Shown in pieces: positions 1 to 64,000 of a stretch of DNA of 64,000 nucleotides. Each line of letters begins with the position of its first letter. Positions within the stretch are counted from its first letter, which is position 1. The notes beneath the pieces were generated by a model. It was not told the origin of the DNA, made no database searches, and worked only from the letters and a program-made list of their open reading frames with translations. The position numbers and the translations under genes were made by a program. The stretch is from Salinibacterium sp. SWN167 (lineage in GTDB: Bacteria; Actinomycetota; Actinomycetes; Actinomycetales; Microbacteriaceae): positions 124,001-188,000 of the forward strand of contig NZ_JADYWU010000002.1 in the NCBI RefSeq assembly GCF_015864665.1, in the 5' to 3' direction.

Positions 1-505
1 GGTCGATCGCGTCGTGTTCTCCGGCGGGCAGCGGGATCGTGTATTCGGCGACCATGGCGGCCTGATCGTCGGCGTACCAGCGCAGCACGATCTTCACCGC
101 ACGGTTGGTGCTGAGCGGTGACAGGAGGGGAGCAAGATCGGCGGGCAGCTCGATTGTTTCGGCCGTCAAGATTTCGACCGAGGGCGTGTAGCCCATGCGC
201 GCGAGCACCTCGCCATAGGAGACGCTCGCCTCAAAGCGTGCGCTCAAGCGCAGAGCAACCGGGTCGACGACGGTGGCGGCTCCCTGACTGCGAATCACAA
301 TCCCCTGGCGCTCCAACTGCGCAAGCGCCACCCGAACCTGCGGGCGACTGCAGTCCAACCACTCGGCAAGCTTCAGCTCGCCGGGCAACAAAAAGTTGGA
401 GTCGCGAGCAGCCTCACGCACATGGCGAAGCACGCCACTGAGAATTCGCTCGTCCTCGGTGAGCGATCCAGTAACGATGCGGCCTTCGGGGACCGTAATT
501 TCCAT
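1..505 (-). CDS. GntR-family (HutC-like) transcriptional regulator, 3' end cut by the window edge
   Basis: The reading frame stays open from an ATG at 505 to the window edge, giving 168 residues. Roughly residues 15-85 form a winged helix-turn-helix of GntR type (RILSGVLRHVREAARDSNFL, then LAEWLDCSRPQVRVALAQLE and a wing with GIVIRSQGAATVV). The part that follows (YGEVLARMGYTPSVEIL) resembles the start of a UTRA ligand-binding domain. A GGAG ribosome site five bases before the ATG overlaps the kbl stop codon, so it is the last gene of a tdh-kbl-gntR operon. By context it probably controls that operon and the divergent amidohydrolase/transporter operon, through the palindrome at 2874-2889. The ligand is unknown. 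Confidence 0.85.
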   Translation of the reverse strand, partial: MEITVPEGRIVTGSLTEDERILSGVLRHVREAARDSNFLLPGELKLAEWLDCSRPQVRVALAQLERQGIVIRSQGAATVVDPVALRLSARFEASVSYGEVLARMGYTPSVEILTAETIELPADLAPLLSPLSTNRAVKIVLRWYADDQAAMVAEYTIPLPAGEHDAID

Positions 506-513
506 GTGCGCTC

Positions 514-1695
514 CTATGCGGCGATCGACTCTCGGGCGGCCACAAAAGCCTCAACGCAGCGGCTGATGTCCTCGCTTGAGTGTCCAGCCGACAACTGTAC
601 GCGAATACGAGCTTTGCCCAACGGCACGACCGGGAACGAGAAGGCGATCACGTAGACGCCGAGCGCGAGCAGGGCATCCGCCATCGCTACTGCTTCGTGC
701 TCGTCGCTGAACATGACCGGAATGATCGGATGCTCGCCCGGCAGTAGCGTGAACCCGGCCTCGGCCATTCCGGCGCGGAACTGTTCGGCGTTCGCCGTGA
801 GCTTGGCCCGGCTCTCGGCCCCTTCGGCCACGAGGTTGAGCGCTTCGATCGAGCCGGCAACTACCGAGGGTGCAACGGCGTTCGAAAACAGGTACGGGCG
901 AGCGCGCTGGCGCAGCAACTCCACGATCTCGGAGTGGGCACTGATGTAGCCCCCGGATGCTCCGCCCAGGGCCTTGCCGAGCGTGCCCGAGATGATGTCG
1001 ACGCGGTCGGAGACGCCACAGTGCTCGGGCGTTCCGGCTCCGGTCTCGCCGACGAAGCCGACAGCGTGCGAGTCATCGACCATGACCATCGCGTCGTACT
1101 GCTCGGCGAGGTCACAGATCGCTTCGAGCGGGGCGAGGTAGCCGTCCATCGAGAAGACACCGTCGGTGACGATGAGGCGGCGGCGAGCATCCTTCGCGGC
1201 AATCAACTGGGCTTCGAGGTCGGCCATGTCGCGGTTCTTGTAGCGGTAGCGCGCAGCCTTCGAGAGGCGGATGCCGTCAATGATCGAGGCATGGTTCAGC
1301 TCATCCGAAATCACGGCATCCTCGGCGCCCAGCAGCACCTCAAAGATGCCGCCGTTCGCGTCGTAGCACGAGGGGAACAGGATGGTCGCCTCCATGCTCA
1401 GCAGCGCCGAAAGCCGGTTTTCGAGCTCAACGTGCTGGGTCTGGGTGCCGCAGATGAAGCGCACGCTCGCCATGCCGAAGCCCCACTCGTCGAGGGCGTT
1501 CTTGGCGGCGGCGACGAGGCGCGGGTGGTTGGCCAAGCCGAGGTAGTTGTTGGCGCAGAAGTTGAGCACGGGCTTGCCGCCCGCTTCCACGTGGGCCGAT
1601 TGCGCGGTCTCGAGCTGGCGCTCGGTCTTGTAGAGACCGGCCGAGCGGATCTCATCGAGGGTCGTGGTGAGTTGGTCGCGAACTGTTCCGTACAT
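514..1695 (-). CDS. kbl: Glycine C-acetyltransferase (2-amino-3-ketobutyrate CoA ligase)
   Basis: PLP-dependent enzyme of the alpha-oxoamine synthase family. It cleaves 2-amino-3-oxobutyrate with CoA into glycine and acetyl-CoA, the second step of threonine catabolism. Length (393 aa) matches the family. Visible signs are the substrate region [14 protein letters not shown] near residue 45, the cofactor-contact segment [13 protein letters not shown] near 204, and the PLP-binding lysine in [10 protein letters not shown] (Lys241). It lies 58 bp downstream of tdh, which makes its substrate, on the same strand. AspC-fold relatives such as BioF are alternatives, but pairing with tdh makes Kbl much more likely. 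Confidence 0.95.
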
Positions 1696-1753
1696 GCGGT
1701 GCTCCTGAAAGTTGTGGGGTGGCGGGCCGGGATGGCTTCAGCGGCGTGGTCGA

Positions 1754-2779
1754 CTACGACCAGTCGATGATGACCTTGCCGCTCTTGCCGCGGCGGGCGG
1801 TCGCGAAGGCTTCTTCCCACTGTTCGGCGGGGAAGCGGTCGGTGACAACGGCAGAGACATCCAAACCGGTGTGCACCATGGCGTTCATGGCGTACCAGGT
1901 CTCGAACATTTCGCGGCCGTAGATGCCCTTGATGGTGATCATGTGGGTCACGACGGTGGCCCAGTCGATGCCAATGGGCTCGGCGGGCAGGCCGAGCATC
2001 GCGATGCGGCCGCCCTGATTCATGTTGCCGATCATCTCGGGAAGCGCTGTGGGGTGACCGCTCATTTCGAGCCCGATGTCGAAGCCCTCTTTCATGCCGA
2101 GCTGTTCTTGAGCTTCGGCAATGCGCGTTGTCGAGACGTTGATCGCGAGATCGACGCCCATGTCGCGCGCGAGCTGCAGACGCTCTTCGTTCACGTCGGT
2201 CATCACGATGTGGCGAGCGCCGATGTGGCGAGCGACCTTCGCCGCCATGAGACCGATCGGCCCGGCGCCAGTGATCAACACGTCTTCGCCGACCATGGGG
2301 AACGACAGTGCGGTGTGCACAGCATTACCGAGCGGATCGAAGATGGCGGCGAGCTCGGGGTCGATGTCGAGCGGATGCGCCCAGACGTTCTGTTCGGGAA
2401 TCACGACGAACTCGGCGAAAGCGCCATCGCGGTTTACACCAATGCTTGAAGTGAATTTGCAGAGGTGGCGGCGGCCGGCGCGACAGTTGCGGCAGTGCCC
2501 GCAGACGACGTGGCCTTCGCCGGAAACGAGGGCGCCGACCTCGACCGACGTCACTCCTTCGCCCAGCTCAACAACGTGACCCGAGAACTCGTGGCCGGGA
2601 ATCAGGGGAGCCTTGATGGCACCGGCGGCCCACGCATCCCACGACTCAATATGCAGGTCAGTGCCGCAAATTCCGGTGCGAGCGACCCTAATTTTCACCT
2701 CGCCACGCTGGGGGGTGGGCTCGGGGCGTTCGGCCAATATGAGGCCTGGTCCGGCCTTGTCCTTGTAGAGGGCTTTCAT
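1754..2779 (-). CDS. tdh: L-threonine 3-dehydrogenase
   Basis: Zinc-dependent medium-chain dehydrogenase (341 aa) that oxidises L-threonine to 2-amino-3-oxobutyrate with NAD+. The catalytic zinc ligands are seen in GICGTDLH (Cys38) and GHEFSGHV. The structural zinc lobe is [15 protein letters not shown], near residues 93-107. A Rossmann NAD site, [15 protein letters not shown], lies near 170. The start ATG follows an AGAGGA ribosome site. It is the first gene of the operon with kbl and the GntR gene, and faces an amidohydrolase operon across a 158-bp promoter region. Confidence 0.94.
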
Positions 2780-2873
2780 CGTTGATTCCTCTCAGGCGGC
2801 GCGACAGGGCGCGTGGTGTGCGCTTGTGGCGCACCTCATTCGACGTGTCCGCTGCTGTGTTTCAGAGTACTGT

Positions 2874-2889
2874 CACTTGTTTACAAGTG
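2874..2889. promoter_or_regulatory. GntR-type operator palindrome in the tdh/amidohydrolase intergenic region
   Basis: CACTTGT-TT-ACAAGTG is a perfect inverted repeat with 7-base arms. It fits the CTTGT..ACAAG type of site that many GntR regulators bind. It sits between the divergent tdh and amidohydrolase genes and is 49 bases upstream of the chosen start at 2938, so it could control both. Assignment to the GntR protein at 1-505 is inference from context. Confidence 0.65.
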
Positions 2890-2937
2890 CCACTCTTCTG
2901 CTAGCGTCATACAAATCATAAGTTGAAGGAGCCATTC

Positions 2938-4170
2938 GTGACCGAAATATCCCAGCGCATCGAGGGAATATCGCTATGGGATGGCACGGCCGCGCACGGC
3001 ATCGGCTCCATCAGCTGGACAGGTGACCGGATCGACGCGGTAGAAACCGTGAACGATGCCAACGCCACCGACTCGGATGCCGCAACCACGGCATCCGAAT
3101 ACAGCGTGATTCCCGGCCTTATCGACACTCACGTTCACCTCGGCGGCTACGCCGGACCGGACAAAGTCGACTGGGTTTCGTGGCCACTGCTTACTCCGTG
3201 GGAAGAGCAGGTCTTCCATATCGCGGCGAACGCCCATCAGGCTGCTCGCAACGGAGTCACCACCCTGCGCGATCTTTCCGGTGATGGTCGCCAGCTCGCC
3301 GTCAAGCGCGCCTTCGATCGGGGCATTCAGCAGGGCCCGCGCATTCTCGTGCACGGCCCCGTCGGCATGACCGCGGGCCACGGCGATCTCTTTATCCCGC
3401 CGCATTACCCGCACCGCACGCCCACCGCCGATAGTCCAGACGAGTGCCGCAAGCTCGTACGCGAATACGCTCGCGCCGGTGTCGACGGCATCAAGATCTT
3501 CACCAGCGGGGGAGTGCTCTCCACCGGTGACAAGGTCGGCTGGCGTAACCAGACCACCGCCGAAATCGAGACCACCCTCGACGAAGCCCACGCTCTCGGC
3601 CTCAAGGTCGCTGCGCACAGCCACTCCACCGAGGGCAACCAGATTGCCTTGGATGCCGGAGTCGACTCCCTCGAACACGGCACCGGCATCACCGAAGAGC
3701 AGTGGCCAGCACTGCTCGAGCGCAACATCTCGGTGGCGCCCACGCTCATGATCAACGACGTGATCGCCGAAGCCCGCATCCCGGTCTCGGCGGAAGCGCA
3801 AGAAAAGGCGCAAGCCGTTGTGATCGAGCGCAACACCAACTTCACCGCAGCGGGTCGCGCCGGAGTGCGCTTCGTGCTCGGCACCGATGCCAATGGCATC
3901 TTCGTAAAATTCGGCGATCAGATGGAAGAAGTACGTCTGATGGCCGAGATGTTCGGCTGGAGCGCAGAACGTGCGCTGCAGTCCGCGACCTCGGATGCGG
4001 CCGATGCAATCGGTCTGGCCGCCAAGGTGGGAACCCTCGCGACCGGAATGGGCGCCGACTTTGTCGTGCTCAAGGGCCGTCCGTGGGAAGACATCACTCA
4101 GCTTCGTACCGAAAACATCGTCGCGGTTGTCTCGCGCGGTGTCGTCGTGTTCGGGGAACTCCCGCAGTAA
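2938..4170 (+). CDS. Metal-dependent amidohydrolase (imidazolonepropionase/prolidase-like)
   Basis: Amidohydrolase-superfamily TIM-barrel enzyme, about 410 aa. The first metal-binding motif is VIPGLIDTHVHLGG (HxH). Further ligands are likely the lysine/histidines in GVDGIKIFTSGG, KVAAHSHST and SLEHGTGI, and the aspartate in FVLGTDANG. Members of this branch cleave dipeptides or cyclic amides; the substrate here cannot be read from sequence. An in-frame TTG at 2923 lies upstream, but AAGGAG at 2926-2931 is six bases before the GTG at 2938, so I take the GTG as the start. It heads an operon with a peptide-type importer (139 bp gap), which suggests that imported peptides or amides are its substrates. 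Confidence 0.85.
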   Translation: MTEISQRIEGISLWDGTAAHGIGSISWTGDRIDAVETVNDANATDSDAATTASEYSVIPGLIDTHVHLGGYAGPDKVDWVSWPLLTPWEEQVFHIAANAHQAARNGVTTLRDLSGDGRQLAVKRAFDRGIQQGPRILVHGPVGMTAGHGDLFIPPHYPHRTPTADSPDECRKLVREYARAGVDGIKIFTSGGVLSTGDKVGWRNQTTAEIETTLDEAHALGLKVAAHSHSTEGNQIALDAGVDSLEHGTGITEEQWPALLERNISVAPTLMINDVIAEARIPVSAEAQEKAQAVVIERNTNFTAAGRAGVRFVLGTDANGIFVKFGDQMEEVRLMAEMFGWSAERALQSATSDAADAIGLAAKVGTLATGMGADFVVLKGRPWEDITQLRTENIVAVVSRGVVVFGELPQ

Positions 4171-4309
4171 TGCGGGGCAGCATCACCGCATAACACGCAG
4201 CAGTAGAACCCTCCAGCAGCACCAGCTCCACTCGCAGCATCCGCATCACATTCCGCAGTACCACCGCAACGCTCACCACGTTGCGTCTTCAGCACTGAAA
4301 GGACCGAGT

Positions 4310-5896
4310 ATGAACTCCCCGAAAAACCGAGTACTTCGCTGGGGCATTGCGCCCATCGGAGCACTTGCCGCACTGGGCCTGTTGGCCTCTTGCGCGGCAG
4401 GGCCAGCCGCTTCGCCCAAGACGGATATCACGATGGCAGTCACGGGTGACCCCGTGTGCCTCGACCCTCAGCAGGTCACCCTCACCACCGCGCTCAACAT
4501 TGGCCGCCAGGTTGTTGACTCGCTCATTGATCAGGATGCCGAAACCGGCGAACTGGTGCCGTGGCTCGCAGAGAGCTGGGAAACCAACGATGACCTCACC
4601 GAGTTCACTTTCGAACTGCGTGATGACGTCACCTTCAGCGATGAGACTGCGCTGACCGCAGACACCGTGGTCAAGAACCTCGACGCTCTCTTTGAGATGG
4701 GTTCCACCGCATCTCTCGCCTCGCAGTACCTCGCCGGTTACGAAGGCAGCACCGCTGTCGACGAGAACACGGTGACCGTGAACTTCGAGTCGTCGAACGC
4801 TCAGTTCTTGCAGGGTGCCAGCACCATCACGCTCGGCCTCGTCTCTGACGCCACCACCGAGCTCAGCCCCGAAGACCGCTGCCAGACTGTCGTCGGCACT
4901 GGTCCCTTCACGATCGACTCCTACGTGGCTAACGACTCCGTCGTGATCGCCAAGCGTGTCGGTTACGACTGGGCATCCGAACTTCGCGGCCACAGCGGTG
5001 AAGCACTCGTTGACACCGTCACGTTCCCGATCACGCCGGAGGCAGGCGTGCGCACCGGTGGACTCCAGACCGGCGAATTCGACATCATCCAGGACCTTCC
5101 TGCCGTAGATGAGGCCCGCTTCGACACCGCGGACTACAACATCTACGCTCGCGGAAACCCCGGAATGCCCACGAGCCTCGTGCCCAACACCACGCGTCCC
5201 GTCGTCAGCGACGAGATCGTGCGTAAGGCAATGCTGCTCGCTACCGACCGTGCAGAAATCACCGCCCTCACCGGTTCGTCGCAGTCGCAGCCCGCTTCGA
5301 GCGCGCTCAGCTCCGCCACTCCTGGCTACAGCAGCCAGGAAGACGCCATGGCCTACGACCTCGATGCAGCCACTGAGTTGCTCGATGACAACGGTTGGGT
5401 AGTCGGCTCTGACGGCATCCGCGAGAAGGACGGCCAGCGTCTCACCATGAGCGTTACCGCCTTCTACGGCCAGGATGTTCTGGAGGCAACTCAGATTCAG
5501 CTCGCTAAGGCTGGCATCGACCTGCAGCTCAACATCGTGACCGCCGGAGACTTCTTCGGAGCCATCGCGACCGGCGACTACGACTTCTTGAGCGCCAGCC
5601 TCACGCGCACTGACCCCGACGTTTTGCGGGTCACATTCTCGAAGGATGCCGTCTCGAAGTGGGCCATCATCGACGACGCTGAACTGGAATCACTGCTCAA
5701 CGAGCAGGCCAGCACGGCAGACACCACCGAACGCACGGCACTCATCGCCGAAATTCAGGAGATGATTATTGACCGTGCGTACCTGATCCCGCTTCTCGAA
5801 GTTGCTCAGGTGCACGCCTCAACCGCCAACGTTTCTGGTTTGACCTTCGACTCGTCGTCGCGACTGATCATGTACGACGTCAGCGTCTCGGAATAA
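4310..5896 (+). CDS. ABC transporter substrate-binding lipoprotein (peptide/nickel family 5)
   Basis: 528-aa extracellular solute-binding protein of the DppA/OppA type. The ATG at 4310 follows GAAAGGACC. It encodes a lipoprotein signal with lipobox LLASC (Cys28), followed by a family-5 body: DITMAVTGDPVCLDPQQ near the mature start, then GELVPWLAESWETNDDLTEFTFELRDDVTFSDE, which is the typical family signature split over residues 75-115. The same frame is open further upstream, but that part overlaps the amidohydrolase and is not coding. First component of a four-gene importer. The ligand is probably a short peptide or peptide-like compound, judged from the linked amidohydrolase. Confidence 0.92.
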   Translation: MNSPKNRVLRWGIAPIGALAALGLLASCAAGPAASPKTDITMAVTGDPVCLDPQQVTLTTALNIGRQVVDSLIDQDAETGELVPWLAESWETNDDLTEFTFELRDDVTFSDETALTADTVVKNLDALFEMGSTASLASQYLAGYEGSTAVDENTVTVNFESSNAQFLQGASTITLGLVSDATTELSPEDRCQTVVGTGPFTIDSYVANDSVVIAKRVGYDWASELRGHSGEALVDTVTFPITPEAGVRTGGLQTGEFDIIQDLPAVDEARFDTADYNIYARGNPGMPTSLVPNTTRPVVSDEIVRKAMLLATDRAEITALTGSSQSQPASSALSSATPGYSSQEDAMAYDLDAATELLDDNGWVVGSDGIREKDGQRLTMSVTAFYGQDVLEATQIQLAKAGIDLQLNIVTAGDFFGAIATGDYDFLSASLTRTDPDVLRVTFSKDAVSKWAIIDDAELESLLNEQASTADTTERTALIAEIQEMIIDRAYLIPLLEVAQVHASTANVSGLTFDSSSRLIMYDVSVSE

Positions 5897-5937
5897 CTCT
5901 CCCTAGGTGATGTGACCAGCATGAAAAAGCGTCAGTC

Positions 5938-6933
5938 GTGACACAGGTGAAAGCCTGGGCAGGCTACTTGCTGCCCAAACTCGGACAGTTCCTGTTCGTT
6001 GTCGTGGCTACCTACACGCTCGTTTTCGTGCTGGTCCATTTCCTGCCCGGTGACCCGTTGATCGCCGCCCTTGCAGCAAAGGGTGGCGCATCAACGGTCA
6101 TCGATCCGGCTGAACTCGATGCCCTGCGCGTGCAGTACGGCCTCGACGGAACACTCTGGCAGCAGTACTTTGGCCACCTCATTGCGGCAGCCCAAGGTGA
6201 CCTCGGAATCTCCATCGCTACCGGTGTTCCCGTGACCGAGATGATCGGCCGGGCCTTCCCGTTCAGCGTGCAGATCGCCTCACTCGCTCTGCTCTTCGGC
6301 GTCACCTCCGCCGTTCTCATCACTTTCCTGGCCTACGCCGCACCGTGGCCGTGGCTACGCCAACTGCTGCTGCAGATTCCGCCATTCGGGATCGCGGTGC
6401 CCGCCTTCCTGAGCGGCCTGCTGTTGATCAGCGTCTTCGCCTTCACTCTCGGCTGGCTGCCCTCGGCCGGCGCTCGCAGCTTCGACGCGGCCATCCTGCC
6501 CGCGATCACGCTCGCCCTGCCCGTCGGTGCCCTCTTCTTTCAGGTCTTCTCTTCTGCCGTGCTCGAAGCCCAGAACAGTCCCTATGTCTTTACCGCCGTG
6601 GCCAAGGGTGTGCCGCCGCGCCGCATCTTCACGAAGCACCTGCTGCGCAACGCCCTGCTGCCCTCCATCACCATCCTCGGCTTGCTCATCGGGTACTTGG
6701 CGGGCGGAACCGCTGTCGTTGAGACCGTCTTTTCGCGGGATGGAATCGGCCGCATGACCGTCAATGCCGTGCTTGCTCGCGACATCAACGTCATCCAGGG
6801 CGTCGTGCTGGTGGTCGGCGCGATCTATGCGCTCGTCAACCTGCTCGTGGATGTTGCCTACGGCTTCATCGACCCGCGCACGCGCATCGGTGGCGGCGTT
6901 CCTTCGCGTGCTCGACTGGGGGCGAAGAAGTGA
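5938..6933 (+). CDS. ABC transporter permease (DppB type)
   Basis: 331-aa inner-membrane permease with six predicted membrane spans. The N-terminal FVLVHFLPGDPL motif typical of DppB/OppB is at residues 32-43, and the cytoplasmic EAA-like loop (YVFTAVAKGVPPRRIFTKHL) is near residue 225. The GTG at 5938 overlaps the stop of a six-codon upstream frame, ATG at 5921 to TGA at 5939-5941 (MKKRQS), which could couple translation to the upstream gene. GTG at 5947 is an alternative start. The 3' end overlaps the next permease by four bases. Confidence 0.92.
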   Translation: MTQVKAWAGYLLPKLGQFLFVVVATYTLVFVLVHFLPGDPLIAALAAKGGASTVIDPAELDALRVQYGLDGTLWQQYFGHLIAAAQGDLGISIATGVPVTEMIGRAFPFSVQIASLALLFGVTSAVLITFLAYAAPWPWLRQLLLQIPPFGIAVPAFLSGLLLISVFAFTLGWLPSAGARSFDAAILPAITLALPVGALFFQVFSSAVLEAQNSPYVFTAVAKGVPPRRIFTKHLLRNALLPSITILGLLIGYLAGGTAVVETVFSRDGIGRMTVNAVLARDINVIQGVVLVVGAIYALVNLLVDVAYGFIDPRTRIGGGVPSRARLGAKK

Positions 6934-7727
6934 CGAATCTGCGCAAGCCCGGCTTCGTTCTCGGGCTCATCATTATCGCGGTGGCGATCGTGGCCTCTCT
7001 GGCTCCCCAGTTGCTCGCGACCCACGATCCCTTCGAGTCGGTCGCGACAGACCGGCTGCTGCCACCGAGCGCTCAGTACCTTTTCGGCACAGACAACCTG
7101 GGCCGCGACCTCTACTCTCGCGTTATCTACGGAGCCGCCCTCTCGCTGCTCTCGGCATCCCTCGCCGTCGTCGTCGGCGTTGTTGTGGGTGCCGTCGTGG
7201 GGCTGATCTCGGGCTTCGTTGGCGGCCGCACCGACTTCATCATCATGCGCTTCGTGGATGTGCTGATCGCCGTTCCCGGAGTTCTTCTCGCTCTGATCGT
7301 CGTCGCCAGCCTCGGCTTCGGACCCTTGTCTCTCGCCCTTGGTGTCGGGCTCGGGGCTGCCGGCAGCTTCGCGCGCGTCATGCGCTCGCAAGTGATCCGC
7401 ATCCGCAGCGAAGAGTACGTCGAAGCGGCCCGCACGCTGGGCGTTCGGGCGCCCGCGATTCTGGTGCAGCACGTCCTGCCCAACGCGGCCCGCCCCGTGA
7501 TCGCGATGGCGGCGCTCGAGCTGGGCACGGCCATCCTCTCGGTCTCGGCCCTCACCTTCTTGGGCTTCGGCGCTCCGCCGCCCGCTCCCGAGTGGGGTGC
7601 GCTCGTCTCCGCCGGCCGCGACTATGTGGCCACCAATCCCGGCCTCAGCATCATCCCGGGTGCCGTAATTCTTGTGGTCGTGCTCGCCGTGAACCGGGTA
7701 GCACGAGCGATCGGAGGCGACGAATGA
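6930..7727 (+). CDS. ABC transporter permease (DppC type)
   Basis: 265-aa partner permease. After the first membrane span it carries the DppC-like segment PPSAQYLFGTDNLGRDLYSRVIYGA (split at residues 48-72), and an EAA loop (YVEAARTLGVRAPAILVQHVLPN) near 162-184. GTG start in a GTGA overlap with the upstream permease; its own stop overlaps the ATPase start as ATGA. Such overlaps point to one translationally coupled unit. It forms the transmembrane channel together with the preceding gene product. Confidence 0.92.
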   Translation: MTNLRKPGFVLGLIIIAVAIVASLAPQLLATHDPFESVATDRLLPPSAQYLFGTDNLGRDLYSRVIYGAALSLLSASLAVVVGVVVGAVVGLISGFVGGRTDFIIMRFVDVLIAVPGVLLALIVVASLGFGPLSLALGVGLGAAGSFARVMRSQVIRIRSEEYVEAARTLGVRAPAILVQHVLPNAARPVIAMAALELGTAILSVSALTFLGFGAPPPAPEWGALVSAGRDYVATNPGLSIIPGAVILVVVLAVNRVARAIGGDE

Positions 7728-9529
7728 TCGAGCATGGTTCTGGTGCGAAAGCAGAGTCCGGTGCGAAGGCTGCGGCAGCCGCCAGCGACGCGGCCGACGA
7801 CAACATCCTCGTCGTGCGTAACCTCCACGTCTCCTACGCGACCCGCTCGGGGTCCGTGGCGGCGGTGCGCGGCATTAGCTTCGTCGTGCCGCGCGGCAAG
7901 ATCGTCGCGATCGTCGGCGAATCGGGCTCGGGAAAAAGCACGACCTCGCAGGCGCTGATTCGGCGACTGGCATCCGGTGGCCGCATCGACAGCGGCTCGA
8001 TCGAGTTTGAAGGGCGCGACCTCGGCCCGATGTCGGAGCGCGAACTGCGCTCTATCCGCGGCGGTCGCATCGGCTTCGTGCCGCAAGACCCCAGCAAGTC
8101 ACTCAACCCGCTCATGCGCGTTGGCGACCAGATCGCCGAAGCCCTGCGCCTGCACCTCAAGCTCGACAAGGCTGCCGCCGCTGCCGAAGCCGTGCGGATT
8201 CTCGACGAGGTCGGACTGCCCGATCCGGATGCTCGCGCCACCCAGTTTCCGCACGAACTGTCGGGCGGCATGCGCCAGCGCGTGCTCATCGGAATCGCGT
8301 GGGCCTGCAACCCGCAACTCGTCATCGCGGACGAGCCGACGAGCGCCCTCGACGTGACCGTGCAACGCCACGTTCTCGACAACATCGACGAACTCGTGCG
8401 CCGCCACAACACCTCCGTCGTTCTCGTTACCCACGACCTTGCTGTCGCCGCCGACCGTGCTGACTACGTCGCCGTGATGAGCAATGGCGAAATTGTCGAG
8501 CAGGGTACGACCGAACAGGTGCTGTCGGCGCCCACCCACGAGTACACGAAGAAACTCGTGCAGTCCGCTCCGGGGTTGGCGAGCAGACGCCTCACCCCGT
8601 CAGTGACGGCTCTCGGCGAGCAACAGCAATCGAGCGCGGGAAAGCTATTCACCCGCACCCGCCCGGCGCAGCCTGCGGGTGTGGCCACGGCATCCGGAGT
8701 AGCAACCGTCGCTGCCAACAGCGGGGCGGATGCCGCGCCCGCCGCTAACATTCTTGAGGTCGAGAACCTGGTCAAGACCTTCGCTCTCCGCCGCCAAGGT
8801 GGAGGCTCGCAAGTGTTGCGCGCCGTGGATGATGTCTCGTTCGTGGTGCCTCGCGGCTCGACCTTCTCGATCGTGGGGGAGTCGGGATCGGGTAAGACAA
8901 CAACCGCCCGCATCGCAGCTCGCATCGCCTCGGCCGATTCGGGCACCGTGAGCTTTGACGGCACCGATGTCACTTCGCTCTCGGGCGAAGCGCTGCGTCA
9001 ACTGCGTCGCCGCGTGCAGGTCGTCTACCAAAACCCGTTCGGTTCTCTCGACCCCAAAATGTCGATCGAGAAGATCATCGCCGAGCCGCTGCGCGCGTTT
9101 GGCGTGGGCGACCGGGCGCACCGTGCCGAGGTAGCGCGTGAGCTCCTCGAGCACGTGAGCCTCAGCCCGAGCCTCGCGCAGCGTCGCCCGACCGAGCTCT
9201 CCGGTGGTCAACGCCAGCGCGTCGCCATCGCGCGTTCGCTTGCGATCGGCCCCGAGTTGATCGTGCTCGATGAACCCGTATCTGCTCTGGATGTCTCAGT
9301 GCAGGAACAAATTTTGCAACTGTTGGTCGACCTGCAGGTGCAGTTCGGGCTCAGCTACCTCTTCATCTCCCACGACCTTGGCGTGATCCGTCAGATCTCT
9401 GACCACATTGCGGTGATGCGTTCGGGCACGGTTCTTGAGTCGGGCACTGCGCGCGAGGTGCTCTCGAATCCGCAGCACGAATATACGCGCGAACTGCTTG
9501 CAGCGATCCCGGGGCAGCGCGCGAAATAG
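7724..9529 (+). CDS. Fused two-domain ABC ATPase (DppD-DppF type)
   Basis: 601-aa protein with two complete ABC nucleotide-binding domains. The first Walker A (GESGSGKST) is near residue 65 with signature LSGGMRQRV near 179. The second Walker A (GESGSGKTT) is near 384 with signature LSGGQRQRV near 492. The two halves are joined by a Ser/Ala-rich linker at about 290-345. In many bacteria these halves are separate DppD and DppF proteins, so one chain here powers the importer alone. The first half has the DppD-type extension after the signature, APTHEYTKKLVQSAPGL. The start ATG overlaps the previous stop. Last gene of the operon. Confidence 0.93.
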   Translation: MIEHGSGAKAESGAKAAAAASDAADDNILVVRNLHVSYATRSGSVAAVRGISFVVPRGKIVAIVGESGSGKSTTSQALIRRLASGGRIDSGSIEFEGRDLGPMSERELRSIRGGRIGFVPQDPSKSLNPLMRVGDQIAEALRLHLKLDKAAAAAEAVRILDEVGLPDPDARATQFPHELSGGMRQRVLIGIAWACNPQLVIADEPTSALDVTVQRHVLDNIDELVRRHNTSVVLVTHDLAVAADRADYVAVMSNGEIVEQGTTEQVLSAPTHEYTKKLVQSAPGLASRRLTPSVTALGEQQQSSAGKLFTRTRPAQPAGVATASGVATVAANSGADAAPAANILEVENLVKTFALRRQGGGSQVLRAVDDVSFVVPRGSTFSIVGESGSGKTTTARIAARIASADSGTVSFDGTDVTSLSGEALRQLRRRVQVVYQNPFGSLDPKMSIEKIIAEPLRAFGVGDRAHRAEVARELLEHVSLSPSLAQRRPTELSGGQRQRVAIARSLAIGPELIVLDEPVSALDVSVQEQILQLLVDLQVQFGLSYLFISHDLGVIRQISDHIAVMRSGTVLESGTAREVLSNPQHEYTRELLAAIPGQRAK

Positions 9530-9586
9530 TGCGTTCTCTATCCGTCGGTGAGATACCGGCAGTAATGGCCAATGAAGCATGACCCG

Positions 9587-10501
9587 CTAGTGGTGGTGCA
9601 CGTGCTCTTCGTCGATGTTGCTTTCGGGTTCGATCTGGAATGTTGAGTGTTCGATGCTGAGTTCAAAGTGTTCGGCGACGCACTTTTGCAGGGCGGGCAG
9701 CATCTCGGCGGCATGACCGTCACGGAAGCAGGCGTCGCCGACGATGACGTGAGCGGTGAGCACGGGCAGGTCAGACGAGATGCGCGTGATGTGCAGATCG
9801 TGCACCGCGGTGACATGATCCATCGCCAGAATGTGGGCGCGCACTGCTTCGGGGTCGATACCCTTGGGCGTCGATTCCAGCAGCACCCCGAGGCTTGCCT
9901 TGAGCAGGATGATGGTGCGGGGCACGATCAAAATGGCGATCAGAATACCGACCACGGCATCCGCTTGGTACCAGCCGAAGAGGGCAATCACGATTGCGCT
10001 GACGATGACGCCCACGGAGCCGAGGGCATCGTTGACGACTTCGAGAAACGCCGCCTTCATGTTGAGGTTGGAGTTGCGGCCGCTGGTGAGCACCATCATC
10101 GCAGCGAGGTTAGCGACGAGGCCAATGATGCCGAAAATCAGCAAGCCGGTCGGTTGAATCTCGGGTGGGTCGAAGAGACGGCGAATACCTTCGACGAGTG
10201 CGTAAATTCCGACCGCAAACAGCAGCGTTGATTGCGCCATCGCGCTCAGCACTTCGGTGCGCTTGAGGCCCCAGGAGTGTTTGCTGGTGGCGGGGCGTTG
10301 CATGAGGCCGGCGGCGAGCAGCGCCATGAGGAGCCCCGCTGAGTCGGTGAGCATATGGGCGGTATCGACGAGCAGCGCGAGGCTGCCCGTGACGATGGCG
10401 CCGATGGCCTGGGCGATAACAACGCCGACGGTAATGATGAAGGCGATGAGGAGCCGAGTGCGGTTGTTGGTGCCAGCGGCGTGGTCGTGCCCGGCGCCCA
10501 T
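9587..10501 (-). CDS. Cation diffusion facilitator (CzcD/ZitB-like metal efflux)
   Basis: 304-aa six-span metal/proton antiporter. The His-containing N-terminus (MGAGHDHAAG) and C-terminal HVHHH can gather metal. The transmembrane metal site is visible as DTAHMLTDSAG (His49, Asp53) in span 2. In span 5 the matching position reads EVVNDALGS, so a Glu stands where zinc transporters usually have His, which may affect metal choice. A cytoplasmic ferredoxin-like domain follows after residue 210. The start overlaps the ArsR stop in a TAATG arrangement, so the two genes are co-translated. Zinc, cobalt or cadmium export is likely. Confidence 0.9.
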   Translation of the reverse strand: MGAGHDHAAGTNNRTRLLIAFIITVGVVIAQAIGAIVTGSLALLVDTAHMLTDSAGLLMALLAAGLMQRPATSKHSWGLKRTEVLSAMAQSTLLFAVGIYALVEGIRRLFDPPEIQPTGLLIFGIIGLVANLAAMMVLTSGRNSNLNMKAAFLEVVNDALGSVGVIVSAIVIALFGWYQADAVVGILIAILIVPRTIILLKASLGVLLESTPKGIDPEAVRAHILAMDHVTAVHDLHITRISSDLPVLTAHVIVGDACFRDGHAAEMLPALQKCVAEHFELSIEHSTFQIEPESNIDEEHVHHH

Positions 10502-10935
10502 TAGCGGGGCCCGTCTGTGCCGGTGCCGGTGCTGGTGCCGCCGGCGGTGACAGGGTTGGTGCTCTTGGCATCACCGAGGGGTGTGGATGGCGCGTGGTGG
10601 CTGTGGCGCACAGTGTCGTCAACCGCGTGCTCGGCTTGATAGACAGCGACGCGGATGAGTTCGAGGGCGTGGTCGTTGCTGAGGCGGTAGTAGACACGGG
10701 CGCCTTCGTGGCGCGTTGTCACGACTCGGCTCATGCGCAGTTTCGCGAGGTGTTGAGAGACTGTGGCCTGTGGTTTAGAAACGCGTTCGCCAATTTCTCC
10801 CACGGCGAGTTCTCCTTCGCGGAGGGCGAGCACGATGCGAAACCGGGTGGCATCCGCGAGCAGGGAGAAAATTTCAACGGCGACCGACACGTAGTCGTCG
10901 GCGGGATCGGCCCACTCGGAGATATCTGCGCTCAT
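10501..10935 (-). CDS. ArsR/SmtB-family metal-responsive repressor
   Basis: 144-aa winged-helix regulator. Core: LLADATRFRIVLALREGELAVGEI, then VSKPQATVSQHLAKLRMSRVV (recognition helix) and a wing at ARVYYRLS, followed by NDHALELIRVAVYQAEHAV. In SmtB/CzrA proteins the last helix carries the zinc site; here the pattern is only partly kept (Asn-Asp-His at its start and Glu-His near its end). A His-containing tail (RHSHHAP) follows. First gene of the pair with the CDF exporter, so it most likely represses both until metal is in excess. Confidence 0.9.
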   Translation of the reverse strand: MSADISEWADPADDYVSVAVEIFSLLADATRFRIVLALREGELAVGEIGERVSKPQATVSQHLAKLRMSRVVTTRHEGARVYYRLSNDHALELIRVAVYQAEHAVDDTVRHSHHAPSTPLGDAKSTNPVTAGGTSTGTGTDGPR

Positions 10936-10972
10936 GCGAATATGATTACATGCGCAGATTCTAATATCAAGC
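10926..10972. promoter_or_regulatory. AT-rich imperfect dyad upstream of the ArsR gene (candidate operator)
   Basis: An unusually AT-rich stretch covers the start region of the ArsR gene. GAATATGATTAC and ATTCTAATATC form an imperfect inverted pair on either side of TGCGCA. ArsR/SmtB proteins bind AT-rich imperfect dyads at this place. The pairing is not perfect, so confidence is moderate. Confidence 0.45.
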
Positions 10973-10979
10973 GTTGGGC

Positions 10980-11246
10980 TTAGATCGTGGGCTTTCGTGC
11001 AGCTTGGGCGGCCTGCAACTGCCTCTGATGACGGGCTTTCGCGTCGTCGAGGGTGGCGCAGGTGCCGAGCGGCCGGGCGCGGTGGTCGGTGACAAAGAAC
11101 TCACCAGCGGAGCTCCGCTCGATCATGCCGGCAAACTCACCGGCGGTGTTGCCGACCCAGAGTCCGGCTTGGATAGTCGTCCAGGCTACGGTGGGGCGCA
11201 TGCGGTCGGCTGTTCCTTCAGTCGGTCGTGGCGTGGTAATCGTCAT
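10980..11246 (-). CDS. Small hypothetical protein, 88 aa
   Basis: The ATG at 11246 has a well-placed GGAG site (GGAGTAAAAAACT then ATG). The protein has a short globular core with GLWVGNTAGEFAGMIE and FFVTDHRARPLGTCATLDDAKARHQ, a pattern of strands and one C-terminal Ala/Gln-rich helix. It has no signal peptide or membrane span. I do not recognise a family. Codon use and the ribosome site support that it is real. It reads away from the divergently placed small membrane-protein region with no evident operon partner. Confidence 0.6.
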   Translation of the reverse strand: MTITTPRPTEGTADRMRPTVAWTTIQAGLWVGNTAGEFAGMIERSSAGEFFVTDHRARPLGTCATLDDAKARHQRQLQAAQAARKPTI

Positions 11247-11405
11247 AGTTTTTTACTCCTTCGAGTTCACACTATTGAGGACCTCAGACACTGCTGGGAA
11301 ACATCCCGCAACTCCGCGGGAATTCTCTCCCTTTGAGTTAACCCCTGTGGGGGCTGTCTGTCGAGGCTTCATTAGAGCATTTTCGATGTTTGTAACATCC
11401 GGTGC

Positions 11406-11705
11406 TCAGTCGCGCACTGGCAGCGCCTCTTCGGGAGAGTTGTCGCGCGCTTTTCGGCGGCCAATCGCAAACCAAGCAATCGCTCCGAGGCCGGTCGCGA
11501 TCACCGTAATCGCGACCCACAGAGCTAGTTCGGTGCCGACAAGCATGTGGCGATGGCGCGAGATGGACACGAGTGCCGTAACGACAAGCACGAGTGCTGC
11601 CAAGTTGACGAGAAGCACAAACACGAACATCGAGGAGAACAGGATGTCGAACCCCTGAGGCATCAGAGGATTCACGACATCGCTGGATACTGCAAAAATG
11701 CTCAT
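11406..11705 (-). CDS. Small two-span membrane protein (PLDc_N-like)
   Basis: 99 aa with two hydrophobic spans, about residues 25-48 (MFVFVLLVNLAALVLVVTAL) and 60-82. The second span (ALWVAITVIATGLGAIAWF followed by AIGRRK) resembles the phospholipase-D N-terminal anchor domain found in many small actinobacterial membrane proteins. The C-terminus is short and charged. AGGAAC lies directly before the ATG at 11705. Function is not known. It is divergent from the threonine aldolase gene. Confidence 0.6.
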   Translation of the reverse strand: MSIFAVSSDVVNPLMPQGFDILFSSMFVFVLLVNLAALVLVVTALVSISRHRHMLVGTELALWVAITVIATGLGAIAWFAIGRRKARDNSPEEALPVRD

Positions 11706-11881
11706 GTTCCTAGAGTAGTGGCAGCAAGAATCAGAACATAGCCCTCGAAAGGGCGTCGACCCGTTGCGTCACACGCAAAAGTATTGCGACCTGCCTTCTG
11801 GGTGAGCGCGTTCCTATCCCGCACAGCCGCCGGGAGATATCATCGACTGGCCTCCCACATTTCTCGTTACCGAAAGCTGCC

Positions 11882-12931
11882 ATGACCCCGACCGACTCCA
11901 TCCTGCGCGGCTACTTGAGTGACAACGCTGCAGGCGCTTCGCCCCAGATTTTGGATGCCGTCGTTGCGGCATCCGCTGGCCCGGCGGCCCCGTATGGCAA
12001 TGATGCGCTCACCGCCCAGATGCGCACCAAGATGGCGGCAGCGTTCGAGCGCGAACTCGAAGTTTTTGCGGTCGGCACCGGATCGGCAGCGAACGGAATC
12101 GGGCTCGCATCGCTAACGCGCCCCTGGGGCAGCATCCTCGCGCACGCCGACAGCCACATCCAGAATGACGAAGCCGGTGCGCCGGAGTTCTTCACCGACG
12201 GCTCCAAGATCGTGTTGCTCGGCGGCGAGCACTCCAAGATTGATCCCGACGAGTTGCGGGTAGCCGTGAAGGCTGGTCGCGGCGATGTGCACAGCGTGCA
12301 GGCATCCGTGCTCAGTATCACCCAGGTCACCGAGACCGGCAGTGTGTACACGATTGGTGAACTGCGCGAACTCACGTCGATCGCCCGCGAGGCTGGCCTG
12401 CGTATCCACATGGATGGTGCTCGCTTCGCCAATGCTCTTGTCGCGCTCGACGTGAGCCCTGCCGAAATGACGTGGAAACTCGGCGTCGACATGCTCTCGT
12501 TTGGGGCCACCAAGAATGGTGCCCTCACTGCGGATGCCATCGTCTGCTTCGATCCGAGCCTCGCCACAGAGCTGTCGTTCCGCCACAAGCGCGGCGGCCA
12601 GCTCACCTCCAAGATGCGTTTTCAGGCCGCACAACTCGACGCGTACCTCACCGACAACCTCTGGCTCGATAACGCCCGCCAAGCCAATGCCATGGCGGCG
12701 CGCCTGCGAGCGGGAATCGCGGATGTTGCGGGCGTGACGGTCACCAGCGAGCCGGGGAGCAACATCCTCTTCGCTGTCTTCTCCGACGAACTTTCTGGTG
12801 CGCTCCACGATCGCGGCTTCGGTTTCTACACCAACCGCTGGGGGCCCGGTGTCGTGCGCATTGTGGTGTCGTTCGCGCATCAACCGGCCGACATCGATGC
12901 GTTCGTGGCCGCTATTCGCGAGCTCGCGTAA
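11882..12931 (+). CDS. ltaE: Low-specificity L-threonine aldolase
   Basis: 349-aa PLP enzyme of the beta-eliminating lyase/threonine aldolase family, which splits threonine or allo-threonine into glycine and acetaldehyde. Signs: an early segment with YGND (residues 38-41), the cofactor-stacking and substrate region HMDGARFANAL at 176-186, and the Schiff-base lysine in SFGATKNGALTADAIV (Lys211). The ATG at 11882 has a weak GAAAG site. Together with tdh-kbl at the start of the window the organism has two routes from threonine to glycine. Confidence 0.9.
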   Translation: MTPTDSILRGYLSDNAAGASPQILDAVVAASAGPAAPYGNDALTAQMRTKMAAAFERELEVFAVGTGSAANGIGLASLTRPWGSILAHADSHIQNDEAGAPEFFTDGSKIVLLGGEHSKIDPDELRVAVKAGRGDVHSVQASVLSITQVTETGSVYTIGELRELTSIAREAGLRIHMDGARFANALVALDVSPAEMTWKLGVDMLSFGATKNGALTADAIVCFDPSLATELSFRHKRGGQLTSKMRFQAAQLDAYLTDNLWLDNARQANAMAARLRAGIADVAGVTVTSEPGSNILFAVFSDELSGALHDRGFGFYTNRWGPGVVRIVVSFAHQPADIDAFVAAIRELA

Positions 12932-12990
12932 CGCACGACGCTTGCGTAGTGCCCAACGCTGGCACGGGCCGCACAGCTGTTAAACAGAAC

Positions 12991-13034
12991 GGCCCGATTC
13001 GCACTCGCCACGAGGGCGAAGTGTTCATCGGGCC
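12991..13034. terminator. Bidirectional hairpin between ltaE and the MFS gene
   Basis: GGCCCGAT at 12991-12998 pairs with ATCGGGCC at 13027-13034. An inner stem of CACTCGCC against GGCGAAGTG is nearly complete. It lies between two convergent genes and would fold on either strand. There is no long T-run, which is common for terminators in high-GC actinobacteria. Confidence 0.7.
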
Positions 13035-13060
13035 ATTCTGGTGAAGCCGGTCAGCGCGGT

Positions 13061-14779
13061 TTAGTCCGCGCTGGATCGATCTGTGTGTTCCTGTGAGGTG
13101 TCGGGTGCGTCGTCGGTTGTCGCGACCTCACCGGTCGTCTCGACAGCACCATCCGTCTCAACATCCGTCTCAGCTTCAGCTTCAGCATCAGCATCACTCT
13201 CGGCAACGCCAGCGGGAGGTGCCATGCCAATTGTGGTGCGGAGCACTGAGCCGCGAGCTACGGCGATGGCGATCACTGCGGTGGCGGTGACGAACGCGGC
13301 GATCATGAAGATGGAACCGAACGCATCCGCGTAGGCGTGGTGGAATGCCGTCTGGATGACGTCGGGCAGGCCAGTGATATCGAGGCTGGTTTCGCCGGAA
13401 CCATTCGAGAGCGCGCTGGGGTCGACGCCGATCTCGGCAAGGTCATCCTTGATGTTGCTGGTCACGCGATTCGCGAGCACAGCACCCAGGATGGTCACGC
13501 CAACAGCGCCACCGAGCGAGCGGAAGAACGCAATTGCAGCGGATGCTGATCCCACGTCCTTGACGTCCACGGTGTTCTGCACGGCGAGCACCACGTTCTG
13601 CACGAGGGCGCCGATGCCGACACCCATGAGGGCCATGTAGATCGCGACAGCCCAATACGGGGTGTCGTGGGTGATGGTGCCGAGGCCGCTGAGGCCAGCG
13701 AGCATCAGGATGCTGCCGACGAGCATGACGGGCTTCCAGCGACCGATGCGGCTGACGATGATTCCACCGATGGTGGCGGACAGCAGTTGGGCGATGATCA
13801 TCGGAATGGTCATCAGTCCCGCTTGGGTCGGGGTCGCGCCGGTACCGAGCTGGAAGTACTGGGTGAGGAACACCCCGGAGCCAAACATGCCGACACCGAT
13901 GCCGACGCTGGCGATGATCATCCAGATTGTTGTCGAATTTCCGAGGAGACGCAGGGGAATCATGGGGGCGGGAGCGCGTAGCTCGACGACGACAGCGAAG
14001 AAGCCGACGATGAGGAAGGCGGCGAGAAAGACGCCCGACTGCCACGAAATCCAGTCGTAGTCGCTTCCGGCGAAAGTCACCCAGAGCATCGGCAGTGCTG
14101 CCGTGATGGAGACGAGAACGGCTCCGAGGTAGTCAAGCTGAGTCTTAGCGTGCGGGTTGGTGGGCAGGTGAAGCTTCAGTTGCAGCACAATGAGCGCGAT
14201 GATCGCCAGCGGCAGGCTGACGAAAAAGCACCAGCGCCATCCGAGGGAGTCGGTGATGATGCCACCGAGCAGCGGCCCGGAGACGGTGGCGACTGCCATG
14301 ACCGCACCCATGTAGCCGGCGTAGCGTCCACGCTCACGCGGGGCGATGATCGATCCCATGATCGATTGCACGAGGGCGGTGAGGCCACCCATGGCGATTC
14401 CTTGGAGCGCGCGGGCGATCATCAGAACGCCGATGGAGCCAGCGAATCCGGCGGCGATGGAGCCGACGAGGAAGAAGACGATGGAGAGCTGGGTCAGCAT
14501 CTTCTTGTTGTAGAGGTCAGAGAGCTTGCCCCAGATCGGGGTGGTGATGGTCATTGTCAGCAGGCTGGCGGTGATCACCCAGGTGTACTGGCGCTGAGTT
14601 CCGTCAAGCTCGGCGATGATCGTCGGCAACGCGGTTGACACGATCGTGGTGGAGATCATGGCGGTGAAGAGGGCGGCAAGGAGGCCGGTCATCACTTGCA
14701 AGATTTCGCGGTGGGTATACGTAGCTGGTGCGCCGGAGGCGTCGGGCGATTGCGTTGTGGTGCGCGCAGTTGCTGTCAT
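13061..14779 (-). CDS. MFS multidrug exporter, DHA2 (EmrB/QacA) type, with acidic tail
   Basis: 572-aa transporter with about 14 membrane spans. Motif A is present in the form GKLSDLYNKK after span 2, and motif C-like GPLLGGIITDSLGWRWCFFV follows near span 5, split around residues 160-182. After the last span the protein ends in about 50 residues rich in Asp, Glu, Ala and Thr (DADAEAEAETDVETDG), which is not needed for transport and looks like a low-complexity cytoplasmic tail. It lies 36 bp downstream of a MarR regulator on the same strand, the usual layout for a drug-inducible exporter. Substrate unknown. Confidence 0.9.
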   Translation of the reverse strand: MTATARTTTQSPDASGAPATYTHREILQVMTGLLAALFTAMISTTIVSTALPTIIAELDGTQRQYTWVITASLLTMTITTPIWGKLSDLYNKKMLTQLSIVFFLVGSIAAGFAGSIGVLMIARALQGIAMGGLTALVQSIMGSIIAPRERGRYAGYMGAVMAVATVSGPLLGGIITDSLGWRWCFFVSLPLAIIALIVLQLKLHLPTNPHAKTQLDYLGAVLVSITAALPMLWVTFAGSDYDWISWQSGVFLAAFLIVGFFAVVVELRAPAPMIPLRLLGNSTTIWMIIASVGIGVGMFGSGVFLTQYFQLGTGATPTQAGLMTIPMIIAQLLSATIGGIIVSRIGRWKPVMLVGSILMLAGLSGLGTITHDTPYWAVAIYMALMGVGIGALVQNVVLAVQNTVDVKDVGSASAAIAFFRSLGGAVGVTILGAVLANRVTSNIKDDLAEIGVDPSALSNGSGETSLDITGLPDVIQTAFHHAYADAFGSIFMIAAFVTATAVIAIAVARGSVLRTTIGMAPPAGVAESDADAEAEAETDVETDGAVETTGEVATTDDAPDTSQEHTDRSSAD

Positions 14780-14815
14780 TCGTTGTTCTCTTTTTCGTCT
14801 TTAGTGGTGAGGGCG

Positions 14816-15310
14816 TCAGTTGATTGGGGTGGTGTCGGGCGCAGCGCTGGTTTCAGCGTCGGCCGAAGCTTCGGAGGGCTGAAGTACGTCAGCCAGTCGT
14901 TCGTTGAGCACGCTGAGCAGGCGGATGGCGCGCTCGGCTTCTTCGGGAGACCAGTCGTCAAGGGCGGTAGCAAACTTGCGGATGATGTGGCTGTCGCCTT
15001 CGGCCACTGCCGCGCGCCCGTGGTCGGTGATAGAGATGAGGATGGCGCGCGCATCGCTCGGGTCGGGGCGGCGTTCGACGAGCTCTTCGGCCTCGAGGGC
15101 TTCAACAGCGCGGGAGGCGACGGGCGCCGAGACGATGAGCTGGTTGGCGAGCTCACCGAGGCGAGCATCAGAGTCGATCAGGCACCGCAAAAATCCGTAC
15201 TTCGTGCCCGCGAGGCTGCGCTCGCGACTTCGTTGACCAGCCTTGCGAAAGGTGCGGCTGATCGTGACCATTCCCGTGAGCAGGCCTGCGGCATCCGTCT
15301 CGTCAATCAT
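14816..15310 (-). CDS. MarR-family transcriptional regulator
   Basis: 164 aa. The winged helix is visible as FLRCLIDSDARLGELANQLI, then VSAPVASRAVEALEAEELVE (recognition helix), RRPDPSDARAILISITDHGR (wing), the usual MarR core, and a helical C-terminus for dimerisation. First gene of an operon with the MFS exporter. It probably represses that operon through the palindromes at 15321-15361 just upstream, relieved by small aromatic or drug-like ligands; the ligand is inference. Confidence 0.9.
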   Translation of the reverse strand: MIDETDAAGLLTGMVTISRTFRKAGQRSRERSLAGTKYGFLRCLIDSDARLGELANQLIVSAPVASRAVEALEAEELVERRPDPSDARAILISITDHGRAAVAEGDSHIIRKFATALDDWSPEEAERAIRLLSVLNERLADVLQPSEASADAETSAAPDTTPIN

Positions 15311-15320
15311 GGCTCATCTC

Positions 15321-15361
15321 CTTAAGTACTTAGCGAGAGTAACTATATTACTTACCTTAAG
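15321..15361. promoter_or_regulatory. MarR operator region with nested palindromes
   Basis: Two CTTAAG hexamers bound the region (15321-15326 and 15356-15361). Between them lie the perfect 10-base palindrome TAAGTACTTA (15323-15332) and the inverted repeat AGTAA-CTATA-TTACT (15338-15352). The region is AT-rich against a GC-rich genome and starts 11 bases before the marR ATG. A candidate -10, TATAGT, on the minus strand falls inside the second dyad. MarR proteins bind dyads of this size. Confidence 0.75.
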
Positions 15362-15444
15362 CAACTAAATTCCGCTGGTGCGCAGAATTGACTGTTTTCT
15401 CTGCGGAGATGGTGCGCCGCTAGGCAGGGGAGTAGCGTCAAAGA

Positions 15445-15873
15445 ATGGTTGAATCAGCGAGCATCCCGACCGAAGTTGCGGCAGCGTTCGACGACTGGGA
15501 AGAGCCAACTCGCGACGCCCTGCTCGAACTGCGCGAACTGATTCTGGACACCGCCGCCGAAACGCACGGCACTGGCGCAATCACAGAAACGCTGAAATGG
15601 GGCCAGCCCGCCTATCTGACGAGCGAAACACACAGCGGAACCACGGTGCGAATGGCCCCGGCCGGCGCAAAGTCGAAGCACGATTACGCCATGTACTTCA
15701 TCTGCAGCACGAGCATGATCAGCGACATCCGGGCCCAATTCGGAGACACATTCACCTATGACGGAAAGCGCGCGCTGGTGTTCAACGTCGGCGATGAGAT
15801 TCCCACTAATGAACTGCGCGAGTGTGTGCGGATGGCGCTGACCTACCACCAGAGCGAAAATGCGCATCGCTAG
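15445..15873 (+). CDS. DUF1801-family protein (YdhG-like)
   Basis: 142 aa. The family pattern is visible: an N-terminal helix, then ITETLKWGQPAYLT at about residues 46-59, followed by strands (HDYAMYFICS, FTYDGKRALVFNVGDEIPTNELRECVRMALTYH). Related proteins include small YdhG-like proteins and a Bacillus iron-chaperone candidate; the exact function is not settled. Starts at ATG after GGGGAGTAGCG. It is a single gene between the MarR operator and two secreted-protein genes. A second member of this family is at 19451-19864. Confidence 0.8.
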   Translation: MVESASIPTEVAAAFDDWEEPTRDALLELRELILDTAAETHGTGAITETLKWGQPAYLTSETHSGTTVRMAPAGAKSKHDYAMYFICSTSMISDIRAQFGDTFTYDGKRALVFNVGDEIPTNELRECVRMALTYHQSENAHR

Positions 15874-15961
15874 AGACGCTCGACCGGTTCGTCTGGCGAG
15901 CTCTCACAGCCTTCTTGTCTTTCTTCTCGATTACCATCGAACTCAGGACTGAGCAGGGGCG

Positions 15962-16399
15962 GTGAAAGTGATGCAGCAAACCATTGGCGGGCTCCAGGCA
16001 CTCCGTTTCGCGCTCGTGCTCCTTGTCGCTACAGTCGCGGTCGTCTCGCTCATCGCGATGCACTCAGCAGTCGTGAACGCGACCGCAACCCAGAGCGTTG
16101 TTTCCGCCGTGAATGAACCCAGCGTGGTTGCGCACGCCGTCGTGCACACAGACGTTGCACCGCACGACTCCAACGCTCCGGCCGTTGACGTGTGTCCGTG
16201 CCCCGGCGGGTCGGATGCTGAGTCCGGCATGGTTGAGTGCACGCCTCTTGCCGCGCCGGGTGGCACCATCGCTGTTGCTCAACTCTGGACAGAGTGCGCT
16301 GTGCTCACGCCGCTCTCGCCCCGAACTGCGCAACATGCGCTAGTGACTGCACAGCCTACGGCGCCATCACTTCACGTTCTCTCTATTAGTCGCACCTGA
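15962..16399 (+). CDS. Small membrane-anchored or secreted protein with CPCP motif (DUF6153-like)
   Basis: 145 aa. An N-terminal hydrophobic segment (FALVLLVATVAVVSLIAMHS, about residues 16-35) could be a signal anchor. The extracytoplasmic part carries AVDVCPCPGGSDAESGMVEC near residues 74-93. The layout, one early span with AMH followed by a Cys-containing loop and a second weak hydrophobic patch, resembles small actinobacterial DUF6153 proteins. GTG at 15962 is used; ATG at 15971 is an alternative with better spacing from GGGGC. It lies just upstream of a secreted BNR-repeat lipoprotein and may be made with it. Function unknown. Confidence 0.6.
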   Translation: MKVMQQTIGGLQALRFALVLLVATVAVVSLIAMHSAVVNATATQSVVSAVNEPSVVAHAVVHTDVAPHDSNAPAVDVCPCPGGSDAESGMVECTPLAAPGGTIAVAQLWTECAVLTPLSPRTAQHALVTAQPTAPSLHVLSISRT

Positions 16400-16482
16400 T
16401 CGGCTCGATGTCGGCTTTGCCGAGATCTCACGGCACCCTTCGTGGTGCCCCGATGTAAGTACGAAGAATATGAAGGAACACA

Positions 16483-17373
16483 GTGAACAACAGAATCAAG
16501 AAGACCCTTGCCTTGACTGCGGGCGCCGCGGTGACCGTTATTGGTTTGGCGGCGTGCGCGCCATCATCGCCTATCGAGAGTGCGGCCTCGGCCCCGTCAG
16601 CGTTGAGCGTTTTTGAGCACGTGCATGGTTTGGGCATCGACTCCAGCGAGAACCTCTTGGTGGCGAGCCATTCGGGCATCTATCGGGTGGATGCCACCGG
16701 AGCGCTGAGCGGCCCGTTGGGCGGTGAACCGTTTGACGCGATGGGGTTTGCGTCGGCGGGCGATCAGTATTTCGTTTCAGGGCATCCCAGTGCTGACTCG
16801 TCTACATTCAGAGGCCCGAATCTGGGGCTACTTTCCAGCGCGGATTCCGGAGAGTCATGGACGAGCCTGTCGCTCGCAGGCACAACCGATTTTCACACGC
16901 TGACGGTAAACCAGAATGATCCGAAGCGGGTATATGGGCTCTCCTCTGATCGCGCGCCGCTGCTTGCCAGTGAAGACGGTGGGGTCACGTGGAGCGAGGG
17001 CGCGAGCATCCAGGCGTATGCGTTGGTTGCTGACCCGAACACCCCGGACCGCGTCTTCGCGACGACTCCTGACGGCATGCTGGTGAGCGATGATGCGGGG
17101 CAGTCGTTTAGCGCGCTCGAAGACGCTCCGCTTCTCTACTTGCTCGCGGCGGTCCCTAGCGTTTCGGGTGCACTCGTTGGTGTGGATGTTGAGGGCGCTG
17201 TGTGGGTGCGACCGTCTGAGGATGCTCCTTGGTCTGATCGCGGCACGGTGGAGGGCACGGCGTATGCCATTGCGCTCGGCGACAGCGGTGAACGCATCGC
17301 ATTGATCGATGAGCGTGGGCTTGTGGAGTCGTTCGATGGCGGTGAGTCCTGGACGGTGCTTGTCGCCGGGTAG
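16483..17373 (+). CDS. Secreted BNR/sortilin-like repeat lipoprotein (F510_1955-type glycosylhydrolase family)
   Basis: 296 aa with a lipoprotein signal: lysines, a hydrophobic run and lipobox GLAAC (Cys25). The mature part starts with LSVFEHVHGLGIDSSENLLVASHSG (split across residues 42-66). It has several BNR-type turns: SADSGESWTSL, SEDGGVTWSEG, SDDAGQSFSAL and FDGGESWTVL, consistent with a beta-propeller. The HVHGL opening is typical of the F510_1955 group, annotated as glycosyl hydrolase-like without proven activity. GTG at 16483 follows GAAGGA. A GGCACC-cttcgt-GGTGCC hairpin lies just upstream (about 16432-16449). Confidence 0.75.
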   Translation: MNNRIKKTLALTAGAAVTVIGLAACAPSSPIESAASAPSALSVFEHVHGLGIDSSENLLVASHSGIYRVDATGALSGPLGGEPFDAMGFASAGDQYFVSGHPSADSSTFRGPNLGLLSSADSGESWTSLSLAGTTDFHTLTVNQNDPKRVYGLSSDRAPLLASEDGGVTWSEGASIQAYALVADPNTPDRVFATTPDGMLVSDDAGQSFSALEDAPLLYLLAAVPSVSGALVGVDVEGAVWVRPSEDAPWSDRGTVEGTAYAIALGDSGERIALIDERGLVESFDGGESWTVLVAG

Positions 17374-17407
17374 CGGCTGCGGGGAGGGGCCTCGCCGAGT
17401 CGTGCTA

Positions 17408-17441
17408 TTGACAGTAGCTTATTGGCTAACTAAATTAGCCA
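17408..17441 (+). promoter_or_regulatory. Promoter and perfect operator giving a probably leaderless mRNA
   Basis: A perfect TTGACA (-35) at 17408-17413 is followed after 17 bases by TAAATT (17431-17436), a fair -10. The perfect inverted repeat TGGCTAA-ctaaa-TTAGCCA (17423-17441) covers the -10 and ends one base before the ATG at 17443. With standard spacing transcription would start at or next to that A, so the mRNA has no leader. The dyad is well placed for the TetR protein encoded by the second gene of the operon. Confidence 0.75.
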
Positions 17442-17442
17442 G

Positions 17443-18276
17443 ATGACGGACATCGGATCATCGCAGCCGCCCACCCAGTACCTCACGGTGACAGGGGGGC
17501 GAATCGCATTCGACGATCGCGGCAATGGCCCCCTTCTGCTGCTGGTTCCCGGCATGGGTGACCTTCGTTCCGCCTATCGCTTCCTCAGTCCGGGGCTTGC
17601 CGCTGCCGGGTATCGGGTAGTCACGACCGACCTTCGCGGGCACGGGGAGAGCGATGCCGGGTTCCGCTCGTATGGTGATGACGAGACAGCATCCGACATC
17701 ACGGCGTTGCTTCGCCATCTGGATGAACCGGCCGTAGTCGTAGGCAACTCGATGGGCGCGGGCGCTGCGGTCATTGTTGCGGCGGAGGCCCCCGACCGTG
17801 TTGCAGGTCTCGTTCTGGTGGGGCCTTTCGTGCGGCAGCCGGCATCCGCGACCCCGGCGTCGAAACTCCTCTTGCGCATCCTGATGGCACGGCCGTGGGC
17901 TGCCGGTGTGTGGAAGTCGTATCTTCCGAAGCTGTACGCCGGTGCCAAGCCGAGTGACTTCAGCGAGTATCGAAATGCGGTGGTGGCGGCTATCAAGCGC
18001 CCCGGGTATGCGCGCTCCTTCAGCCTGACAACGCGCGCTGACCACGAGCACGCGAGCGAAAGTTTGGCATCGATTAGCTGCCCTACGCTCGTGGTCATGG
18101 GCGAAAAAGATCCTGATTTTCCCAATCCGCGGGAGGAAGCCGACTGGATCAGCAACACCCTCGGAGGCACGACCGCGATGATCGCGGATGCCGGCCACTA
18201 CCCGCAGTCACAGCAACCCGAGCAGACAGCGGCCGCAATCATCGACTTCATGAGCGCGGCAAAGCGCAATGCCTAG
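17443..18276 (+). CDS. Alpha/beta hydrolase
   Basis: 277-aa alpha/beta-fold hydrolase. The oxyanion-side motif LLLLVPGMGDLRSAYRF is at 31-47. The nucleophile elbow is GNSMGAG (Ser103). An acid is likely in MGEKDPDFPN, and the catalytic His in DAGHYPQSQQPE near the C-terminus. Family members include esterases, haloperoxidase-like enzymes and C-C hydrolases; the substrate cannot be told. No ribosome site is present, which agrees with a leaderless start at 17443. The 3' end overlaps the TetR gene by eight bases, so the regulator probably senses this enzyme's substrate. Confidence 0.85.
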   Translation: MTDIGSSQPPTQYLTVTGGRIAFDDRGNGPLLLLVPGMGDLRSAYRFLSPGLAAAGYRVVTTDLRGHGESDAGFRSYGDDETASDITALLRHLDEPAVVVGNSMGAGAAVIVAAEAPDRVAGLVLVGPFVRQPASATPASKLLLRILMARPWAAGVWKSYLPKLYAGAKPSDFSEYRNAVVAAIKRPGYARSFSLTTRADHEHASESLASISCPTLVVMGEKDPDFPNPREEADWISNTLGGTTAMIADAGHYPQSQQPEQTAAAIIDFMSAAKRNA

Positions 18277-18838
18277 GGCTGGGCTCAGCACCGCGACCGT
18301 CATCGAGCGGGCGGCAGACCTGCTCGACGCGCACGGCGCCGAGAGTCTGAACCTAGCCGATGTCGCCGCCAGTTTTGATGTGAGAATCCCGTCACTCTAC
18401 AAACATGTCGACGGCGTGCGCGGACTACAGCGCGGCATCATGCTTCGCGCCAAGAGCGACCTAGCTGAAACGATCAGTCACGCGGCGGTGGGGCGCTCGC
18501 GGGAGGATGCCATCCGTAGGATCTCTGCTGCCTACCGTGACTGGGCGGTGCAGCATCCGGGACAGTACCCGCTGACCGTGCGGGCGCCAGCGCCGGATGA
18601 TGCCGACGACGTTGCCGTGTCTGCTTCGCTCGTCGACGTTATCTTCACCGTGCTCGGCGGCTATGACCTGCGCGATGATGACGCCGTCGATGCAACCCGT
18701 TTTCTGCGCTCTGCGCTGCACGGCTTTGTGTCGCTCGAAACGAGTGGCGCATTCGAGTTGCCCGTCGACCGCGAACGCAGCTTCGCGAAACTCGTCGACA
18801 GCGTGGTGACAGCGCTCGCCGCGTGGGCGCACGCCTAG
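18269..18838 (+). CDS. TetR-family transcriptional regulator with WHG-type C-terminus
   Basis: 189 aa. The N-terminal TetR helix-turn-helix is visible as VIERAADLLDAHGAESLNLA, then DVAASFDVRIPSLYKHVDGV, at about residues 9-50. The C-terminal part (IRRISAAYRDWAVQHPGQYP, and RFLRSALHGFVSLETSGAF) matches the TetR_C group found with WHG motifs. It overlaps the hydrolase gene by eight bases. By position it should bind the perfect dyad at 17423-17441 and control its own operon. Confidence 0.88.
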   Translation: MPRAGLSTATVIERAADLLDAHGAESLNLADVAASFDVRIPSLYKHVDGVRGLQRGIMLRAKSDLAETISHAAVGRSREDAIRRISAAYRDWAVQHPGQYPLTVRAPAPDDADDVAVSASLVDVIFTVLGGYDLRDDDAVDATRFLRSALHGFVSLETSGAFELPVDRERSFAKLVDSVVTALAAWAHA

Positions 18839-18848
18839 TTCAGAAAAG

Positions 18849-19298
18849 CTACTGCCCATAGTCAACGACAAGATTGTCGTTGACGCGGGACCACGTCGCA
18901 TCGATCTCTCCATGAAAGTTATCGGGAAGCACGAGCGCATGAATTGTGAGGCCAGTAGTTTCTAAATCGATCCGGACACCACTATTCAGAAACTCCTCTG
19001 GAGAAATGCAGCTGACCAAAGATGCACCTTCTCGGTCAGGGAGGTCAGGAACCGCGCCATAGGCGCACCACGAATTGTCCGCGGTAACGGCGGCGAACAC
19101 GCTCAACTCTCTGAACTCGCCCACGAAAGCCATGTCGTCCGGCCAGCGGCTATCCGGAGAAGGACTCGAGTCGCGTTGATCCCCAGAGGAACCGTCGAGT
19201 AACGCAAGGCGCGGGTGCTCGGCGCCACTGCACGAGCTCAGAGCCATAGCGATTGCGGCCAACATCGTGGCTGCGATGAGGTGCTTCAGCGGAGACAT
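18849..19298 (-). CDS. Lipoprotein, member 1 of a three-gene paralogous family
   Basis: 149 aa from the ATG at 19298, with a lipoprotein signal ending in LSSC (Cys23). An in-frame ATG at 19328 exists, but it lies within the conserved upstream box region, so 19298 is preferred. It shares with the genes at 19906 and 20464 a hydrophobic FVGEFRELSVFAAV segment, a Trp-Cys (NSWCAYGA), a second cysteine in SCISPEEF, and the end WSRVNDNLVV. The two conserved cysteines could form a disulfide outside the cell. It is the most diverged member. Function unknown. Confidence 0.75.
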   Translation of the reverse strand: MSPLKHLIAATMLAAIAMALSSCSGAEHPRLALLDGSSGDQRDSSPSPDSRWPDDMAFVGEFRELSVFAAVTADNSWCAYGAVPDLPDREGASLVSCISPEEFLNSGVRIDLETTGLTIHALVLPDNFHGEIDATWSRVNDNLVVDYGQ

Positions 19299-19330
19299 AT
19301 CGTTAGTGTCGCAATATCTTGTGTGCATAA

Positions 19331-19347
19331 CAAGGATTTTTCAGCAT
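19331..19347 (-). promoter_or_regulatory. Conserved upstream box of lipoprotein gene 1
   Basis: CAAGGATTTTTCAGCAT on the plus strand begins 33 bases upstream of the ATG at 19298. The two paralogous genes have the related CAAGGATGTGTCAGCTT and CAAGGATCCGTCAGCTT at exactly the same distance. Reading towards the gene the box ends in ATCCTTG. It may hold a -35 element or a regulator site. Confidence 0.6.
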
Positions 19348-19450
19348 CTCGCTCTAGGCCACCGGCGACGGGATGGACTCCGACAGGAACGCCGGGCAGT
19401 CTGACGCCAAATTCAGAAACAGACACTGCGTTGAGCGCCGCACGCTAAAG

Positions 19451-19864
19451 CTAGCCAACCGCCCGCGTGACGAGCTTTGTGATCTGAGCTTCGACGTCAT
19501 CGGTCCAGCGGATGAGGGCGTAGGCGGTCGGCCACATCGGGCCGTCGTCGAGCGCGGCTTCATCGCTGAACCCGAGCGTTGCGTACCGCGACTTGAACTT
19601 GCTGGCAGCTTGGAAGAAGCAGACGACTTTTCCGTCTTTGGCGTAGGCCGGCATCCCGTACCAGGTCTTGGGTGTGAGCCCGGGGGCCGCGGCGAGCACG
19701 GTTGCATGCACGCGTTCGGCGAGGCCTCGGTCATCCTCGGGCATCTCGGCGATCTTGCTGAGCACATCGGTAAGGTCTTCCGCCGCGGAAGCTACCCGCT
19801 TGGCTTCGCGAGCCCGTTCTTTCATCGCTGCGCGCTCGTCGGCGCTGAAGCTTTCCTTGGCCAT
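19451..19864 (-). CDS. DUF1801-type protein (second copy in window)
   Basis: 137 aa. A charged N-terminal helix (FSADERAAMKERAREAKRVA) is followed by the family core: LTPKTWYGMPAYAKDGKVVC at about residues 73-92, FFQAASKFKSRYATLGFSDEA, and a C-terminal helix in YALIRWTDDVEAQITKLV. The Trp-Tyr-Gly-Met-Pro-Ala-Tyr stretch corresponds to the KWGQPAYL region of the copy at 15445. It is placed between lipoprotein genes 1 and 2 on the same strand, but the spacing (41 bp to gene 2, about 120 bp to the gene 1 box) does not prove an operon. Biochemical role unknown. Confidence 0.78.
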   Translation of the reverse strand: MAKESFSADERAAMKERAREAKRVASAAEDLTDVLSKIAEMPEDDRGLAERVHATVLAAAPGLTPKTWYGMPAYAKDGKVVCFFQAASKFKSRYATLGFSDEAALDDGPMWPTAYALIRWTDDVEAQITKLVTRAVG

Positions 19865-19901
19865 GGTGGGCTCGCTTTCTCACGGAAAAATCCTGTGTCG
19901 C

Positions 19902-19978
19902 GAGACTACTCCCGCACGGCGAGATTGTCGTTGACGCGCACCCACCCTTCTTCGATGGGGCCCGTGTAACCGTCGGGG
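19902..19978. repeat. Direct repeat copy A (3' end of lipoprotein gene 2)
   Basis: This 77-base stretch matches 20460-20535 at 72 of 76 aligned positions by direct reading. It covers the last about 24 codons of the lipoprotein gene, the stop codon, and four bases beyond it. Identity past the stop and at silent positions points to recent duplication or gene conversion. Confidence 0.85.
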
Positions 19979-20346
19979 AAAATTCGAGCATTGCCGCTGA
20001 CTGTCTCGTTTCCTATTCGGATACCGACACCCTGGTCGGCAAACTTTGCCGGTGACACACAGCTCGACCCCGTGGTCACGCCAGGGTCGCCCTCGGCGGG
20101 TTTGAGCGCAAGCACCACGCACCATTCGTCGGCATTGTTGCGGCTCGACAATGCCACAAGCAGGTCGGTCTCACCGACCCAGGTGAGGTCTCTGGCGGGG
20201 TGCCCCGTTCCTGCCAGGTCGAGCCACGCCGGTATTTCAATCCCGTTGCTATCTACTGCTGACACCGTTGGTTCGGGTGCTGTGATGCACGCGCTGAGGG
20301 CAAGGGTGACCACGGCGGCGAGGAGAAAGTGGCGGGGCTTCAGCAT
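19906..20346 (-). CDS. Lipoprotein, member 2 of a three-gene paralogous family
   Basis: 146 aa. Signal peptide with lipobox LALSAC (Cys20). The mature part includes IEIPAWLDLAGTGH, then WVGETDLLVALSSRNNADEW, followed by CVVLAL, SSCVSPAKFADQGVGIRIGN, and the ending DGYTGPIEEGWVRVNDNLAV. The last 20 or so residues are identical to member 3. Both conserved cysteines (Trp-Cys and Ser-Cys) are present. The even spacing of hydrophobic strands suggests a small beta-rich extracellular domain. No known family recognised. Confidence 0.78.
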   Translation of the reverse strand: MLKPRHFLLAAVVTLALSACITAPEPTVSAVDSNGIEIPAWLDLAGTGHPARDLTWVGETDLLVALSSRNNADEWCVVLALKPAEGDPGVTTGSSCVSPAKFADQGVGIRIGNETVSGNARIFPDGYTGPIEEGWVRVNDNLAVRE

Positions 20347-20378
20347 GGCTCCAGTCTGAACTGCTGCGGCCCCATTCG

Positions 20379-20395
20379 CAAGGATGTGTCAGCTT
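20379..20395 (-). promoter_or_regulatory. Conserved upstream box of lipoprotein gene 2
   Basis: CAAGGATGTGTCAGCTT begins 33 bases upstream of the ATG at 20346. It differs from the box of gene 3 at two positions. The region between box and ATG is not conserved to the same degree, so the box is under its own constraint or was copied recently with the gene. Confidence 0.65.
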
Positions 20396-20459
20396 TATTG
20401 GGTGATGTGGGGCCGGCATGATTTCGACGACGTCATAAGGAGCGGCGACGCGTCGGGCT

Positions 20460-20535
20460 GAGACTACTCCCGCACCGCGAGGTTGTCGTTGACGCGCACC
20501 CACCCTTCTTCGATGGGGCCGGTGTAGCCGTCGGG
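20460..20535. repeat. Direct repeat copy B (3' end of lipoprotein gene 3)
   Basis: Matches 19902-19978 with four differences in 76 bases, in the same orientation. It includes the stop codon and four bases past it. The rest of the two genes is clearly more diverged, so the 3' ends have been kept alike by conversion or the 5' parts have changed faster. Confidence 0.85.
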
Positions 20536-20904
20536 CACGAGCTGAGCGCCACCACTGCTGAATTGTGAGGCCGTGCCAACGGTGATGCCGCGTTCCGCAA
20601 AGAGGGCGGGCGAACTGCAACTCGTGCCGGCAGCCCATTCTTCGTGCTCGGCAGTGGGTGCCAGCGCGGCGATCATGCACCATTCGCCATCGTCATTGCG
20701 GCTAGCAAAAACAATCAGATCGTCGACCTCGCCAATTTTCGTGAGGTCAGTCAAGGGAAGCCTGCCGTCGTGCTCGAGCCATTCGGGCAGCTGTGCGTTG
20801 CCGCCTTCTTCCATGATGGCCAGTTGGGGCCCGCTCGCTCCGCTGCAGGCGGAGAGTGCCAGCGCTGTTCCGACGGCAAGAGTGGCGAGGGTTCTTTTGC
20901 GCAT
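20464..20904 (-). CDS. Lipoprotein, member 3 of a three-gene paralogous family
   Basis: 146 aa. Signal peptide MRKRTLATLAVGTALALSAC with lipidated Cys20. The mature part has QLPEWLEHDGRLPLTDLTKI, DLIVFASRNDDGEWCMIAAL, then GTSCSSPALFAERGITVGTA and the shared ending DGYTGPIEEGWVRVNDNLAV. It is the same length as member 2 and has the same two conserved cysteines. All three genes point the same way and each has its own upstream box, so they seem to be separately transcribed paralogs. Function unknown. Confidence 0.78.
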   Translation of the reverse strand: MRKRTLATLAVGTALALSACSGASGPQLAIMEEGGNAQLPEWLEHDGRLPLTDLTKIGEVDDLIVFASRNDDGEWCMIAALAPTAEHEEWAAGTSCSSPALFAERGITVGTASQFSSGGAQLVPDGYTGPIEEGWVRVNDNLAVRE

Positions 20905-20936
20905 GCATCCAGACTGTCAGCCCAGGCATCCGATCT

Positions 20937-20953
20937 CAAGGATCCGTCAGCTT
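20937..20953 (-). promoter_or_regulatory. Conserved upstream box of lipoprotein gene 3
   Basis: CAAGGATCCGTCAGCTT begins 33 bases upstream of the ATG at 20904, as in the other two family members. On the coding strand a weak TTGAGA follows, with CAGTCT 17 bases further on; gene 2 has TTGCGA and CAGACT at the same spacing. This may be a non-housekeeping promoter. Confidence 0.65.
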
Positions 20954-21068
20954 AGCCGACAGTCACACCTGCCCGCGGTTCGCTCAGTGCACGGGCTTCT
21001 CCTGGTCGCCACCCGCGGATGCCCGCGAAACAACCGTTGTGGGTACGTACGCGGGGGTGTGGCGAGCA

Positions 21069-21821
21069 CTACCCCGCAGGGCTGGATCGCAAGACTTTCT
21101 CGATCGGGCGAACCACTCGCCGCGTCGGCGCATCGCTAGATTCCAGGAGCCGGCTGACGAGGGAATCGACCTCTGAACGAAGCTTCGGTCGCTTGAGAAC
21201 GATCGCCCGCAGCGCCATCGTTTGCGCCTTGGTGACGAGCGGCCGGGGATCGCTCGCGTTCACCTCTATCAACTCAAGGGCTTCCGAAAAGAGCGAGTCG
21301 TCGGCATTTTTGTCGTGCAGGGCAAGCGCCCACAGCAACGCGAAGCTAGCGCGTTTCGTAAACTCATGATCGCTGACAGCCCACGGCTCGAGTCTTGACC
21401 AGGCATCCGGAGCTTTATCGAACAGGGTGAAACAGGCGCTGTCGACGATCGCCCAATTGTCACAATCTGCGCACCAGGCATCCATTTGTTCGACGCTGAC
21501 GAGACGAGGGTCATCAACGTAGGTTGCGATCGTGCGTGCTTCGTAAATTCCGGTAGCCCAGAGTGAGATGGCGAGCTCATGGTCAGGTGCGAGGGATACG
21601 GCGATCGCTTTCATTCTTGCCATCGACAGGCCTACGGCGTTGTCAGTGTGGATACCGTAGCGCCGGCCCAGATCGGCTTTGGCCTTCGGGTTGCCCTCCT
21701 CGTGCAATTGAGTAACGAGAGCAGCAGCGCGAGCGTCAGCACCTCTTTCCATGCTCTGCTCCAATCCTGAACCCTCTATGTAGCGGAGCATAGCGAGGGT
21801 GGCTCGGCCGGTGGCGGCCAC
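21069..21821 (-). CDS. DNA alkylation repair protein (AlkD-like HEAT-repeat family)
   Basis: 250-aa all-helical protein. The family core is visible: LWATGIYEARTIATYVDDPR, then QMDAWCADCDNWAIVDSACF at about residues 111-131, then WAVSDHEFTKRASFALLWAL. In AlkD-type glycosylases this helical-repeat fold removes alkylated bases; the Asn-Trp-x-x-x-Asp stretch is the part that faces the lesion. No signal or membrane spans. It lies 9 bp downstream of an Lrp-type regulator on the same strand and may be co-transcribed with it. Exact lesion specificity is not evident. Confidence 0.8.
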   Translation of the reverse strand: MAATGRATLAMLRYIEGSGLEQSMERGADARAAALVTQLHEEGNPKAKADLGRRYGIHTDNAVGLSMARMKAIAVSLAPDHELAISLWATGIYEARTIATYVDDPRLVSVEQMDAWCADCDNWAIVDSACFTLFDKAPDAWSRLEPWAVSDHEFTKRASFALLWALALHDKNADDSLFSEALELIEVNASDPRPLVTKAQTMALRAIVLKRPKLRSEVDSLVSRLLESSDAPTRRVVRPIEKVLRSSPAG

Positions 21822-21830
21822 AACCAGGCC

Positions 21831-22301
21831 CTAGGAAAAGTCGGTGGCGACCGAATTGCGGTGGTACTCGAAAATCATGCTCGTATTCGTGGAGGCGACG
21901 CTGTGGCGGGCCGAGAGATGGTCGACGACGAAGAGGCGAACGCCGGAAGAGTTCGCGACCGCAATGTGCACCAGAAAGTCGTCGCTGCCGCCCACGAAGA
22001 ACAGCTGGATCACTTCGGGCAAACGGCGAATTTCATCAGTGAACTTCTGGATGCTCTCTTGGCGGGCACCGGGGCGCAGCGAAACTCCGATGATCGCTTG
22101 CAGCCCGCGGCCGAGTTTTTCTTGATTGAGGGCGGCGTGATATCCGGTGATGAGGCCGCGGTCGAACAGTGACTTGATGCGCGTGTGAGCGGTGGATGCG
22201 GCGATGCCGACCGCACTCGCGACCGTTGCATTGCTCACGCGGGCATCGCGCGAGAGGAGGGTGAGGATCTTGGTGTCGATCGGGTCGAGCTCGTCTGGCA
22301 T
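21831..22301 (-). CDS. Lrp/AsnC-family regulator (probable regulator of ald)
   Basis: 156 aa. N-terminal helix-turn-helix (LDPIDTKILTLLSRDARVSN, then ATVASAVGIAASTAHTRIKS) and a C-terminal RAM/ligand domain starting around residue 70 (QAIIGVSLRPGARQESIQKF, and EVIQLFFVGGSDDFLVHIAV). The gene is divergent from alanine dehydrogenase, an arrangement known for AldR-type regulators in actinobacteria that respond to amino acids such as alanine. Role as an ald regulator is inferred from this position. Confidence 0.88.
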   Translation of the reverse strand: MPDELDPIDTKILTLLSRDARVSNATVASAVGIAASTAHTRIKSLFDRGLITGYHAALNQEKLGRGLQAIIGVSLRPGARQESIQKFTDEIRRLPEVIQLFFVGGSDDFLVHIAVANSSGVRLFVVDHLSARHSVASTNTSMIFEYHRNSVATDFS

Positions 22302-22459
22302 TCGAATATCCTTCGGTCAAGATCACTGTTCAAAGCAATTTTGGCATGATTCCGTCGAATTATGGACTAATTGCCGATGGATATTCTGACTTTCTCACAA
22401 AAGGCAGAATTTCTGACAGTATTTGCGAAACACTCCGCGCTGCTGCGAAAGGTAAGTCG

Positions 22460-23548
22460 ATGCACATTTCTGTACCTGCTGAGATCAAGAACAACGAAAA
22501 TCGTGTTGCGATAACCCCGGCGGGTGTCGACACTTTGGTCGCGGCCGGGCACGCCGTCACGATTCAGGCGGGCGCCGGTGTCGGTAGCGGCTTCACTGAT
22601 GAGCTCTACGCGGCAGCAGGCGCACAGATTGTTGCTGACGCGGCCGAGGTATGGGCGTCCGCTGAGCTCGTGGTGAAGGTCAAAGAGCCAATCGCTTCGG
22701 AATATGGCTACTTTCGCAAAGACCTCGTTCTCTTCACCTACTTGCACCTCGCGGCAGACCGCGCGCTGACCGAAGCGCTCGTCACGTCGGGAACGACGGC
22801 GGTTGCTTACGAGACTGTTCAGGGCGACGACCGTTCGCTTCCCCTTCTCGCCCCGATGAGCGAGGTCGCTGGTCGACTCTCCATCGTTGCTGGCGCGCAC
22901 GCTTTGCTCAAGGCTGAGGGTGGCAGTGGCCAGCTGCTCGGTGGAGTTGCGGGAACCCCCAAGGCCAAAGTCGTCATCATCGGTGGCGGTGTCGCTGGAG
23001 AGCACGCTGCCGCTAACGCACTCGGTCTCGGCGCCGACGTCACGATCATCGACATCTCGCTGCCACGTCTCCGTGCGCTCGAAGTTCGCTTCAACGGCGA
23101 AGTGCAGACGCGCGTCTCCACGCGCTACGAAATCGCCGAGCAGCTGCTCGAGGCTGACCTTGTGATCGGTTCGGTGCTGATCCCGGGCGCCGCAGCTCCC
23201 AAGCTCGTCACCGATGAAATGGTCGCCTCGATGAAGCCCGGTTCGGTGCTCGTCGACATCGCGGTCGACCAGGGCGGATGTTTCGAAGGCACCCACGCCA
23301 CGACCTACGACGACCCGACCTTCACGGTTCACAACTCGCTGTACTACTGCGTCGCCAACATGCCCGGCGCTGTTCCGCGCACCTCGACCCGCGCGCTCAG
23401 CAATGCCACGTTGCCGTTTGTTGTCGCGATCGCGAACCACGGTTGGGATGCTGCCGCAGCCGCATCGCCGGCTCTTGCTCGCGGACTGAACGTCGCCGGT
23501 GGCGAAATCGTCAACGAGGGCGTTCGCGCCGCCATGGCGGTTCGCTAG
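22460..23548 (+). CDS. ald: Alanine dehydrogenase
   Basis: 362 aa, near the usual 371. Oxidative deamination of alanine to pyruvate with NAD+, and the reverse. Signs: N-terminal IKNNENRVAITPAGV, the catalytic-lysine region VVKVKEPIASEYGYF near 72-86, LAADRALTEAL, the Rossmann segment VVIIGGGVAGEHAA near 170, and HNSLYYCVANMPGAVPRTST at the C-terminal signature. The ATG at 22460 has AAAGGTAAG upstream; the same frame is open further back to 22346 but adds non-homologous residues across the promoter. Divergent from the Lrp-type gene, with 158 bp of AT-rich control region between. Confidence 0.95.
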   Translation: MHISVPAEIKNNENRVAITPAGVDTLVAAGHAVTIQAGAGVGSGFTDELYAAAGAQIVADAAEVWASAELVVKVKEPIASEYGYFRKDLVLFTYLHLAADRALTEALVTSGTTAVAYETVQGDDRSLPLLAPMSEVAGRLSIVAGAHALLKAEGGSGQLLGGVAGTPKAKVVIIGGGVAGEHAAANALGLGADVTIIDISLPRLRALEVRFNGEVQTRVSTRYEIAEQLLEADLVIGSVLIPGAAAPKLVTDEMVASMKPGSVLVDIAVDQGGCFEGTHATTYDDPTFTVHNSLYYCVANMPGAVPRTSTRALSNATLPFVVAIANHGWDAAAAASPALARGLNVAGGEIVNEGVRAAMAVR

Positions 23549-23558
23549 TTTCGGTTCG

Positions 23559-24329
23559 CTAAACCGCGATTTCGATCTGACGCGCGTGGAACTCGCGCGC
23601 CTGCGCGGTGAGCCAGCCGAAGAGCAGTTCGCGGTCGCGCTCGCTCGCCGCGCCGTCCTCCGGATGCCACTGCACGGCAATCAGGGGAGAGGTCGGGTCG
23701 GTGCTTTCTGCCGCTTCAACCACGCCGTCCGCGGCACGGCCGGTGGCGGTGAGGCCGGCGCCCACGACATCCACCGCTTGGTGATGGCCAGAACGAATCG
23801 TCATCGTGCCCTCGCCGTACAGTTCGGAAAGTTGTGATGCCGGGTCGAGGGTCACGTCGTGATCGACCATCGCGTCGACTCCGCCGCCACTGTGCACAAC
23901 CGCGCTCGGCTCGAGATGTTGGATGAGCGTGCCACCGCGCGCCACGTTCACGATGTGCATCCCGCGGCAGATCGCGAGCAGGGGCAGGCGACGTTCGGTG
24001 GCCTGGTTCACGAGTTCAATGTCGACGCGGTCAGTGGTGCGGTCGATGTTGTAGAGCTTCGGATGCCGTTCCGTCGCTCCGTACTCGTCGGGGTCAACAT
24101 CGCCACCGCCGAGCAGCACGACGCCGTCTGCCTGGCTGAGCGCAGCATCCACGTCAGCGTCAGTAAAGCCGCCAACGCTGATGACGCGAGCACCGGTCGC
24201 TTCGATCGCCGATTTCATGGAAGTTTCGAGACCATGAATCAGCGCAGTGAGCTCAGGTTTCTCTTGCGCACCACCCGCGGAAGCCTTCGACAGAAGGATG
24301 GTCGGAACGTACTCGGGGGTGGTCGTCAT
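23559..24329 (-). CDS. Gamma-glutamyl-gamma-aminobutyrate hydrolase family protein (class I glutamine amidotransferase, C26)
   Basis: 256 aa. Substrate loop VVLLGGGDVDPDEYG near 70-84, nucleophile elbow AICRGMHIVNV (Cys121), and the catalytic His-x-Glu in AVQWHPEDG near the C-terminus form the peptidase C26 triad. PuuD in putrescine catabolism is the model, and in actinobacteria paralogs act in polyamine or glutamine-analogue breakdown. No polyamine genes are adjacent here, so the substrate is open. Stop is 11 bp from the ald stop (convergent). Confidence 0.85.
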   Translation of the reverse strand: MTTTPEYVPTILLSKASAGGAQEKPELTALIHGLETSMKSAIEATGARVISVGGFTDADVDAALSQADGVVLLGGGDVDPDEYGATERHPKLYNIDRTTDRVDIELVNQATERRLPLLAICRGMHIVNVARGGTLIQHLEPSAVVHSGGGVDAMVDHDVTLDPASQLSELYGEGTMTIRSGHHQAVDVVGAGLTATGRAADGVVEAAESTDPTSPLIAVQWHPEDGAASERDRELLFGWLTAQAREFHARQIEIAV

Positions 24330-24443
24330 GGGCGAAATCCTCTTGCCGGTATTCGGTCGCTCAGACCGCTGAGTTCAGCCTAAATGAGCTGGGGGCGTGT
24401 GGGGAGCAACGTGACCGAGGCAGGCTGAGTACGGCGGGGTGCT

Positions 24444-24488
24444 GACGGTCTTATTGCCGTCGAGCGCCTTGACGGCAATAAGACCGTC
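24444..24488. repeat. Perfect 18-bp inverted repeat with 9-nt loop
   Basis: GACGGTCTTATTGCCGTC (24444-24461) and its exact reverse complement at 24471-24488 flank GAGCGCCTT. Each arm itself begins with GACGG and ends with CCGTC, so the element is a dyad of dyads. It lies between the starts of two divergent genes, about 115 bp from the minus-strand start and 96 bp from the plus-strand start, so it is not a simple terminator. No T-run follows on either strand. Confidence 0.85.
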
Positions 24489-24583
24489 GGCCGTGCAGCG
24501 GCGACCGCGCGCTCCTAGTCCCGGGATTGCGGCGGACAAGCTCGATAGACTTGCCTGAGAAAACTTCAGTCTGAGGGGGCGTC

Positions 24584-25612
24584 ATGGCAGCGGAACCGAC
24601 AGCGACACAACCAGCGACAGAACCACAGCCAGCGCAGCCAATCGCGGTGATCGCCGGCGCCAGTGGTTTTGTCGGGCCAGCAATTGCCGACGCCTTCCGC
24701 GACGACGGCTACGACGTGCGGTTCATCGGCCGCAGCGCCGCCGTCACGTGGGACGATCCCGCTGCGATTGCCCAGCTCATCGATGGCTCAGTGATCGTCG
24801 TGAACCTTGCCGGCAAATCCGTCAACTGCCGCTACACCGTCGCGAACCGCACCGAGATTCTGCGCTCGCGAGTGGAGACAACTCGGGCCTTGCGCAAAGC
24901 GATTGCCGCGGCATCCGCCCCGCCTGCGATCTGGATGAACGCCTCAACAGCCACGATCTATCGCCACTCGACCGACCGCCCCAATAGCGACGACAACGGC
25001 GAACTCGGCAAAGGATTTTCGGTGGATGTTGCCCGCAACTGGGAGAACGAATTCTTCGAGGGCGACCTGCCGCACACGCGCCGCGTTGCCCTCCGCATGG
25101 CGATCGTGCTGGGTGATGGCCCCGCCACCAACCTGCTGCTGCGCCTTGCGCGCATCGGTCTCGGCGGCCCGCAAATCGACGGTTGGTGGTTCGGCCACAA
25201 CCGCTATCGCGGCATCGGCCCGACACCAACCGGCAGCGGTCGCGCCGAAGGGCATAAGACGGGCGGGCGCCAAAAGTTCAGCTGGATTCACCTCGACGAT
25301 GTGGTCAGGGCGATCCGATTCGTGCGCGACACCGACACGATTGCCGGGCCGGTCAACCTCGCGAGCCCCAACCCCTCCGACAACCGCACGCTCATGGGCA
25401 TCCTGCGCACAGCGGTTGGTGCACCGTTCGGTTTGCCCGCCTGGCGTTGGATGCTCGAGCCGGCTATGTGGGTTCTCAGAACCGAACCCGAACTCATCCT
25501 CAAGAGCCGCTGGGTCATCCCCGGCACGCTCACCGAGGCGGGCTTCACGTTCGAGTATCCCGACCTCGCGGACGCGATTGCCGATGTCGCGGGTAGCGAC
25601 TCGCGCGCCTAG
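24584..25612 (+). CDS. TIGR01777-family NAD-dependent epimerase-like protein (YfcH type)
   Basis: 342-aa extended short-chain dehydrogenase. NAD site VIAGASGFVGPAIADAF near residue 22, then SVIVVNLAGKSVNCRYTVAN, and WMNASTATIYRHS near 116. The C-terminal part (SWIHLDDVVRAIRFVRDT, then GPVNLASPNPSDNRTL, and ILKSRWVIPGTLTEAGFTFE) belongs to the DUF1731 domain of the YfcH group. The physiological substrate of this group is not known. Starts at ATG after GAGGGGGCG. Single gene. Confidence 0.88.
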   Translation: MAAEPTATQPATEPQPAQPIAVIAGASGFVGPAIADAFRDDGYDVRFIGRSAAVTWDDPAAIAQLIDGSVIVVNLAGKSVNCRYTVANRTEILRSRVETTRALRKAIAAASAPPAIWMNASTATIYRHSTDRPNSDDNGELGKGFSVDVARNWENEFFEGDLPHTRRVALRMAIVLGDGPATNLLLRLARIGLGGPQIDGWWFGHNRYRGIGPTPTGSGRAEGHKTGGRQKFSWIHLDDVVRAIRFVRDTDTIAGPVNLASPNPSDNRTLMGILRTAVGAPFGLPAWRWMLEPAMWVLRTEPELILKSRWVIPGTLTEAGFTFEYPDLADAIADVAGSDSRA

Positions 25613-25625
25613 GGCCAAGCGCGAA

Positions 25626-26489
25626 CTACAGTCGCACGCTTTCGGCCGAGCTCAACTCGACCCACCGCGCTTCGTGACGATCGTCAGTCGCAGCAAGAAT
25701 GGGCTCGAGCACATCCGCCGCGCTGAGCGCGTCCATGGTCAATCCGGTGAGTTCGGCAATATCAACGATGGGCACTTGGAAGGTGCGGAATGGTCCGAGC
25801 GGCGGGGGAGTACCGTTAGCGAGTGCTTGGGCGCGTGCCTCATCAAGATCGACATCGGCGAGCTGAGGGCGTTGGTCAAGAACGAATCCGGCGGCGCGAA
25901 GTTCGACGGCGCCATCGATCGTTGTTACCCACGCGGCGATCTTCCAAAACAGTTGCGGGATGCCCACACCCCGGTACACCGGATCGTCGTTGCCGAGCAC
26001 GGGCGCCGTAAACACACTGATGCGGTTGTGGTTCGTGCGCGCATACTCCAACACGTGGTCTTCGAGCCCGAGCCATAACTCTTTCGATTGGTTGAAGCCC
26101 GCAGCTTGAGGCGCGGCGTTCGTGAACGCAAAGGTGTCGTAGTTGGCTTGGCTTGCGGTCGCCCCGTCGCCCCAGACCGGGTCGCGCCTGCGCACAAGAT
26201 GCCCGCGGTCGAGATCGTTGCGGGCGTACACCGCTTCGCCGGTTTGCTCATGCTCCGGGATGCGCGAATCCAGATGCCAGTCATTGCCGCGACCCACATC
26301 AACGAGTTGATCGCCATCGATGTTCACGCCGGTGGCGCTGGCGAGACCCCGCAGCGGATCCAGATTTACCGAGAAATGCGCATACGGCAACTCACGAATC
26401 GGCGCTCCTGAGGCCGGGGAGGGCCACGGCACAGGAACACCCAAGAAATCAGCGTCGTACCCGTCAGAACTGAGCGATGCGGCATCCAT
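25626..26489 (-). CDS. DNA/RNA non-specific endonuclease (NUC1 type)
   Basis: About 287 aa. The signature YARNDLDRGHLVRRRDPVWG (split at residues 88-107, His97 as the general base) and a later metal-ligand region in NAAPQAAGFNQSKELWLGLE fit the beta-beta-alpha-metal nuclease family. It has no clear signal peptide, although many relatives are secreted. The start is uncertain: the ATG at 26489 lacks a good ribosome site, and an AGGAG lies about 18 bases upstream of it. Upstream in-frame sequence runs through the promoter region of the next gene and is not convincing. It could act in nutrient scavenging or in defence; the neighbours do not decide this. Confidence 0.78.
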   Translation of the reverse strand: MDAASLSSDGYDADFLGVPVPWPSPASGAPIRELPYAHFSVNLDPLRGLASATGVNIDGDQLVDVGRGNDWHLDSRIPEHEQTGEAVYARNDLDRGHLVRRRDPVWGDGATASQANYDTFAFTNAAPQAAGFNQSKELWLGLEDHVLEYARTNHNRISVFTAPVLGNDDPVYRGVGIPQLFWKIAAWVTTIDGAVELRAAGFVLDQRPQLADVDLDEARAQALANGTPPPLGPFRTFQVPIVDIAELTGLTMDALSAADVLEPILAATDDRHEARWVELSSAESVRL

Positions 26490-26651
26490 GGAGGTAGTGA
26501 AGCAGTCGCTCCTGACATTGAGCCGGACAATTCCAGATGCACGCACCAGCCAGCGCAAACCCGCACACCATAGCTCCTCACGCGGCCGCGCCACCGCGAG
26601 AGTGGGAGACAATGGGGCAGTGCCGCTCGGGCACAGAGGATGTGAGGAACT

Positions 26652-27659
26652 ATGCCGACCGCTGCGCAGCCCCGAATCGGATTTGTCGGCGCAGGCCGCC
26701 ACTCCTCGCTCAACCTCTATCCCGCGTTTGCCGCGACGGGCGTCCCTCTGGTTGGCGTTGCGGAGCGCAACCCTGCCCGCATCGCTGAGGCGGAAGCCCG
26801 TGGCATCCACCCGATCTTCCCGAACCACCTCGCGCTCATCGAAGCCTCGAACCTCGACGGCATTGTGGTGTCGCTTGCACCTCATCTGCAGGCTGACGTC
26901 GTTGCCGACTGTGTTCGCGCGGGCGTCGCCGTGTTTGTCGAGAAGCCGCTCGGGTCAACCTCGGCCGAAGCCCGAGAAATTGCCGAAATCGCCGCGGATG
27001 CTGGCGTGCCCGTGATGCTCGGATTCATGAAGCGATTCGCCCCGGCCTACACCCAGCTCAAAACCCTCATTGGAGAGGGAACAGAGCAGGGCCCCGTCTT
27101 GTCCTACGCCTGCGAGTTTGGTTTTGCCGCGTGGAAGCCCGACTTCACGCCGGTCGAGTTCATCACCCAGGCGGTCATTCACCTCATCGACCTCGTGCGA
27201 GATGTCTTCGGTGACGTTGTGGACGTTTCCGCGGTGCAGAATGCGTCGGGCGACGCGCTCTCGATCATTGTTCTCGTGCGCCACGAAAGCGGAGTGATCG
27301 GATCGTTGAACTTCGTCTCCACCCGCGCCTGGTCGCGCGAAACCGAAGAGCTCAGCGTCACGTGCACTAACGGCGTCGTGCGGGTCTCCGACCTGAGCCG
27401 CATCCAGGTGCTCACGGGCGAAGTTGCCGGCACTGCTGCCGGGCCGGGCGAAACCCTTGCCGAGCGGTCCGTGACGTTCGACGTATCGAACTCTCCTGGC
27501 TCCGGGAGTCTCAAAGATCTGTATCTGCGTGGTTACATCGGTGAGATGAAACACTTCGTCGGAGTGCTGCAGGGCACCAAAGAACTCAGCCCGTCGGCAG
27601 CGGATAACGTGCGCACGATGGCGCTCTGCGACACGATCCTTGCCGCTATCTCCGACTGA
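26652..27659 (+). CDS. Gfo/Idh/MocA-family oxidoreductase
   Basis: 335 aa. N-terminal NAD(P)-binding fold with IGFVGAGRHSSLNLYPAFAA (about residues 9-28). The conserved EKPLGSTSAEAREI is near 97. The C-terminal alpha/beta domain has FITQAVIHLIDLVRDVFGDV, where the His-x-x-Asp pair (HLID) is the expected catalytic site in this family. These enzymes act on sugars, inositols or related alcohols. Upstream TGAGGAAC is the ribosome site. Isolated gene, so the substrate is unclear. Confidence 0.85.
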   Translation: MPTAAQPRIGFVGAGRHSSLNLYPAFAATGVPLVGVAERNPARIAEAEARGIHPIFPNHLALIEASNLDGIVVSLAPHLQADVVADCVRAGVAVFVEKPLGSTSAEAREIAEIAADAGVPVMLGFMKRFAPAYTQLKTLIGEGTEQGPVLSYACEFGFAAWKPDFTPVEFITQAVIHLIDLVRDVFGDVVDVSAVQNASGDALSIIVLVRHESGVIGSLNFVSTRAWSRETEELSVTCTNGVVRVSDLSRIQVLTGEVAGTAAGPGETLAERSVTFDVSNSPGSGSLKDLYLRGYIGEMKHFVGVLQGTKELSPSAADNVRTMALCDTILAAISD

Positions 27660-27676
27660 GCCGCGACCACTGCAGG

Positions 27677-28387
27677 TCAGTCGTTCAGTGGCACGACATC
27701 CCACTGCCCGAAGAGGGTGAAGCCGGCGGCGAGGGCAACAGCGACAGAGCCAGCGTTGTCGGGCTGGCAGCGGTATTGCGGTTCGTAGCCCTCGGCGAGC
27801 GCACGCGCACTGATGGCGCGAACGGTGCGGGTGGCGAGCCCGCGACCTCGGTACTCCGGCAGGGTGATGATGCCGAGATCGGCAAGCTGCGAGCCGCGCC
27901 ACGGGTACATGCTGGACGCCGCAACGAGTTGGTCATCCGCAAAGGTTCCGTAGACGAGCCAGTGATCAAGTTCCACGAATGCTTCGTCGAGTTCTCGTTC
28001 TGGAATGGCTGCGGTGAACTTCTCGAACTCGGCAGCATCCGCTTCAGTCAGTTGGCGCGTTGTCTCAGGAAGCACCTCGGCGCGAAGGGTGTCTTGAGCG
28101 TGCCGGGGGAGGTAGAAAAGTTGATCGGTACCGTTGAGAGCGACTCCGGCGGCATCGAGTTCGGAGCGCAATTGCTCGGCACTAATGCGTTGCCCATTGG
28201 TGAAATCGAGACGCTCGGCGAATGACGTCACGAGGCTGACGATGCTGGGTCCGGCGGCGACATCCAGCAGCGTGACGGCGGTGTTCGTCGGGAGCGTTTC
28301 TGCGACTCGCACCACATACAGCGCGTCGAAGGCGGGCTCGCGTTCGTACGTTGGCAACCAGTAGTCAAAGACGATCGGTGAATACAT
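27677..28387 (-). CDS. GNAT-family N-acetyltransferase
   Basis: 236 aa from the ATG at 28387, preceded by GAGAGG. The N-terminal half carries mixed strands and helices without clear motif. The C-terminal half holds the acetyl-CoA site: ADLGIITLPEYRGRGLATRT (motif A with Gly-Arg-Gly-Leu) near residue 171-190, and DNAGSVAVALAAGFTLFG near 212. The frame extends further upstream but over a promoter region. Acceptor unknown. Confidence 0.8.
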   Translation of the reverse strand: MYSPIVFDYWLPTYEREPAFDALYVVRVAETLPTNTAVTLLDVAAGPSIVSLVTSFAERLDFTNGQRISAEQLRSELDAAGVALNGTDQLFYLPRHAQDTLRAEVLPETTRQLTEADAAEFEKFTAAIPERELDEAFVELDHWLVYGTFADDQLVAASSMYPWRGSQLADLGIITLPEYRGRGLATRTVRAISARALAEGYEPQYRCQPDNAGSVAVALAAGFTLFGQWDVVPLND

Positions 28388-28653
28388 TCGAACCCTCTCG
28401 GATGCCGCGGCGGTGTTACAGGGCTCCGGAGCGCTGGCACAGTGGCAGGTTCGCAGACTAGCAAACAGCCCTATGGATGCCGCAGCCGAGCTGTGGAAAA
28501 CCAGCCAGGAGATACGCCCCAATGGTGCATCGCGACAAGCCCCAAGTACTCCCACACCAAGCACTGCACAGGAGTAGCGTGAGATATATAGCGGTGCATT
28601 GATGGACTGTGAAAGGCATAGCCCAGAGGTCGCCGCAGAAGGCATGGCATCCC

Positions 28654-31176
28654 ATGAAGTTGGTCGTTGTTGGAGGAGTTGCTGGAGGCGCGTCGGTTGC
28701 AGCCCGCGCGCGCAGGCTTGACGAAAGTGCAGACATTGTCGTGCTGGAGCGCGGCCATCACGTGTCATTCGCGAACTGCGGATTGCCGTACCACATTGGT
28801 GAAGTCATCACTGAGAGAGACCGACTGCTTCTGCAGACGCCCGAGAGCCTGCGCGAGTCTCTCAACATCGAAGTGCGTATCGCTCACGAGGTCACTGCGA
28901 TTGACCGCCAGGCCAAAACCGTTTCGGTACGTGAGGTCGACACCGGGCGTGAGTATGTCGAAAGTTACGACAACCTCGCCCTGTGCACGGGGGCGGAAGC
29001 CATCCGCCCACCGCTGCCGGGTATCGACCTTCCCGAGGTGCATGTCCTCCGTCGCATTGGCGACATGGATGCCATCAAAGCCGAACTCGATGCTGACCTA
29101 GAGAAGGCGGCCAGTGGCGCTCGCGGTCCCGTGCGTTGTGTCGTTATCGGTGCTGGCTACATCGGCCTTGAGATGGCCGAAAACCTGAAGCACCGTGGTG
29201 CGCTCGTGGATGTCGTGGAACTGAGCGACCAGATTCTTCCGCCTCTCGACCACGAGATGTCGGTTCCCGTTGAACACCACCTCCGTAGCCGCGGAATCAC
29301 TCTTCACCTCTCGACGGGGGCTGCCGCCTTCGCACCGCGCACCGGCGGAGGGGTGACGGTGGAGCTCACCAACTCGACCACTCTTGAGGCGGATGTCGTC
29401 ATCCTGTCGGTCGGAGTTCGACCGAGCGTTGGCCTTGCGAAGGACGCCGGTCTCGACCTGGGCGAGCATGGTGGGCTGGCCGTTGACACCCACATGCGCA
29501 CCTCTGACCCTCACATTTGGGCTGCCGGCGACTCGGTCGAAACCCCGAACACGGTGCTGCCGGGCTCCTGGCTCGCGCCGCTGGCGGGGCCCGCTAATCG
29601 CGAAGCGCGCGTTGCTGCCGAAAATATCTGCGGGCGTGACACCGAGTACAAATCCACTCAGGGCACCTCGATTGTGAAGATCTTCGAGATGGTTGCGGGC
29701 GGCACCGGCGCGACGGAACGCCAGTTGCTGGCCGCGGGCGTCACGTATCGGGCCGTGCACGTGCATCCATCCGGCCACGCTGGTTACTACCCGGGTACCG
29801 CGATGATGCACATCAAGCTGCTCTTCACTCCTGACTCGGGAAAGGTGCTCGGCGCTCAGGTCACCGGTTTCGATGGCGTCGATAAGCGCCTCGATGTTTT
29901 CGCCACTGCGCTTCGTGCCGGCCTCACTGTCTGGGATCTTGAAGAACTCGAGCTCGCCTACGCCCCGCCGTTTGGTTCGGCCAAGGACCCGGTGAATATG
30001 GCCGGCTTCGTCGCCAGCAACGTCCTGCTCGGCGACCTGAATCTCTGGTACGCGCAGGACTACCCACACGCCACCGACGGTGCGCGCATTATTGACGTGC
30101 GCACGCCAGAAGAGTTCTCCATCTTCCACCTGCCCGGCGCCGAGAACGTGCCGCTTGCGACCCTCCGCACCGACACCGGCGACTGGGATCGGTCAGTAGG
30201 CCTGCGTCTCTACTGTTCCGTCGGTTTCCGCAGTTACCTTGCCTACCGCATCCTTGTGCAGCTGGGATTTACGGATGTCGCCACGCTGTCGGGCGGATCC
30301 GAAACGTTCCGAGCGTGGCATGAGGTCGAGCCCGACACCGACGGACCGATCGAGCCAGAAACCTCGTACGCCGAAGCAGCCGAAGCGCTCAACTCGGCTC
30401 GTGTCGCCGCCCACGTGGCGAACGGCACGGGTGTCTCGGTGAATCTGGACTGCACGGGGCTCGCGTGTCCAGGGCCGATCATGAAGCTTGCGACCGAAAT
30501 GAAGGGACTCAACCTCGGCGACGAGATCGTCGTTCATGTATCTGACCCTGGCTTCGCGAGCGATGCGCCCGCGTGGGTGCGCCGCAACGGTCACGAACTG
30601 TTGGCCATCGAACCGGAGGGGCCCGGCTATGTGGCCACCATCCGCAAGGCTGGTCCCGAGGCGCTCTTGCTCGCCGGCGGTGGAGGAGCCGTTGCCGCCC
30701 CGGCGAAACCCAAGGTGTCATTTGTGGTGTTCTCGGGCGACCTCGACAAGGTGATCGCCGCGTTCATCATCGCCAACGGTGCTGTCTCGATGGGCGAAGA
30801 AGTTTCGATGTTCTTCACCTTCTGGGGCCTGAACGCGCTGCGTCAGCAGAAGCCACCGAAGCGTCAGCGTAAGGCGATGGACAAGCTCTTCGCCGGCATG
30901 ATGCCCGCCGGTGCCGACAAACTCACGCTCTCGCAGATGCACATGATGGGTGCAGGCACGGCGATGATCAAGAAGACAATGAAGAAGAATGGCGTGCACT
31001 CGCTGCCCGAACTCATGGAATCGGCGATGGAGGGCGGCGCTCGCATCATCGGCTGCACCATGACGATGGACCTTCTCGGCATCGCCGAATCTGACCTCAT
31101 TGAGGGTGTCGAGCTCGGTGGGGTCGCCACGTTCTTGGGCGAAGCCGCCGAATCCACGACGACGCTGTTCATCTAA
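28654..31176 (+). CDS. Four-domain FAD CoA-disulfide/persulfide reductase fused to rhodanese, TusA and DsrE domains
   Basis: 840 aa. Domain 1 (about 1-450) is an FAD/NAD(P)H disulfide reductase: KLVVVGGVAGGASVAARARR at the start, redox Cys42 in FANCGLPYHIG, an NAD site at VIGAGYIGLEMAENL, and FAD-contact IWAAGDSVE. Domain 2 (about 465-560) is a rhodanese with active Cys521 in LYCSVGFRSY. Domain 3 (about 595-670) is TusA-like with LDCTGLACPGPIMKLATEM (CPGP at 605-608). Domain 4 (about 685-840) is DsrE-like, FVVFSGDLDKVIAAFIIANG. Such fusions pass sulfane sulfur between cysteines and reduce CoA persulfide or disulfide. The start ATG follows AGAAGG; an upstream in-frame start is less likely. Confidence 0.9.
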   Translation: MKLVVVGGVAGGASVAARARRLDESADIVVLERGHHVSFANCGLPYHIGEVITERDRLLLQTPESLRESLNIEVRIAHEVTAIDRQAKTVSVREVDTGREYVESYDNLALCTGAEAIRPPLPGIDLPEVHVLRRIGDMDAIKAELDADLEKAASGARGPVRCVVIGAGYIGLEMAENLKHRGALVDVVELSDQILPPLDHEMSVPVEHHLRSRGITLHLSTGAAAFAPRTGGGVTVELTNSTTLEADVVILSVGVRPSVGLAKDAGLDLGEHGGLAVDTHMRTSDPHIWAAGDSVETPNTVLPGSWLAPLAGPANREARVAAENICGRDTEYKSTQGTSIVKIFEMVAGGTGATERQLLAAGVTYRAVHVHPSGHAGYYPGTAMMHIKLLFTPDSGKVLGAQVTGFDGVDKRLDVFATALRAGLTVWDLEELELAYAPPFGSAKDPVNMAGFVASNVLLGDLNLWYAQDYPHATDGARIIDVRTPEEFSIFHLPGAENVPLATLRTDTGDWDRSVGLRLYCSVGFRSYLAYRILVQLGFTDVATLSGGSETFRAWHEVEPDTDGPIEPETSYAEAAEALNSARVAAHVANGTGVSVNLDCTGLACPGPIMKLATEMKGLNLGDEIVVHVSDPGFASDAPAWVRRNGHELLAIEPEGPGYVATIRKAGPEALLLAGGGGAVAAPAKPKVSFVVFSGDLDKVIAAFIIANGAVSMGEEVSMFFTFWGLNALRQQKPPKRQRKAMDKLFAGMMPAGADKLTLSQMHMMGAGTAMIKKTMKKNGVHSLPELMESAMEGGARIIGCTMTMDLLGIAESDLIEGVELGGVATFLGEAAESTTTLFI

Positions 31177-31187
31177 CACCGTGCTGA

Positions 31188-31853
31188 TTGTCTACACGTC
31201 CTCACTCGCGGGTCGTCCCCGTGGGTGAGGGCGGCTGGCGCGAACGGTTCTTTCGTCAGGGATTCATCAAGCTGTCTCCGACGATGGATGCCCGGGGTGG
31301 CGACACCCACCGTGCTGAACTGTTTCGCGCCATCTCCGGCACGGTGGTCGAGGTCGGCGCGGGAACCGGCACCACTTTTCAGCACTACGGTTCGGCGGTG
31401 GATTCCGTTCACGCCGTCGAGCCGGATGCCGAACTGCGGTCGATCGCCGAGGCTGCGGCGCTGAAGGCTGGCGTCCCCATCACCGTCAGCGACGGCACCG
31501 CAGAAGCGTTACCGCTCGCCACCAACAGCTGCGACTGGGTCGTGTGCAGCCTTGTGCTGTGCACGGTCCCTGATCAGCAGGCGGCACTCGCCGAATTCAC
31601 CCGCGTGCTCAAACCGGGCGGGCACCTCGCGTTTTACGAGCATGTGCGTTCGAGCAATCGTGTGGTGGCGACGGTAGAGGATCTGCTCACTCCGGCGTGG
31701 GCCGCGATAGCGGGCGGATGCCGCCCCAACCGCGACACCCTTGCCGCGATCGAAGCCGCCGGTTTCGAAGTCGATGTCGTCGACCGGTTCGGCTTCTCCC
31801 CGCATCCGATATCGCCTCCCGTTGCCCATATCTCGGGCACTGCGCACTTGTAG
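31188..31853 (+). CDS. Class I SAM-dependent methyltransferase
   Basis: About 210-221 aa. Motif I is VVEVGAGTGTTFQHYGS near residue 51, then an acidic strand end at AVEPDAELR, motif II/III-like CDWVVCSLVLCTVPDQQAAL, and LKPGGHLAFYEHVRS. This resembles small-molecule (ubiE/COQ5-like) methyltransferases. The start is uncertain: TTG at 31188 or GTG at 31221, neither with a strong ribosome site. It begins 11 bp after the persulfide reductase and is likely in the same transcript. Substrate unknown. Confidence 0.8.
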   Translation: MSTRPHSRVVPVGEGGWRERFFRQGFIKLSPTMDARGGDTHRAELFRAISGTVVEVGAGTGTTFQHYGSAVDSVHAVEPDAELRSIAEAAALKAGVPITVSDGTAEALPLATNSCDWVVCSLVLCTVPDQQAALAEFTRVLKPGGHLAFYEHVRSSNRVVATVEDLLTPAWAAIAGGCRPNRDTLAAIEAAGFEVDVVDRFGFSPHPISPPVAHISGTAHL

Positions 31854-31958
31854 CGGGAGCGCGGCTTCGCGTCCTGAGGGAGGGAGTTTGCGGAGAAATG
31901 TCAGCGGCTGATAGTAGATTTAAAGAAAATTGGCCGACACGCCGAGACACTACATCTG

Positions 31959-31993
31959 GGGTAATGACATGGGTGTCATTACCCATATATAGT
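31959..31993 (+). promoter_or_regulatory. Promoter overlapped by a perfect 11-bp operator-like dyad
   Basis: GGGTAATGACA (31959-31969) and TGTCATTACCC (31974-31984) form a perfect inverted repeat with the four-base centre TGGG. The left arm contains ATGACA (31964-31969), five of six bases of a -35 box. TATAGT (31988-31993) is a good -10, 18 bases further on. A bound dimer would therefore block polymerase. The target is the small peptide gene at 32046, with a leader of about 45 bases. Confidence 0.75.
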
Positions 31994-32045
31994 GAAATCT
32001 CCGACAAACCGCCGGAAACTTCAAGAAGACTTTAAGGAGGATCGA

Positions 32046-32129
32046 ATGGATAACGAAAACGACACCGTTGGCGGATATGCAATTCCCGTCGACCCAATGG
32101 ATCTTCTGCAGTGCGACAGCTGCCAGTAA
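32046..32129 (+). CDS. 27-residue cysteine-containing peptide in its own regulated transcription unit
   Basis: The ATG at 32046 is preceded by TAAGGAGG with five to six bases spacing, one of the best ribosome sites in the window. The peptide starts MDNEND, has a middle TVGGYAIP, and ends DPMDLLQCDSCQ, so both cysteines form CxxC near the C-terminus. It has no lysine or arginine and is strongly acidic, without a signal peptide or membrane span. The gene has its own promoter and dyad (31959-31993) and a strong hairpin at 32163-32197. Possible roles are a RiPP precursor, a metal- or redox-active microprotein, or a regulatory peptide. No maturation enzyme is next to it apart from the upstream methyltransferase, which is 190 bp away. 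The family is not recognised. Confidence 0.7.
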   Translation: MDNENDTVGGYAIPVDPMDLLQCDSCQ

Positions 32130-32162
32130 AAACTTACTGAGCTAACGCCTCACAGAATTTCT

Positions 32163-32197
32163 GAAGCCCCGGCAGACCTCACGGTCTCCGGGGCTTC
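32163..32197 (+). terminator. Strong hairpin terminator after the 27-residue peptide gene
   Basis: GAAGCCCCGG (32163-32172) pairs fully with CCGGGGCTTC (32188-32197). Inside, AGACC pairs with GGTCT around a TCAC loop, with a single C bulge. It is followed by ACCCATTTAAC, only weakly T-rich. A small palindrome, CAGAATTTCTG (32153-32163), lies right before it. Confidence 0.8.
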
Positions 32198-32303
32198 ACC
32201 CATTTAACAGCCGCAACACAATCTGGCCGTAATCAACCGGCCCACAAACACAACCCCAATCTCACCCACACACGCATCGCCAACATTGCCTAAGCTGGAC
32301 ACC

Positions 32304-32750
32304 GTGCCAGTGAATAAAGAACTAGAAGGCCGGGTCTTCCCGCCCACGACCCCCTACCTCGTCGGGCGAGAAAAAGTACGCGAATTTGCGCGCGCCGTCT
32401 TCGCTCAAAGTCCGCTCAACCACGACCCCGAAGCCGCTAGAGCAGCAGGCTTCGCCGACGTCGTAGCACCGCCCACTTTCGCCGTCGTCATCCAAGAAGC
32501 TGGCCTCGCCCTTCTCCTGGCTGCCCCCGACACTGGCATCGACTTCTCGCGCATCGTGCACGGCGAACAGAAGTTCACCTCCACGCGACCCATCGTCGCT
32601 GGCGACGAGCTCACCGCCATCCTCACCGTCACGAGCATTAAGTCCCTCGGCGGCAACGACATGATCACCGCCGAAACCGCCATCAGTGATGCCGCAGGCG
32701 ACCACGTCGTCACCGCAACCTCCGTACTCGTCATGAGAGGCACAGAATGA
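32304..32750 (+). CDS. MaoC-like dehydratase, N-terminal subunit type (HadA-like)
   Basis: About 148 aa, hotdog fold of the FAS1-type dehydratase family. Visible are TTPYLVGREKVREFARAVFA, AAGFADVVAPPTFAVVIQEA, and FSRIVHGEQKFTSTRPIVAG. In mycobacteria HadA pairs with HadB to dehydrate 3-hydroxyacyl-ACP in fatty-acid elongation. The GTG at 32304 is taken as start because TAAGCT (32291-32296) is placed like a -10 for a leaderless transcript. TTG at 32286 and GTG at 32310 remain possible. The 3' end overlaps the partner by four bases. Confidence 0.82.
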   Translation: MPVNKELEGRVFPPTTPYLVGREKVREFARAVFAQSPLNHDPEAARAAGFADVVAPPTFAVVIQEAGLALLLAAPDTGIDFSRIVHGEQKFTSTRPIVAGDELTAILTVTSIKSLGGNDMITAETAISDAAGDHVVTATSVLVMRGTE

Positions 32751-33154
32751 GCGACCTCGTCGTCGGCCAAGAACTCATCACCGGCAAAGTCACCCTCACC
32801 CGCTTCTCGCTCGTGCGCTACGCGGGAGCATCCGGAGACTTCAACCCCATCCATTACCGGGATGACGTTGCCGCTTCCGTAGGCCTCCCCGGTGTGCTCG
32901 CCCACGGCATGCTCACCATGGGCCTCGCCGTACAACCCGTCATTGACTGGATGGGCGACCGCGGCGAACTCGTCGAATACGGTGTGCGCTTCACTCGCCC
33001 TGTCGTCGTCGACGGCAACGGCGGCGTTGTTGTTACCGTCACCGCCAAGGTTGGCGCCATCGAAGACGACGTGACGCGCATCGACCTCACTGTCAGCGCC
33101 AACAACCAAACCGTGCTCGGCAAAGCACAAGTGAGGGTCAAACTCCACCAATGA
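32747..33154 (+). CDS. MaoC-like dehydratase, catalytic subunit (HadB-like)
   Basis: 135 aa hotdog protein. The R-hydratase motif is FNPIHYRDDVAASVGLPGVL, followed by AHGMLTMGLAVQP (residues 27-58); the Asn/His in this loop are the catalytic pair in the family. It overlaps the HadA-like gene upstream (ATGA) and murB downstream (ATGA), so all three are translationally coupled. The likely role is the dehydration step of a 3-hydroxyacyl-ACP or -CoA. Confidence 0.88.
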   Translation: MSDLVVGQELITGKVTLTRFSLVRYAGASGDFNPIHYRDDVAASVGLPGVLAHGMLTMGLAVQPVIDWMGDRGELVEYGVRFTRPVVVDGNGGVVVTVTAKVGAIEDDVTRIDLTVSANNQTVLGKAQVRVKLHQ

Positions 33155-34284
33155 CCGACACCGTTTCCCCCGACAGCACAGCACCTGCTGAGAGCATCGT
33201 GCTCGCCGACCTCACCACCATCCGAGTCGGCGGGCCCGCACGCACGCTAGTGAGCCCCACGACTGAAGTTGAGCTTCTCGAGAGTGTGCGTGCCGTCTGG
33301 GAACGCGGCGACGACTGGCTACTCATCGGCGGCGGCTCCAACATGGTGATCAGTGACGAAGGATATGACGGCACCGTCATCCATATCGCCACTCGCGGCA
33401 TCCAAGTCACTAATCAAACGGACACGACCCTCAGCCTCCGCGTGCAAGCGGGCGAATCATGGGACGCCCTCGTTGCGCGCCTTGTCGCCCGCGGCTGGGG
33501 CGGCATCGAAGCCCTCAGCGGCATCCCCGGATCCGTCGGCGCAGCCCCCATCCAAAACATCGGAGCCTACGGCCAAGAAGTCGCCAGCGCCCTCACTGGC
33601 ATTGACTTTCTCGACTACGACAGCGGCGAACTCGTGCACCTCACGACAGCCGAACTCGAACTCGGCTACCGCAGCTCCGTGATTAAAAGTGGCCTCGCCG
33701 GAGTCGTCGTTGCCGTGTACCTCACCGTCACCGCCTCACCCGCCAGCACAGTGCAGTACCCGCAACTCGCTACCGCCCTCGGGGTGAACGTCGGCGATGC
33801 TGTGCCCCTGCAGCAAGTGCGCGACACGGTGCTCGCCCTGCGCGCCTCCAAGGCGATGGTGCTCGACCCCAACGAACCAGACTCTGCCAGCTGCGGTTCA
33901 TTCTTTACGAACCCGATCGTGCCAGAACACATCGCGAGAGCCCTTCCCGCGGATGCCCCACGCTGGGTCATCGACGACGATCCCGTCACCGATGTTGCGG
34001 TTCCGCTCGGCGAAGAACCTGCCCCGCCACCCGCGCCCAAACCGCGCCTGGTGAAGCTCAGCGCAGCCTGGCTCATCGAACATTCGGGCGTGAACAAGGG
34101 TTTCAGGCTGCCGGGCTCGCGAGCCGCAGTGTCGACCAAACACAGCTTGGCGATCGTCAACCGCACTGGCGCGGACGCCACCGAGATTGCAGAACTTTCA
34201 CGCTATATCGGGGCGTGTGTGCTCAGCCGATACGGCATCCACCTGCAGCCGGAACCCGTCGCCGTTGGCGTCGAACTCGCCTAG
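33151..34284 (+). CDS. murB: UDP-N-acetylenolpyruvoylglucosamine reductase
   Basis: 377 aa FAD enzyme that makes UDP-N-acetylmuramate, the second committed step of peptidoglycan synthesis. Signs: the FAD-binding PCMH opening ADLTTIRVGGPARTLVSPTT, WLLIGGGSNMVISDEGYDGT near 50-69, GIEALSGIPGSVGAAPIQNIGAYGQEV (split near 118-144; residues stabilising flavin), and SCGSFFTNPIV with the proton-donating serine near 250. It ends with SAAWLIEHSGVNKGFR. Third gene of the unit with the MaoC pair, a common actinobacterial order. Confidence 0.95.
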   Translation: MTDTVSPDSTAPAESIVLADLTTIRVGGPARTLVSPTTEVELLESVRAVWERGDDWLLIGGGSNMVISDEGYDGTVIHIATRGIQVTNQTDTTLSLRVQAGESWDALVARLVARGWGGIEALSGIPGSVGAAPIQNIGAYGQEVASALTGIDFLDYDSGELVHLTTAELELGYRSSVIKSGLAGVVVAVYLTVTASPASTVQYPQLATALGVNVGDAVPLQQVRDTVLALRASKAMVLDPNEPDSASCGSFFTNPIVPEHIARALPADAPRWVIDDDPVTDVAVPLGEEPAPPPAPKPRLVKLSAAWLIEHSGVNKGFRLPGSRAAVSTKHSLAIVNRTGADATEIAELSRYIGACVLSRYGIHLQPEPVAVGVELA

Positions 34285-34353
34285 TTCGCCTAACTCGCCT
34301 AATCCGTCGAACAACGCGCGCTCATCCGCCAGCTTCGCCTAGCTCAGGCGGCG

Positions 34354-34983
34354 CTAGCGAGAGCGGGGCAGCAGCCCCAGCTCCATCGCCTTCGTGACGG
34401 CCCGCGTGCGGTCCTTCACATCAAGCTTTTCGAAGACGTGGATGAGGTGCGTCTTCACGGTAGCCTCGCTCACGAACAGGGCGGCCGCAATCTTTCGGTT
34501 GCTGTTACCCTCTGCCACGAGCGCCAACACTTGAGTCTCACGATCGCTCAGCGTCACTTTCGCGGGCTCGCGCATGCGGTTCACGAGCAGCGCCGCAATC
34601 GACGGAGCTAACGCGACCTCGCCGCGCGCCACCGAACGAAGGCCGGCCAGAATCTCCTCTTGCGGTGCCGCCTTCAACAGGTAGCCGCTCGCGCCCGCCT
34701 CGATGGCGGTCAGAATGTTTTCGTCGGATTCATACGTGGTGAGAATGAGCACGCGAACGTCGGGGCGAGCGGCCGCGAGTTGCGCCGTCGCTTCTGCGCC
34801 TCCGAGGCCGGGCATGCGCAAATCCATGAGTACAACGTCGGGGGCGAGCTGCGTGGCTAACGCGACCGCCTCGACACCGTCGCTGGCTTCGCCGACGACC
34901 TCGATGTCATCCGCCGAGCTCAGCAGGCCGACGATTCCACTGCGGACAATCGGATGATCGTCGGCAACTACGACACGGATCAT
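34354..34983 (-). CDS. NarL/LuxR-type response regulator
   Basis: 209 aa. Receiver domain with acidic pocket (VVVADDHP), phospho-acceptor Asp54 in VVLMDLRMPG, and Lys near 104 in LLKAAP. The C-terminal LuxR helix-turn-helix is LSDRETQVLALVAEGNSNRK, followed by IAAALFVSEATVKTHL. Overlaps the kinase gene by four bases. Output of the two-component system that most likely controls the ABC-2 exporter encoded just upstream. Confidence 0.92.
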   Translation of the reverse strand: MIRVVVADDHPIVRSGIVGLLSSADDIEVVGEASDGVEAVALATQLAPDVVLMDLRMPGLGGAEATAQLAAARPDVRVLILTTYESDENILTAIEAGASGYLLKAAPQEEILAGLRSVARGEVALAPSIAALLVNRMREPAKVTLSDRETQVLALVAEGNSNRKIAAALFVSEATVKTHLIHVFEKLDVKDRTRAVTKAMELGLLPRSR

Positions 34984-36134
34984 GCAAGAACTTCCTTCGG
35001 GATGGTGGCGCGCACGGTGGTGCCGGCGCCCGAACTGTCGACGTCGAGACGACCGTTCACGAGCGCCAAGCGTTCGCTCATTCCTTCGAGCCCGAAGCCG
35101 GTGTGAGCGGTAGCGGGGTCGAAGCCGTCGCCGTCGTCGGTCACGGCTACCGTGAGCCCGGTCGCATCAGCAGCGACCGCGATCGTGGCGCGCGTGGCGT
35201 TCGCATGCTTGCGCACGTTGGCGAGGGCCTCCTGGGCGCAGCGCAACACCACCACTTCGGTTTCGCGCGCAATTGCGGGCAGCTCCGCAGCATCCACCGT
35301 TACGGTCAGGTGGGTTTCCCGCGTGTAGCGTTCGGCCAGTCGGTGCAGCGCGCTCGAAATACCGTCACCCGTGAGACCAACCGGGGCGGATGCCGCCACC
35401 AGTGCGCGCGTTTCCGCGAGGGCGGCGCGGGCACTGTCTTCGATCAGCTCAAGTTGTTCGGCTGCGCCGGCAGCATTGTTGTTATCCAGTTCGCGCTTAG
35501 CTCTTTGGGCAACGAGTACGAGCCCGGTGAGGTCTTGCGCGATGGTGTCGTGGATCTCGCGGGCGAGCCGCTCTCGTTCGCTGGAGACTCCAGCATCCCG
35601 ACTGATGGCAGTGAGCTTGTCGCGGGTCGATTGCAGTTCGAGCACAAGGTCGTGGCGTTGGTCGCTGAGTTTCGAGATCTGGGTGATCCAGAGGCCGAGG
35701 GCGAGGCTGAAGATGAGGGAGAGCGCGGTGACGGTGCCGCTGTAGAGCATGGCGCTCACGCTGAGCCCCATGTTGATGACTGAGCCGACTCCCACGGAAA
35801 GAGCGAGTGCCACGTTGCTGATAATCGCGTTACGGGTGCGTTCAGAGATCACCCACACGAGCGGGTAGGCGAGTGCCTGCAGCGTGGCCATGATCGGCAT
35901 GAACGCGACGCCGGTACCGACGGCGATGACCAGCACGGTCACGAAGATGAAGGCCGCTATCGGGCTGGTGTCTGATCGCATGCCGACCGTGAACCAGGAG
36001 AGACCGAACACTGCGAGTGCGACCCCGGCTCCGATCCGGTCGTTGAGGCCGTAGCCGCTTGAGCCGACGATGAGCGCGGCCATGATCGTCGTGGTCACGA
36101 TCACGGCAGCGCTCATCCAGCGAACAAATCCCAT
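34980..36134 (-). CDS. Sensor histidine kinase, DesK/LnrJ-like (HisKA_3)
   Basis: 384 aa. Five or six membrane spans in residues 8-150, with hardly any extracellular loop, so it probably senses membrane state or a lipophilic compound. A coiled region follows, then the phospho-acceptor His195 in RLAREIHDTIAQDLTGL, and the ATPase part with CAQEALANVRKHANATRATI (N box) and DDGDGFDPATAHTGFGLEGM (G boxes). The start ATG directly abuts the stop of the ABC permease. Confidence 0.92.
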   Translation of the reverse strand: MGFVRWMSAAVIVTTTIMAALIVGSSGYGLNDRIGAGVALAVFGLSWFTVGMRSDTSPIAAFIFVTVLVIAVGTGVAFMPIMATLQALAYPLVWVISERTRNAIISNVALALSVGVGSVINMGLSVSAMLYSGTVTALSLIFSLALGLWITQISKLSDQRHDLVLELQSTRDKLTAISRDAGVSSERERLAREIHDTIAQDLTGLVLVAQRAKRELDNNNAAGAAEQLELIEDSARAALAETRALVAASAPVGLTGDGISSALHRLAERYTRETHLTVTVDAAELPAIARETEVVVLRCAQEALANVRKHANATRATIAVAADATGLTVAVTDDGDGFDPATAHTGFGLEGMSERLALVNGRLDVDSSGAGTTVRATIPKEVLA

Positions 36135-37004
36135 TTAGCTATCCTTGCGGATCCAACGGAAGGTGATGCGCGTCATGATCAGACCGATCACGAGCCAGAG
36201 GCCGGTGGCGATGGCAACGCCGGGAAGGTTCCAGCTTTCGGATTGCTCCATCACTTCGAAGCTTGCGGGCAGGAACACTTCGCGCATTCCCTGCGCCATC
36301 CACTTCAGCGGGAAGATGCTGGCGAAGTTCTGCAACCACTCGGGCAGCATCGAGAATCCGAGGTACACGCCGGAGATGAACTGCAGCACGAGAGCCACCG
36401 GGATCACGACGGCGGTTGCACTCTTACCGCTGCGCGGGAGCCCGCTCAGGGCAATACCGAGCACGGCGGATGTCGTGACTCCGAGCACAAAGACCCAGGC
36501 GAAGGTCACCCATTTGCTGGGTTCGCTCGGCAGTTCGACGTCGAATGCGACACTCGCGACCAGAATCACGAGGGCAGCTTGCAGCACGCCGGTCACGAAG
36601 ACTTGCCCGATCTTGCCGATGAAGTAGCTCATCACCGGCAGGGGTGTGCCGGCGAGGCGTTTGAGGGTGCCGTCGCTTCGTTCCATAGCAATGTCGATCG
36701 CCATGTTCTGCAGGCCACTAAGGAGCAGGCCGGCGGCGATCATCCCTGGCAGGTAGAAAGCAGCTGCCGTGAGTGGTTCTTCCTCGGTCCCGAAGTTCTG
36801 TTCGCTGAAGGCGACCGCAAAGATCGTGAGCATGACGACGGGGAACAAGAAGGTGAAGAACACCGAATCGCCCTGGCGAAAGTAGCTCCGCACTTCGAGC
36901 TTGATGCGGCTGAATCCGAGCCTGAGGCTGCGGCCGATTCCGAGGCCAAAGCTCGGCGTGCTAGCAGCAATCGCCGCCGAGCTGGTCGTGGTTGGGGTGC
37001 TCAT
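36135..37004 (-). CDS. ABC-2 type exporter permease
   Basis: 289 aa from ATG at 37004, which overlaps the ATPase stop by four bases. The first span follows FSRIKLEVRSYFRQGDSVFF. The ABC-2 motif LFPVVMLTIFAVAFSEQNFG and the later ERSDGTLKRLAGTPLPVMSY (residues 110-130) are typical, followed by four more spans. The in-frame extension upstream of 37004 overlaps the ATPase gene and is not used. Works with the ATPase to export a drug, lipid or antibiotic-like compound. Confidence 0.9.
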   Translation of the reverse strand: MSTPTTTSSAAIAASTPSFGLGIGRSLRLGFSRIKLEVRSYFRQGDSVFFTFLFPVVMLTIFAVAFSEQNFGTEEEPLTAAAFYLPGMIAAGLLLSGLQNMAIDIAMERSDGTLKRLAGTPLPVMSYFIGKIGQVFVTGVLQAALVILVASVAFDVELPSEPSKWVTFAWVFVLGVTTSAVLGIALSGLPRSGKSATAVVIPVALVLQFISGVYLGFSMLPEWLQNFASIFPLKWMAQGMREVFLPASFEVMEQSESWNLPGVAIATGLWLVIGLIMTRITFRWIRKDS

Positions 37005-37876
37005 CGTGCGTTCTCCACTTCGCGTGCGTGTGCGTGGTCGGAGACCAACTGCAGGTAGATGTCTTCCAAGCTGGGGCGAACAATCTCGAGCCCGGTCGGT
37101 TCTGCGCCGGCGGCCATGAGGGATGCCACGACAGCGCCAGGGGTGTGGGTGCGTTCTTCGTGCTTGCCGTTGGCATCGCGCCAACGCACGCGTGGGGTGC
37201 GCGCTTCTTGCCCGCCAATCTCGTCGATCGCACCAATGTCGATCATCTTTCCGCCAGCGATCACCCCCGCCCGGTCACCCAGCTGGGCCGCTTCGTCGAG
37301 GTAGTGGGTGGTGAGGAGGATTGTCGTTCCGTCCGCCTTGAGCGAGCGAATGAGCTGCCAAAATTGCTGACGCGCCTCGGGGTCAAAGCCCGTGGTGGGT
37401 TCGTCGAGAAAGAGCAGCTCGGGGCTTCCGATGATGCCGAGCGCGACATCCACTCGCCGACGTTGCCCGCCAGAAAGTTTGCGAATCAGCGTTCCTGCCT
37501 TCTCCTCAAGCCCGACCGATGCAATAACTTCGTCGACATCGCGGGGATGGGGGTAGTAACCAGCAAAGTGGGTGAGCTGTTCGCGCACCGACACATTGCC
37601 GCTCTCGCCGCTGGACTGCAACACGATGCCGAGGCGAGCCTTCCAGGCGAGGCCACCCTTGCCGGGGTCGACGCCGAGCACACTCACGGAGCCACCGGTA
37701 CGATCCCGGTAGCCTTCCAAAATCTCGATCGTGGTCGACTTGCCTGCGCCGTTAGGGCCAAGCAACGCGAAGGTTTCGCCGCGCTGAATCTCAAAACTGA
37801 CCGAGTCAACAGCGGCAAACGAACCGTAGGTTTTGCGCAGATTTTCGACCTGCACGACAGGAGCGGTGGTGTTCAT
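37001..37876 (-). CDS. ABC-2 exporter ATPase
   Basis: 291 aa. Walker A LLGPNGAGKSTTIEILEGY near residue 38, signature KLSGGQRRRVDVALG near 131, Walker B LLFLDEPTTGFDP near 154, and switch His in LLTTHYLDEA. The C-terminal about 60 residues form the extra domain common in DrrA/CcmA-type exporters. First gene of the operon ATPase-permease-kinase-regulator, resembling the linearmycin-resistance LnrJK-LnrLMN layout of Bacillus. Confidence 0.93.
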   Translation of the reverse strand: MNTTAPVVQVENLRKTYGSFAAVDSVSFEIQRGETFALLGPNGAGKSTTIEILEGYRDRTGGSVSVLGVDPGKGGLAWKARLGIVLQSSGESGNVSVREQLTHFAGYYPHPRDVDEVIASVGLEEKAGTLIRKLSGGQRRRVDVALGIIGSPELLFLDEPTTGFDPEARQQFWQLIRSLKADGTTILLTTHYLDEAAQLGDRAGVIAGGKMIDIGAIDEIGGQEARTPRVRWRDANGKHEERTHTPGAVVASLMAAGAEPTGLEIVRPSLEDIYLQLVSDHAHAREVENAR

Positions 37877-37931
37877 GCTTCTATCGTCGCTTGTCTGGGC
37901 GCGCTGCGACAGGTGCAGACGGTTAGAGGTC

Positions 37932-37951
37932 CATCAACCGATCGGTTGATG
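37932..37951. promoter_or_regulatory. Perfect 20-bp palindrome upstream of the ABC/two-component operon
   Basis: CATCAACCGATCGGTTGATG is its own reverse complement over all 20 bases. It lies 56 bp upstream of the ATPase start (minus strand) and 46 bp upstream of the lipoprotein start (plus strand). It is therefore well placed to control one or both. NarL-type regulators and TetR-type repressors both use such sites; the only regulator nearby is the NarL-type one in this operon. Confidence 0.7.
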
Positions 37952-37996
37952 CGAGGTATGGCGGGGATTGTCAGCCAGCCCCATTACCGTCGAATC

Positions 37997-38464
37997 ATGA
38001 TCACGCCGGCCCGCTCTCGAACATCTGCTCTCGCCGCACTCGCGCTCGCCGTTACTTTCGCCGTGACGGGATGCTCGGCTGCGAGCACCTCGAACAACAA
38101 CACCTCTGAACTCAGCACAACACCGCCAGCCAGTTCAAGCCCCGACGCGGCCACATTCTTCCCCGATATCGAGGATGTAAGCGTCTCACCGACGGGAACG
38201 AACCTGTTCGATTTCGCCGTCACCGTGAGCTCGCCGTACGACACTCCGGAGCAGTATGCCGACGGATGGCGCGTGCTCGCCCCCGATGGCACGGTGCTGG
38301 GTGAGCACACGCTTTCGCACGATCACGCCAGCGAGCAGCCGTTCACCCGCACCCAATCGGGCGTGGAAATCCCTGAAGGCATCGCCGAGGTCACGGTCGA
38401 GGGTCGCGACCAAGCCAACGGCTACGGCGGCACAACGGTGACCGTCGAACTGCCCGGTCGTTAG
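37997..38464 (+). CDS. Hypothetical lipoprotein, 155 aa
   Basis: Signal peptide with arginines and hydrophobic run, then lipobox AVTGC (Cys26). A Ser/Thr/Asn-rich linker (residues 28-52) leads to a beta-rich domain: ISVSPTGTN-like strand turn, FDFAVTVSSPYDTPEQYADG, LAPDGTVLGEHTLSHDHASE, and EGIAEVTVEGRDQANGYGGT. This is like an immunoglobulin-like domain. Starts at ATG after CGTCGAATC without a strong ribosome site. The stop overlaps that of the convergent HEAT-repeat gene by four bases. Function unknown; the shared promoter region with the exporter suggests co-control. Confidence 0.72.
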   Translation: MITPARSRTSALAALALAVTFAVTGCSAASTSNNNTSELSTTPPASSSPDAATFFPDIEDVSVSPTGTNLFDFAVTVSSPYDTPEQYADGWRVLAPDGTVLGEHTLSHDHASEQPFTRTQSGVEIPEGIAEVTVEGRDQANGYGGTTVTVELPGR

Positions 38465-39150
38465 CCGCTATCGCCCTCAGGCTCATCTGCCGCAGCGGCA
38501 TCCGCTAGCAGCACGCGCAGCTCCGCATCAAACAGTGCTGCCTCGTAGCCGTCGTCGGGGGATTCCCGCAACAGCAGCGTGGTCAGAGCGTGAAGCCGCA
38601 CATCCCCAGCGCCGTTCTCGGCTAGCTCGTCGAGCAGCGGTGTCGCGTGCTCGCCCAACGCCGCAAGTGATCGACTGAGACTCATGTGAGCTTCGCGCTC
38701 GCCGCGCCCAAGGTGTGCGACCAACTGGGAAGCGAGTTCAGCTTCGTCGCCGTCGGGCACCAAAACGGTCGCAACCCGCCACGCTGTGCGGGCGACGGTC
38801 TCATCCAAGTCGTTGAGAAGAGCGGGAGTGATTGCGTCCCACCCGGCGGGGTCACCAATTTTCGAGAGAGTGTGCAGCGCTTGGCTGCGCGATTGGGCGG
38901 TCGCTGACTGTGTTTCGGCGATTAACAGCGGCACGGTAACCGCTGCCGGGTGCCGCATGAGCGCCCACGTGAGTGTCTCGCGCACGTTGAGGTCGGGTTC
39001 GAGTGCGCAGTGCTCGAGCAGCACGCGTACGAACTCCTCCCGCGGGTGCGTTCCGGCGGAGAGGGCAGCCTGAAGCCGTTGGGAGGGCAGTGCGCCGGTG
39101 AGGGCCGCGCTCAACCGGCCAGCGGCATCGAGCGGTGGTGTCGCATCCAT
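38461..39150 (-). CDS. HEAT-repeat protein, 229 aa
   Basis: All-alpha protein with repeated helical pairs: LNVRETLTWALMRHPAAVTV, then SRSQALHTLSKIGDPAGWDA, LDETVARTAWRVATVLVPDG, and AHMSLSRSLAALGEHATPLL. These fit HEAT or PBS-lyase-like repeats used as protein-binding scaffolds. It has no catalytic motif. Transcribed 29 bp after the aminotransferase on the same strand. Partner and role unknown. Confidence 0.78.
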   Translation of the reverse strand: MDATPPLDAAGRLSAALTGALPSQRLQAALSAGTHPREEFVRVLLEHCALEPDLNVRETLTWALMRHPAAVTVPLLIAETQSATAQSRSQALHTLSKIGDPAGWDAITPALLNDLDETVARTAWRVATVLVPDGDEAELASQLVAHLGRGEREAHMSLSRSLAALGEHATPLLDELAENGAGDVRLHALTTLLLRESPDDGYEAALFDAELRVLLADAAAADEPEGDSG

Positions 39151-39179
39151 AAATCCTCCACCGCGTCGGGGCGGTTGGG

Positions 39180-40376
39180 TTAGCTAAAAAGTTTCTGCAA
39201 GCGCTGCACGCCTTCGAGGAGTGCGTCGTCGCCGAGGGCATAGGAGAGGCGGAGGTAGCCGCTTGGCCCAAACGCTTCTCCGGGGATCACGGCGACTTCG
39301 GCCTTCTCAAGGATGAGGTCGGCGAGTTCGAGGCTTGTGGTTGGCGTAACGCCGTCCCATTCGCGGTTCAGCAAGCCGGAGACATCCGGGTACACGTAGA
39401 ACGCGCCCTGAGGTGTCGGACAGTTCACGCCGTCGATCTTGTTGAGTTCGGAGACCATGAGCTTGCGGCGGCGGTCGAAGGCCACCCGCATCTCTTCCAC
39501 GGCATCCTGGGGGCCGGTGAGGGCTTCGATGGCGGCACGCTGCGAGATGTTGGAGACGTTGCTGGTGAGGTGCGATTGCAGGTTTGCTGCACCCTTCATG
39601 GCGTCAACCGGGCCGACCATCCAGCCAAGGCGCCAGCCGGTCATCGAGTAGCTCTTGGCTACACCGTTCACGAGGATGGTGGTGTCAGCAAGCGCCGGAA
39701 CGACCTCCACGATGGAGACAGCACGCACTCCGTCGTAGACCAAGTTTTGGTAGATGTCGTCGCTGATCACCCAGATGCCGTGCTCAAGAGCCCATTCGCC
39801 GATGGCCTTGGTTTGTTCTGGCGAGTAAACGGCACCGGTGGGGTTCGACGGCGAAACGAACAGCAGCACCTTCGTGTTCTCAGTGCGAGCGGCTTCAAGC
39901 TGCTCAACGGTCACGAGGTAACCCTGGTCGGCACCGGCGAAGACTTCGACCATGGTGCCACCGGCGAGCTTGATCGCTTCGGGGTAGGTGGTCCAGTACG
40001 GGGTAGGAACGATGACTTCATCGCCCTGGTCAACGAGAGTTGCGAAGGCTTGGTACACGGCCTGCTTGCCACCATTGGTGACAACAACCTGGTTGATGCC
40101 GACTTCAAGGCCGCTATCACGCAGCGTCTTCGCCGCGATCGCTTCGCGCAGTTCGGGAAGTCCGGCTGCGGGCGTGTAGCGGTGGTTCTTGGGGTCGAGC
40201 ACGGCCTTGGATGCCGCCTCCACGATGTTCGCGGGGGTCGCGAAGTCGGGCTCGCCCGCCGCGTAGCTGATGATGGGCCGCCCGGCCGCGAGAAGCGACT
40301 TGGCCTTGGCATCCACCTTGAGGGTGGCTGACTCGGCGATGGCGGAAATTCTGGCAGAGAGGCGAGGTGAGGTCAC
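39180..40376 (-). CDS. PLP-dependent aminotransferase, aspartate (AspC, class I) type
   Basis: 398 aa. N-terminal [20 protein letters not shown], substrate/cofactor region [14 protein letters not shown] at 98-111, [18 protein letters not shown] at 171-188, and the Schiff-base lysine in [17 protein letters not shown] (Lys241). The C-terminal arginine that binds the substrate carboxylate is in YLRLSYAL. This pattern fits bacterial aspartate or aspartate/prephenate aminotransferases. The first codon follows closely a GAGCGG stretch. Precedes the HEAT-repeat gene in a probable operon. Confidence 0.92.
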
Positions 40377-40451
40377 CGCTCAAGTCTATGGCTTCGGGTG
40401 CCGGGATGCCCAGAGATTGCTTGTCGGCGAGAGAGGCGCTCACACAGAAGA

Positions 40452-40483
40452 CTGCCCCTACCGCGAGAACGCGATAGGGGCAG
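40452..40483 (-). terminator. Second hairpin downstream of the anchored surface protein gene
   Basis: CTGCCCCTA pairs with TAGGGGCAG, and the inner CGCG with CGCG around the loop AGAA. It follows the 40489-40534 hairpin as seen from the surface-protein gene on the minus strand. Two hairpins in tandem suggest thorough termination of a strong transcript. Confidence 0.65.
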
Positions 40484-40488
40484 AGAGA

Positions 40489-40534
40489 AGCGGCCGGAGC
40501 TTGAATCCTGGGGGGACGATAAGCTCCGGCCGCT
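40489..40534 (-). terminator. Perfect 14-bp hairpin downstream of the anchored surface protein gene
   Basis: AGCGGCCGGAGCTT (40489-40502) and AAGCTCCGGCCGCT (40521-40534) pair at all 14 positions with an 18-base loop. On the minus strand the right arm is followed by TCTCTCTG. It lies 20 bp after the stop of the choice-of-anchor G gene. Confidence 0.8.
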
Positions 40535-40553
40535 AGAGGTTACTTACGCAGTC

Positions 40554-42599
40554 CTAGAGCTCGGACTTGGGGTGTGTACGTAGGTAACCCTGACGCGCGA
40601 AGTAGGCACCCGCTGCCAACAACGCGACGATGAGGGCGATGAGAGTCGCAACACCGGCACCGGTGTATGCGAGCTGCCCACCGAGGGCATAGGTCGGAAG
40701 ATCGAGGAAGTCTGAACCGCCGACGAGGCAGACACCGACACAGGGGTCAGGGTCTCCGTCGGGGTCTCCGCCGGTCCCGCCGGTGCCACAGTTTTCGGTG
40801 CAGTTGGGGTCGACCACGGTCTGAACGTTGGGGCCAACAACGGCACGCGCCACGTTGAGGGTGGCTACGTCTCCGCTGCCCACCGCCACGCGTACTGCCG
40901 TTTCGCTGAACATGTCACCCTTGACGGTGCCGGTGGAGGTCAACTGTTCTTGCACGTTGACCTTGATCGAGACGAGGTCGTGGAGCACCGTGGCTACGCT
41001 CGAGTCTCCGAGGAGACCGGTGACTGCCGGGTTCACGAGGCCGGTGTTCAGGCTCTTGACAAGCGAGGTAACCACGCCGCCGTTAGAGAAGAGAGAGCTA
41101 TCAAGGCTCTTTCCGAGGCTGCCGATGAGCGTATTCACGTTGAGGCCGGTCGTGACCGTTCCGCCGAGGAGTGAAATGTTTGCCTTCGCGGAGATAGCGG
41201 TTCCGTCGATCAGGTCATCCACGTTTCCGATGATGCTGACGTCAACGGTGCTGCGCAGGTCAGGGAGAACAGAACCAACCACTTCGCACACGGTATCTGT
41301 CGTGTAGCCGATGATGCCCTGCGTGACGCCCTGGGTTACTCCGTCGGTAAGGCCGCCGGTGAGCCCGCCGAGCAGACCGCCAACGAGGCCGCCGTTGGAG
41401 GAACCTCCACCGAGAACTTCACCGTTGAGGATGTCGCCAATGATCGGAACTTGGATGTCGCGGCACACCGTCTTCTGAGTGGACTTCTGTGCGGTCAGCA
41501 GGTTGAGCTTGGCGGATACCTCGACGCGAGCATCCCGCAGTGACAGTTCGACGCGTTCGACGATGTCGTCGGCGAGGTCGGCCACCGTTTCGGTGATTCC
41601 GTTCAGGATCTGGTTGACCACAGCATCCGTGAGCAGCTCGGTGTTCGGGGCCAGGTTGTTCAGCTCGCCGCCCAGGAGGGTTTCGAGGTCAACCACTACC
41701 GCGCCGGTTTCGAGGTTGAAGCTCACGGCGCCGTCTCCGTACTTGCCGTCGAGCAGCGTGCTTACTGCCTTCTGGAGGTCGGCGTCGACGACGACCTTCA
41801 CGTCAGCTGAGGAACCTACGACGCCGAGTACGGGGTCGAGGATGCCGTCGATCGAGTTACCGAGAGCGCCGTTGTCGCCGCCCAAGCTGATGAGTTGGCC
41901 GTCAACGCTGTTGAGCGCCGTGGTGACTTTGCTCGTCAGCTTGCTGATGGCGGGACTGGAGAAGCTCAGCGTTGCATCTGCGAGCGTGTAGTCGCCGGAG
42001 GCCGACGTCATGTTTCCGTCGGCACGAGCAGAGACTGCATCGAGCTCGAGCTTGAGGTCAGTGAGAACCGATGCGAACTCGTTGGAGAGGAGGCTGTCGA
42101 GGTCGACGGTGAGGTCACCTGCTCGCCCAGACGAGGTGTTGCCGACGCCGATCGCGCCGTCATCCTGAATTGCTCCCGTGGAGGCGAATGATTCGCCATT
42201 CTTGTCCGCTTCTGCGTACTGGCTGATTACGCCGGCATCCACCACGTCAAGAAGGGGAAGCTGCAGGCCGCCGGGCTGGTTGAGCACCGTGGCGCCCAAG
42301 GCGTCGACGGTAAGAGGATCGCGGTCAACCTGTCGTGCTTGGTTGCCGTTATTGGAGGCGACTACCTGGCCGAGCCCCGCAACGTTGCCGAGGTCGGTTC
42401 CGAGCACATCACCAGAGAGGAACTCTGCGTAAGCGTAGGAAGCCCCGGTGGTCTCTTCTGCGCTAGCAGCAGCGGGGGCAATGAATGTGAAGCCCGATAC
42501 AAGGGCCATGGTTCCGAGGGCCGCTCCGAAACGGACTCCTGCGGTGTGGTTGCTTTTCCCGACTGGCTTCCCAGTGCGCGGGATGTGTTGTGTAAACAC
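40554..42599 (-). CDS. Choice-of-anchor G family surface protein with LAYTG sortase signal
   Basis: 681 aa. GTG at 42599 is chosen because AGGAAGG lies eight bases upstream; an ATG at 42656 in the same frame has none. A signal peptide (GAALGTMALVSGFTFIAPAA, cleaved near ASAEETTG) precedes a long Thr/Ser/Asp-rich repeat-like region. It has many DL-x-L and VNTLIGSLGKSLDSSLF-type segments, a glycine-rich GGGSSNGGLVGGLLGGLTGG stretch, and a proline/Gly/Asp-rich spacer. The C-terminus is LAYTGAG, then a hydrophobic span (IALIVALLAAGAYFA) and the basic tail RQGYLRTHPKSEL: a class E sortase signal. The body matches the actinobacterial choice-of-anchor G type. The sortase is not in the window. Role probably in cell-surface layers or adhesion. 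Confidence 0.82.
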   Translation of the reverse strand: MFTQHIPRTGKPVGKSNHTAGVRFGAALGTMALVSGFTFIAPAAASAEETTGASYAYAEFLSGDVLGTDLGNVAGLGQVVASNNGNQARQVDRDPLTVDALGATVLNQPGGLQLPLLDVVDAGVISQYAEADKNGESFASTGAIQDDGAIGVGNTSSGRAGDLTVDLDSLLSNEFASVLTDLKLELDAVSARADGNMTSASGDYTLADATLSFSSPAISKLTSKVTTALNSVDGQLISLGGDNGALGNSIDGILDPVLGVVGSSADVKVVVDADLQKAVSTLLDGKYGDGAVSFNLETGAVVVDLETLLGGELNNLAPNTELLTDAVVNQILNGITETVADLADDIVERVELSLRDARVEVSAKLNLLTAQKSTQKTVCRDIQVPIIGDILNGEVLGGGSSNGGLVGGLLGGLTGGLTDGVTQGVTQGIIGYTTDTVCEVVGSVLPDLRSTVDVSIIGNVDDLIDGTAISAKANISLLGGTVTTGLNVNTLIGSLGKSLDSSLFSNGGVVTSLVKSLNTGLVNPAVTGLLGDSSVATVLHDLVSIKVNVQEQLTSTGTVKGDMFSETAVRVAVGSGDVATLNVARAVVGPNVQTVVDPNCTENCGTGGTGGDPDGDPDPCVGVCLVGGSDFLDLPTYALGGQLAYTGAGVATLIALIVALLAAGAYFARQGYLRTHPKSEL

Positions 42600-42656
42600 G
42601 ACTGGTACCTTCCTGATCCTGTGTGGATAAGGAAGCTGGTTCGACAATGAGGCCAA

Positions 42657-43180
42657 CGTGAGGGTTGTGCCACGAACTACTGCCTGATCTCAGCTTCGCT
42701 TGCCCATATGGTGGTGCTGGTTTTTGAGTTGTGCGGCGAGATGGTGAGGTCTCGCGTGGTGTTGCCCGAATGGTGTTACTGGTAGTGCTGGTGTTGCCCG
42801 AATGGTGTTACTGGTAGTGCTGGTGTTGCCCGAATGGTGTTACTGGTAGTGCTGGTGTTGCCCGAATAAGGAGGGTTGGTTTGCCCTGCTTGCATAGAGA
42901 GACTGAGACCCCCCTCGGTTATGACGCGGGTTTTCAAACTTTTTCGGAAACTTTTTTTGAGACGCTGAAATGACAGTCGAAGTGGCACCCATTTCTGCCT
43001 GTTCACCGCATTGCTTCCCCTAGAGGGGGAGTGGGCACTGCAGGACTGCTCAGGATGACGTACACTTGTTCAGGTTGTTGATAACTGCCATACTTTCGCG
43101 CGCCTGCTCCTCACTTCTCAATGTGGATGTGTCGTAGTGTTTGTGCGAAAGTGTGGGTAAGAGATTTACCTCTCTTGCAA
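42657..43180. other. 524-bp intergenic region upstream of the surface protein and of tRNA-Trp
   Basis: It contains the 32-bp tandem repeats at 42758-42868, then an AT-richer part with two AAACTTTTT-like runs near 42945-42965. TCCCC-TAGA-GGGGA near 43016-43031 can form a small hairpin. A weak candidate promoter for the tRNA-Trp/secE unit is TTGTTC near 43068 with CATACT 17 bases on. I see no credible gene here; a 76-codon frame on the minus strand is only the repeat read through. Confidence 0.6.
42758..42868. repeat. 32-bp perfect tandem repeat, about 3.5 copies
   Basis: The unit starts GGTGTTGCCCGAATGG and ends TTACTGGTAGTGCT. Copies begin at 42758, 42790, 42822 and 42854; the last is incomplete and runs into AATAAGG. 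There are no differences among the three full copies. No spacers lie between copies, so it is a tandem repeat, not a CRISPR. It sits about 160-270 bp upstream of the surface protein start. Confidence 0.9.
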
Positions 43181-43253
43181 AGGGTGGTGGCTCAATTGGT
43201 AGAGCAGCGGTCTCCAAAACCGCAGGTTGCAGGTTCGAGTCCTGTCCGCCCTG
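43181..43253 (+). tRNA. trnW: tRNA-Trp (anticodon CCA)
   Basis: 73 nt. The acceptor arms AGGGTGG and CCGCCCT pair fully (one G-T). The anticodon stem GCGGT/ACCGC holds loop CTCCAAA with CCA at 43214-43216. The T arm reads TTGCAGGTTCGAGTCCTG-like with GGTTCGA, and the discriminator is G. The CCA end is not encoded. It directly precedes secE, the common bacterial arrangement. Confidence 0.95.
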
Positions 43254-43316
43254 CAAGTCCCTCTCTGTGAGAAACGGAGTGGGTCGAGTAAGCCGAAGTA
43301 TCGGAAGGTAGTAAGA

Positions 43317-43598
43317 GTGGCCAAGAAAGACGTAGACGAGCCCAGCGAGGACGTCGTCGCCAAGGCGAAGAAGGAGAGCGCGCAACGTCGTGGACCCTTC
43401 GGCCGCATGACACTCTTCATCCGCCAAGTTATTAACGAACTCAAGAAGGTAGTAACTCCGACTCGGCGCGAGCTGGTCAGCTTTACTCTCGTTGTTCTTG
43501 TATTCGTCATCATCATGATGGGTATCGTTTCGGCCCTCGACTTTGGGTTTAGCGCGTTGGTGAACTTCTTGTTCGGCGACCCGAACCTGGTCGTCTAA
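43317..43598 (+). CDS. secE: Preprotein translocase subunit SecE
   Basis: 93 aa. A charged N-terminal part (KKDVDEPSEDVVAKAKKESA) is followed by the SecE amphipathic helix FIRQVINELKKVVTPTRREL, and one membrane span, FTLVVLVFVIIMMGIVSALD. GTG at 43317 follows GGAAGG; the longer in-frame start would run back into the tRNA and is excluded. Works with SecY and SecG in protein export. Confidence 0.95.
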   Translation: MAKKDVDEPSEDVVAKAKKESAQRRGPFGRMTLFIRQVINELKKVVTPTRRELVSFTLVVLVFVIIMMGIVSALDFGFSALVNFLFGDPNLVV

Positions 43599-43655
43599 GC
43601 CCTTCATAAACCGCAGCGGTTACGGCCGACCTGCAGAGTAACGAAAAGAGATTTA

Positions 43656-44636
43656 GTGTCCGAGAACCACCGCGAAGACTCCGAGCTCGCTACGGCAGCA
43701 GAGCAGTCCTCCGAGGAGGATGAGGCGCAGACGGGTAACACCTTGGCTGCGGCAGAGCGTTCAGAAGACTCCGCCGAGCACCAGGCAATGCACATTGAGG
43801 GCGATTCGGCTGATGTCGATGCCGATCTTGCTGGTCTCCTTGAGGCTCTGGATGCCGCAGTCGATCCTGAAGCAGATGCTGAAGTAAACGACGCGCTCGA
43901 CATCGACAACGCTGCTGAGGCTGACGCTTCTGTTGCCGCAACCGATGACGAAGCAGCGGATGAAGCTGAAGCTGAAGGCACCGACGCTGCTGAAGCAGCC
44001 GAGGGCGAAGAGGCCGAGGTCGACCCGTACGCCGAGTTCCGCATGGACCTTCGCCTGCAGCCGGGCAAGTGGTACGTCATCCACTCCTACGCTGGCTTCG
44101 AAAAGCGCGTCAAGCACAACATCGAGAACCGCAAGGTTTCCATGGCGATGGAAGATTTCGTCTTCCAAGTCGAGGTTCCGATGGAAGATGTTGTCGAGAT
44201 CAAGAACGGTCAACGCAAGCTCGTTAACCGCGTTCGCATCCCCGGCTACGTTTTGGTTCGCATGGACCTCAACGAAGACAGCTGGTCGGTTGTTCGTCAC
44301 ACTCCTGGTGTTACTGGCTTCGTGGGCAACGCTCACAACCCCGTACCGCTGCGTTTCGAAGAAGCATTCAACATGCTGAAGAGCCTTGTTGAGATCGTTG
44401 AAGCTCCTGTCGCTAAGGGTGCATCGCAGAAGAGCAAGACCGCTGCACGCGCTATCCCCGCAGAGATCGACTTCGAAATCGGCGAGACCATCACCATCAA
44501 GGAAGGTTCGTTCGCGGGCCTTCCCGGTTCGATCAGCGAGATCAAGGCGGAGAGCGGAAAGCTCATCGTTCTGGTTTCCCTCTTCGAGCGCGAGACCCCG
44601 GTCGAGCTCAGCTTCGATCAGGTCACCAAGCTTTAA
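43656..44636 (+). CDS. nusG: Transcription termination/antitermination factor NusG with acidic N-terminal extension
   Basis: 326 aa. Residues 1-130 form an Asp/Glu/Ala-rich, probably disordered region (e.g. [20 protein letters not shown]). The NGN domain begins at [20 protein letters not shown] (139), and the KOW domain at [20 protein letters not shown], about 270-300. Long acidic extensions are usual in actinobacterial NusG. Binds RNA polymerase and couples transcription with Rho or ribosomes. GTG start after AAAAGAG. Second gene after secE. Confidence 0.96.
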
Positions 44637-44722
44637 GGGCTTACGCCCCTAAAAAACCACCGCGCCCTTCGGGTGCGGGAGAGCTGACCACACGGGTCAG
44701 TTCGTACTGAAAAGGAAACACA

Positions 44723-45154
44723 ATGGCACCGAAAAAGAAGGTTACAGGTCTGATCAAGCTTCAGATCCAAGCCGGCGCCGCTAACCCCGCACCGCCCATC
44801 GGGCCTGCGCTGGGACAGCACGGCGTTAACATCATGGAGTTCTGCAAGGCGTACAACGCCGCTACCGAGGCTCAGCGTGGAAACGTTATCCCGGTAGAGA
44901 TCACCGTGTACGAGGACCGTTCGTTCACGTTCATCCTCAAGACCCCGCCGGCAGCAGAGCTCATCAAGAAGGCTGCTGGAGTTGCAAAGGGTTCGGGCAC
45001 GCCGCACACCGTCAAGGTTGCGCAGCTCACAAAAGACCAGGTACGTACGATCGCCGAGCAGAAGATGGCTGACCTCAACGCCAACGACATCGACGGCGCA
45101 ATGAAGATCATCGCGGGCACCGCTCGCTCGATGGGAATCACGGTGGAGGCATAA
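44723..45154 (+). CDS. rplK: 50S ribosomal protein L11
   Basis: 143 aa, normal length. [20 protein letters not shown] and [20 protein letters not shown] are diagnostic, and the rRNA-binding C-terminal domain ends in [18 protein letters not shown]. The ATG has an AAAAGGAAA ribosome site. The stop overlaps the rplA start as TAATG, giving coupling with L1. Confidence 0.98.
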
Positions 45155-45843
45155 TGTCCAAGAATTCCAAGGCATACAAGGCCGCCGCTGAGAAGCTCGA
45201 AGAGGGCAAGTTCTACACGCCTACCGAAGCTGTTTCTGTTGCTCGCGACATGAGCTCCAAGAAGTTTGACTCGACCGTTGAGGTTGCTCTTCGCTTGGGT
45301 GTAGACCCTCGCAAGGCTGACCAGATGGTTCGTGGCACCGTTATCCTGCCTCACGGTACGGGTAAGACTGCTCGCGTTATCGTTTTCGCAACCGGTCCGG
45401 CAGCAGAAGCAGCAATCGCTGCTGGCGCTGACGAGGTTGGTGGCTCGGAGCTCATCGAGAAGGTAGCCGCTGGTTACACCAACTTCGATGCTGCAGTTTC
45501 GACCCCCGAGCTCATGGGCCAGGTTGGTCGTTTGGGTAAGGTACTTGGCCCGCGTGGCCTCATGCCAAACCCGAAGACCGGAACGGTTACCCCTGACACC
45601 GCAAAGGCTGTCTCGGAGATCAAGGGCGGAAAGATCGAATTCCGCGTCGACAAGCACTCCAACGTTCACTTCATCGTGGGCAAGGCCGGCTTCACCGCTG
45701 AGCAGCTTGACGAGAACATCAAGGCAGCACTCGACGAGGTTCTGCGCGCCAAGCCCAGCTCTTCCAAGGGTCGCTACATCACGAAGGCAACGGTTTCGAC
45801 CACCTTCGGTCCTGGCATTCCGGTCGACATCAACTCGATCTAA
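45154..45843 (+). CDS. rplA: 50S ribosomal protein L1
   Basis: 229 aa. Family signs are [40 protein letters not shown], and [20 protein letters not shown]-like text here as [21 protein letters not shown]1 binds 23S rRNA in the L1 stalk and often also represses its own mRNA. One-base overlap with rplK; followed by a strong terminator. Confidence 0.98.
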
Positions 45844-45856
45844 TACTGCTTAAATG

Positions 45857-45890
45857 AACGGGGGTCGGCTTGTGCCGGCCCCCGTTTTTT
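45857..45890 (+). terminator. Intrinsic terminator after rplA
   Basis: ACGGGGG(T)CGGC and GCCG(G)CCCCCGT pair around a TTGT loop, followed by TTTTTT. This is a textbook intrinsic terminator and the clearest one in the window. Confidence 0.93.
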
Positions 45891-45953
45891 GCATTCCCGG
45901 GCATCCTGCTGGAGGGAATATGCTGGTCGGTATCCGCCGTAGGGAGCCCTGTC

Positions 45954-46505
45954 GTGACCACCACCGTTCGCCGCGCTATCGAGAGTGACGCCGAGTTGCT
46001 CCACGAGATCGCTCGCCAGACGTTTCCGCTGGCGTGCCCTGCCAGCACAACACTCGATTCGATCGCGTCGTACATCGCAGAAGCCCTTTCGGTGTCAGCA
46101 TTCCGTCACTATCTCACTGACCCTGCCCGCGAGGTGCTTCTGGCCGAGGTAGATGGCCAGCCCGCTGGCTACGCGCTATTTTCTACTGCCGAGCCCAGTG
46201 ATCCGGATGTCGCCCAGGTGCTTACTCTTCACCCCACGGTAGAGCTCAGCAAGTGCTACGTTCTCGGCCTCTTTCATGGCGCCGGTGTCGCGCCCGCGTT
46301 GATCGGTTCAGGAATTGCGTGGGCGCGCGATCAAGGTTTCGCTGGGATGTGGTTGGGCGTGAATCAGGAGAATGCCCGCGCCAATCGTTTCTACGAAAAG
46401 ATGGGCTTCGAGCTCGCAGGAACCAAAAAGTTTCTCGTCGGAGACCGCTGGGAAGACGACTTTGTGCGTCAACTTTCGCTCAACGAACCCCTTGCCGCCC
46501 ACTAA
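45954..46505 (+). CDS. GNAT-family N-acetyltransferase
   Basis: 183 aa from GTG at 45954 with AGGGAG eight bases upstream. It shows TVRRAIESDAELLHEIARQT at the N-terminus, acetyl-CoA motif area KCYVLGLFHGAGVAPALIGS (about 103-122), and GMWLGVNQENARANRFYEKM, followed by GFELAGTKKF, the usual C-terminal signature. The HGAGVA replaces the common Arg/Gln-x-x-Gly-x-Gly/Ala loop. Followed after four bases by a membrane protein gene. Acceptor unknown. Confidence 0.85.
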   Translation: MTTTVRRAIESDAELLHEIARQTFPLACPASTTLDSIASYIAEALSVSAFRHYLTDPAREVLLAEVDGQPAGYALFSTAEPSDPDVAQVLTLHPTVELSKCYVLGLFHGAGVAPALIGSGIAWARDQGFAGMWLGVNQENARANRFYEKMGFELAGTKKFLVGDRWEDDFVRQLSLNEPLAAH

Positions 46506-46509
46506 CCCG

Positions 46510-47178
46510 ATGACGACTGTTGCGCCGCAGCGCGTTTCTTCTGCAGCTATTGAGGGATTTTCTGCCGTCGTAGGCAGCGTTGCTGTCGGTATTGCGCTTG
46601 TCGTAATTTGGGCCTCGCGGCTCATGGTTCCGCGTGAGCTGTATGTCAGCGAGTTGGGGGCGGAGGGCGAACCGACCGCGGCCGCTTTCGAAGTCGCACT
46701 GCTGCTCATCGTGGTTGGTGGGTCGGCAGTTGCGTGGAGTGCGCGTCGGGTGCGCGCGTGGCCGCCGCTGCTGTCCTTCGGTTCGCCAGCGTTGTCTCTC
46801 TGGGTGGGGTGCGGATTCTTCCTGATCGCCTCCCAAGTGACGTGCACCTCAGGGTGCCCGTTGCCCTACGGACCTAGTTTCACTTGGCAAGATTTCACGC
46901 ACACGCTAGCGGCAGTTATCGCCTTTGCCGCAGCATGCTGGGCGATGATCCAAACCTCGTTCGCGAGGGAACACCGCGTGCTGGCGCGCATGTCGCTCAT
47001 CACCGCTGTGGCGGTCGCGGTAATAGCCGGAACCGGTGGGCTCTTTTCCCTGTTCCGTTTTCAGGTCGTGCTCGGCAGCCGGCTTGAGTTCGTAGCCACG
47101 ACGATTGCGATTGCATGGCTCATCATTCTCGGAACCGTGATCGCCGCACGCGCGCTTTCTCGAACTATCCGCTCGTAG
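46510..47178 (+). CDS. DUF998-like integral membrane protein
   Basis: 222 aa with six predicted spans: about 15-38, 60-80, 90-108, 125-145, 160-180 and 195-215. Loop sequences CTSGCPLPYGPSFTWQDFTH and LGSRLEFVATTIAIAWLIIL fit the DUF998 pattern, including the Cys-rich extracellular loop after span 3. Start four bases after the acetyltransferase stop, so the two are probably co-transcribed. Function unknown. Confidence 0.8.
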   Translation: MTTVAPQRVSSAAIEGFSAVVGSVAVGIALVVIWASRLMVPRELYVSELGAEGEPTAAAFEVALLLIVVGGSAVAWSARRVRAWPPLLSFGSPALSLWVGCGFFLIASQVTCTSGCPLPYGPSFTWQDFTHTLAAVIAFAAACWAMIQTSFAREHRVLARMSLITAVAVAVIAGTGGLFSLFRFQVVLGSRLEFVATTIAIAWLIILGTVIAARALSRTIRS

Positions 47179-47199
47179 TTGCGCTGTGGTGCTCTGGGT

Positions 47200-47808
47200 C
47201 TACGACGCGCGCATGAGATCGAGCAGTCGATCAGCCAAACCCACCAGAGTGTGGATCTGATCTTCGTCGCGCTCAACCCACTGGCACTTCGGCTCAGAAT
47301 GCACAGGGACAAAATCAGTATGTTGTTCCCACACTACGAGCGTGCGGTCAGCGCCCAGCACATACTGCTGCCACCACACCTGACGAAGATACGAGCGGGG
47401 AATGGTACGCCACGCTTTAGCGGTCGTTTTGATCTCCGAAAGCACGAGCGACCCATCAAGCACCGAGACGCCGTCGGGGGTTGCTAAATGCAGAGGCTGA
47501 TCGTGGGCGTGATAAAGCGCCGAACTTGCCTGGATGCCGTGCGCACCGAGCACCCAGCGAGCGATTTCGGGTTCCCGAGCGCGACCGTGATCGGTAAACG
47601 CATTGCCGCTGAAACCGGAGCCGAGCAGCTTGCTCTCCACCACAGCACGTAAGGATTGTTCTGTGGCCAGGCGGGCGGCGTCCGTTGCTGTCACGCCGCG
47701 ACTGCGGGCACGAAGCCACGCGACGCGATCCTCAGAGTGAGCAACGATGCGATGGCGATGATTGGGCGCAACCGGTTCCCAAAGATCGAGTTCCGGTTGC
47801 ATAGTCAC
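47200..47808 (-). CDS. YqaJ-like viral recombinase/exonuclease-family protein
   Basis: About 202 aa. The YqaJ pattern is visible: WLRARSRGVTATDAARLATE near 30-49, FTDHGRAREPEIARWVLGAH (the Glu of the PD-(D/E)xK-type core), ATPDGVSVLDGSLVLSEIKT (Asp and Glu-x-Lys), and QVWWQQYVLGADRTLVVWEQ. Lambda exonuclease-like proteins of this family are common in phages but are also found as single chromosomal genes in actinobacteria. No phage genes surround it. GTG at 47808 follows GGAGAG at ten bases; ATG at 47802 is equally possible. Confidence 0.82.
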   Translation of the reverse strand: MTMQPELDLWEPVAPNHRHRIVAHSEDRVAWLRARSRGVTATDAARLATEQSLRAVVESKLLGSGFSGNAFTDHGRAREPEIARWVLGAHGIQASSALYHAHDQPLHLATPDGVSVLDGSLVLSEIKTTAKAWRTIPRSYLRQVWWQQYVLGADRTLVVWEQHTDFVPVHSEPKCQWVERDEDQIHTLVGLADRLLDLMRAS

Positions 47809-47937
47809 ACCCCATTGTCTCTCCTGCTGGTGGCATCGCGTGCGCGCCCTACAGAGAAACGGGGATTCTCGCTGCTCTGTGATCACTTACTCCGCGTCTG
47901 GACCTGTAATGCCAGTACGAACTGGCAGACTAGGCCC

Positions 47938-49452
47938 ATGCGAGCCATGCACCCCGACACAGCGCCAACTTCGAGTTTTCGCAGTCGGTGGATTGGGGTA
48001 GCTGCGGCAGCAATCGTGGCAGTCATGACGTTGGTTCCGGTCGCGGGGGCCTCGGCGTCTGTTGGTTCGACGCCGCCTGACGTCACCTCGTTTGCAAACG
48101 ACGATGATGGACTCCTTCTGGAACTGGGAGAGTTCTTTGGCCAAGACCAGCGTGGCAGCGGCCTCGACTTCACGGATGGCATTGAGCTTGGTGCGATTGA
48201 TCGCGTGTTCTTGTGGTCGAACGACTATCACTCGGGTCAACCGACAGAGACTCCGGTCCAGTATGTGAATCGGTGGATGGTTCCGGTGACGATCGGGGAA
48301 GAACCGGTCGGCGTAGCCATGATCGGCATCGATCCGGCGACTGTTGAACCTGAAATGATCGATTTCATCCGTAATCCAGGCATTGCTCTCGCGCTGGATG
48401 ACGTTGACGACGACGCCACTCTCGTGCAGGAGCCTGAGACGGGTGCGTGGTTCAGTCTCATCGATGGCACGATCACGCCTCTCGTGCGTGGTTCTAGCGA
48501 AGTAGCAGGCGAGATGACGCTTGAGGCGTACCAGCCCATCGTGTCGACCCGCCTCATTGAAGTTGTCGAAGAAGATCCGCAGCCTGACCAAGGCTCAGTG
48601 CAGTCCGTAGTACTGATCGCCACCACGATTCTTGTGGTGCTGATGGTGCTGCTTGTTCCCACGGTGGTTGGCCAAGTACGCGAGCGCCGTGAGCGTCGCG
48701 CTGTTGAAGATGGCGCAGCGGAAGAGAACGACGACGCTGAGGGCGCAACTACCTCGGCTGATAAAGCCGGCACGGCAACCGAGGCTGACGACGAAGTTGA
48801 GATTGTCGCTGCAGCGAAAGCAGTACCCGCGACAACCGCCCCAGCAAAAATTGCCGCCCCGGCAAAGCCCGCCGCTAAGCGAACCTCTGCGAAAAGAGCT
48901 CCAGCCAAAAAAGCGGCAGCCACAAAGTCCGCCGGGAAAGCCACAACGCCGCGTCCGGCCGCTGCGAAGTCCGCCACTGCTGCGGTGACGAAGACTCCCG
49001 CGAAGACAACAACGAAAGCGTCCACGCCACCGATACCCACGGCGGCGTCGAAAACTGCACCCAAGGCGGCGCCCAAGGCGGCGCCCAAGGCGGCACCCAA
49101 GGCGGCGCCCAAGGCGGCACCCAAGGCGGCGCCCAAGGCGGCGGCGAAAACTGCACCGAAAACCACTGCGAAATCCGCCACGGCGACTGCGTCGAAATCC
49201 GCCGCTGCTCGGCCAGCAGCCAAGAAGCGCGCCTCCACAGCGTCGCCGAAGACAACGACGGCGACCACCCCTGCACCGAAGACACCTGCTGCGAAAAAGC
49301 CCGCACCGAAAAAGCCCGCACCGAAGACAGCCGCGACGAAAAAGCCTGCAGCGGAAAAGCCTGCTGCGGAAAAGCCCGCGAGGAAGAAACCAACACCCAA
49401 GAAGCCCGCGGCGTCTGCAGGTACGCACACGAGCGATAGCTCAGCAGACTAG
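47938..49452 (+). CDS. Single-span membrane protein with histone H1-like Lys/Ala/Pro-rich cytoplasmic tail
   Basis: 504 aa. Signal-type segment (IGVAAAAIVAVMTLVPVAGA, residues 19-38), an extracytoplasmic domain (about 41-218: TSFANDDDGLLLELGEFFGQ, VNRWMVPVTIGEEPVGVAMI, and WFSLIDGTITPLVRGSSEVA), one span at about 222-243 (VLIATTILVVLMVLLVPTVV), then a cytoplasmic acidic stretch. Finally about 220 residues rich in Lys, Ala, Pro and Thr (KRTSAKRAPAKKAAATKSAG, and seven PKAA units). Such tails bind DNA in bacterial histone H1-like and HU-fusion proteins. ATG at 47938 is used, ATG at 47947 is possible; the ribosome site is weak. Family not recognised. Confidence 0.75.
   Translation: MRAMHPDTAPTSSFRSRWIGVAAAAIVAVMTLVPVAGASASVGSTPPDVTSFANDDDGLLLELGEFFGQDQRGSGLDFTDGIELGAIDRVFLWSNDYHSGQPTETPVQYVNRWMVPVTIGEEPVGVAMIGIDPATVEPEMIDFIRNPGIALALDDVDDDATLVQEPETGAWFSLIDGTITPLVRGSSEVAGEMTLEAYQPIVSTRLIEVVEEDPQPDQGSVQSVVLIATTILVVLMVLLVPTVVGQVRERRERRAVEDGAAEENDDAEGATTSADKAGTATEADDEVEIVAAAKAVPATTAPAKIAAPAKPAAKRTSAKRAPAKKAAATKSAGKATTPRPAAAKSATAAVTKTPAKTTTKASTPPIPTAASKTAPKAAPKAAPKAAPKAAPKAAPKAAPKAAAKTAPKTTAKSATATASKSAAARPAAKKRASTASPKTTTATTPAPKTPAAKKPAPKKPAPKTAATKKPAAEKPAAEKPARKKPTPKKPAASAGTHTSDSSAD
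49057..49140 (+). repeat. 12-bp coding repeat (seven units) in the Lys/Ala/Pro tail
   Basis: Seven in-frame copies of GC(G/A)CCCAAGGCG encode Ala-Pro-Lys-Ala. They alternate only at the third base of the first codon (GCG or GCA). Copy number could change by slippage without breaking the frame. Confidence 0.88.
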
Positions 49453-49458
49453 ACAATC

Positions 49459-50790
49459 GTGGGATTGCTGCACTCTCCGCTTGATCGCGACATCCGCCGC
49501 CTCGCCGTTCCGGCGCTGGGCGCACTAGTTGCCGAACCGATCTTCCTGCTGACCGATACAGCTCTCGTGGGGCACCTCGGCAGCGCGCAGCTCGGTGGGT
49601 TGAGTGTCGCAAGCGCTGTGCTGCAGACGGCAGTCGGGCTATTGATATTTCTGGCCTATTCCACCACTCCCGCGGTTGCTCGTTGGTTGGGGGTCGGCAA
49701 TAGGGCACGGGCGGTCGCGGCGGGCGTAGATGGCGTGTGGCTGGCGATCGCACTCGGGGTCGTGCTTGTGGCGGTCGGCATCCCCACCACTCCCTGGCTG
49801 ATTAGCCTCTTCAACCCAGATGCCAGTGTCGTGGGTTACGCCACCGAATACCTGTCAATCTCGATCTTGGGCTTGCCAGCGATGCTCATTACTTTTGCGG
49901 CATCTGGTTTACTGCGGGGCCTGCAGGATACGCGCACCCCGCTCGTGGTTGCCGTTGCCGGGTTCGTTTCCAATGCCCTGTTGAATGCACTCTTCATTTA
50001 CGGTTTCGGCTGGGGCGTTGCCGGCTCAGCCATCGGCACGGTCGTCGCAAGTTGGGGCATGGCTGCCGCCTACCTCGTGATGCTTGTCACGCTCGCTCGT
50101 CGGGAGAGCGCCCGGTTGCGACCGCACGTCACCGGGATGCTGTTGGCCGGTCACGCGGGAGCGTGGCTTCTGCTGCGCACCGCATCCTTGCGCGCAGCAA
50201 TGCTCGCGACGATTGCGGTCGCCACGAGTTTCGGGGTGCCTGAGCTGGCGACCGTGCAAATTGCGCTCACGATCTTTGCGACGCTTGCCTTTGTGCTCGA
50301 TGCGCTCGCTATTGCCGGTCAAGCGATGATCGGCAAAGAGCTGGGGGCCAGCGATCTTCCGCGTGCGCGTGCGATCACGCGGCGTCTCATCGAACTGGGA
50401 ATCGGCAGCGGCATCGTCCTTGGAGTAGTGGTGCTTCTGTCGTCACCGTGGATCGGGTTCGCGTTTAGTTCTGACCCAGAAGTGCGCAGTGGCCTGGCGG
50501 CGCTTCTGCCGGTGCTTGCCCTCGGCATCCCGATTGCCGGATTCGTATTTGTGCTCGATGGCGTGCTGATCGGCGCTGGGGATGCGCGCTATCTGGCACT
50601 CAGTGGCCTTATCAACCTCGCCGTGTATGTGCCGTTGCTGTGGTGGGTCGATGTCGCCGACCTCACGTCGGTGTCCGCGATCGTGGCCCTGTGGTGTGCG
50701 TTCGGTCTCGGCTATATCGGTGCCCGTGCTGTCACTCTCGGCCTGCGGGCTCGTGGCGATCGCTGGCTCATTCCTGGGGCGACGCGCTAG
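49459..50790 (+). CDS. MATE-family efflux transporter (DinF-like)
   Basis: 443 aa, about 12 spans in two six-span halves. The N-terminus LDRDIRRLAVPALGALVAEP, then FLLTDTALVGHLGSAQLGGL, and the second half with AIAGQAMIGKELGASDLPRA, fit the DinF branch of the MATE family, which exports drugs using Na+ or H+ gradients. GTG start seven bases after the previous stop, with no own ribosome site, so translation is probably coupled. Convergent with the MacB-like ATPase gene. Confidence 0.9.
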   Translation: MGLLHSPLDRDIRRLAVPALGALVAEPIFLLTDTALVGHLGSAQLGGLSVASAVLQTAVGLLIFLAYSTTPAVARWLGVGNRARAVAAGVDGVWLAIALGVVLVAVGIPTTPWLISLFNPDASVVGYATEYLSISILGLPAMLITFAASGLLRGLQDTRTPLVVAVAGFVSNALLNALFIYGFGWGVAGSAIGTVVASWGMAAAYLVMLVTLARRESARLRPHVTGMLLAGHAGAWLLLRTASLRAAMLATIAVATSFGVPELATVQIALTIFATLAFVLDALAIAGQAMIGKELGASDLPRARAITRRLIELGIGSGIVLGVVVLLSSPWIGFAFSSDPEVRSGLAALLPVLALGIPIAGFVFVLDGVLIGAGDARYLALSGLINLAVYVPLLWWVDVADLTSVSAIVALWCAFGLGYIGARAVTLGLRARGDRWLIPGATR

Positions 50791-50826
50791 CGAACACGCG
50801 CCGCCCGTCCGAGGGATGGGGTGCTT

Positions 50827-51498
50827 CTATTTCTTTTCGGTTACCGAACCGTGCTTCAAGTACAACCGACGCTCGGCACGCTTCGCGACCGCGGAGTCGT
50901 GGGTCACGATGATGAGCGTCAGCCCCTCATCCCGCCACAGTCCTTCGAGAAGCTCCATGATCTCGTCGCGAGTTTGCTCGTCAAGGTTTCCGGTCGGCTC
51001 GTCTGCCAACAGAACCTTGGGTTCCTTCACGAGTGCTCGGGCGATCGCGACACGCTGCTGTTGCCCGCCCGAAAGCTCGGCGGGGTGGTGAGTTAGGCGT
51101 TCGCCCAATCCCACCTTTTCTAGAGCAGCGCGAGCACGAAGGCGACGGTCGGAATTCGACAGTCCGAGAGGCGCGAGCGCAGTCTCCACATTCTCCTGCG
51201 CCGTGAGTGTCGGGATGAGATTGAAGCCCTGAAAGACGAACCCAATAGTGCGGGCGCGAATTTCTGCCAGTCGTGAGTCTGGCATCGCGGAGAGCTCCTC
51301 TCCGCCGAGGGTTACGGTGCCGCTCGTGGGGCGCTCGAGAGCTCCGAGCATTTGTAGCAGGGTCGACTTGCCGCCTCCGGTTGGGCCCTGGATAGCGACC
51401 ATTTGCCCGGTGGGGATGCTCAAGGTCACCTTGTTCAGAGCACTAATCGGGCCGCGTTTCGTTTCGTATTTTTTGGTGAGTTCGCTGAGTTCATACAT
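50827..51498 (-). CDS. MacB/LolD-type ABC transporter ATPase
   Basis: 223 aa. Walker A is VAIQGPTGGGKSTLLQMLGA, with Gly where most family members have Ser (GPTGGGKS). Q-loop in GFVFQGFNLIPTLTAQENVE, signature ELSGGQQQRVAIARAL, Walker B VLLADEPTGNLDEQ, and His switch LIIVTHDSAVAKRA. Such ATPases power mechanotransmission by FtsX-fold permeases; the partner is the next gene. The start follows AAGGAGAC. Probably regulated by the divergent two-component system at 53204-55443. Confidence 0.92.
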   Translation of the reverse strand: MYELSELTKKYETKRGPISALNKVTLSIPTGQMVAIQGPTGGGKSTLLQMLGALERPTSGTVTLGGEELSAMPDSRLAEIRARTIGFVFQGFNLIPTLTAQENVETALAPLGLSNSDRRLRARAALEKVGLGERLTHHPAELSGGQQQRVAIARALVKEPKVLLADEPTGNLDEQTRDEIMELLEGLWRDEGLTLIIVTHDSAVAKRAERRLYLKHGSVTEKK

Positions 51499-51532
51499 TA
51501 AAAGTCTCCTTGAGGTCTATGGGGTTCAGGGG

Positions 51533-53026
51533 TTAGGCGACGCTGCGGAGAGCTTCAGCGGGGCGCAGTCGTGCTGCACGCCATCCGCCGAACGCACCGG
51601 CAATGAGTCCGCCGAGAATGGCGAGAGCAACGGCGATGCCGATGATGCCGAAGGTCACGGGAATCTGTAGAGCGATGTCGGTTGTCGCCGCGGCGGTGGT
51701 TGCAGCGTCACCAAAGCGGTTGCCTCCGCCTCCGCCACCCGCGCCAGCACCTTGGCCCGTGGTCGCGGTCGCGGTAGCGCTCGCGCTGAGCACCGGAGCA
51801 GCGATATTAATGGCGAGGATGCCGAGGAGTCCGATCGCAACACCGATCACTCCACCGATGGCACCTTGCACAAGCGACTCGCCAGCGACCTGACGTACGA
51901 CAGCGCCGTTACTCCAACCGATGGCCTTCAGCGTTCCGAACTCGCGGGTGCGGCGAGCAACACCAGAGGTGGTGAGCAGTACCGAGATGAGGAACGCGGC
52001 AGCCAAGACGATGATCGAGAGCCACGTTCCGAGCTTTCCGACGAGGTCAGACGCGGTAGAGAGCGAGCCGGAAACGCTCGAGGCGAGATCTTCCTGGGTC
52101 TTCACCGAAGCATCCGGCAGTTCCGTTTGCAGTGCTGTTTGAACGGCGGCGATGTCAGTGGAGCTTGCGGCCTGAACGTACACGGTCGAAATCTGGTTCT
52201 CCAAGTCGGCAACGCGCTGGGCGGTGTCGAGCGGAATGTAGGTGTTGGATGCCGTAGTCGCGTCAGCGGAGGTCGATGTGACGGTTCCGATTACTTCGAA
52301 TTCTTCGCCACCGATCTCCAGGCTGTCGCCGACGGTGAGTGAGCTCGTGGTGGCGTAGCTCGTGTCGAGAATCACGACGTTGGCGTCGCTGTCGCTCGAC
52401 TCGAAGGCGCGGCCGTCTACGAGCTCGACGGAGGTGAGTGGGCCGACGCTTTCGCCCGCTACATCGATTCCGGTCACGGTGAAGGTGTCGACGTTGAAGG
52501 CGCTTCCGCCAGCTCCATCGGGACCGCCGCGGCCACCCTGTTGGGTTCCTTCGCCGGGTGCGGTTTCGCCGGTGTCCGTTGTGGTGGGCGCAGCAACTTC
52601 ACCGCTGAAACTCACGTTGGAGAGCGCCAGGGTGGCGGTGGCTGCGGCAACGGAGTCGAGGCTGAGGGCTGTGGTGAGAGCATCCGCGTCGAAAGTGGAG
52701 CTGCCAATGCCGCTGGTGAGGCTGGACTGGCTGAGCGCCGTCGTGCCATTGGCGGTATCGCCGTCTTCGGCTCCGAACTCAAAGCGTGGACCTTCTTGCG
52801 GCGCACCCTCTTCGCCCCCGCCGGGCTGAATGGGTTCTTGTGTAACGGTGATGTCGGTGCCGACGCCGTATACCGAGGCGAGCACGGTCGCTTGGGCGTC
52901 GCGCACTCCTGCTGCGACGCCGTTAACAATCATGACGAGCGCAATCGCCAATGCCATTCCAGCGGCGATGATTGCTGTTTGTTTGCGTCGATTGCTGAGC
53001 TCTCGATACAGATACGTTCCGAACAT
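51533..53026 (-). CDS. FtsX/MacB-type ABC permease
   Basis: 497 aa. First span at residues 15-38 (TAIIAAGMALAIALVMIVNG), then a large extracellular domain (about 40-330) rich in Thr, Ser and Asp, with a Gly/Pro/Gln-rich insert. Three C-terminal spans follow, with FtsX motifs LLTTSGVARRTREFGTLKAI and GGLIAGAFGGWRAARLRPAE, the latter at the end. A Gly-rich loop GQGAGAGGGGGGNRFGDAAT lies between the last spans. First gene of the unit with the ATPase. MacB systems export peptides, lipoproteins or antibiotics. Confidence 0.9.
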   Translation of the reverse strand: MFGTYLYRELSNRRKQTAIIAAGMALAIALVMIVNGVAAGVRDAQATVLASVYGVGTDITVTQEPIQPGGGEEGAPQEGPRFEFGAEDGDTANGTTALSQSSLTSGIGSSTFDADALTTALSLDSVAAATATLALSNVSFSGEVAAPTTTDTGETAPGEGTQQGGRGGPDGAGGSAFNVDTFTVTGIDVAGESVGPLTSVELVDGRAFESSDSDANVVILDTSYATTSSLTVGDSLEIGGEEFEVIGTVTSTSADATTASNTYIPLDTAQRVADLENQISTVYVQAASSTDIAAVQTALQTELPDASVKTQEDLASSVSGSLSTASDLVGKLGTWLSIIVLAAAFLISVLLTTSGVARRTREFGTLKAIGWSNGAVVRQVAGESLVQGAIGGVIGVAIGLLGILAINIAAPVLSASATATATTGQGAGAGGGGGGNRFGDAATTAAATTDIALQIPVTFGIIGIAVALAILGGLIAGAFGGWRAARLRPAEALRSVA

Positions 53027-53203
53027 GGGTCTCCTCAGGTGATGCGCGGTGATGCAGGTGGTCGAGGTAACGATAGGAACGGTGTCTATCAGCGCACTAT
53101 GGCGATCCTGTGAATCCTCCTAGAGACTCCAATATTCTTGAAAAGCAGTAAGCCGAGCATCCGCCTTCAGAAAATTCATAGGAAACTCCGAATAACTAGA
53201 CCC

Positions 53204-53956
53204 ATGACCCAGTCACACCACCTCCCCGCGGTTCAGGCGCAACCGCGACTTAGCCGCGCCGATGGAACCGCTATTCGTGCGGTCGTGGTCGATGATGAGG
53301 ATTCGCTCACCGACCTTCTCTCCATGGCTCTGCGCTACGAAGGGTGGGATGTGCGGCTCGCGTCCGACGGCCCCTCGGCTCTCTCGACCATCCGCGAGTT
53401 TAAGCCAGACATCGTCGTGCTCGACATCATGTTGCCGGGGCTCGACGGGCTATCAGTGCTGTCGCGATTGCGGGCGGATGGCATCCAAACCCCCATTCTT
53501 TTCTTGACCGCCAAAGACTCCGTAGACGACCGGATCGCGGGCCTCACCGTGGGCGGCGACGACTACGTCACGAAGCCTTTCAGTTTGGAAGAGCTGGTGG
53601 CGCGACTGCGGGCGCTGTTGCGTCGTTCAGCGCTCGCCATCGCGGGGGAGTCGAACCCGATCATCGAGGTCGGCGACCTCATGCTCGACGAGAGCACCTA
53701 CGAAGTGAGCCGTGCCGGTACTCCTGTTGAGCTCACCGCTACCGAGTTTGAACTCCTGCGGTACCTCATGCGTAACCCGCGCCGTGTACTCAGCCGCGCC
53801 CAAATTCTTGACCGCGTCTGGAGCTACGACTTCGGCGGCAAGGCCAGTGTTGTAGAGATTTACATCTCCTACCTGCGTAAAAAGGTGGATGTTCTTGGCC
53901 CGCCCATGATCCAAACCGTGCGCGGTGTGGGTTACATGTTGCGAGCGCCCGAATGA
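53204..53956 (+). CDS. OmpR/PhoB-type response regulator
   Basis: 250 aa from ATG at 53204. Receiver domain: VVVDDEDSLTDLLSMALRYE, phospho-acceptor Asp74 in IVVLDIMLPGLDGL, and Lys in YVTKPFSLEELVARL. The C-terminal winged helix is LTATEFELLRYLMRNPRRVL, with SYDFGGKASVVEIYISYLRK. An in-frame start at 53138 adds residues in the promoter zone and is not used. No ribosome site precedes the ATG, and TAACTA lies near -10 of it, so a leaderless start is possible. Overlaps the kinase gene by four bases. Confidence 0.93.
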   Translation: MTQSHHLPAVQAQPRLSRADGTAIRAVVVDDEDSLTDLLSMALRYEGWDVRLASDGPSALSTIREFKPDIVVLDIMLPGLDGLSVLSRLRADGIQTPILFLTAKDSVDDRIAGLTVGGDDYVTKPFSLEELVARLRALLRRSALAIAGESNPIIEVGDLMLDESTYEVSRAGTPVELTATEFELLRYLMRNPRRVLSRAQILDRVWSYDFGGKASVVEIYISYLRKKVDVLGPPMIQTVRGVGYMLRAPE

Positions 53957-55443
53957 TTCGCCCGCGCGAAGTGAAAGCGCCCCGCACCGGGCGGCCTCCC
54001 CTGAGCCTGCGCAAACGACTCGTTCTGGGCAGCGCTGCGCTCATTGCGCTCGCCGCAATTCTTATCGGTGTCGTGAGCGTGCTCTCGTTGCAGGGCTTTC
54101 TCGTTGGTCGCCTCGATGACCAGCTCTTGTCGGCATCGAGTCGCTCACAAGGCGCCCTCGAAGGCAGCCAATTCGACAATGGCCAGCGCCCGCCCGCCCG
54201 CGACTTCTTGGCCCTTCCTGGCCAGAGTGCAGGAACTATTGCCGGGCTGGCGACCAGTTCGGGGGAGATAATCGCGGGAGTTCTGGGCGTTACGGGTGGC
54301 GCATCGTCGCTCACCAGTGAACAGCTCGACACCCTTGCCAGCCTCGAACAGATCAACGAACCCATCACCGTCTCTCTGGGCGGCGACCTCGGTGACTACC
54401 GAATGATCATGTCGAGCGATCCCGTGACGGGCGACTCTCTCATCGTGGGCCTGCCGCTCTCGGATGTTCAAGCGACTGTTCTCCAACTGACGATTCTCGT
54501 CGTGGGAATTGGCGTGCTCGCGATCGCTGTAGCGGCTATCGCCGGAGCGATCGCCGTCCGCTTCGCCCTACGACCCCTTGAGCGCGTGGCGAGCACCGCA
54601 ACACGGGTGTCTGAGCTCCAACTCGACCGGGGAGCCGTGGCGCTCGCCGAGAGAGTCTCGCTCGATGACGCCGACCCGCGCACGGAGGTCGGCCAGATGG
54701 GCTCGGCCCTCAACCGTTTGCTCGAGCACGTGGCATCCGCTCTCACCGCTCGTCAAGCAAGTGAAGACAAAGTGCGCTCCTTCGTTGCCGATGCCAGCCA
54801 TGAACTGCGCACGCCCCTCGCGTCGATCCGTGGTTATGCCGAACTGACGAGGCGCGGCGGCCATGAAATTCCTACCGACGTCGCGCACGCTATTGGGCGC
54901 ATTGAGGCTGAATCCGTGCGGATGACGGGGCTGGTTGAGAGCCTTCTTCTTCTGGCGCGACTCGACGAGTCAGCTCCGGTCGAACACCGTGCTGTAGATG
55001 TCTCCCAGCTCCTCATTGAGGCCGTGGGGGATGCTGCCGTCGCCGGCCCCGACCATGAGTGGGAGTTGCAGCTTCCGGATGACGCGGTCGTCGTCAACGG
55101 CGATAGCGCCCGACTTCACCAGGTTGTCGCCAACCTTCTCGCCAATGCACGAATCCACACTCCGGCAGGCACGAGCGTAATCGCGAGCCTCTCTACGGAG
55201 GGCGATCGCGCCATCATCGAGGTTCGTGACACGGGCCCCGGTATTGCGGATGAGTTGCAAGCGAAGGTCTTTGAGCGTTTTGTGCGAGGCGATAGTTCTC
55301 GCTCGCGCGCTGCCGGCAGCACAGGGCTCGGTCTGGCCATTGTCGCGGCAGTTGTCGAGTCGCTGGGGGGAACGAGTTCCGTCTCAAGCGAGCCGGGTAA
55401 CACCGTGTTCCGCGTCGAGCTTCCGATAGCAGCGACAACCTAA
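53953..55443 (+). CDS. Sensor histidine kinase (HisKA type)
   Basis: 496 aa. First span at about 25-48, an extracellular sensor region (about 55-170), second span at about 172-200, HAMP linker to about 265, His283 in VADASHELRTPLASIRGYAE, N box HQVVANLLANARIHTPAG, and G boxes DTGPGIADELQ and STGLGLAIVAAVVESLGG. Two-span kinase with a large external domain, as expected for sensing an extracellular compound. Partner of the OmpR-type regulator; by location it probably controls the divergent MacB-type transporter. Confidence 0.94.
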   Translation: MIRPREVKAPRTGRPPLSLRKRLVLGSAALIALAAILIGVVSVLSLQGFLVGRLDDQLLSASSRSQGALEGSQFDNGQRPPARDFLALPGQSAGTIAGLATSSGEIIAGVLGVTGGASSLTSEQLDTLASLEQINEPITVSLGGDLGDYRMIMSSDPVTGDSLIVGLPLSDVQATVLQLTILVVGIGVLAIAVAAIAGAIAVRFALRPLERVASTATRVSELQLDRGAVALAERVSLDDADPRTEVGQMGSALNRLLEHVASALTARQASEDKVRSFVADASHELRTPLASIRGYAELTRRGGHEIPTDVAHAIGRIEAESVRMTGLVESLLLLARLDESAPVEHRAVDVSQLLIEAVGDAAVAGPDHEWELQLPDDAVVVNGDSARLHQVVANLLANARIHTPAGTSVIASLSTEGDRAIIEVRDTGPGIADELQAKVFERFVRGDSSRSRAAGSTGLGLAIVAAVVESLGGTSSVSSEPGNTVFRVELPIAATT

Positions 55444-55486
55444 TTGGATGCAGCGGGGGCTGTCGCAGGAGCGCCCGGCAGCCGAG

Positions 55487-55515
55487 TTGCAGCCAGGCCC
55501 TCAATCACGTACTCT
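55487..55515 (+). promoter_or_regulatory. Probable promoter of the rplJL transcript
   Basis: TTGCAG (55487-55492) and TACTCT (55510-55515) are separated by 17 bases. The expected transcript start near 55522 lies right at the start of the L10 leader. Match to the consensus is moderate. Confidence 0.55.
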
Positions 55516-55521
55516 TACGGA

Positions 55522-55680
55522 AGCCAAAGACCGCAGGTCGTTAGCGTGCATGAAAATGTATGCGATCGAAGTTCGTGAAAACGAAGGCCAGCGCAGGTGT
55601 ATGAAGTAGTTTTTCGATCAACTCTGGTCGCAACTCAGCTCCGTGCCTCTGCGTTAGTGCAGAAGGGCCGGAGCTTTTTC
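55522..55680 (+). ncRNA. L10 leader (autoregulatory 5' leader of rplJL) with attenuator-type hairpin
   Basis: The leader upstream of rplJ contains AAAGACCGCAGGTCGTTAGC and GGCCAGCGCAGGTGTATGAA, matching the form of ribosomal L10 leaders, where L10(L12)4 binds and represses its own mRNA. It ends in a terminator-like hairpin: AGCTCCG (55637-55643) with CGGAGCT (55669-55675) followed by TTTTT. This hairpin could switch between readthrough and stop. A 19-codon frame from 55550 lies inside and is probably chance. Confidence 0.72.
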
Positions 55681-55755
55681 GTTTAAGAGCCCCGAACTCC
55701 TCCGATATTTTTATGCGGCTCTGAGGCAGACACACATCAACCAGTAGGGAGCACC

Positions 55756-56271
55756 ATGGCGAACAAGGAAGCATCGGTCGCCGAGCTTACGGATCTTTTC
55801 CGCAACTCGACCGCCGTTCTGCTAACCGAGTATCGCGGACTCACTGTTGCCCAGCTCAAGACGCTGCGCAAGTCAATCAGTGAGCACGCAACATACGCCG
55901 TGGTGAAGAACACGCTGACAAAGATTGCAGCTAACGCAGCAGGCATTTCGTCGTTCGACGAAGAGCTCGTTGGTCCGTCTGCAATCGCATTCGTACACGG
56001 AGACCCTGTCGCCGTTGCGAAGGCTATGCGTGACTTTGCCAAGGCAAACCCTCTTCTCGTGGTGAAGGGTGGTTACTTTGACGGTAACGCGCTCACCGCT
56101 GAAGAGGTCACCAAGCTGGCCGCACTGGAAAGTCGGGAGGTGCTCCTTGCGAAGTTTGCTGGAGCAGCCAAGGCTTCACTGTTCGGCGCCGCGTATCTGT
56201 TCAACGCACCGCTCGCTCAGGCCGTTCGCACGGTCGACGCGCTGCGCGAGAAGCAGGATTCCGCGCAGTAA
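55756..56271 (+). CDS. rplJ: 50S ribosomal protein L10
   Basis: 171 aa. Typical features are [20 protein letters not shown], then [40 protein letters not shown], and a C-terminal helix that binds L7/L12 dimers ([18 protein letters not shown]). The ATG follows AGGGAGCACC. Preceded by the L10 leader, followed by rplL after 39 bases. Confidence 0.98.
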
Positions 56272-56310
56272 CGCGCGGGTTAATTAGCTTAAGAAATATA
56301 GGAGAAAATC

Positions 56311-56688
56311 ATGGCGAAAATGTCAAGCGACGACCTCATCGAGGCCTTCAAGGAACTGACCCTCATCGAGCTCAGCGACTTCGTTAAGAAGTTCGAAGAG
56401 GTCTTCGAAGTTACCGCTGCTGCTCCGGTTGCTGCTGCTGCTGCACCTGCTGCTGCTGCTGAAGAGGTTGAAGAGAAGGATTCCTTCGACGTCATCCTCG
56501 AAGCTGCTGGCGAGAAGAAGATCCAGGTTATCAAGGAGGTGCGCGCACTCACGAGCCTCGGTCTCGGAGAGGCGAAGGCAGTCGTTGACGGCGCTCCCAA
56601 GGCTGTACTCGAGGGTGCAAACAAAGAGACCGCTGAGAAGGCAAAGGCTGCTCTTGAAGCAGCCGGCGCAACCGTAACCCTTAAGTAG
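56311..56688 (+). CDS. rplL: 50S ribosomal protein L7/L12
   Basis: 125 aa. N-terminal dimer helix [20 protein letters not shown], Ala-rich hinge ([20 protein letters not shown]), and C-terminal domain [20 protein letters not shown] followed by [10 protein letters not shown]. Present in several copies on the stalk, where it recruits translation GTPases. Start after TAGGAGAAAATC. Terminator follows. Confidence 0.98.
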
Positions 56689-56733
56689 TCGAGTCCTTTA
56701 ACTAGGTTCGAGTCTCGTTAGAGACTTACTTGC

Positions 56734-56769
56734 CAGAAAGGCGTCACCCTTCGGGGTGGCGCCTTTCTG
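56734..56769 (+). terminator. Terminator after rplL
   Basis: AGAAAGGCG and CGCCTTTCT pair with an inner CACCC/GGGTG stem and the stable TTCG tetraloop. It lies about 45 bases after the rplL stop. The T-run is short, but the stem is strong and the loop type is common in terminators. Confidence 0.88.
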
Positions 56770-57191
56770 CGTTAATCACCGTGCGCAGCTGGTGCGCGGA
56801 TGCACAGGGAGACTGCCTCACGCTTGTGTGCGGTGGTGGCGGTCGCAGGGAAAGTGCTCTGGGAGCGCTCACGGGCGGCCTGAGGTGCGATAGGAGCGTC
56901 TGGCGTACGCGTTTTGCTGGGACGCTCAAACGCCCGCGTGCAGAGCCCGCTGTGCAAACCTGGGAAGTGGCTCGGGGGAGAACACGGTGAGAGAGGGGGT
57001 GGGGCGCCTGGTAACCAGCCGAGCGCCCCACCAACGTGCCGAATCCGTTGACACCAGGGATCAGGTTCCGGAGGCGGATGTTTCGGCACGAGACCGCTAG
57101 GCGCGTAAAGAATACGGGGCTAGCGGAAGTGGTCTCACTAATGTATCGAGGTGAAACTGAGGCAGCAACAGCAGTGAGGGTGAATAGAGGG
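56770..57191. other. 422-bp gap between rplL and the LuxR gene
   Basis: I see no credible gene. Frames of about 90-105 codons exist on both strands, but they lack ribosome sites and read as shadow-like Arg/Ser/Pro text. The gap holds a small GCGCA-GCTGG-TGCGC hairpin near 56784 and the strong hairpin at 56998-57032. Confidence 0.65.
56998..57032. terminator. Strong 10-bp hairpin downstream of the LuxR gene
   Basis: GGTGGGGCGC (56998-57007) and GCGCCCCACC (57023-57032) pair perfectly. The 15-base loop itself contains CTGGT-A-ACCAG, a second stem. It lies about 160 bp past the LuxR stop on the minus strand and would end either that transcript or readthrough from rplL. No T-run on either side. 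Confidence 0.6.
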
Positions 57192-58790
57192 TTAGTCGCG
57201 GGTGATATCCACTTGAAGACCGAGCTCGCGAGATTTGTGAATCGCTTCGACCCTCGATGTCACCCCCAGCTTTCGGTAAATACTCTTGAGGTGCGATTTC
57301 ACCGTATTCACCGAAATGAACAGTGTTTCCGCGATTTCTGATGAGCTACTCCCGCGTACAAGCTCGCGGGCGATCGAGCGCTCTCGGTCGCTGAGGGCGA
57401 GCGAGTCGCGTGGCGCAAGAACGACGGTGAGGCCGTCGAGTCGTTTGATGAGAGCGCCGACTTCAAGAGGTTGGCTTCGTGTCGACGCACGAGTGAGCAT
57501 CGCTTGAACCACTTCGCTCGGAATCAGGCGGAATGGGCTGTGCATGCGGTTGCGGGCAGCCAAGCGCAGTGCGCGGTCGAAAGCGACATCCGATTGTTCT
57601 TCGCCGCCGAGCGAAAGGTTCGCCGCAGCCTTGACGAGGAACACATCCGCGAGAGTGCGACTTGAGTGATTATCTCCCATGGACTCGCATTCGCGAAGGG
57701 CATCCAGCGCACCTCGAGCGTCGCCGGTAACGAAGCGAAGGTGAGCCACAAGCCGGCTCGGGCACACAGTGTGGTGCTGGGTGGGGGAGAGCGTCGCAAG
57801 CACGTCCCACGCAGCTCCGCTATCGCCGAGTTGCAGAAAAGCGGCAGCGCGGAGTCCGCGGATCTCGGCGTCTACGAAGCCGACGGGTTGCCACTCATCC
57901 AGGGCAAAGAGCGCTGAACGAAGTTTTTCGAGACCCTCGTGGGCATTCCCAACGAAGAGTTCCGTAAAAGCTTGCGCGTAGAGTCCGAGAGCTTCCCAAT
58001 CACTCTCGCGGATGGCTTCCTGCACTCTGCTCACGAGCGGACCAACCGTGTCTGTGCCGCGTTGCATGACCCCGATCAGTAGCTCGGTAATCAGAGCGGG
58101 CGCGTTGAATCTGCTGTCGCGCAACGCAGGGCTTGCGCCCGTTGATTCGGCTCTAGCGACGTAGCTGAGGGCATGCTCAAAGTCGCCCATGAGGAACTGG
58201 ATGAGGGCGAGACATCCGAAGACTTCAAGCTGGTTAGCGACACTCAAGTTTGTTTCGGCTAGCGACCCGGCCAACCGGAAGTCTGCCTTGGCGCGGTCAA
58301 AGTCGCCGCCATGAAGAGCTATCACACCCCGTTGGAGCGCGATTTCTGCGGTGAGCGGAACGCGTCGAGCGAGCGGGATGACATCGCGGCTATCTGCGAT
58401 CGCGCTCGCGCTCGTGATCGCGGCCAGGGCGTCATTCAGACGGCCAAGAGATCGCAGGGCTGCCGCATAGCGCACGTAGAGGGTGGCGCGCACGTAGGCG
58501 GGAGTCTCAGGGGCAAGCAGGGCGAAGGCGGCCTCGTAGTAGGGGAGTGCCGTGGTGCGGCTCGCAGTGTCTGCGGAGCGGAAACTAGACGCGTAGCACG
58601 TGATTAGCCAGGGATCACTGTGCCACAACTCGTCGGGGGTGAAATCGAGCATGGTGCGTAGCGATGCACCCGCAGTGCTGACCACCTGCGGCCAAGCTTC
58701 GCGCAATTCGTGAAGTGCGAGTGTGAAGTCACCGGTGGAGCGGGCAGCATCAAAAGCGCGTTCGAGCGCGCTCACGTCTGCTGTCGCCAT
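57192..58790 (-). CDS. Large LuxR-family regulator with TPR-like helical N-terminus
   Basis: 532 aa. About residues 1-450 are helical repeat-like segments (YEAAFALLAPETPAYVRATL, LVAHLRFVTGDARGALDALR) similar to the helical part of MalT/LAL regulators, but without the N-terminal P-loop ATPase. The C-terminus is a LuxR helix-turn-helix, LSDRERSIARELVRGSSSSE then IAETLFISVNTVKSHLKSIY. The ATG at 58790 lies 276 bp from a divergent sortase-anchored surface protein. It probably controls that gene; ligand unknown. Confidence 0.85.
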   Translation of the reverse strand: MATADVSALERAFDAARSTGDFTLALHELREAWPQVVSTAGASLRTMLDFTPDELWHSDPWLITCYASSFRSADTASRTTALPYYEAAFALLAPETPAYVRATLYVRYAAALRSLGRLNDALAAITSASAIADSRDVIPLARRVPLTAEIALQRGVIALHGGDFDRAKADFRLAGSLAETNLSVANQLEVFGCLALIQFLMGDFEHALSYVARAESTGASPALRDSRFNAPALITELLIGVMQRGTDTVGPLVSRVQEAIRESDWEALGLYAQAFTELFVGNAHEGLEKLRSALFALDEWQPVGFVDAEIRGLRAAAFLQLGDSGAAWDVLATLSPTQHHTVCPSRLVAHLRFVTGDARGALDALRECESMGDNHSSRTLADVFLVKAAANLSLGGEEQSDVAFDRALRLAARNRMHSPFRLIPSEVVQAMLTRASTRSQPLEVGALIKRLDGLTVVLAPRDSLALSDRERSIARELVRGSSSSEIAETLFISVNTVKSHLKSIYRKLGVTSRVEAIHKSRELGLQVDITRD

Positions 58791-59066
58791 TGCTGTGTTC
58801 CCCCCTTCGAGACCACAGTCTCGATGAGTTCGAATGATCTCGCCTGGTCGGGTGGGTGACGCGAGAGTCTACAGACTACTCCTTCTGCGCGTCGCGCTTG
58901 CATTCATTCTCGATGACCCCCCATAATAGGCACGTCGCATTCTTGACCCCCGAACGTGTGACATATCCCGATAGAGCTACCCGGAATCCCCCGCCGGGCT
59001 AACGCGCCCCCCGCGCATTGGTTCGAATAGTTCCAGGTCGCTCGTTACCCGAGAGCGAAACCCGAA

Positions 59067-61169
59067 GTGAATAACTTTTTGGCGCGCTGGCGCGCCGCAA
59101 ATCGAAGCCCCCGATTCGATAAGGCCACTGGCCAGAAGCGCAAGCTCTGGTCGTTGCGAGACATGCGTGGCGTATCTGCCATGGTCGCTCTCGCGCTTGT
59201 GGTCGGTTCAGGACTGGCAGTTGTTTCTGTCTCCTCCGCCGCCGAAGCCCACACGCCAAGCATCGAAGTTACGTGTGAAGGCGTGACTGTCACTGGCCTC
59301 TATTACGCCGATAGTGGCTCGGGCGAAGGCCAGCAGAACCTCATCAAGTTCCAACTTGAAGGTGGCAAGCAGCAGGTTATTGAGTTCGGCAAGAACGGTT
59401 CGCACTTCTTCGCTTTCCCCAACTCCACTGAGGCTTACACCTTCACCGCCTCGGTAACCGCGTGGAACAACCCCACTAACACGAGCTGGAACCGCACGTG
59501 GACCAAGACGTCCGAGCCCTGCGTTGCGCAGAGCATCGTCAGCGTCACCGCTCCTCGTTGTGAGGTTCCCGGTGGCTCAACCGACATCACGGCAGAGTTC
59601 AAAGATCTCGTCGCGAACCGCACGTACGAAGTAACGCTGTCCGATTCTTCTGGCCACAGCCAGACGGTCAAGTACACGCCGAAGCAGACCACGGGAAGCT
59701 ACACCTGGGAGGGAACGGCTGCCGGCCCCACCTACACCGTCACGATTACTGACACGACTAACCGCTCGCTTGTGGCCTGCAAGACCGTTCATTCGGTTCC
59801 CTGCCCCGAAACCGCTGGTATCGCTATCCTCGCGAACGAATGCACCGTGCCTGGTGAAGGTGCTTCACTCAAGATCAACGTGAGCGATCTCGTTATCGGC
59901 CGTGAGTACCGCATCGACATCATCAATGCCGCTTCCGACGCAGTCGTAGACAGCAACACCTTCACTGCTGATGCGACCAGCGGGGTCTACAACTCACCCG
60001 CAACGCCGTCAGCTACTTACTACGCGACAATCGTTGATACTCGTGAAGCAGACGCGACACCGCTGAAGAGCAGCACGCACACGTTCCTTCCTTGCCCCGG
60101 TGAAATCGGCGGGCTCACCTTGATCGCTACGCAGTGTGACGTTGTTTCCTCTGATGCAGCGGGCGAGATTACGTTCGCCGTTGATGGTTTGGTTCCTGGC
60201 CGCACTTACAACATCGTTATCACCGACGGTTCTCAGCAGCCGGTTCTTTCTGAGAACAACTACGTTGCAACGACCGACCGCTACGACGCCACTCTGACCG
60301 GTCTTGCCGAAGGCAACTACACCGCTACGGTGACGGATGCGGCGCAGTCGGAATACACGAATAGCACTACCGCAACGCTCCTGCCCTGCGCCACCAACGA
60401 GACCACGGTCGAATTGGCTGCAGAGCAGTGCACCGTTCCCGGAGGCGACGCAGCGATCACCGCGACTGTTTCCAACTACGCAGCTGGTCGCGACTACAAG
60501 GTCACGCTTATGCTCGACAACGTTGCAGTCGACGCTCAGTCGCTCGACTCCAGCTCCGGTACCGCTCAGAAGTTCACGTTCGACGGCCTTGAGCCCGACA
60601 ACACCTACCGAGTCGTAGTGACGGACACCAAGTCGAATCCAAGTGTGACCGCCGCAGCAGACATGTACTTGGATGTTTGCCCGCAAATGCCCGCTGTTCT
60701 CGGCTCGCAGGTAGAGTGCACCGCTGGCGGAGATTCGAGCATTGAAGTAACGGCAGACAACCTCTTCATCGGAGAGAACTACACGGTTACCGTAGTCACG
60801 AAGTCGACCGGCGACGCAGTTGAAGGTGTCGCTCCGATCGTCTTCGAAGCCGACATGCCGACTCGAACGATCACAATCGAGAATGTTCCCAACGGGGACA
60901 CCTACATCGTGACTGTTGCAAGTTCCGACATGGAGCTTGTCAGCCAGAGCGAAGTGACACTCGAAGTGTGCGAGCTGCCTACTTTGCCGCTTCCTCCCGA
61001 GGAGCCACCGACCACGGTGCCTTCCTCAGTAGTTGACCTGCCTACCCTGGCATACACAGGCTCGAGCACAATCGTTCCGACACTGGCTGGACTCGGGTTC
61101 CTGCAGCTCGGATTGGTGCTCGTAGGGTTCAGCGTTGCGCGACGACGTTCGGTAGTTCGCGGAAACTGA
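59067..61169 (+). CDS. Sortase-anchored surface protein with about six cysteine-bracketed Ig-like modules (LAYTG)
   Basis: 700 aa. A long signal region (residues 1-48, SAMVALALVVGSGLAVVSVS) is followed by a module starting near Cys68 (VEVTCEGVTVTG-like) and five similar modules starting near residues 165, 258, 356, 453 and 550, spacing 93-98. Each opens with a Cys (PRCEVPGGSTDITAEFKDLV, NECTVPGEGASLKINVSDLV, EQCTVPGGDAAITATVSNYA) and ends with Pro-Cys or Val-Cys, probably one disulfide per module. The C-terminus is a Pro/Glu linker, LAYTGSS near 660, a span and a basic tail: a class E sortase signal. GTG at 59067 with weak GAGAG; ATG at 59163 is an alternative. No adhesion ligand can be named. 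Confidence 0.85.
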   Translation: MNNFLARWRAANRSPRFDKATGQKRKLWSLRDMRGVSAMVALALVVGSGLAVVSVSSAAEAHTPSIEVTCEGVTVTGLYYADSGSGEGQQNLIKFQLEGGKQQVIEFGKNGSHFFAFPNSTEAYTFTASVTAWNNPTNTSWNRTWTKTSEPCVAQSIVSVTAPRCEVPGGSTDITAEFKDLVANRTYEVTLSDSSGHSQTVKYTPKQTTGSYTWEGTAAGPTYTVTITDTTNRSLVACKTVHSVPCPETAGIAILANECTVPGEGASLKINVSDLVIGREYRIDIINAASDAVVDSNTFTADATSGVYNSPATPSATYYATIVDTREADATPLKSSTHTFLPCPGEIGGLTLIATQCDVVSSDAAGEITFAVDGLVPGRTYNIVITDGSQQPVLSENNYVATTDRYDATLTGLAEGNYTATVTDAAQSEYTNSTTATLLPCATNETTVELAAEQCTVPGGDAAITATVSNYAAGRDYKVTLMLDNVAVDAQSLDSSSGTAQKFTFDGLEPDNTYRVVVTDTKSNPSVTAAADMYLDVCPQMPAVLGSQVECTAGGDSSIEVTADNLFIGENYTVTVVTKSTGDAVEGVAPIVFEADMPTRTITIENVPNGDTYIVTVASSDMELVSQSEVTLEVCELPTLPLPPEEPPTTVPSSVVDLPTLAYTGSSTIVPTLAGLGFLQLGLVLVGFSVARRRSVVRGN

Positions 61170-61293
61170 TCCTGACTGTTCGGCGGGCAACCCTAGTTGC
61201 CCGCCGAACTCCCTTTGTGAGGTTTCTCGCACAGCGCACTCGGGCGCTGTGCGATTGGCCGTTAACGGCAAAACTGCAAACTAGGCTCGAATC

Positions 61294-63147
61294 ATGAGCA
61301 CAGTAGGTGGCCCGCGACGCGGTGGCCGAGTCAGCGGTGGAGACTATTCCGCCCAAAAAGCAGAAAACGCTGCAGCCCCCAAGATTCCCCATCTCCTCGG
61401 GCGCATCGCTCAACTCTTTGAGCCTCACAAGCCAGCGCTCACGCTCACCATCACTCTGGTGCTGATCGGCGCCGCCATTAGTGTGTTGCCGCCGCTACTC
61501 ACCAAGCAAGCGTTCGACGAGGGCCTCTTCCCGACAGCAGGAACCCCCAACATCCCGGTGCTGACACAACTCGTCAGCATCATGATCGTGCTCTGGGTAG
61601 CCTCTGCCGCGCTGGGGGTCTGGCAGACCTACCTCACCGCGACAGTAGGTAACAAAGTCATGGGCGCTCTCCGGGTGCGACTCTTCGACCAGCTGCAGCG
61701 TATGGAACTCGCGTTCTTCACCCGCACGAAGACGGGCGTCATCCAATCTCGGCTTCAAAACGATGTCGGTGGAGTTGCGGGCGTCCTCAACAACACCGTG
61801 TCGAGCGTCATCGGCAACACCGTCACCGTGATTGCGGCGTTCATCAGCATGCTTGTGCTTAGCTGGCAGCTCACCGTGGTCGCAATCATCGTGCTCCCCG
61901 GCATTGTGATTGCTCAACGACGTGTCGGACAGATCCGTGCGCGCATCGCTACCAAGACCCAAGAGTCGCTCAGTAACATGACGGCGATCACTCAAGAGTC
62001 ACTGAGCGTCTCGGGGATCCTGCTCTCCAAGAGCTTCAATCAGCAAGACATCGAGACTCAGCGGTACTCCGACGAGAACGAACAGCAGGTCGATCTGCAG
62101 GTGCGCCAGCAGATGAGTGGTCAGTGGTTCTTCGCCATCGTCAACATCTTCCTCTCGGTCATCCCGGCGATTGTCTATATGGTCGCGGCGTACCTTATTA
62201 CTGGTGGCGTTGACGTGACCGCGGGAACGATCGTTGCCTTCACCACCGTGCAGGCGCGCCTCATGTTCCCTCTTCTTGGTCTCATGCGTGTGGCGCTCGA
62301 CCTTCAAACGTCATCGGCACTCTTCGCGCGCATCTTCGAATACCTCGACCTCAAGCCCGCGATTACCGACACGGCTGACGCCCACGAGGTGAACACAGAC
62401 AAGCTCGGAGCGGTCGCTTTCGACAACGTGACGTTCCGCTATCCGGATGCTGACGCATCCACGAGACCCACGCTCGACTCGGTGAGCTTCTCGATTGAGG
62501 CCGGACAGTACGCGGCGTTTGTCGGCCCGTCGGGTGCAGGCAAGACCACGGTGTCTTACCTGATCCCGCGCCTGCACGAAGCGAGTGACGGGCGTGTGCT
62601 CTTTGCCGGGGATGACGTCAAGGACCTCACTCAAGATTCCCTCATTCGAAACATCGGCATAGTGAGCCAAGAGACCTATCTCTTTCACGCGAGCATCGCC
62701 GAGAACCTTTCCTACGCGCGACCGGATGCGACCACCGAGCAGATCGAAGCCGCGGCCCGCGCCGCCAACATCCACGAGACGATCATGTCGTTCCCCGACG
62801 GATATGCGACCACGGTGGGGGAGCGTGGTTACCGACTTTCGGGCGGCGAGAAGCAGCGCATCGCTATTGCCCGCGTGCTGCTCAAAGATCCTGGAGTGCT
62901 GATCCTTGACGAAGCAACGAGTGCGTTGGACTCGATCTCTGAGCGCATCGTGCAAGCCGCTCTCGACACTGCCTCGCGGGGTCGAACGACCATCGCGGTC
63001 GCGCACCGGCTGTCGACCGTACGCTCGGCGGACGTGATCTTCGTTGTCGTCGCCGGCGCGATTGTGGAGCGGGGAACGCACGCTGAGCTGATCACGCGCG
63101 GCGGCGAGTACTCGCGGTTGTATGCGGAGCAGAACCGCACCGACTGA
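61294..63147 (+). CDS. ABC exporter, fused membrane and ATPase domains
   Basis: 617 aa. The type-I exporter membrane domain (about 35-340) has six spans, including LTLTITLVLIGAAISVLPPL and VTVIAAFISMLVLSWQLTVV. The NBD (about 365-617) has Walker A FVGPSGAGKTTVSYLIPRLH, Q-loop GIVSQETYLFHASIAENLSY, signature YRLSGGEKQRIAIARVL, Walker B GVLILDEATSALD, and switch His in VAHRLSTV. The N-terminal GPRRGGRVSGGDYSAQ is a short tail. It is a half-exporter that should work as a homodimer, since no partner lies beside it. Substrate unknown. Confidence 0.92.
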   Translation: MSTVGGPRRGGRVSGGDYSAQKAENAAAPKIPHLLGRIAQLFEPHKPALTLTITLVLIGAAISVLPPLLTKQAFDEGLFPTAGTPNIPVLTQLVSIMIVLWVASAALGVWQTYLTATVGNKVMGALRVRLFDQLQRMELAFFTRTKTGVIQSRLQNDVGGVAGVLNNTVSSVIGNTVTVIAAFISMLVLSWQLTVVAIIVLPGIVIAQRRVGQIRARIATKTQESLSNMTAITQESLSVSGILLSKSFNQQDIETQRYSDENEQQVDLQVRQQMSGQWFFAIVNIFLSVIPAIVYMVAAYLITGGVDVTAGTIVAFTTVQARLMFPLLGLMRVALDLQTSSALFARIFEYLDLKPAITDTADAHEVNTDKLGAVAFDNVTFRYPDADASTRPTLDSVSFSIEAGQYAAFVGPSGAGKTTVSYLIPRLHEASDGRVLFAGDDVKDLTQDSLIRNIGIVSQETYLFHASIAENLSYARPDATTEQIEAAARAANIHETIMSFPDGYATTVGERGYRLSGGEKQRIAIARVLLKDPGVLILDEATSALDSISERIVQAALDTASRGRTTIAVAHRLSTVRSADVIFVVVAGAIVERGTHAELITRGGEYSRLYAEQNRTD

Positions 63148-63293
63148 CGGGTCGCACACATCCTCTCGGAGACCACTGCTGGCCCGGGTGCCGGTGCGGT
63201 GTGCGCTGGGCGTAGGCTGGGGGAGCCCTCGGGGTTGCGGGCATCACATTTTTGCCGCGCCCACAACCGGGCGCTCTCTTAGCTAGGAATCGC

Positions 63294-64000
63294 TTGACTA
63301 CCGTCGTTCATCCCGGTGACTCGCTCTCTGCGCGTCAACGGCTTGTGTATGTTCTCGTGCTTGGTGCGCTCACCGCGCTCGGGCCGTTTACCGTTGACCT
63401 GTACCTGCCCGCGTTCCCGCTCATTGAAGCGGATCTCGACACCACGGCCGCGATTGTGCAGCTCACGTTGACAGCAACGACGCTTGGCTTTGCGCTTGGT
63501 CAACTGATTGTTGGCCCGCTGAGCGACCGGATCGGTCGACGACTGCCGCTTCTCGTTGCCACCAGCGTTCATTTGATGGCGAGTGTCGGCGTTGCCCTCG
63601 CGGCCAACATCGAACTGCTCTTTGTGTTTCGGCTTATCCAAGGAATGGGAGCGGCGGCGGGTGCTGTCGTCACCATGGCAATCGTGCGCGACCTCTTCGG
63701 CGGGCTTCCTCTGGTGCGGATGCTGTCACGCCTTGCCCTCGTGCAGGGGCTAGCGCCCATCTTGGCTCCGCTTATCGGGTCTCAGCTTCTGCTGATCACC
63801 CCCTGGCGTGGAATGTTCGTCTTCTTGGCGGTCTACGCCGGTTTGGTATTGATAGCTGCGTGGTTCCTCATTATCGAAACCTTGCCACCAGCCCGGCGCC
63901 GAGATCTCGGCCACGCTACGGCAGGGCAACGCTACAAGGCGCTCTTCACTGACCGGGTGTTCGTGGGCACGGCGATCATCGCGGGAATGACCTTCTCCGG
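63294..64000 (+). CDS. Bcr/CflA-type MFS drug transporter, 3' end cut by the window edge
   Basis: 235 residues are visible from a TTG at 63294. TAGGAA lies four to nine bases before the TTG, which supports it over later starts. Signs: ALGPFTVDLYLPAFPLIEAD, motif A GPLSDRIGRRLPLLVATSVH after span 2, and FRLIQGMGAAAGAVVTMAIV, then LAPILAPLIGSQLLLITPWR (motif C-like). These fit the 12-span DHA1 Bcr/CflA group that exports drugs such as bicyclomycin or chloramphenicol. It continues past the window. Confidence 0.9.
   Translation, partial: MTTVVHPGDSLSARQRLVYVLVLGALTALGPFTVDLYLPAFPLIEADLDTTAAIVQLTLTATTLGFALGQLIVGPLSDRIGRRLPLLVATSVHLMASVGVALAANIELLFVFRLIQGMGAAAGAVVTMAIVRDLFGGLPLVRMLSRLALVQGLAPILAPLIGSQLLLITPWRGMFVFLAVYAGLVLIAAWFLIIETLPPARRRDLGHATAGQRYKALFTDRVFVGTAIIAGMTFS

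Follow-up and report, generated by a model that had tools for sequence, protein, structure and literature searches.

How should a gene of 27 codons be read when it has a promoter and a strong hairpin of its own, and encodes a peptide that resembles no named family? Such a gene lies in the window, the whole stretch of 64,000 nucleotides of Salinibacterium sp. SWN167 DNA that was analysed here. The original prediction described it as an unannotatable peptide in an operator-controlled, terminated transcription unit, and offered a RiPP precursor, a thiol or metal microprotein, or a signal as possible identities. The features of the locus are as follows:

31947..31962, + strand: NrdR box 1, ACACTACATCTGGGGT, fitting the consensus at 14 of 16 positions
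31959..31984, no strand: dyad GGGTAATGACA-TGGG-TGTCATTACCC, spanning the -35 element, with its core within the 17-bp spacer between the NrdR boxes
31964..31993, + strand: promoter from the promoter scan, with -35 ATGACA (31964-31969), 18 bp, and -10 TATAGT (31988-31993)
31980..31995, + strand: NrdR box 2, TACCCATATATAGTGA, overlapping the -10 element, 17 bp from box 1
32033..32040, + strand: ribosome binding site TAAGGAGG, read in the sequence
32046..32129, + strand: 27-aa peptide gene, predicted stand-alone NrdA redox tail (CxxC); 27 codons plus TAA, ATG at 32046, stop included
32162..32198, + strand: hairpin found by folding, likely terminator, without a T-run
32286..33154, + strand: two dehydratase genes of the MaoC/FAS1 type, which mark the synteny of this copy in relatives and lie outside the system

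The frame is translated into MDNENDTVGGYAIPVDPMDLLQCDSCQ, in which CDSC forms a CxxC pair at the end of the peptide. All elements originally described (dyad, -35, -10, ribosome binding site, ATG, 84-bp frame and hairpin) are present in the sequence, and the promoter scan of the locus returned one promoter-like site against 0.4 expected from shuffles. The hairpin is indeed strong (-33.5 kcal/mol, z -5.84, for an 86-nt stretch), but the T-run is absent and the consensus terminator scan of the + strand did not call the hairpin. An alternative 45-aa reading in the same frame starts from GTG 31992; the ATG position itself is M in 29 of 30 copies located away from nrdA (hereafter distal copies, the window copy included) and GTG in one. 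The dehydratase genes are followed by murB, which starts at 33151, and at least one of these three genes lies within 1.5 kb on either side in 25 of the 30 best-scoring distal loci. Upstream, an 855-aa fusion of a CoA-disulfide-reductase-like enzyme with rhodanese, TusA and DsrE2 domains (28609-31176, +) is followed by a methyltransferase gene (31188-31853).

The peptide and the C-terminus of NrdA

A search of the window genome retrieved a paralogue, MNRENTVEDYFVPVDPMDDLQCDSCQ, at G000:C2:341724-341801, with 18 of 26 aligned residues identical to the window peptide. Neither peptide matches any NCBIfam family, a Pfam search gave a single match far under the cut-off, and solved structures queried with the 26-aa paralogue gave none. 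The paralogue is located between genes for the two subunits of class I ribonucleotide reductase (RNR): it is preceded by alpha, NrdA (NCBIfam NF005101, 1609 bits), and followed by beta, NrdB. It starts directly behind the nrdA stop in another reading frame, and the window copy lies far from nrdA. With a profile built from 20 peptides, all with the CxxC, we screened 297 genomes from the order and 296 from the phylum; besides the window genome, 25 and 3 of these, respectively, gave a match. NrdA reads straight into the tail motif as its own C-terminus at 25 loci, all outside the family: 24 of them came from the order search and belong to other families, and one is from a different order of the same class. 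In the other families of the order this fused end reads ...CPVDPMERLQCESCQ, with ...VGGVACPVDPMERLQCESCQ as a further example; three remaining profile loci show no nrdA (L100, a weak match in the own family with E 0.001, L104 and L105). The fused tails carry an extra conserved cysteine (A-C-PVDP) that the free peptides have lost. An exact pattern for the peptide matched 25 genome contigs, whose titles name the Microbacteriaceae, name genera and groups of that family, or leave the contig unclassified. Since what is a gene by itself here forms the end of NrdA in related families, the peptide corresponds to the end of NrdA, and with a paralogue beside nrdA and nrdB and fused C-termini elsewhere it can be placed after all.

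In the family loci, the catalytic chain ends before this tail. Of 36 countable family loci, 35 have no cysteine in the NrdA tail downstream of the YYLH motif; the exception, L052, has NrdA out of frame in a draft genome, and L064, missed by the YYLH search, shows no cysteine in its NrdA end as read. All 23 countable fused NrdA have three cysteines in this region; these had been sorted by ending in CxxC, and the finding is that split NrdA tails are without any cysteine. Three cysteines in the body and a YY pair are invariant between NrdA of the window genome and six fused NrdA; we assume for these residues the catalytic roles that are generally ascribed to them. A tree of 58 NrdA bodies (35 split and 23 fused, with L052 left out) places split and fused proteins on two sides of one branch with support 100/95, which fits one split event. 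Behind the nrdA stop, a separate peptide gene is found in 32 loci. In 31 of 31 loci, its nearest usable start (the codon closest to the nrdA stop, with ATG preferred) falls between 1 nt ahead of the stop's first base and 20 nt past it, and in 21 of them it overlaps the stop, a position that fits coupled translation. The peptide is in a frame other than that of nrdA in 28 of these 31 loci, and in the nrdA frame behind the stop in three.

Because NrdA stops before the tail, and what is left of its own tail is without cysteines, we regard it as settled, at the level of sequence, that the window gene encodes the detached C-terminal CxxC redox tail of class I RNR NrdA. The arrangement is that of a split RNR, in which a catalytic chain without tail cysteines co-occurs with a chain that has them; a covalent link to the catalytic subunit is absent, the peptide being a separate gene.

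Two further features of the split enzymes can be recorded here. The stump of NrdA mostly ends in a basic, glycine-rich sequence, RRGFGFGG or RKGFGFGG (e.g. L003:8650-8719), where the acidic peptide might dock. In L054-L056 (genus g35), NrdA matches NF005101 to position 821 or 822 of 822 and has a tail without cysteine, so the model seems to describe the tail-less enzyme.

Distribution, selection and promoter

The family was surveyed in 299 genomes (NrdA E <=1e-100, peptide E <=0.1, class Ib NrdE E <=1e-150), with NrdA found in 130, the peptide in 138 and NrdE in 157. All 130 genomes with NrdA have the peptide. The eight peptide genomes without an NrdA match comprise three weak matches in NrdE genomes and five drafts: the 156 class-Ib-only genomes gave weak peptide matches in these three (E 0.08, 0.08 and 4e-4) and strong ones in none, while 13 genomes had neither NrdA nor NrdE at the cut-offs, the five drafts with the peptide being among them. 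NrdA and NrdE occur together in one genome. With the three weak matches counted as absent, co-occurrence of NrdA and peptide gives a Fisher p of 9e-80, a value that is only illustrative because genomes of one family are not independent.

Copy number was followed in 60 genomes of our choice from the 130, mostly better assemblies. Every one of the 60 has a copy away from nrdA, and 19 have at least two. In 56, a copy also follows the NrdA match at a distance of up to 400 nt, and not all of these copies were read base by base; the four genomes without it are G015, G053, G123 and G138. The first of these, of 0.93 Mb, has its distal copy in the same dehydratase/murB neighbourhood. Overall, genomes contain from one to six peptide copies. 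Strong purifying selection acts on the last 18 codons in 30 distal copies (pN/pS 0.046, while the alternative frames of the same DNA give 3.1 and 4.0). These copies were picked by score, which favours similar sequences; for 38 other copies, mostly located beside nrdA but including a few mobile ones, pN/pS is 0.286. The distal copy is thus the more constrained one, and the copy beside nrdA evolves faster.

The promoter of the distal copy was compared with a consensus for the NrdR box that we wrote into the script. Box 1 of the window is close to box 1 of the nrdA promoter in the same genome, CCACTACATCTAGGGT. In a scan that permitted spacers of 15-19 bp, the two boxes were separated by exactly 17 bp in 30 of 30 distal loci, window included, and the promoter layout was identical in all of them. 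Boxes with spacers of 14-17 bp bind NrdR well, according to the accessible text of PMC12051234. Upstream of nrdA, two NrdR boxes lie 31-33 bp apart, start to start, in 34 of 35 loci (L067 being without them). A paired-box pattern, drawn up after both sites had been seen, occurs in the window genome at two places, the window promoter and upstream of nrdA, and its reversed control gave no match in that genome. NrdR is encoded in the same genome (gene at G000:C1:1911851). The locus thereby shows what is expected of a member of the NrdR regulon: two boxes at a permitted spacer, over a promoter, in a genome with nrdR. As judged from these sites, the regulator of the window promoter is most likely NrdR, acting through the two boxes.

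The dyad, on which the idea of operator control had been built, is a different matter. It has no second copy in the 3.0-Mb window genome at up to three mismatches, and upstream of nrdA it is absent in 35 of 35 loci. Its left arm, AATGACA, is kept in all 30 distal loci; its right arm reads TGTCATT in 14, TGTGATT in 15 and TGTAGTT in one, so that the repeat, perfect in the window, is not strictly symmetric among relatives. With its core within the spacer of the NrdR-type promoter, the dyad appears as an addition to that promoter. As the left arm is the -35 element and the right arm varies, either a second regulator or a constraint on the promoter could explain it, and the dyad may additionally have its own regulator. 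Part of the original prediction is borne out by these data. The peptide gene is conserved and separately controlled, although the NrdR boxes had gone unnamed, and a thiol microprotein was among the guesses. That the set of signals is not due to chance is seen from the uniqueness of the dyad, the pN/pS value and the layout common to all 30 loci. Conservation of the frame in relatives, the test that had been proposed, is likewise found, and with it the reading as a small RNA fails.

Copies on phages and plasmids

Tail copies are also carried by mobile elements. In viral contigs, DPMDxLQC matches 308 stretches, of which 302 held up on confirmation, and the best 80 were analysed. All of these best 80 have the motif with the CxxC at the end, none has the host dehydratase or murB genes, and 78 have no nrdA or nrdB relative within up to 8 kb, although larger contigs could carry nrdA elsewhere. 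The two others, L131 (4001-5124) and L152 (4001-6106), are viral contigs of >116 kb in which an nrdB relative lies close to the tail and the examined stretch contains no nrdA. When 20 neighbour proteins from 13 of the 80 loci were compared with PHROGs, 18 matched, among them terminase, portal, endolysin, integrase, primase and helicase. Ten proteins beside extra copies in bacterial genomes gave five matches (tail or tail fibre, endolysin, exonuclease and ParA) and five without.

A phage collection returned weak matches only (E 0.2 to 3, five records, a Pontimonas phage among them); the NrdA search of this collection covered at least 5000 records. The Clavibacter phages CN1A and CMP1 have the short unannotated frames MNNDNEYTVPIDPMDELICEGCQ and MGDGEYTVPQDPMDEFQCDSCQ, assigned as complete short frames with the motif and not by E-value. 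Plasmids of Clavibacter, Leifsonia and Gryllotalpicola have peptide matches in 19 records. On the plasmid of Leifsonia sp. ZF2019, a 33-aa copy (L076:4983-5084, WP_223361114.1) is annotated as ribonucleotide-diphosphate reductase subunit beta. In L128 (4191-4778, +), a 195-aa frame without Pfam or PHROG match has the tail motif at its end, which may reflect the addition of a tail to an unrelated protein or a chance in-frame extension.

Proposed mechanism, alternatives and known split reductases

RNR is an essential enzyme, and its swinging tail is treated as part of the catalytic subunit. How would a tail function that is no longer attached? In ordinary class I RNR, NrdA has a flexible tail whose CxxC pair acts on the active-site disulfide, reducing it after every turnover. 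Such C-terminal pairs are described as reducing the active site and as regaining their electrons from thioredoxin or glutaredoxin (PMC5704485, PMC3483043 and PMC9669993, in their accessible parts; the role of such tails is also treated in the available text of PMC4520616 and PMC9531940). We propose that the end of nrdA moved to a separate frame, beginning at or near the nrdA stop, when the split clade had its common ancestor; this frame is probably translated by coupling. A further copy, adjoining the dehydratase-murB genes and with an NrdR-type promoter of its own, is more conserved. The free peptide would enter the NrdA active site in trans, reduce the disulfide and leave, to be reduced in turn by the thioredoxin-type system of the cell. 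NrdR would raise the peptide dose together with nrdAB when dATP is low, and phages and plasmids would carry the tail alone, presumably raising host RNR turnover.

Fused-tail homology, the tail-less NrdA, co-occurrence, purifying selection, the NrdR-type promoter common with nrdA and the presence in phages are all seen in the sequences; binding in trans, electron transfer, NrdR binding and a benefit to phages are what we infer. By analogy with NrdJb of Pseudomonas aeruginosa, the free peptide should serve the tail-less NrdA, and we regard its action in trans as very likely, even though a peptide of 27 residues may bind weakly. Counting against this reading are the loss of the conserved cysteine of the fused tail, the faster evolution of the copy beside nrdA, and the five drafts with the peptide and no NrdA or NrdE. 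As a whole, a detached NrdA tail working in trans is the best explanation, and we hold it with high confidence.

Other explanations have to be weighed against it. A peptide derived from the RNR tail could have taken up a new role, as a free dithiol buffer, a regulator of NrdA/NrdB or a thioredoxin ligand, with a redoxin reducing the tail-less NrdA directly. Many genomes with several copies, viral copies without nrdA nearby and the lost cysteine would suit such a role; yet the peptide accompanies tail-less NrdA without exception in the 130 genomes, has retained its CxxC end and has an NrdR-type promoter in common with nrdA, and we consider a new role unlikely. Another possibility is that the nrdA split reflects faulty sequencing or assembly, or that frameshifting or readthrough restores the fused protein; this draws on the three loci with the peptide in the nrdA frame behind the stop and on the broken nrdA of the draft L052. 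The separate gene in 32 loci, its different frame in 28 of 31, and the 60 genomes that all have a distal copy, four of them with none beside nrdA, make this highly improbable.

The two remaining alternatives concern the window gene itself. It is short, acidic, has two cysteines and its own transcription unit, and a methyltransferase gene lies upstream in its own genome, all of which might be expected of a RiPP precursor, a metal microprotein or a secreted signal. Against these stand the homology to the NrdA C-terminus and the database searches, with no NCBIfam match and a Pfam match far under the cut-off; moreover, of 30 distal loci only 2 have the methyltransferase as a neighbour (the window genome and L006, with L004 counted as the same place as L001). 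A RiPP precursor was also rejected for the lack of a conserved modifying enzyme adjoining the gene, the conserved neighbours being dehydratase and murB, and of any RiPP family match. We found no support for a precursor or a signal, and this group of readings is scarcely credible. A non-coding RNA with an incidental frame would account for the strong hairpin and promoter, but would leave unexplained the low pN/pS of this frame against the other two and the same protein end in other contexts; its probability is close to nil.

For the detached tail working in trans, the consequences can be put in a broader form, which we think probable: throughout the clade, the redox arm of an essential class I RNR would be a diffusible peptide of 27 residues from a gene of its own, its dose set by NrdR and a second factor at the dyad, and phages would carry the arm alone, among the smallest auxiliary metabolic genes, speeding the host enzyme. 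This would be a class I split RNR with its tail shrunk to a microprotein. It would make the route of the tail to the active site, its action in trans and its limit on turnover testable by synthetic peptides, assign a role to tiny genes that are overlooked or wrongly named in annotation, and point to a minimal phage strategy for more dNTPs.

A literature search, conducted mostly without subscription journals, recognised no earlier account of a free class I RNR tail. Several known systems are nevertheless related. The CxxC tail of class I RNR alpha belongs to the same sequence family, with the same protein end and the same CxxC, and is fused in other families of the order; a C-terminal CxxC occurs in 1737 of 2022 class I sequences (PMC9531940, available portion). 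What differs is that here it is a separate gene product. With the NrdR regulon, the window gene has in common the paired 16-bp boxes over the promoter (PMC12051234, accessible text), whereas the window-type spacer adds a conserved AATGACA-N4-TGT(C/G)ATT, absent at nrdA. In Aeromonas phage Aeh1, class I nrdA is likewise found in two genes, nrdA-a and nrdA-b, and is still functional, but there a homing endonuclease insertion made the split, in a phage, and the accessible part of the report does not describe a free redox tail (PMC3653736). A further related system is the split class II NrdJa/NrdJb of P. aeruginosa, where catalytic and thiol-exchange parts are separate proteins and NrdJb performs a reductive dithiol exchange needed in vivo; in 2015, proteobacterial class II NrdJ was given as the only split RNR in a non-viral organism (PMC4520616, in the text available). 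That system is class II and B12-dependent, with an NrdJb of 229 residues encoded in the same operon (PMC4520616, same text), while the system described here is class I, with a tail of about 22-31 residues in most copies, an unlinked copy with its own promoter, and phage-borne copies. Compared with known split RNRs, what is unexpected is the unlinked copy, present in 60 of 60 genomes and placed here in an NrdR-type unit, together with wide carriage by phages as a lone tail.
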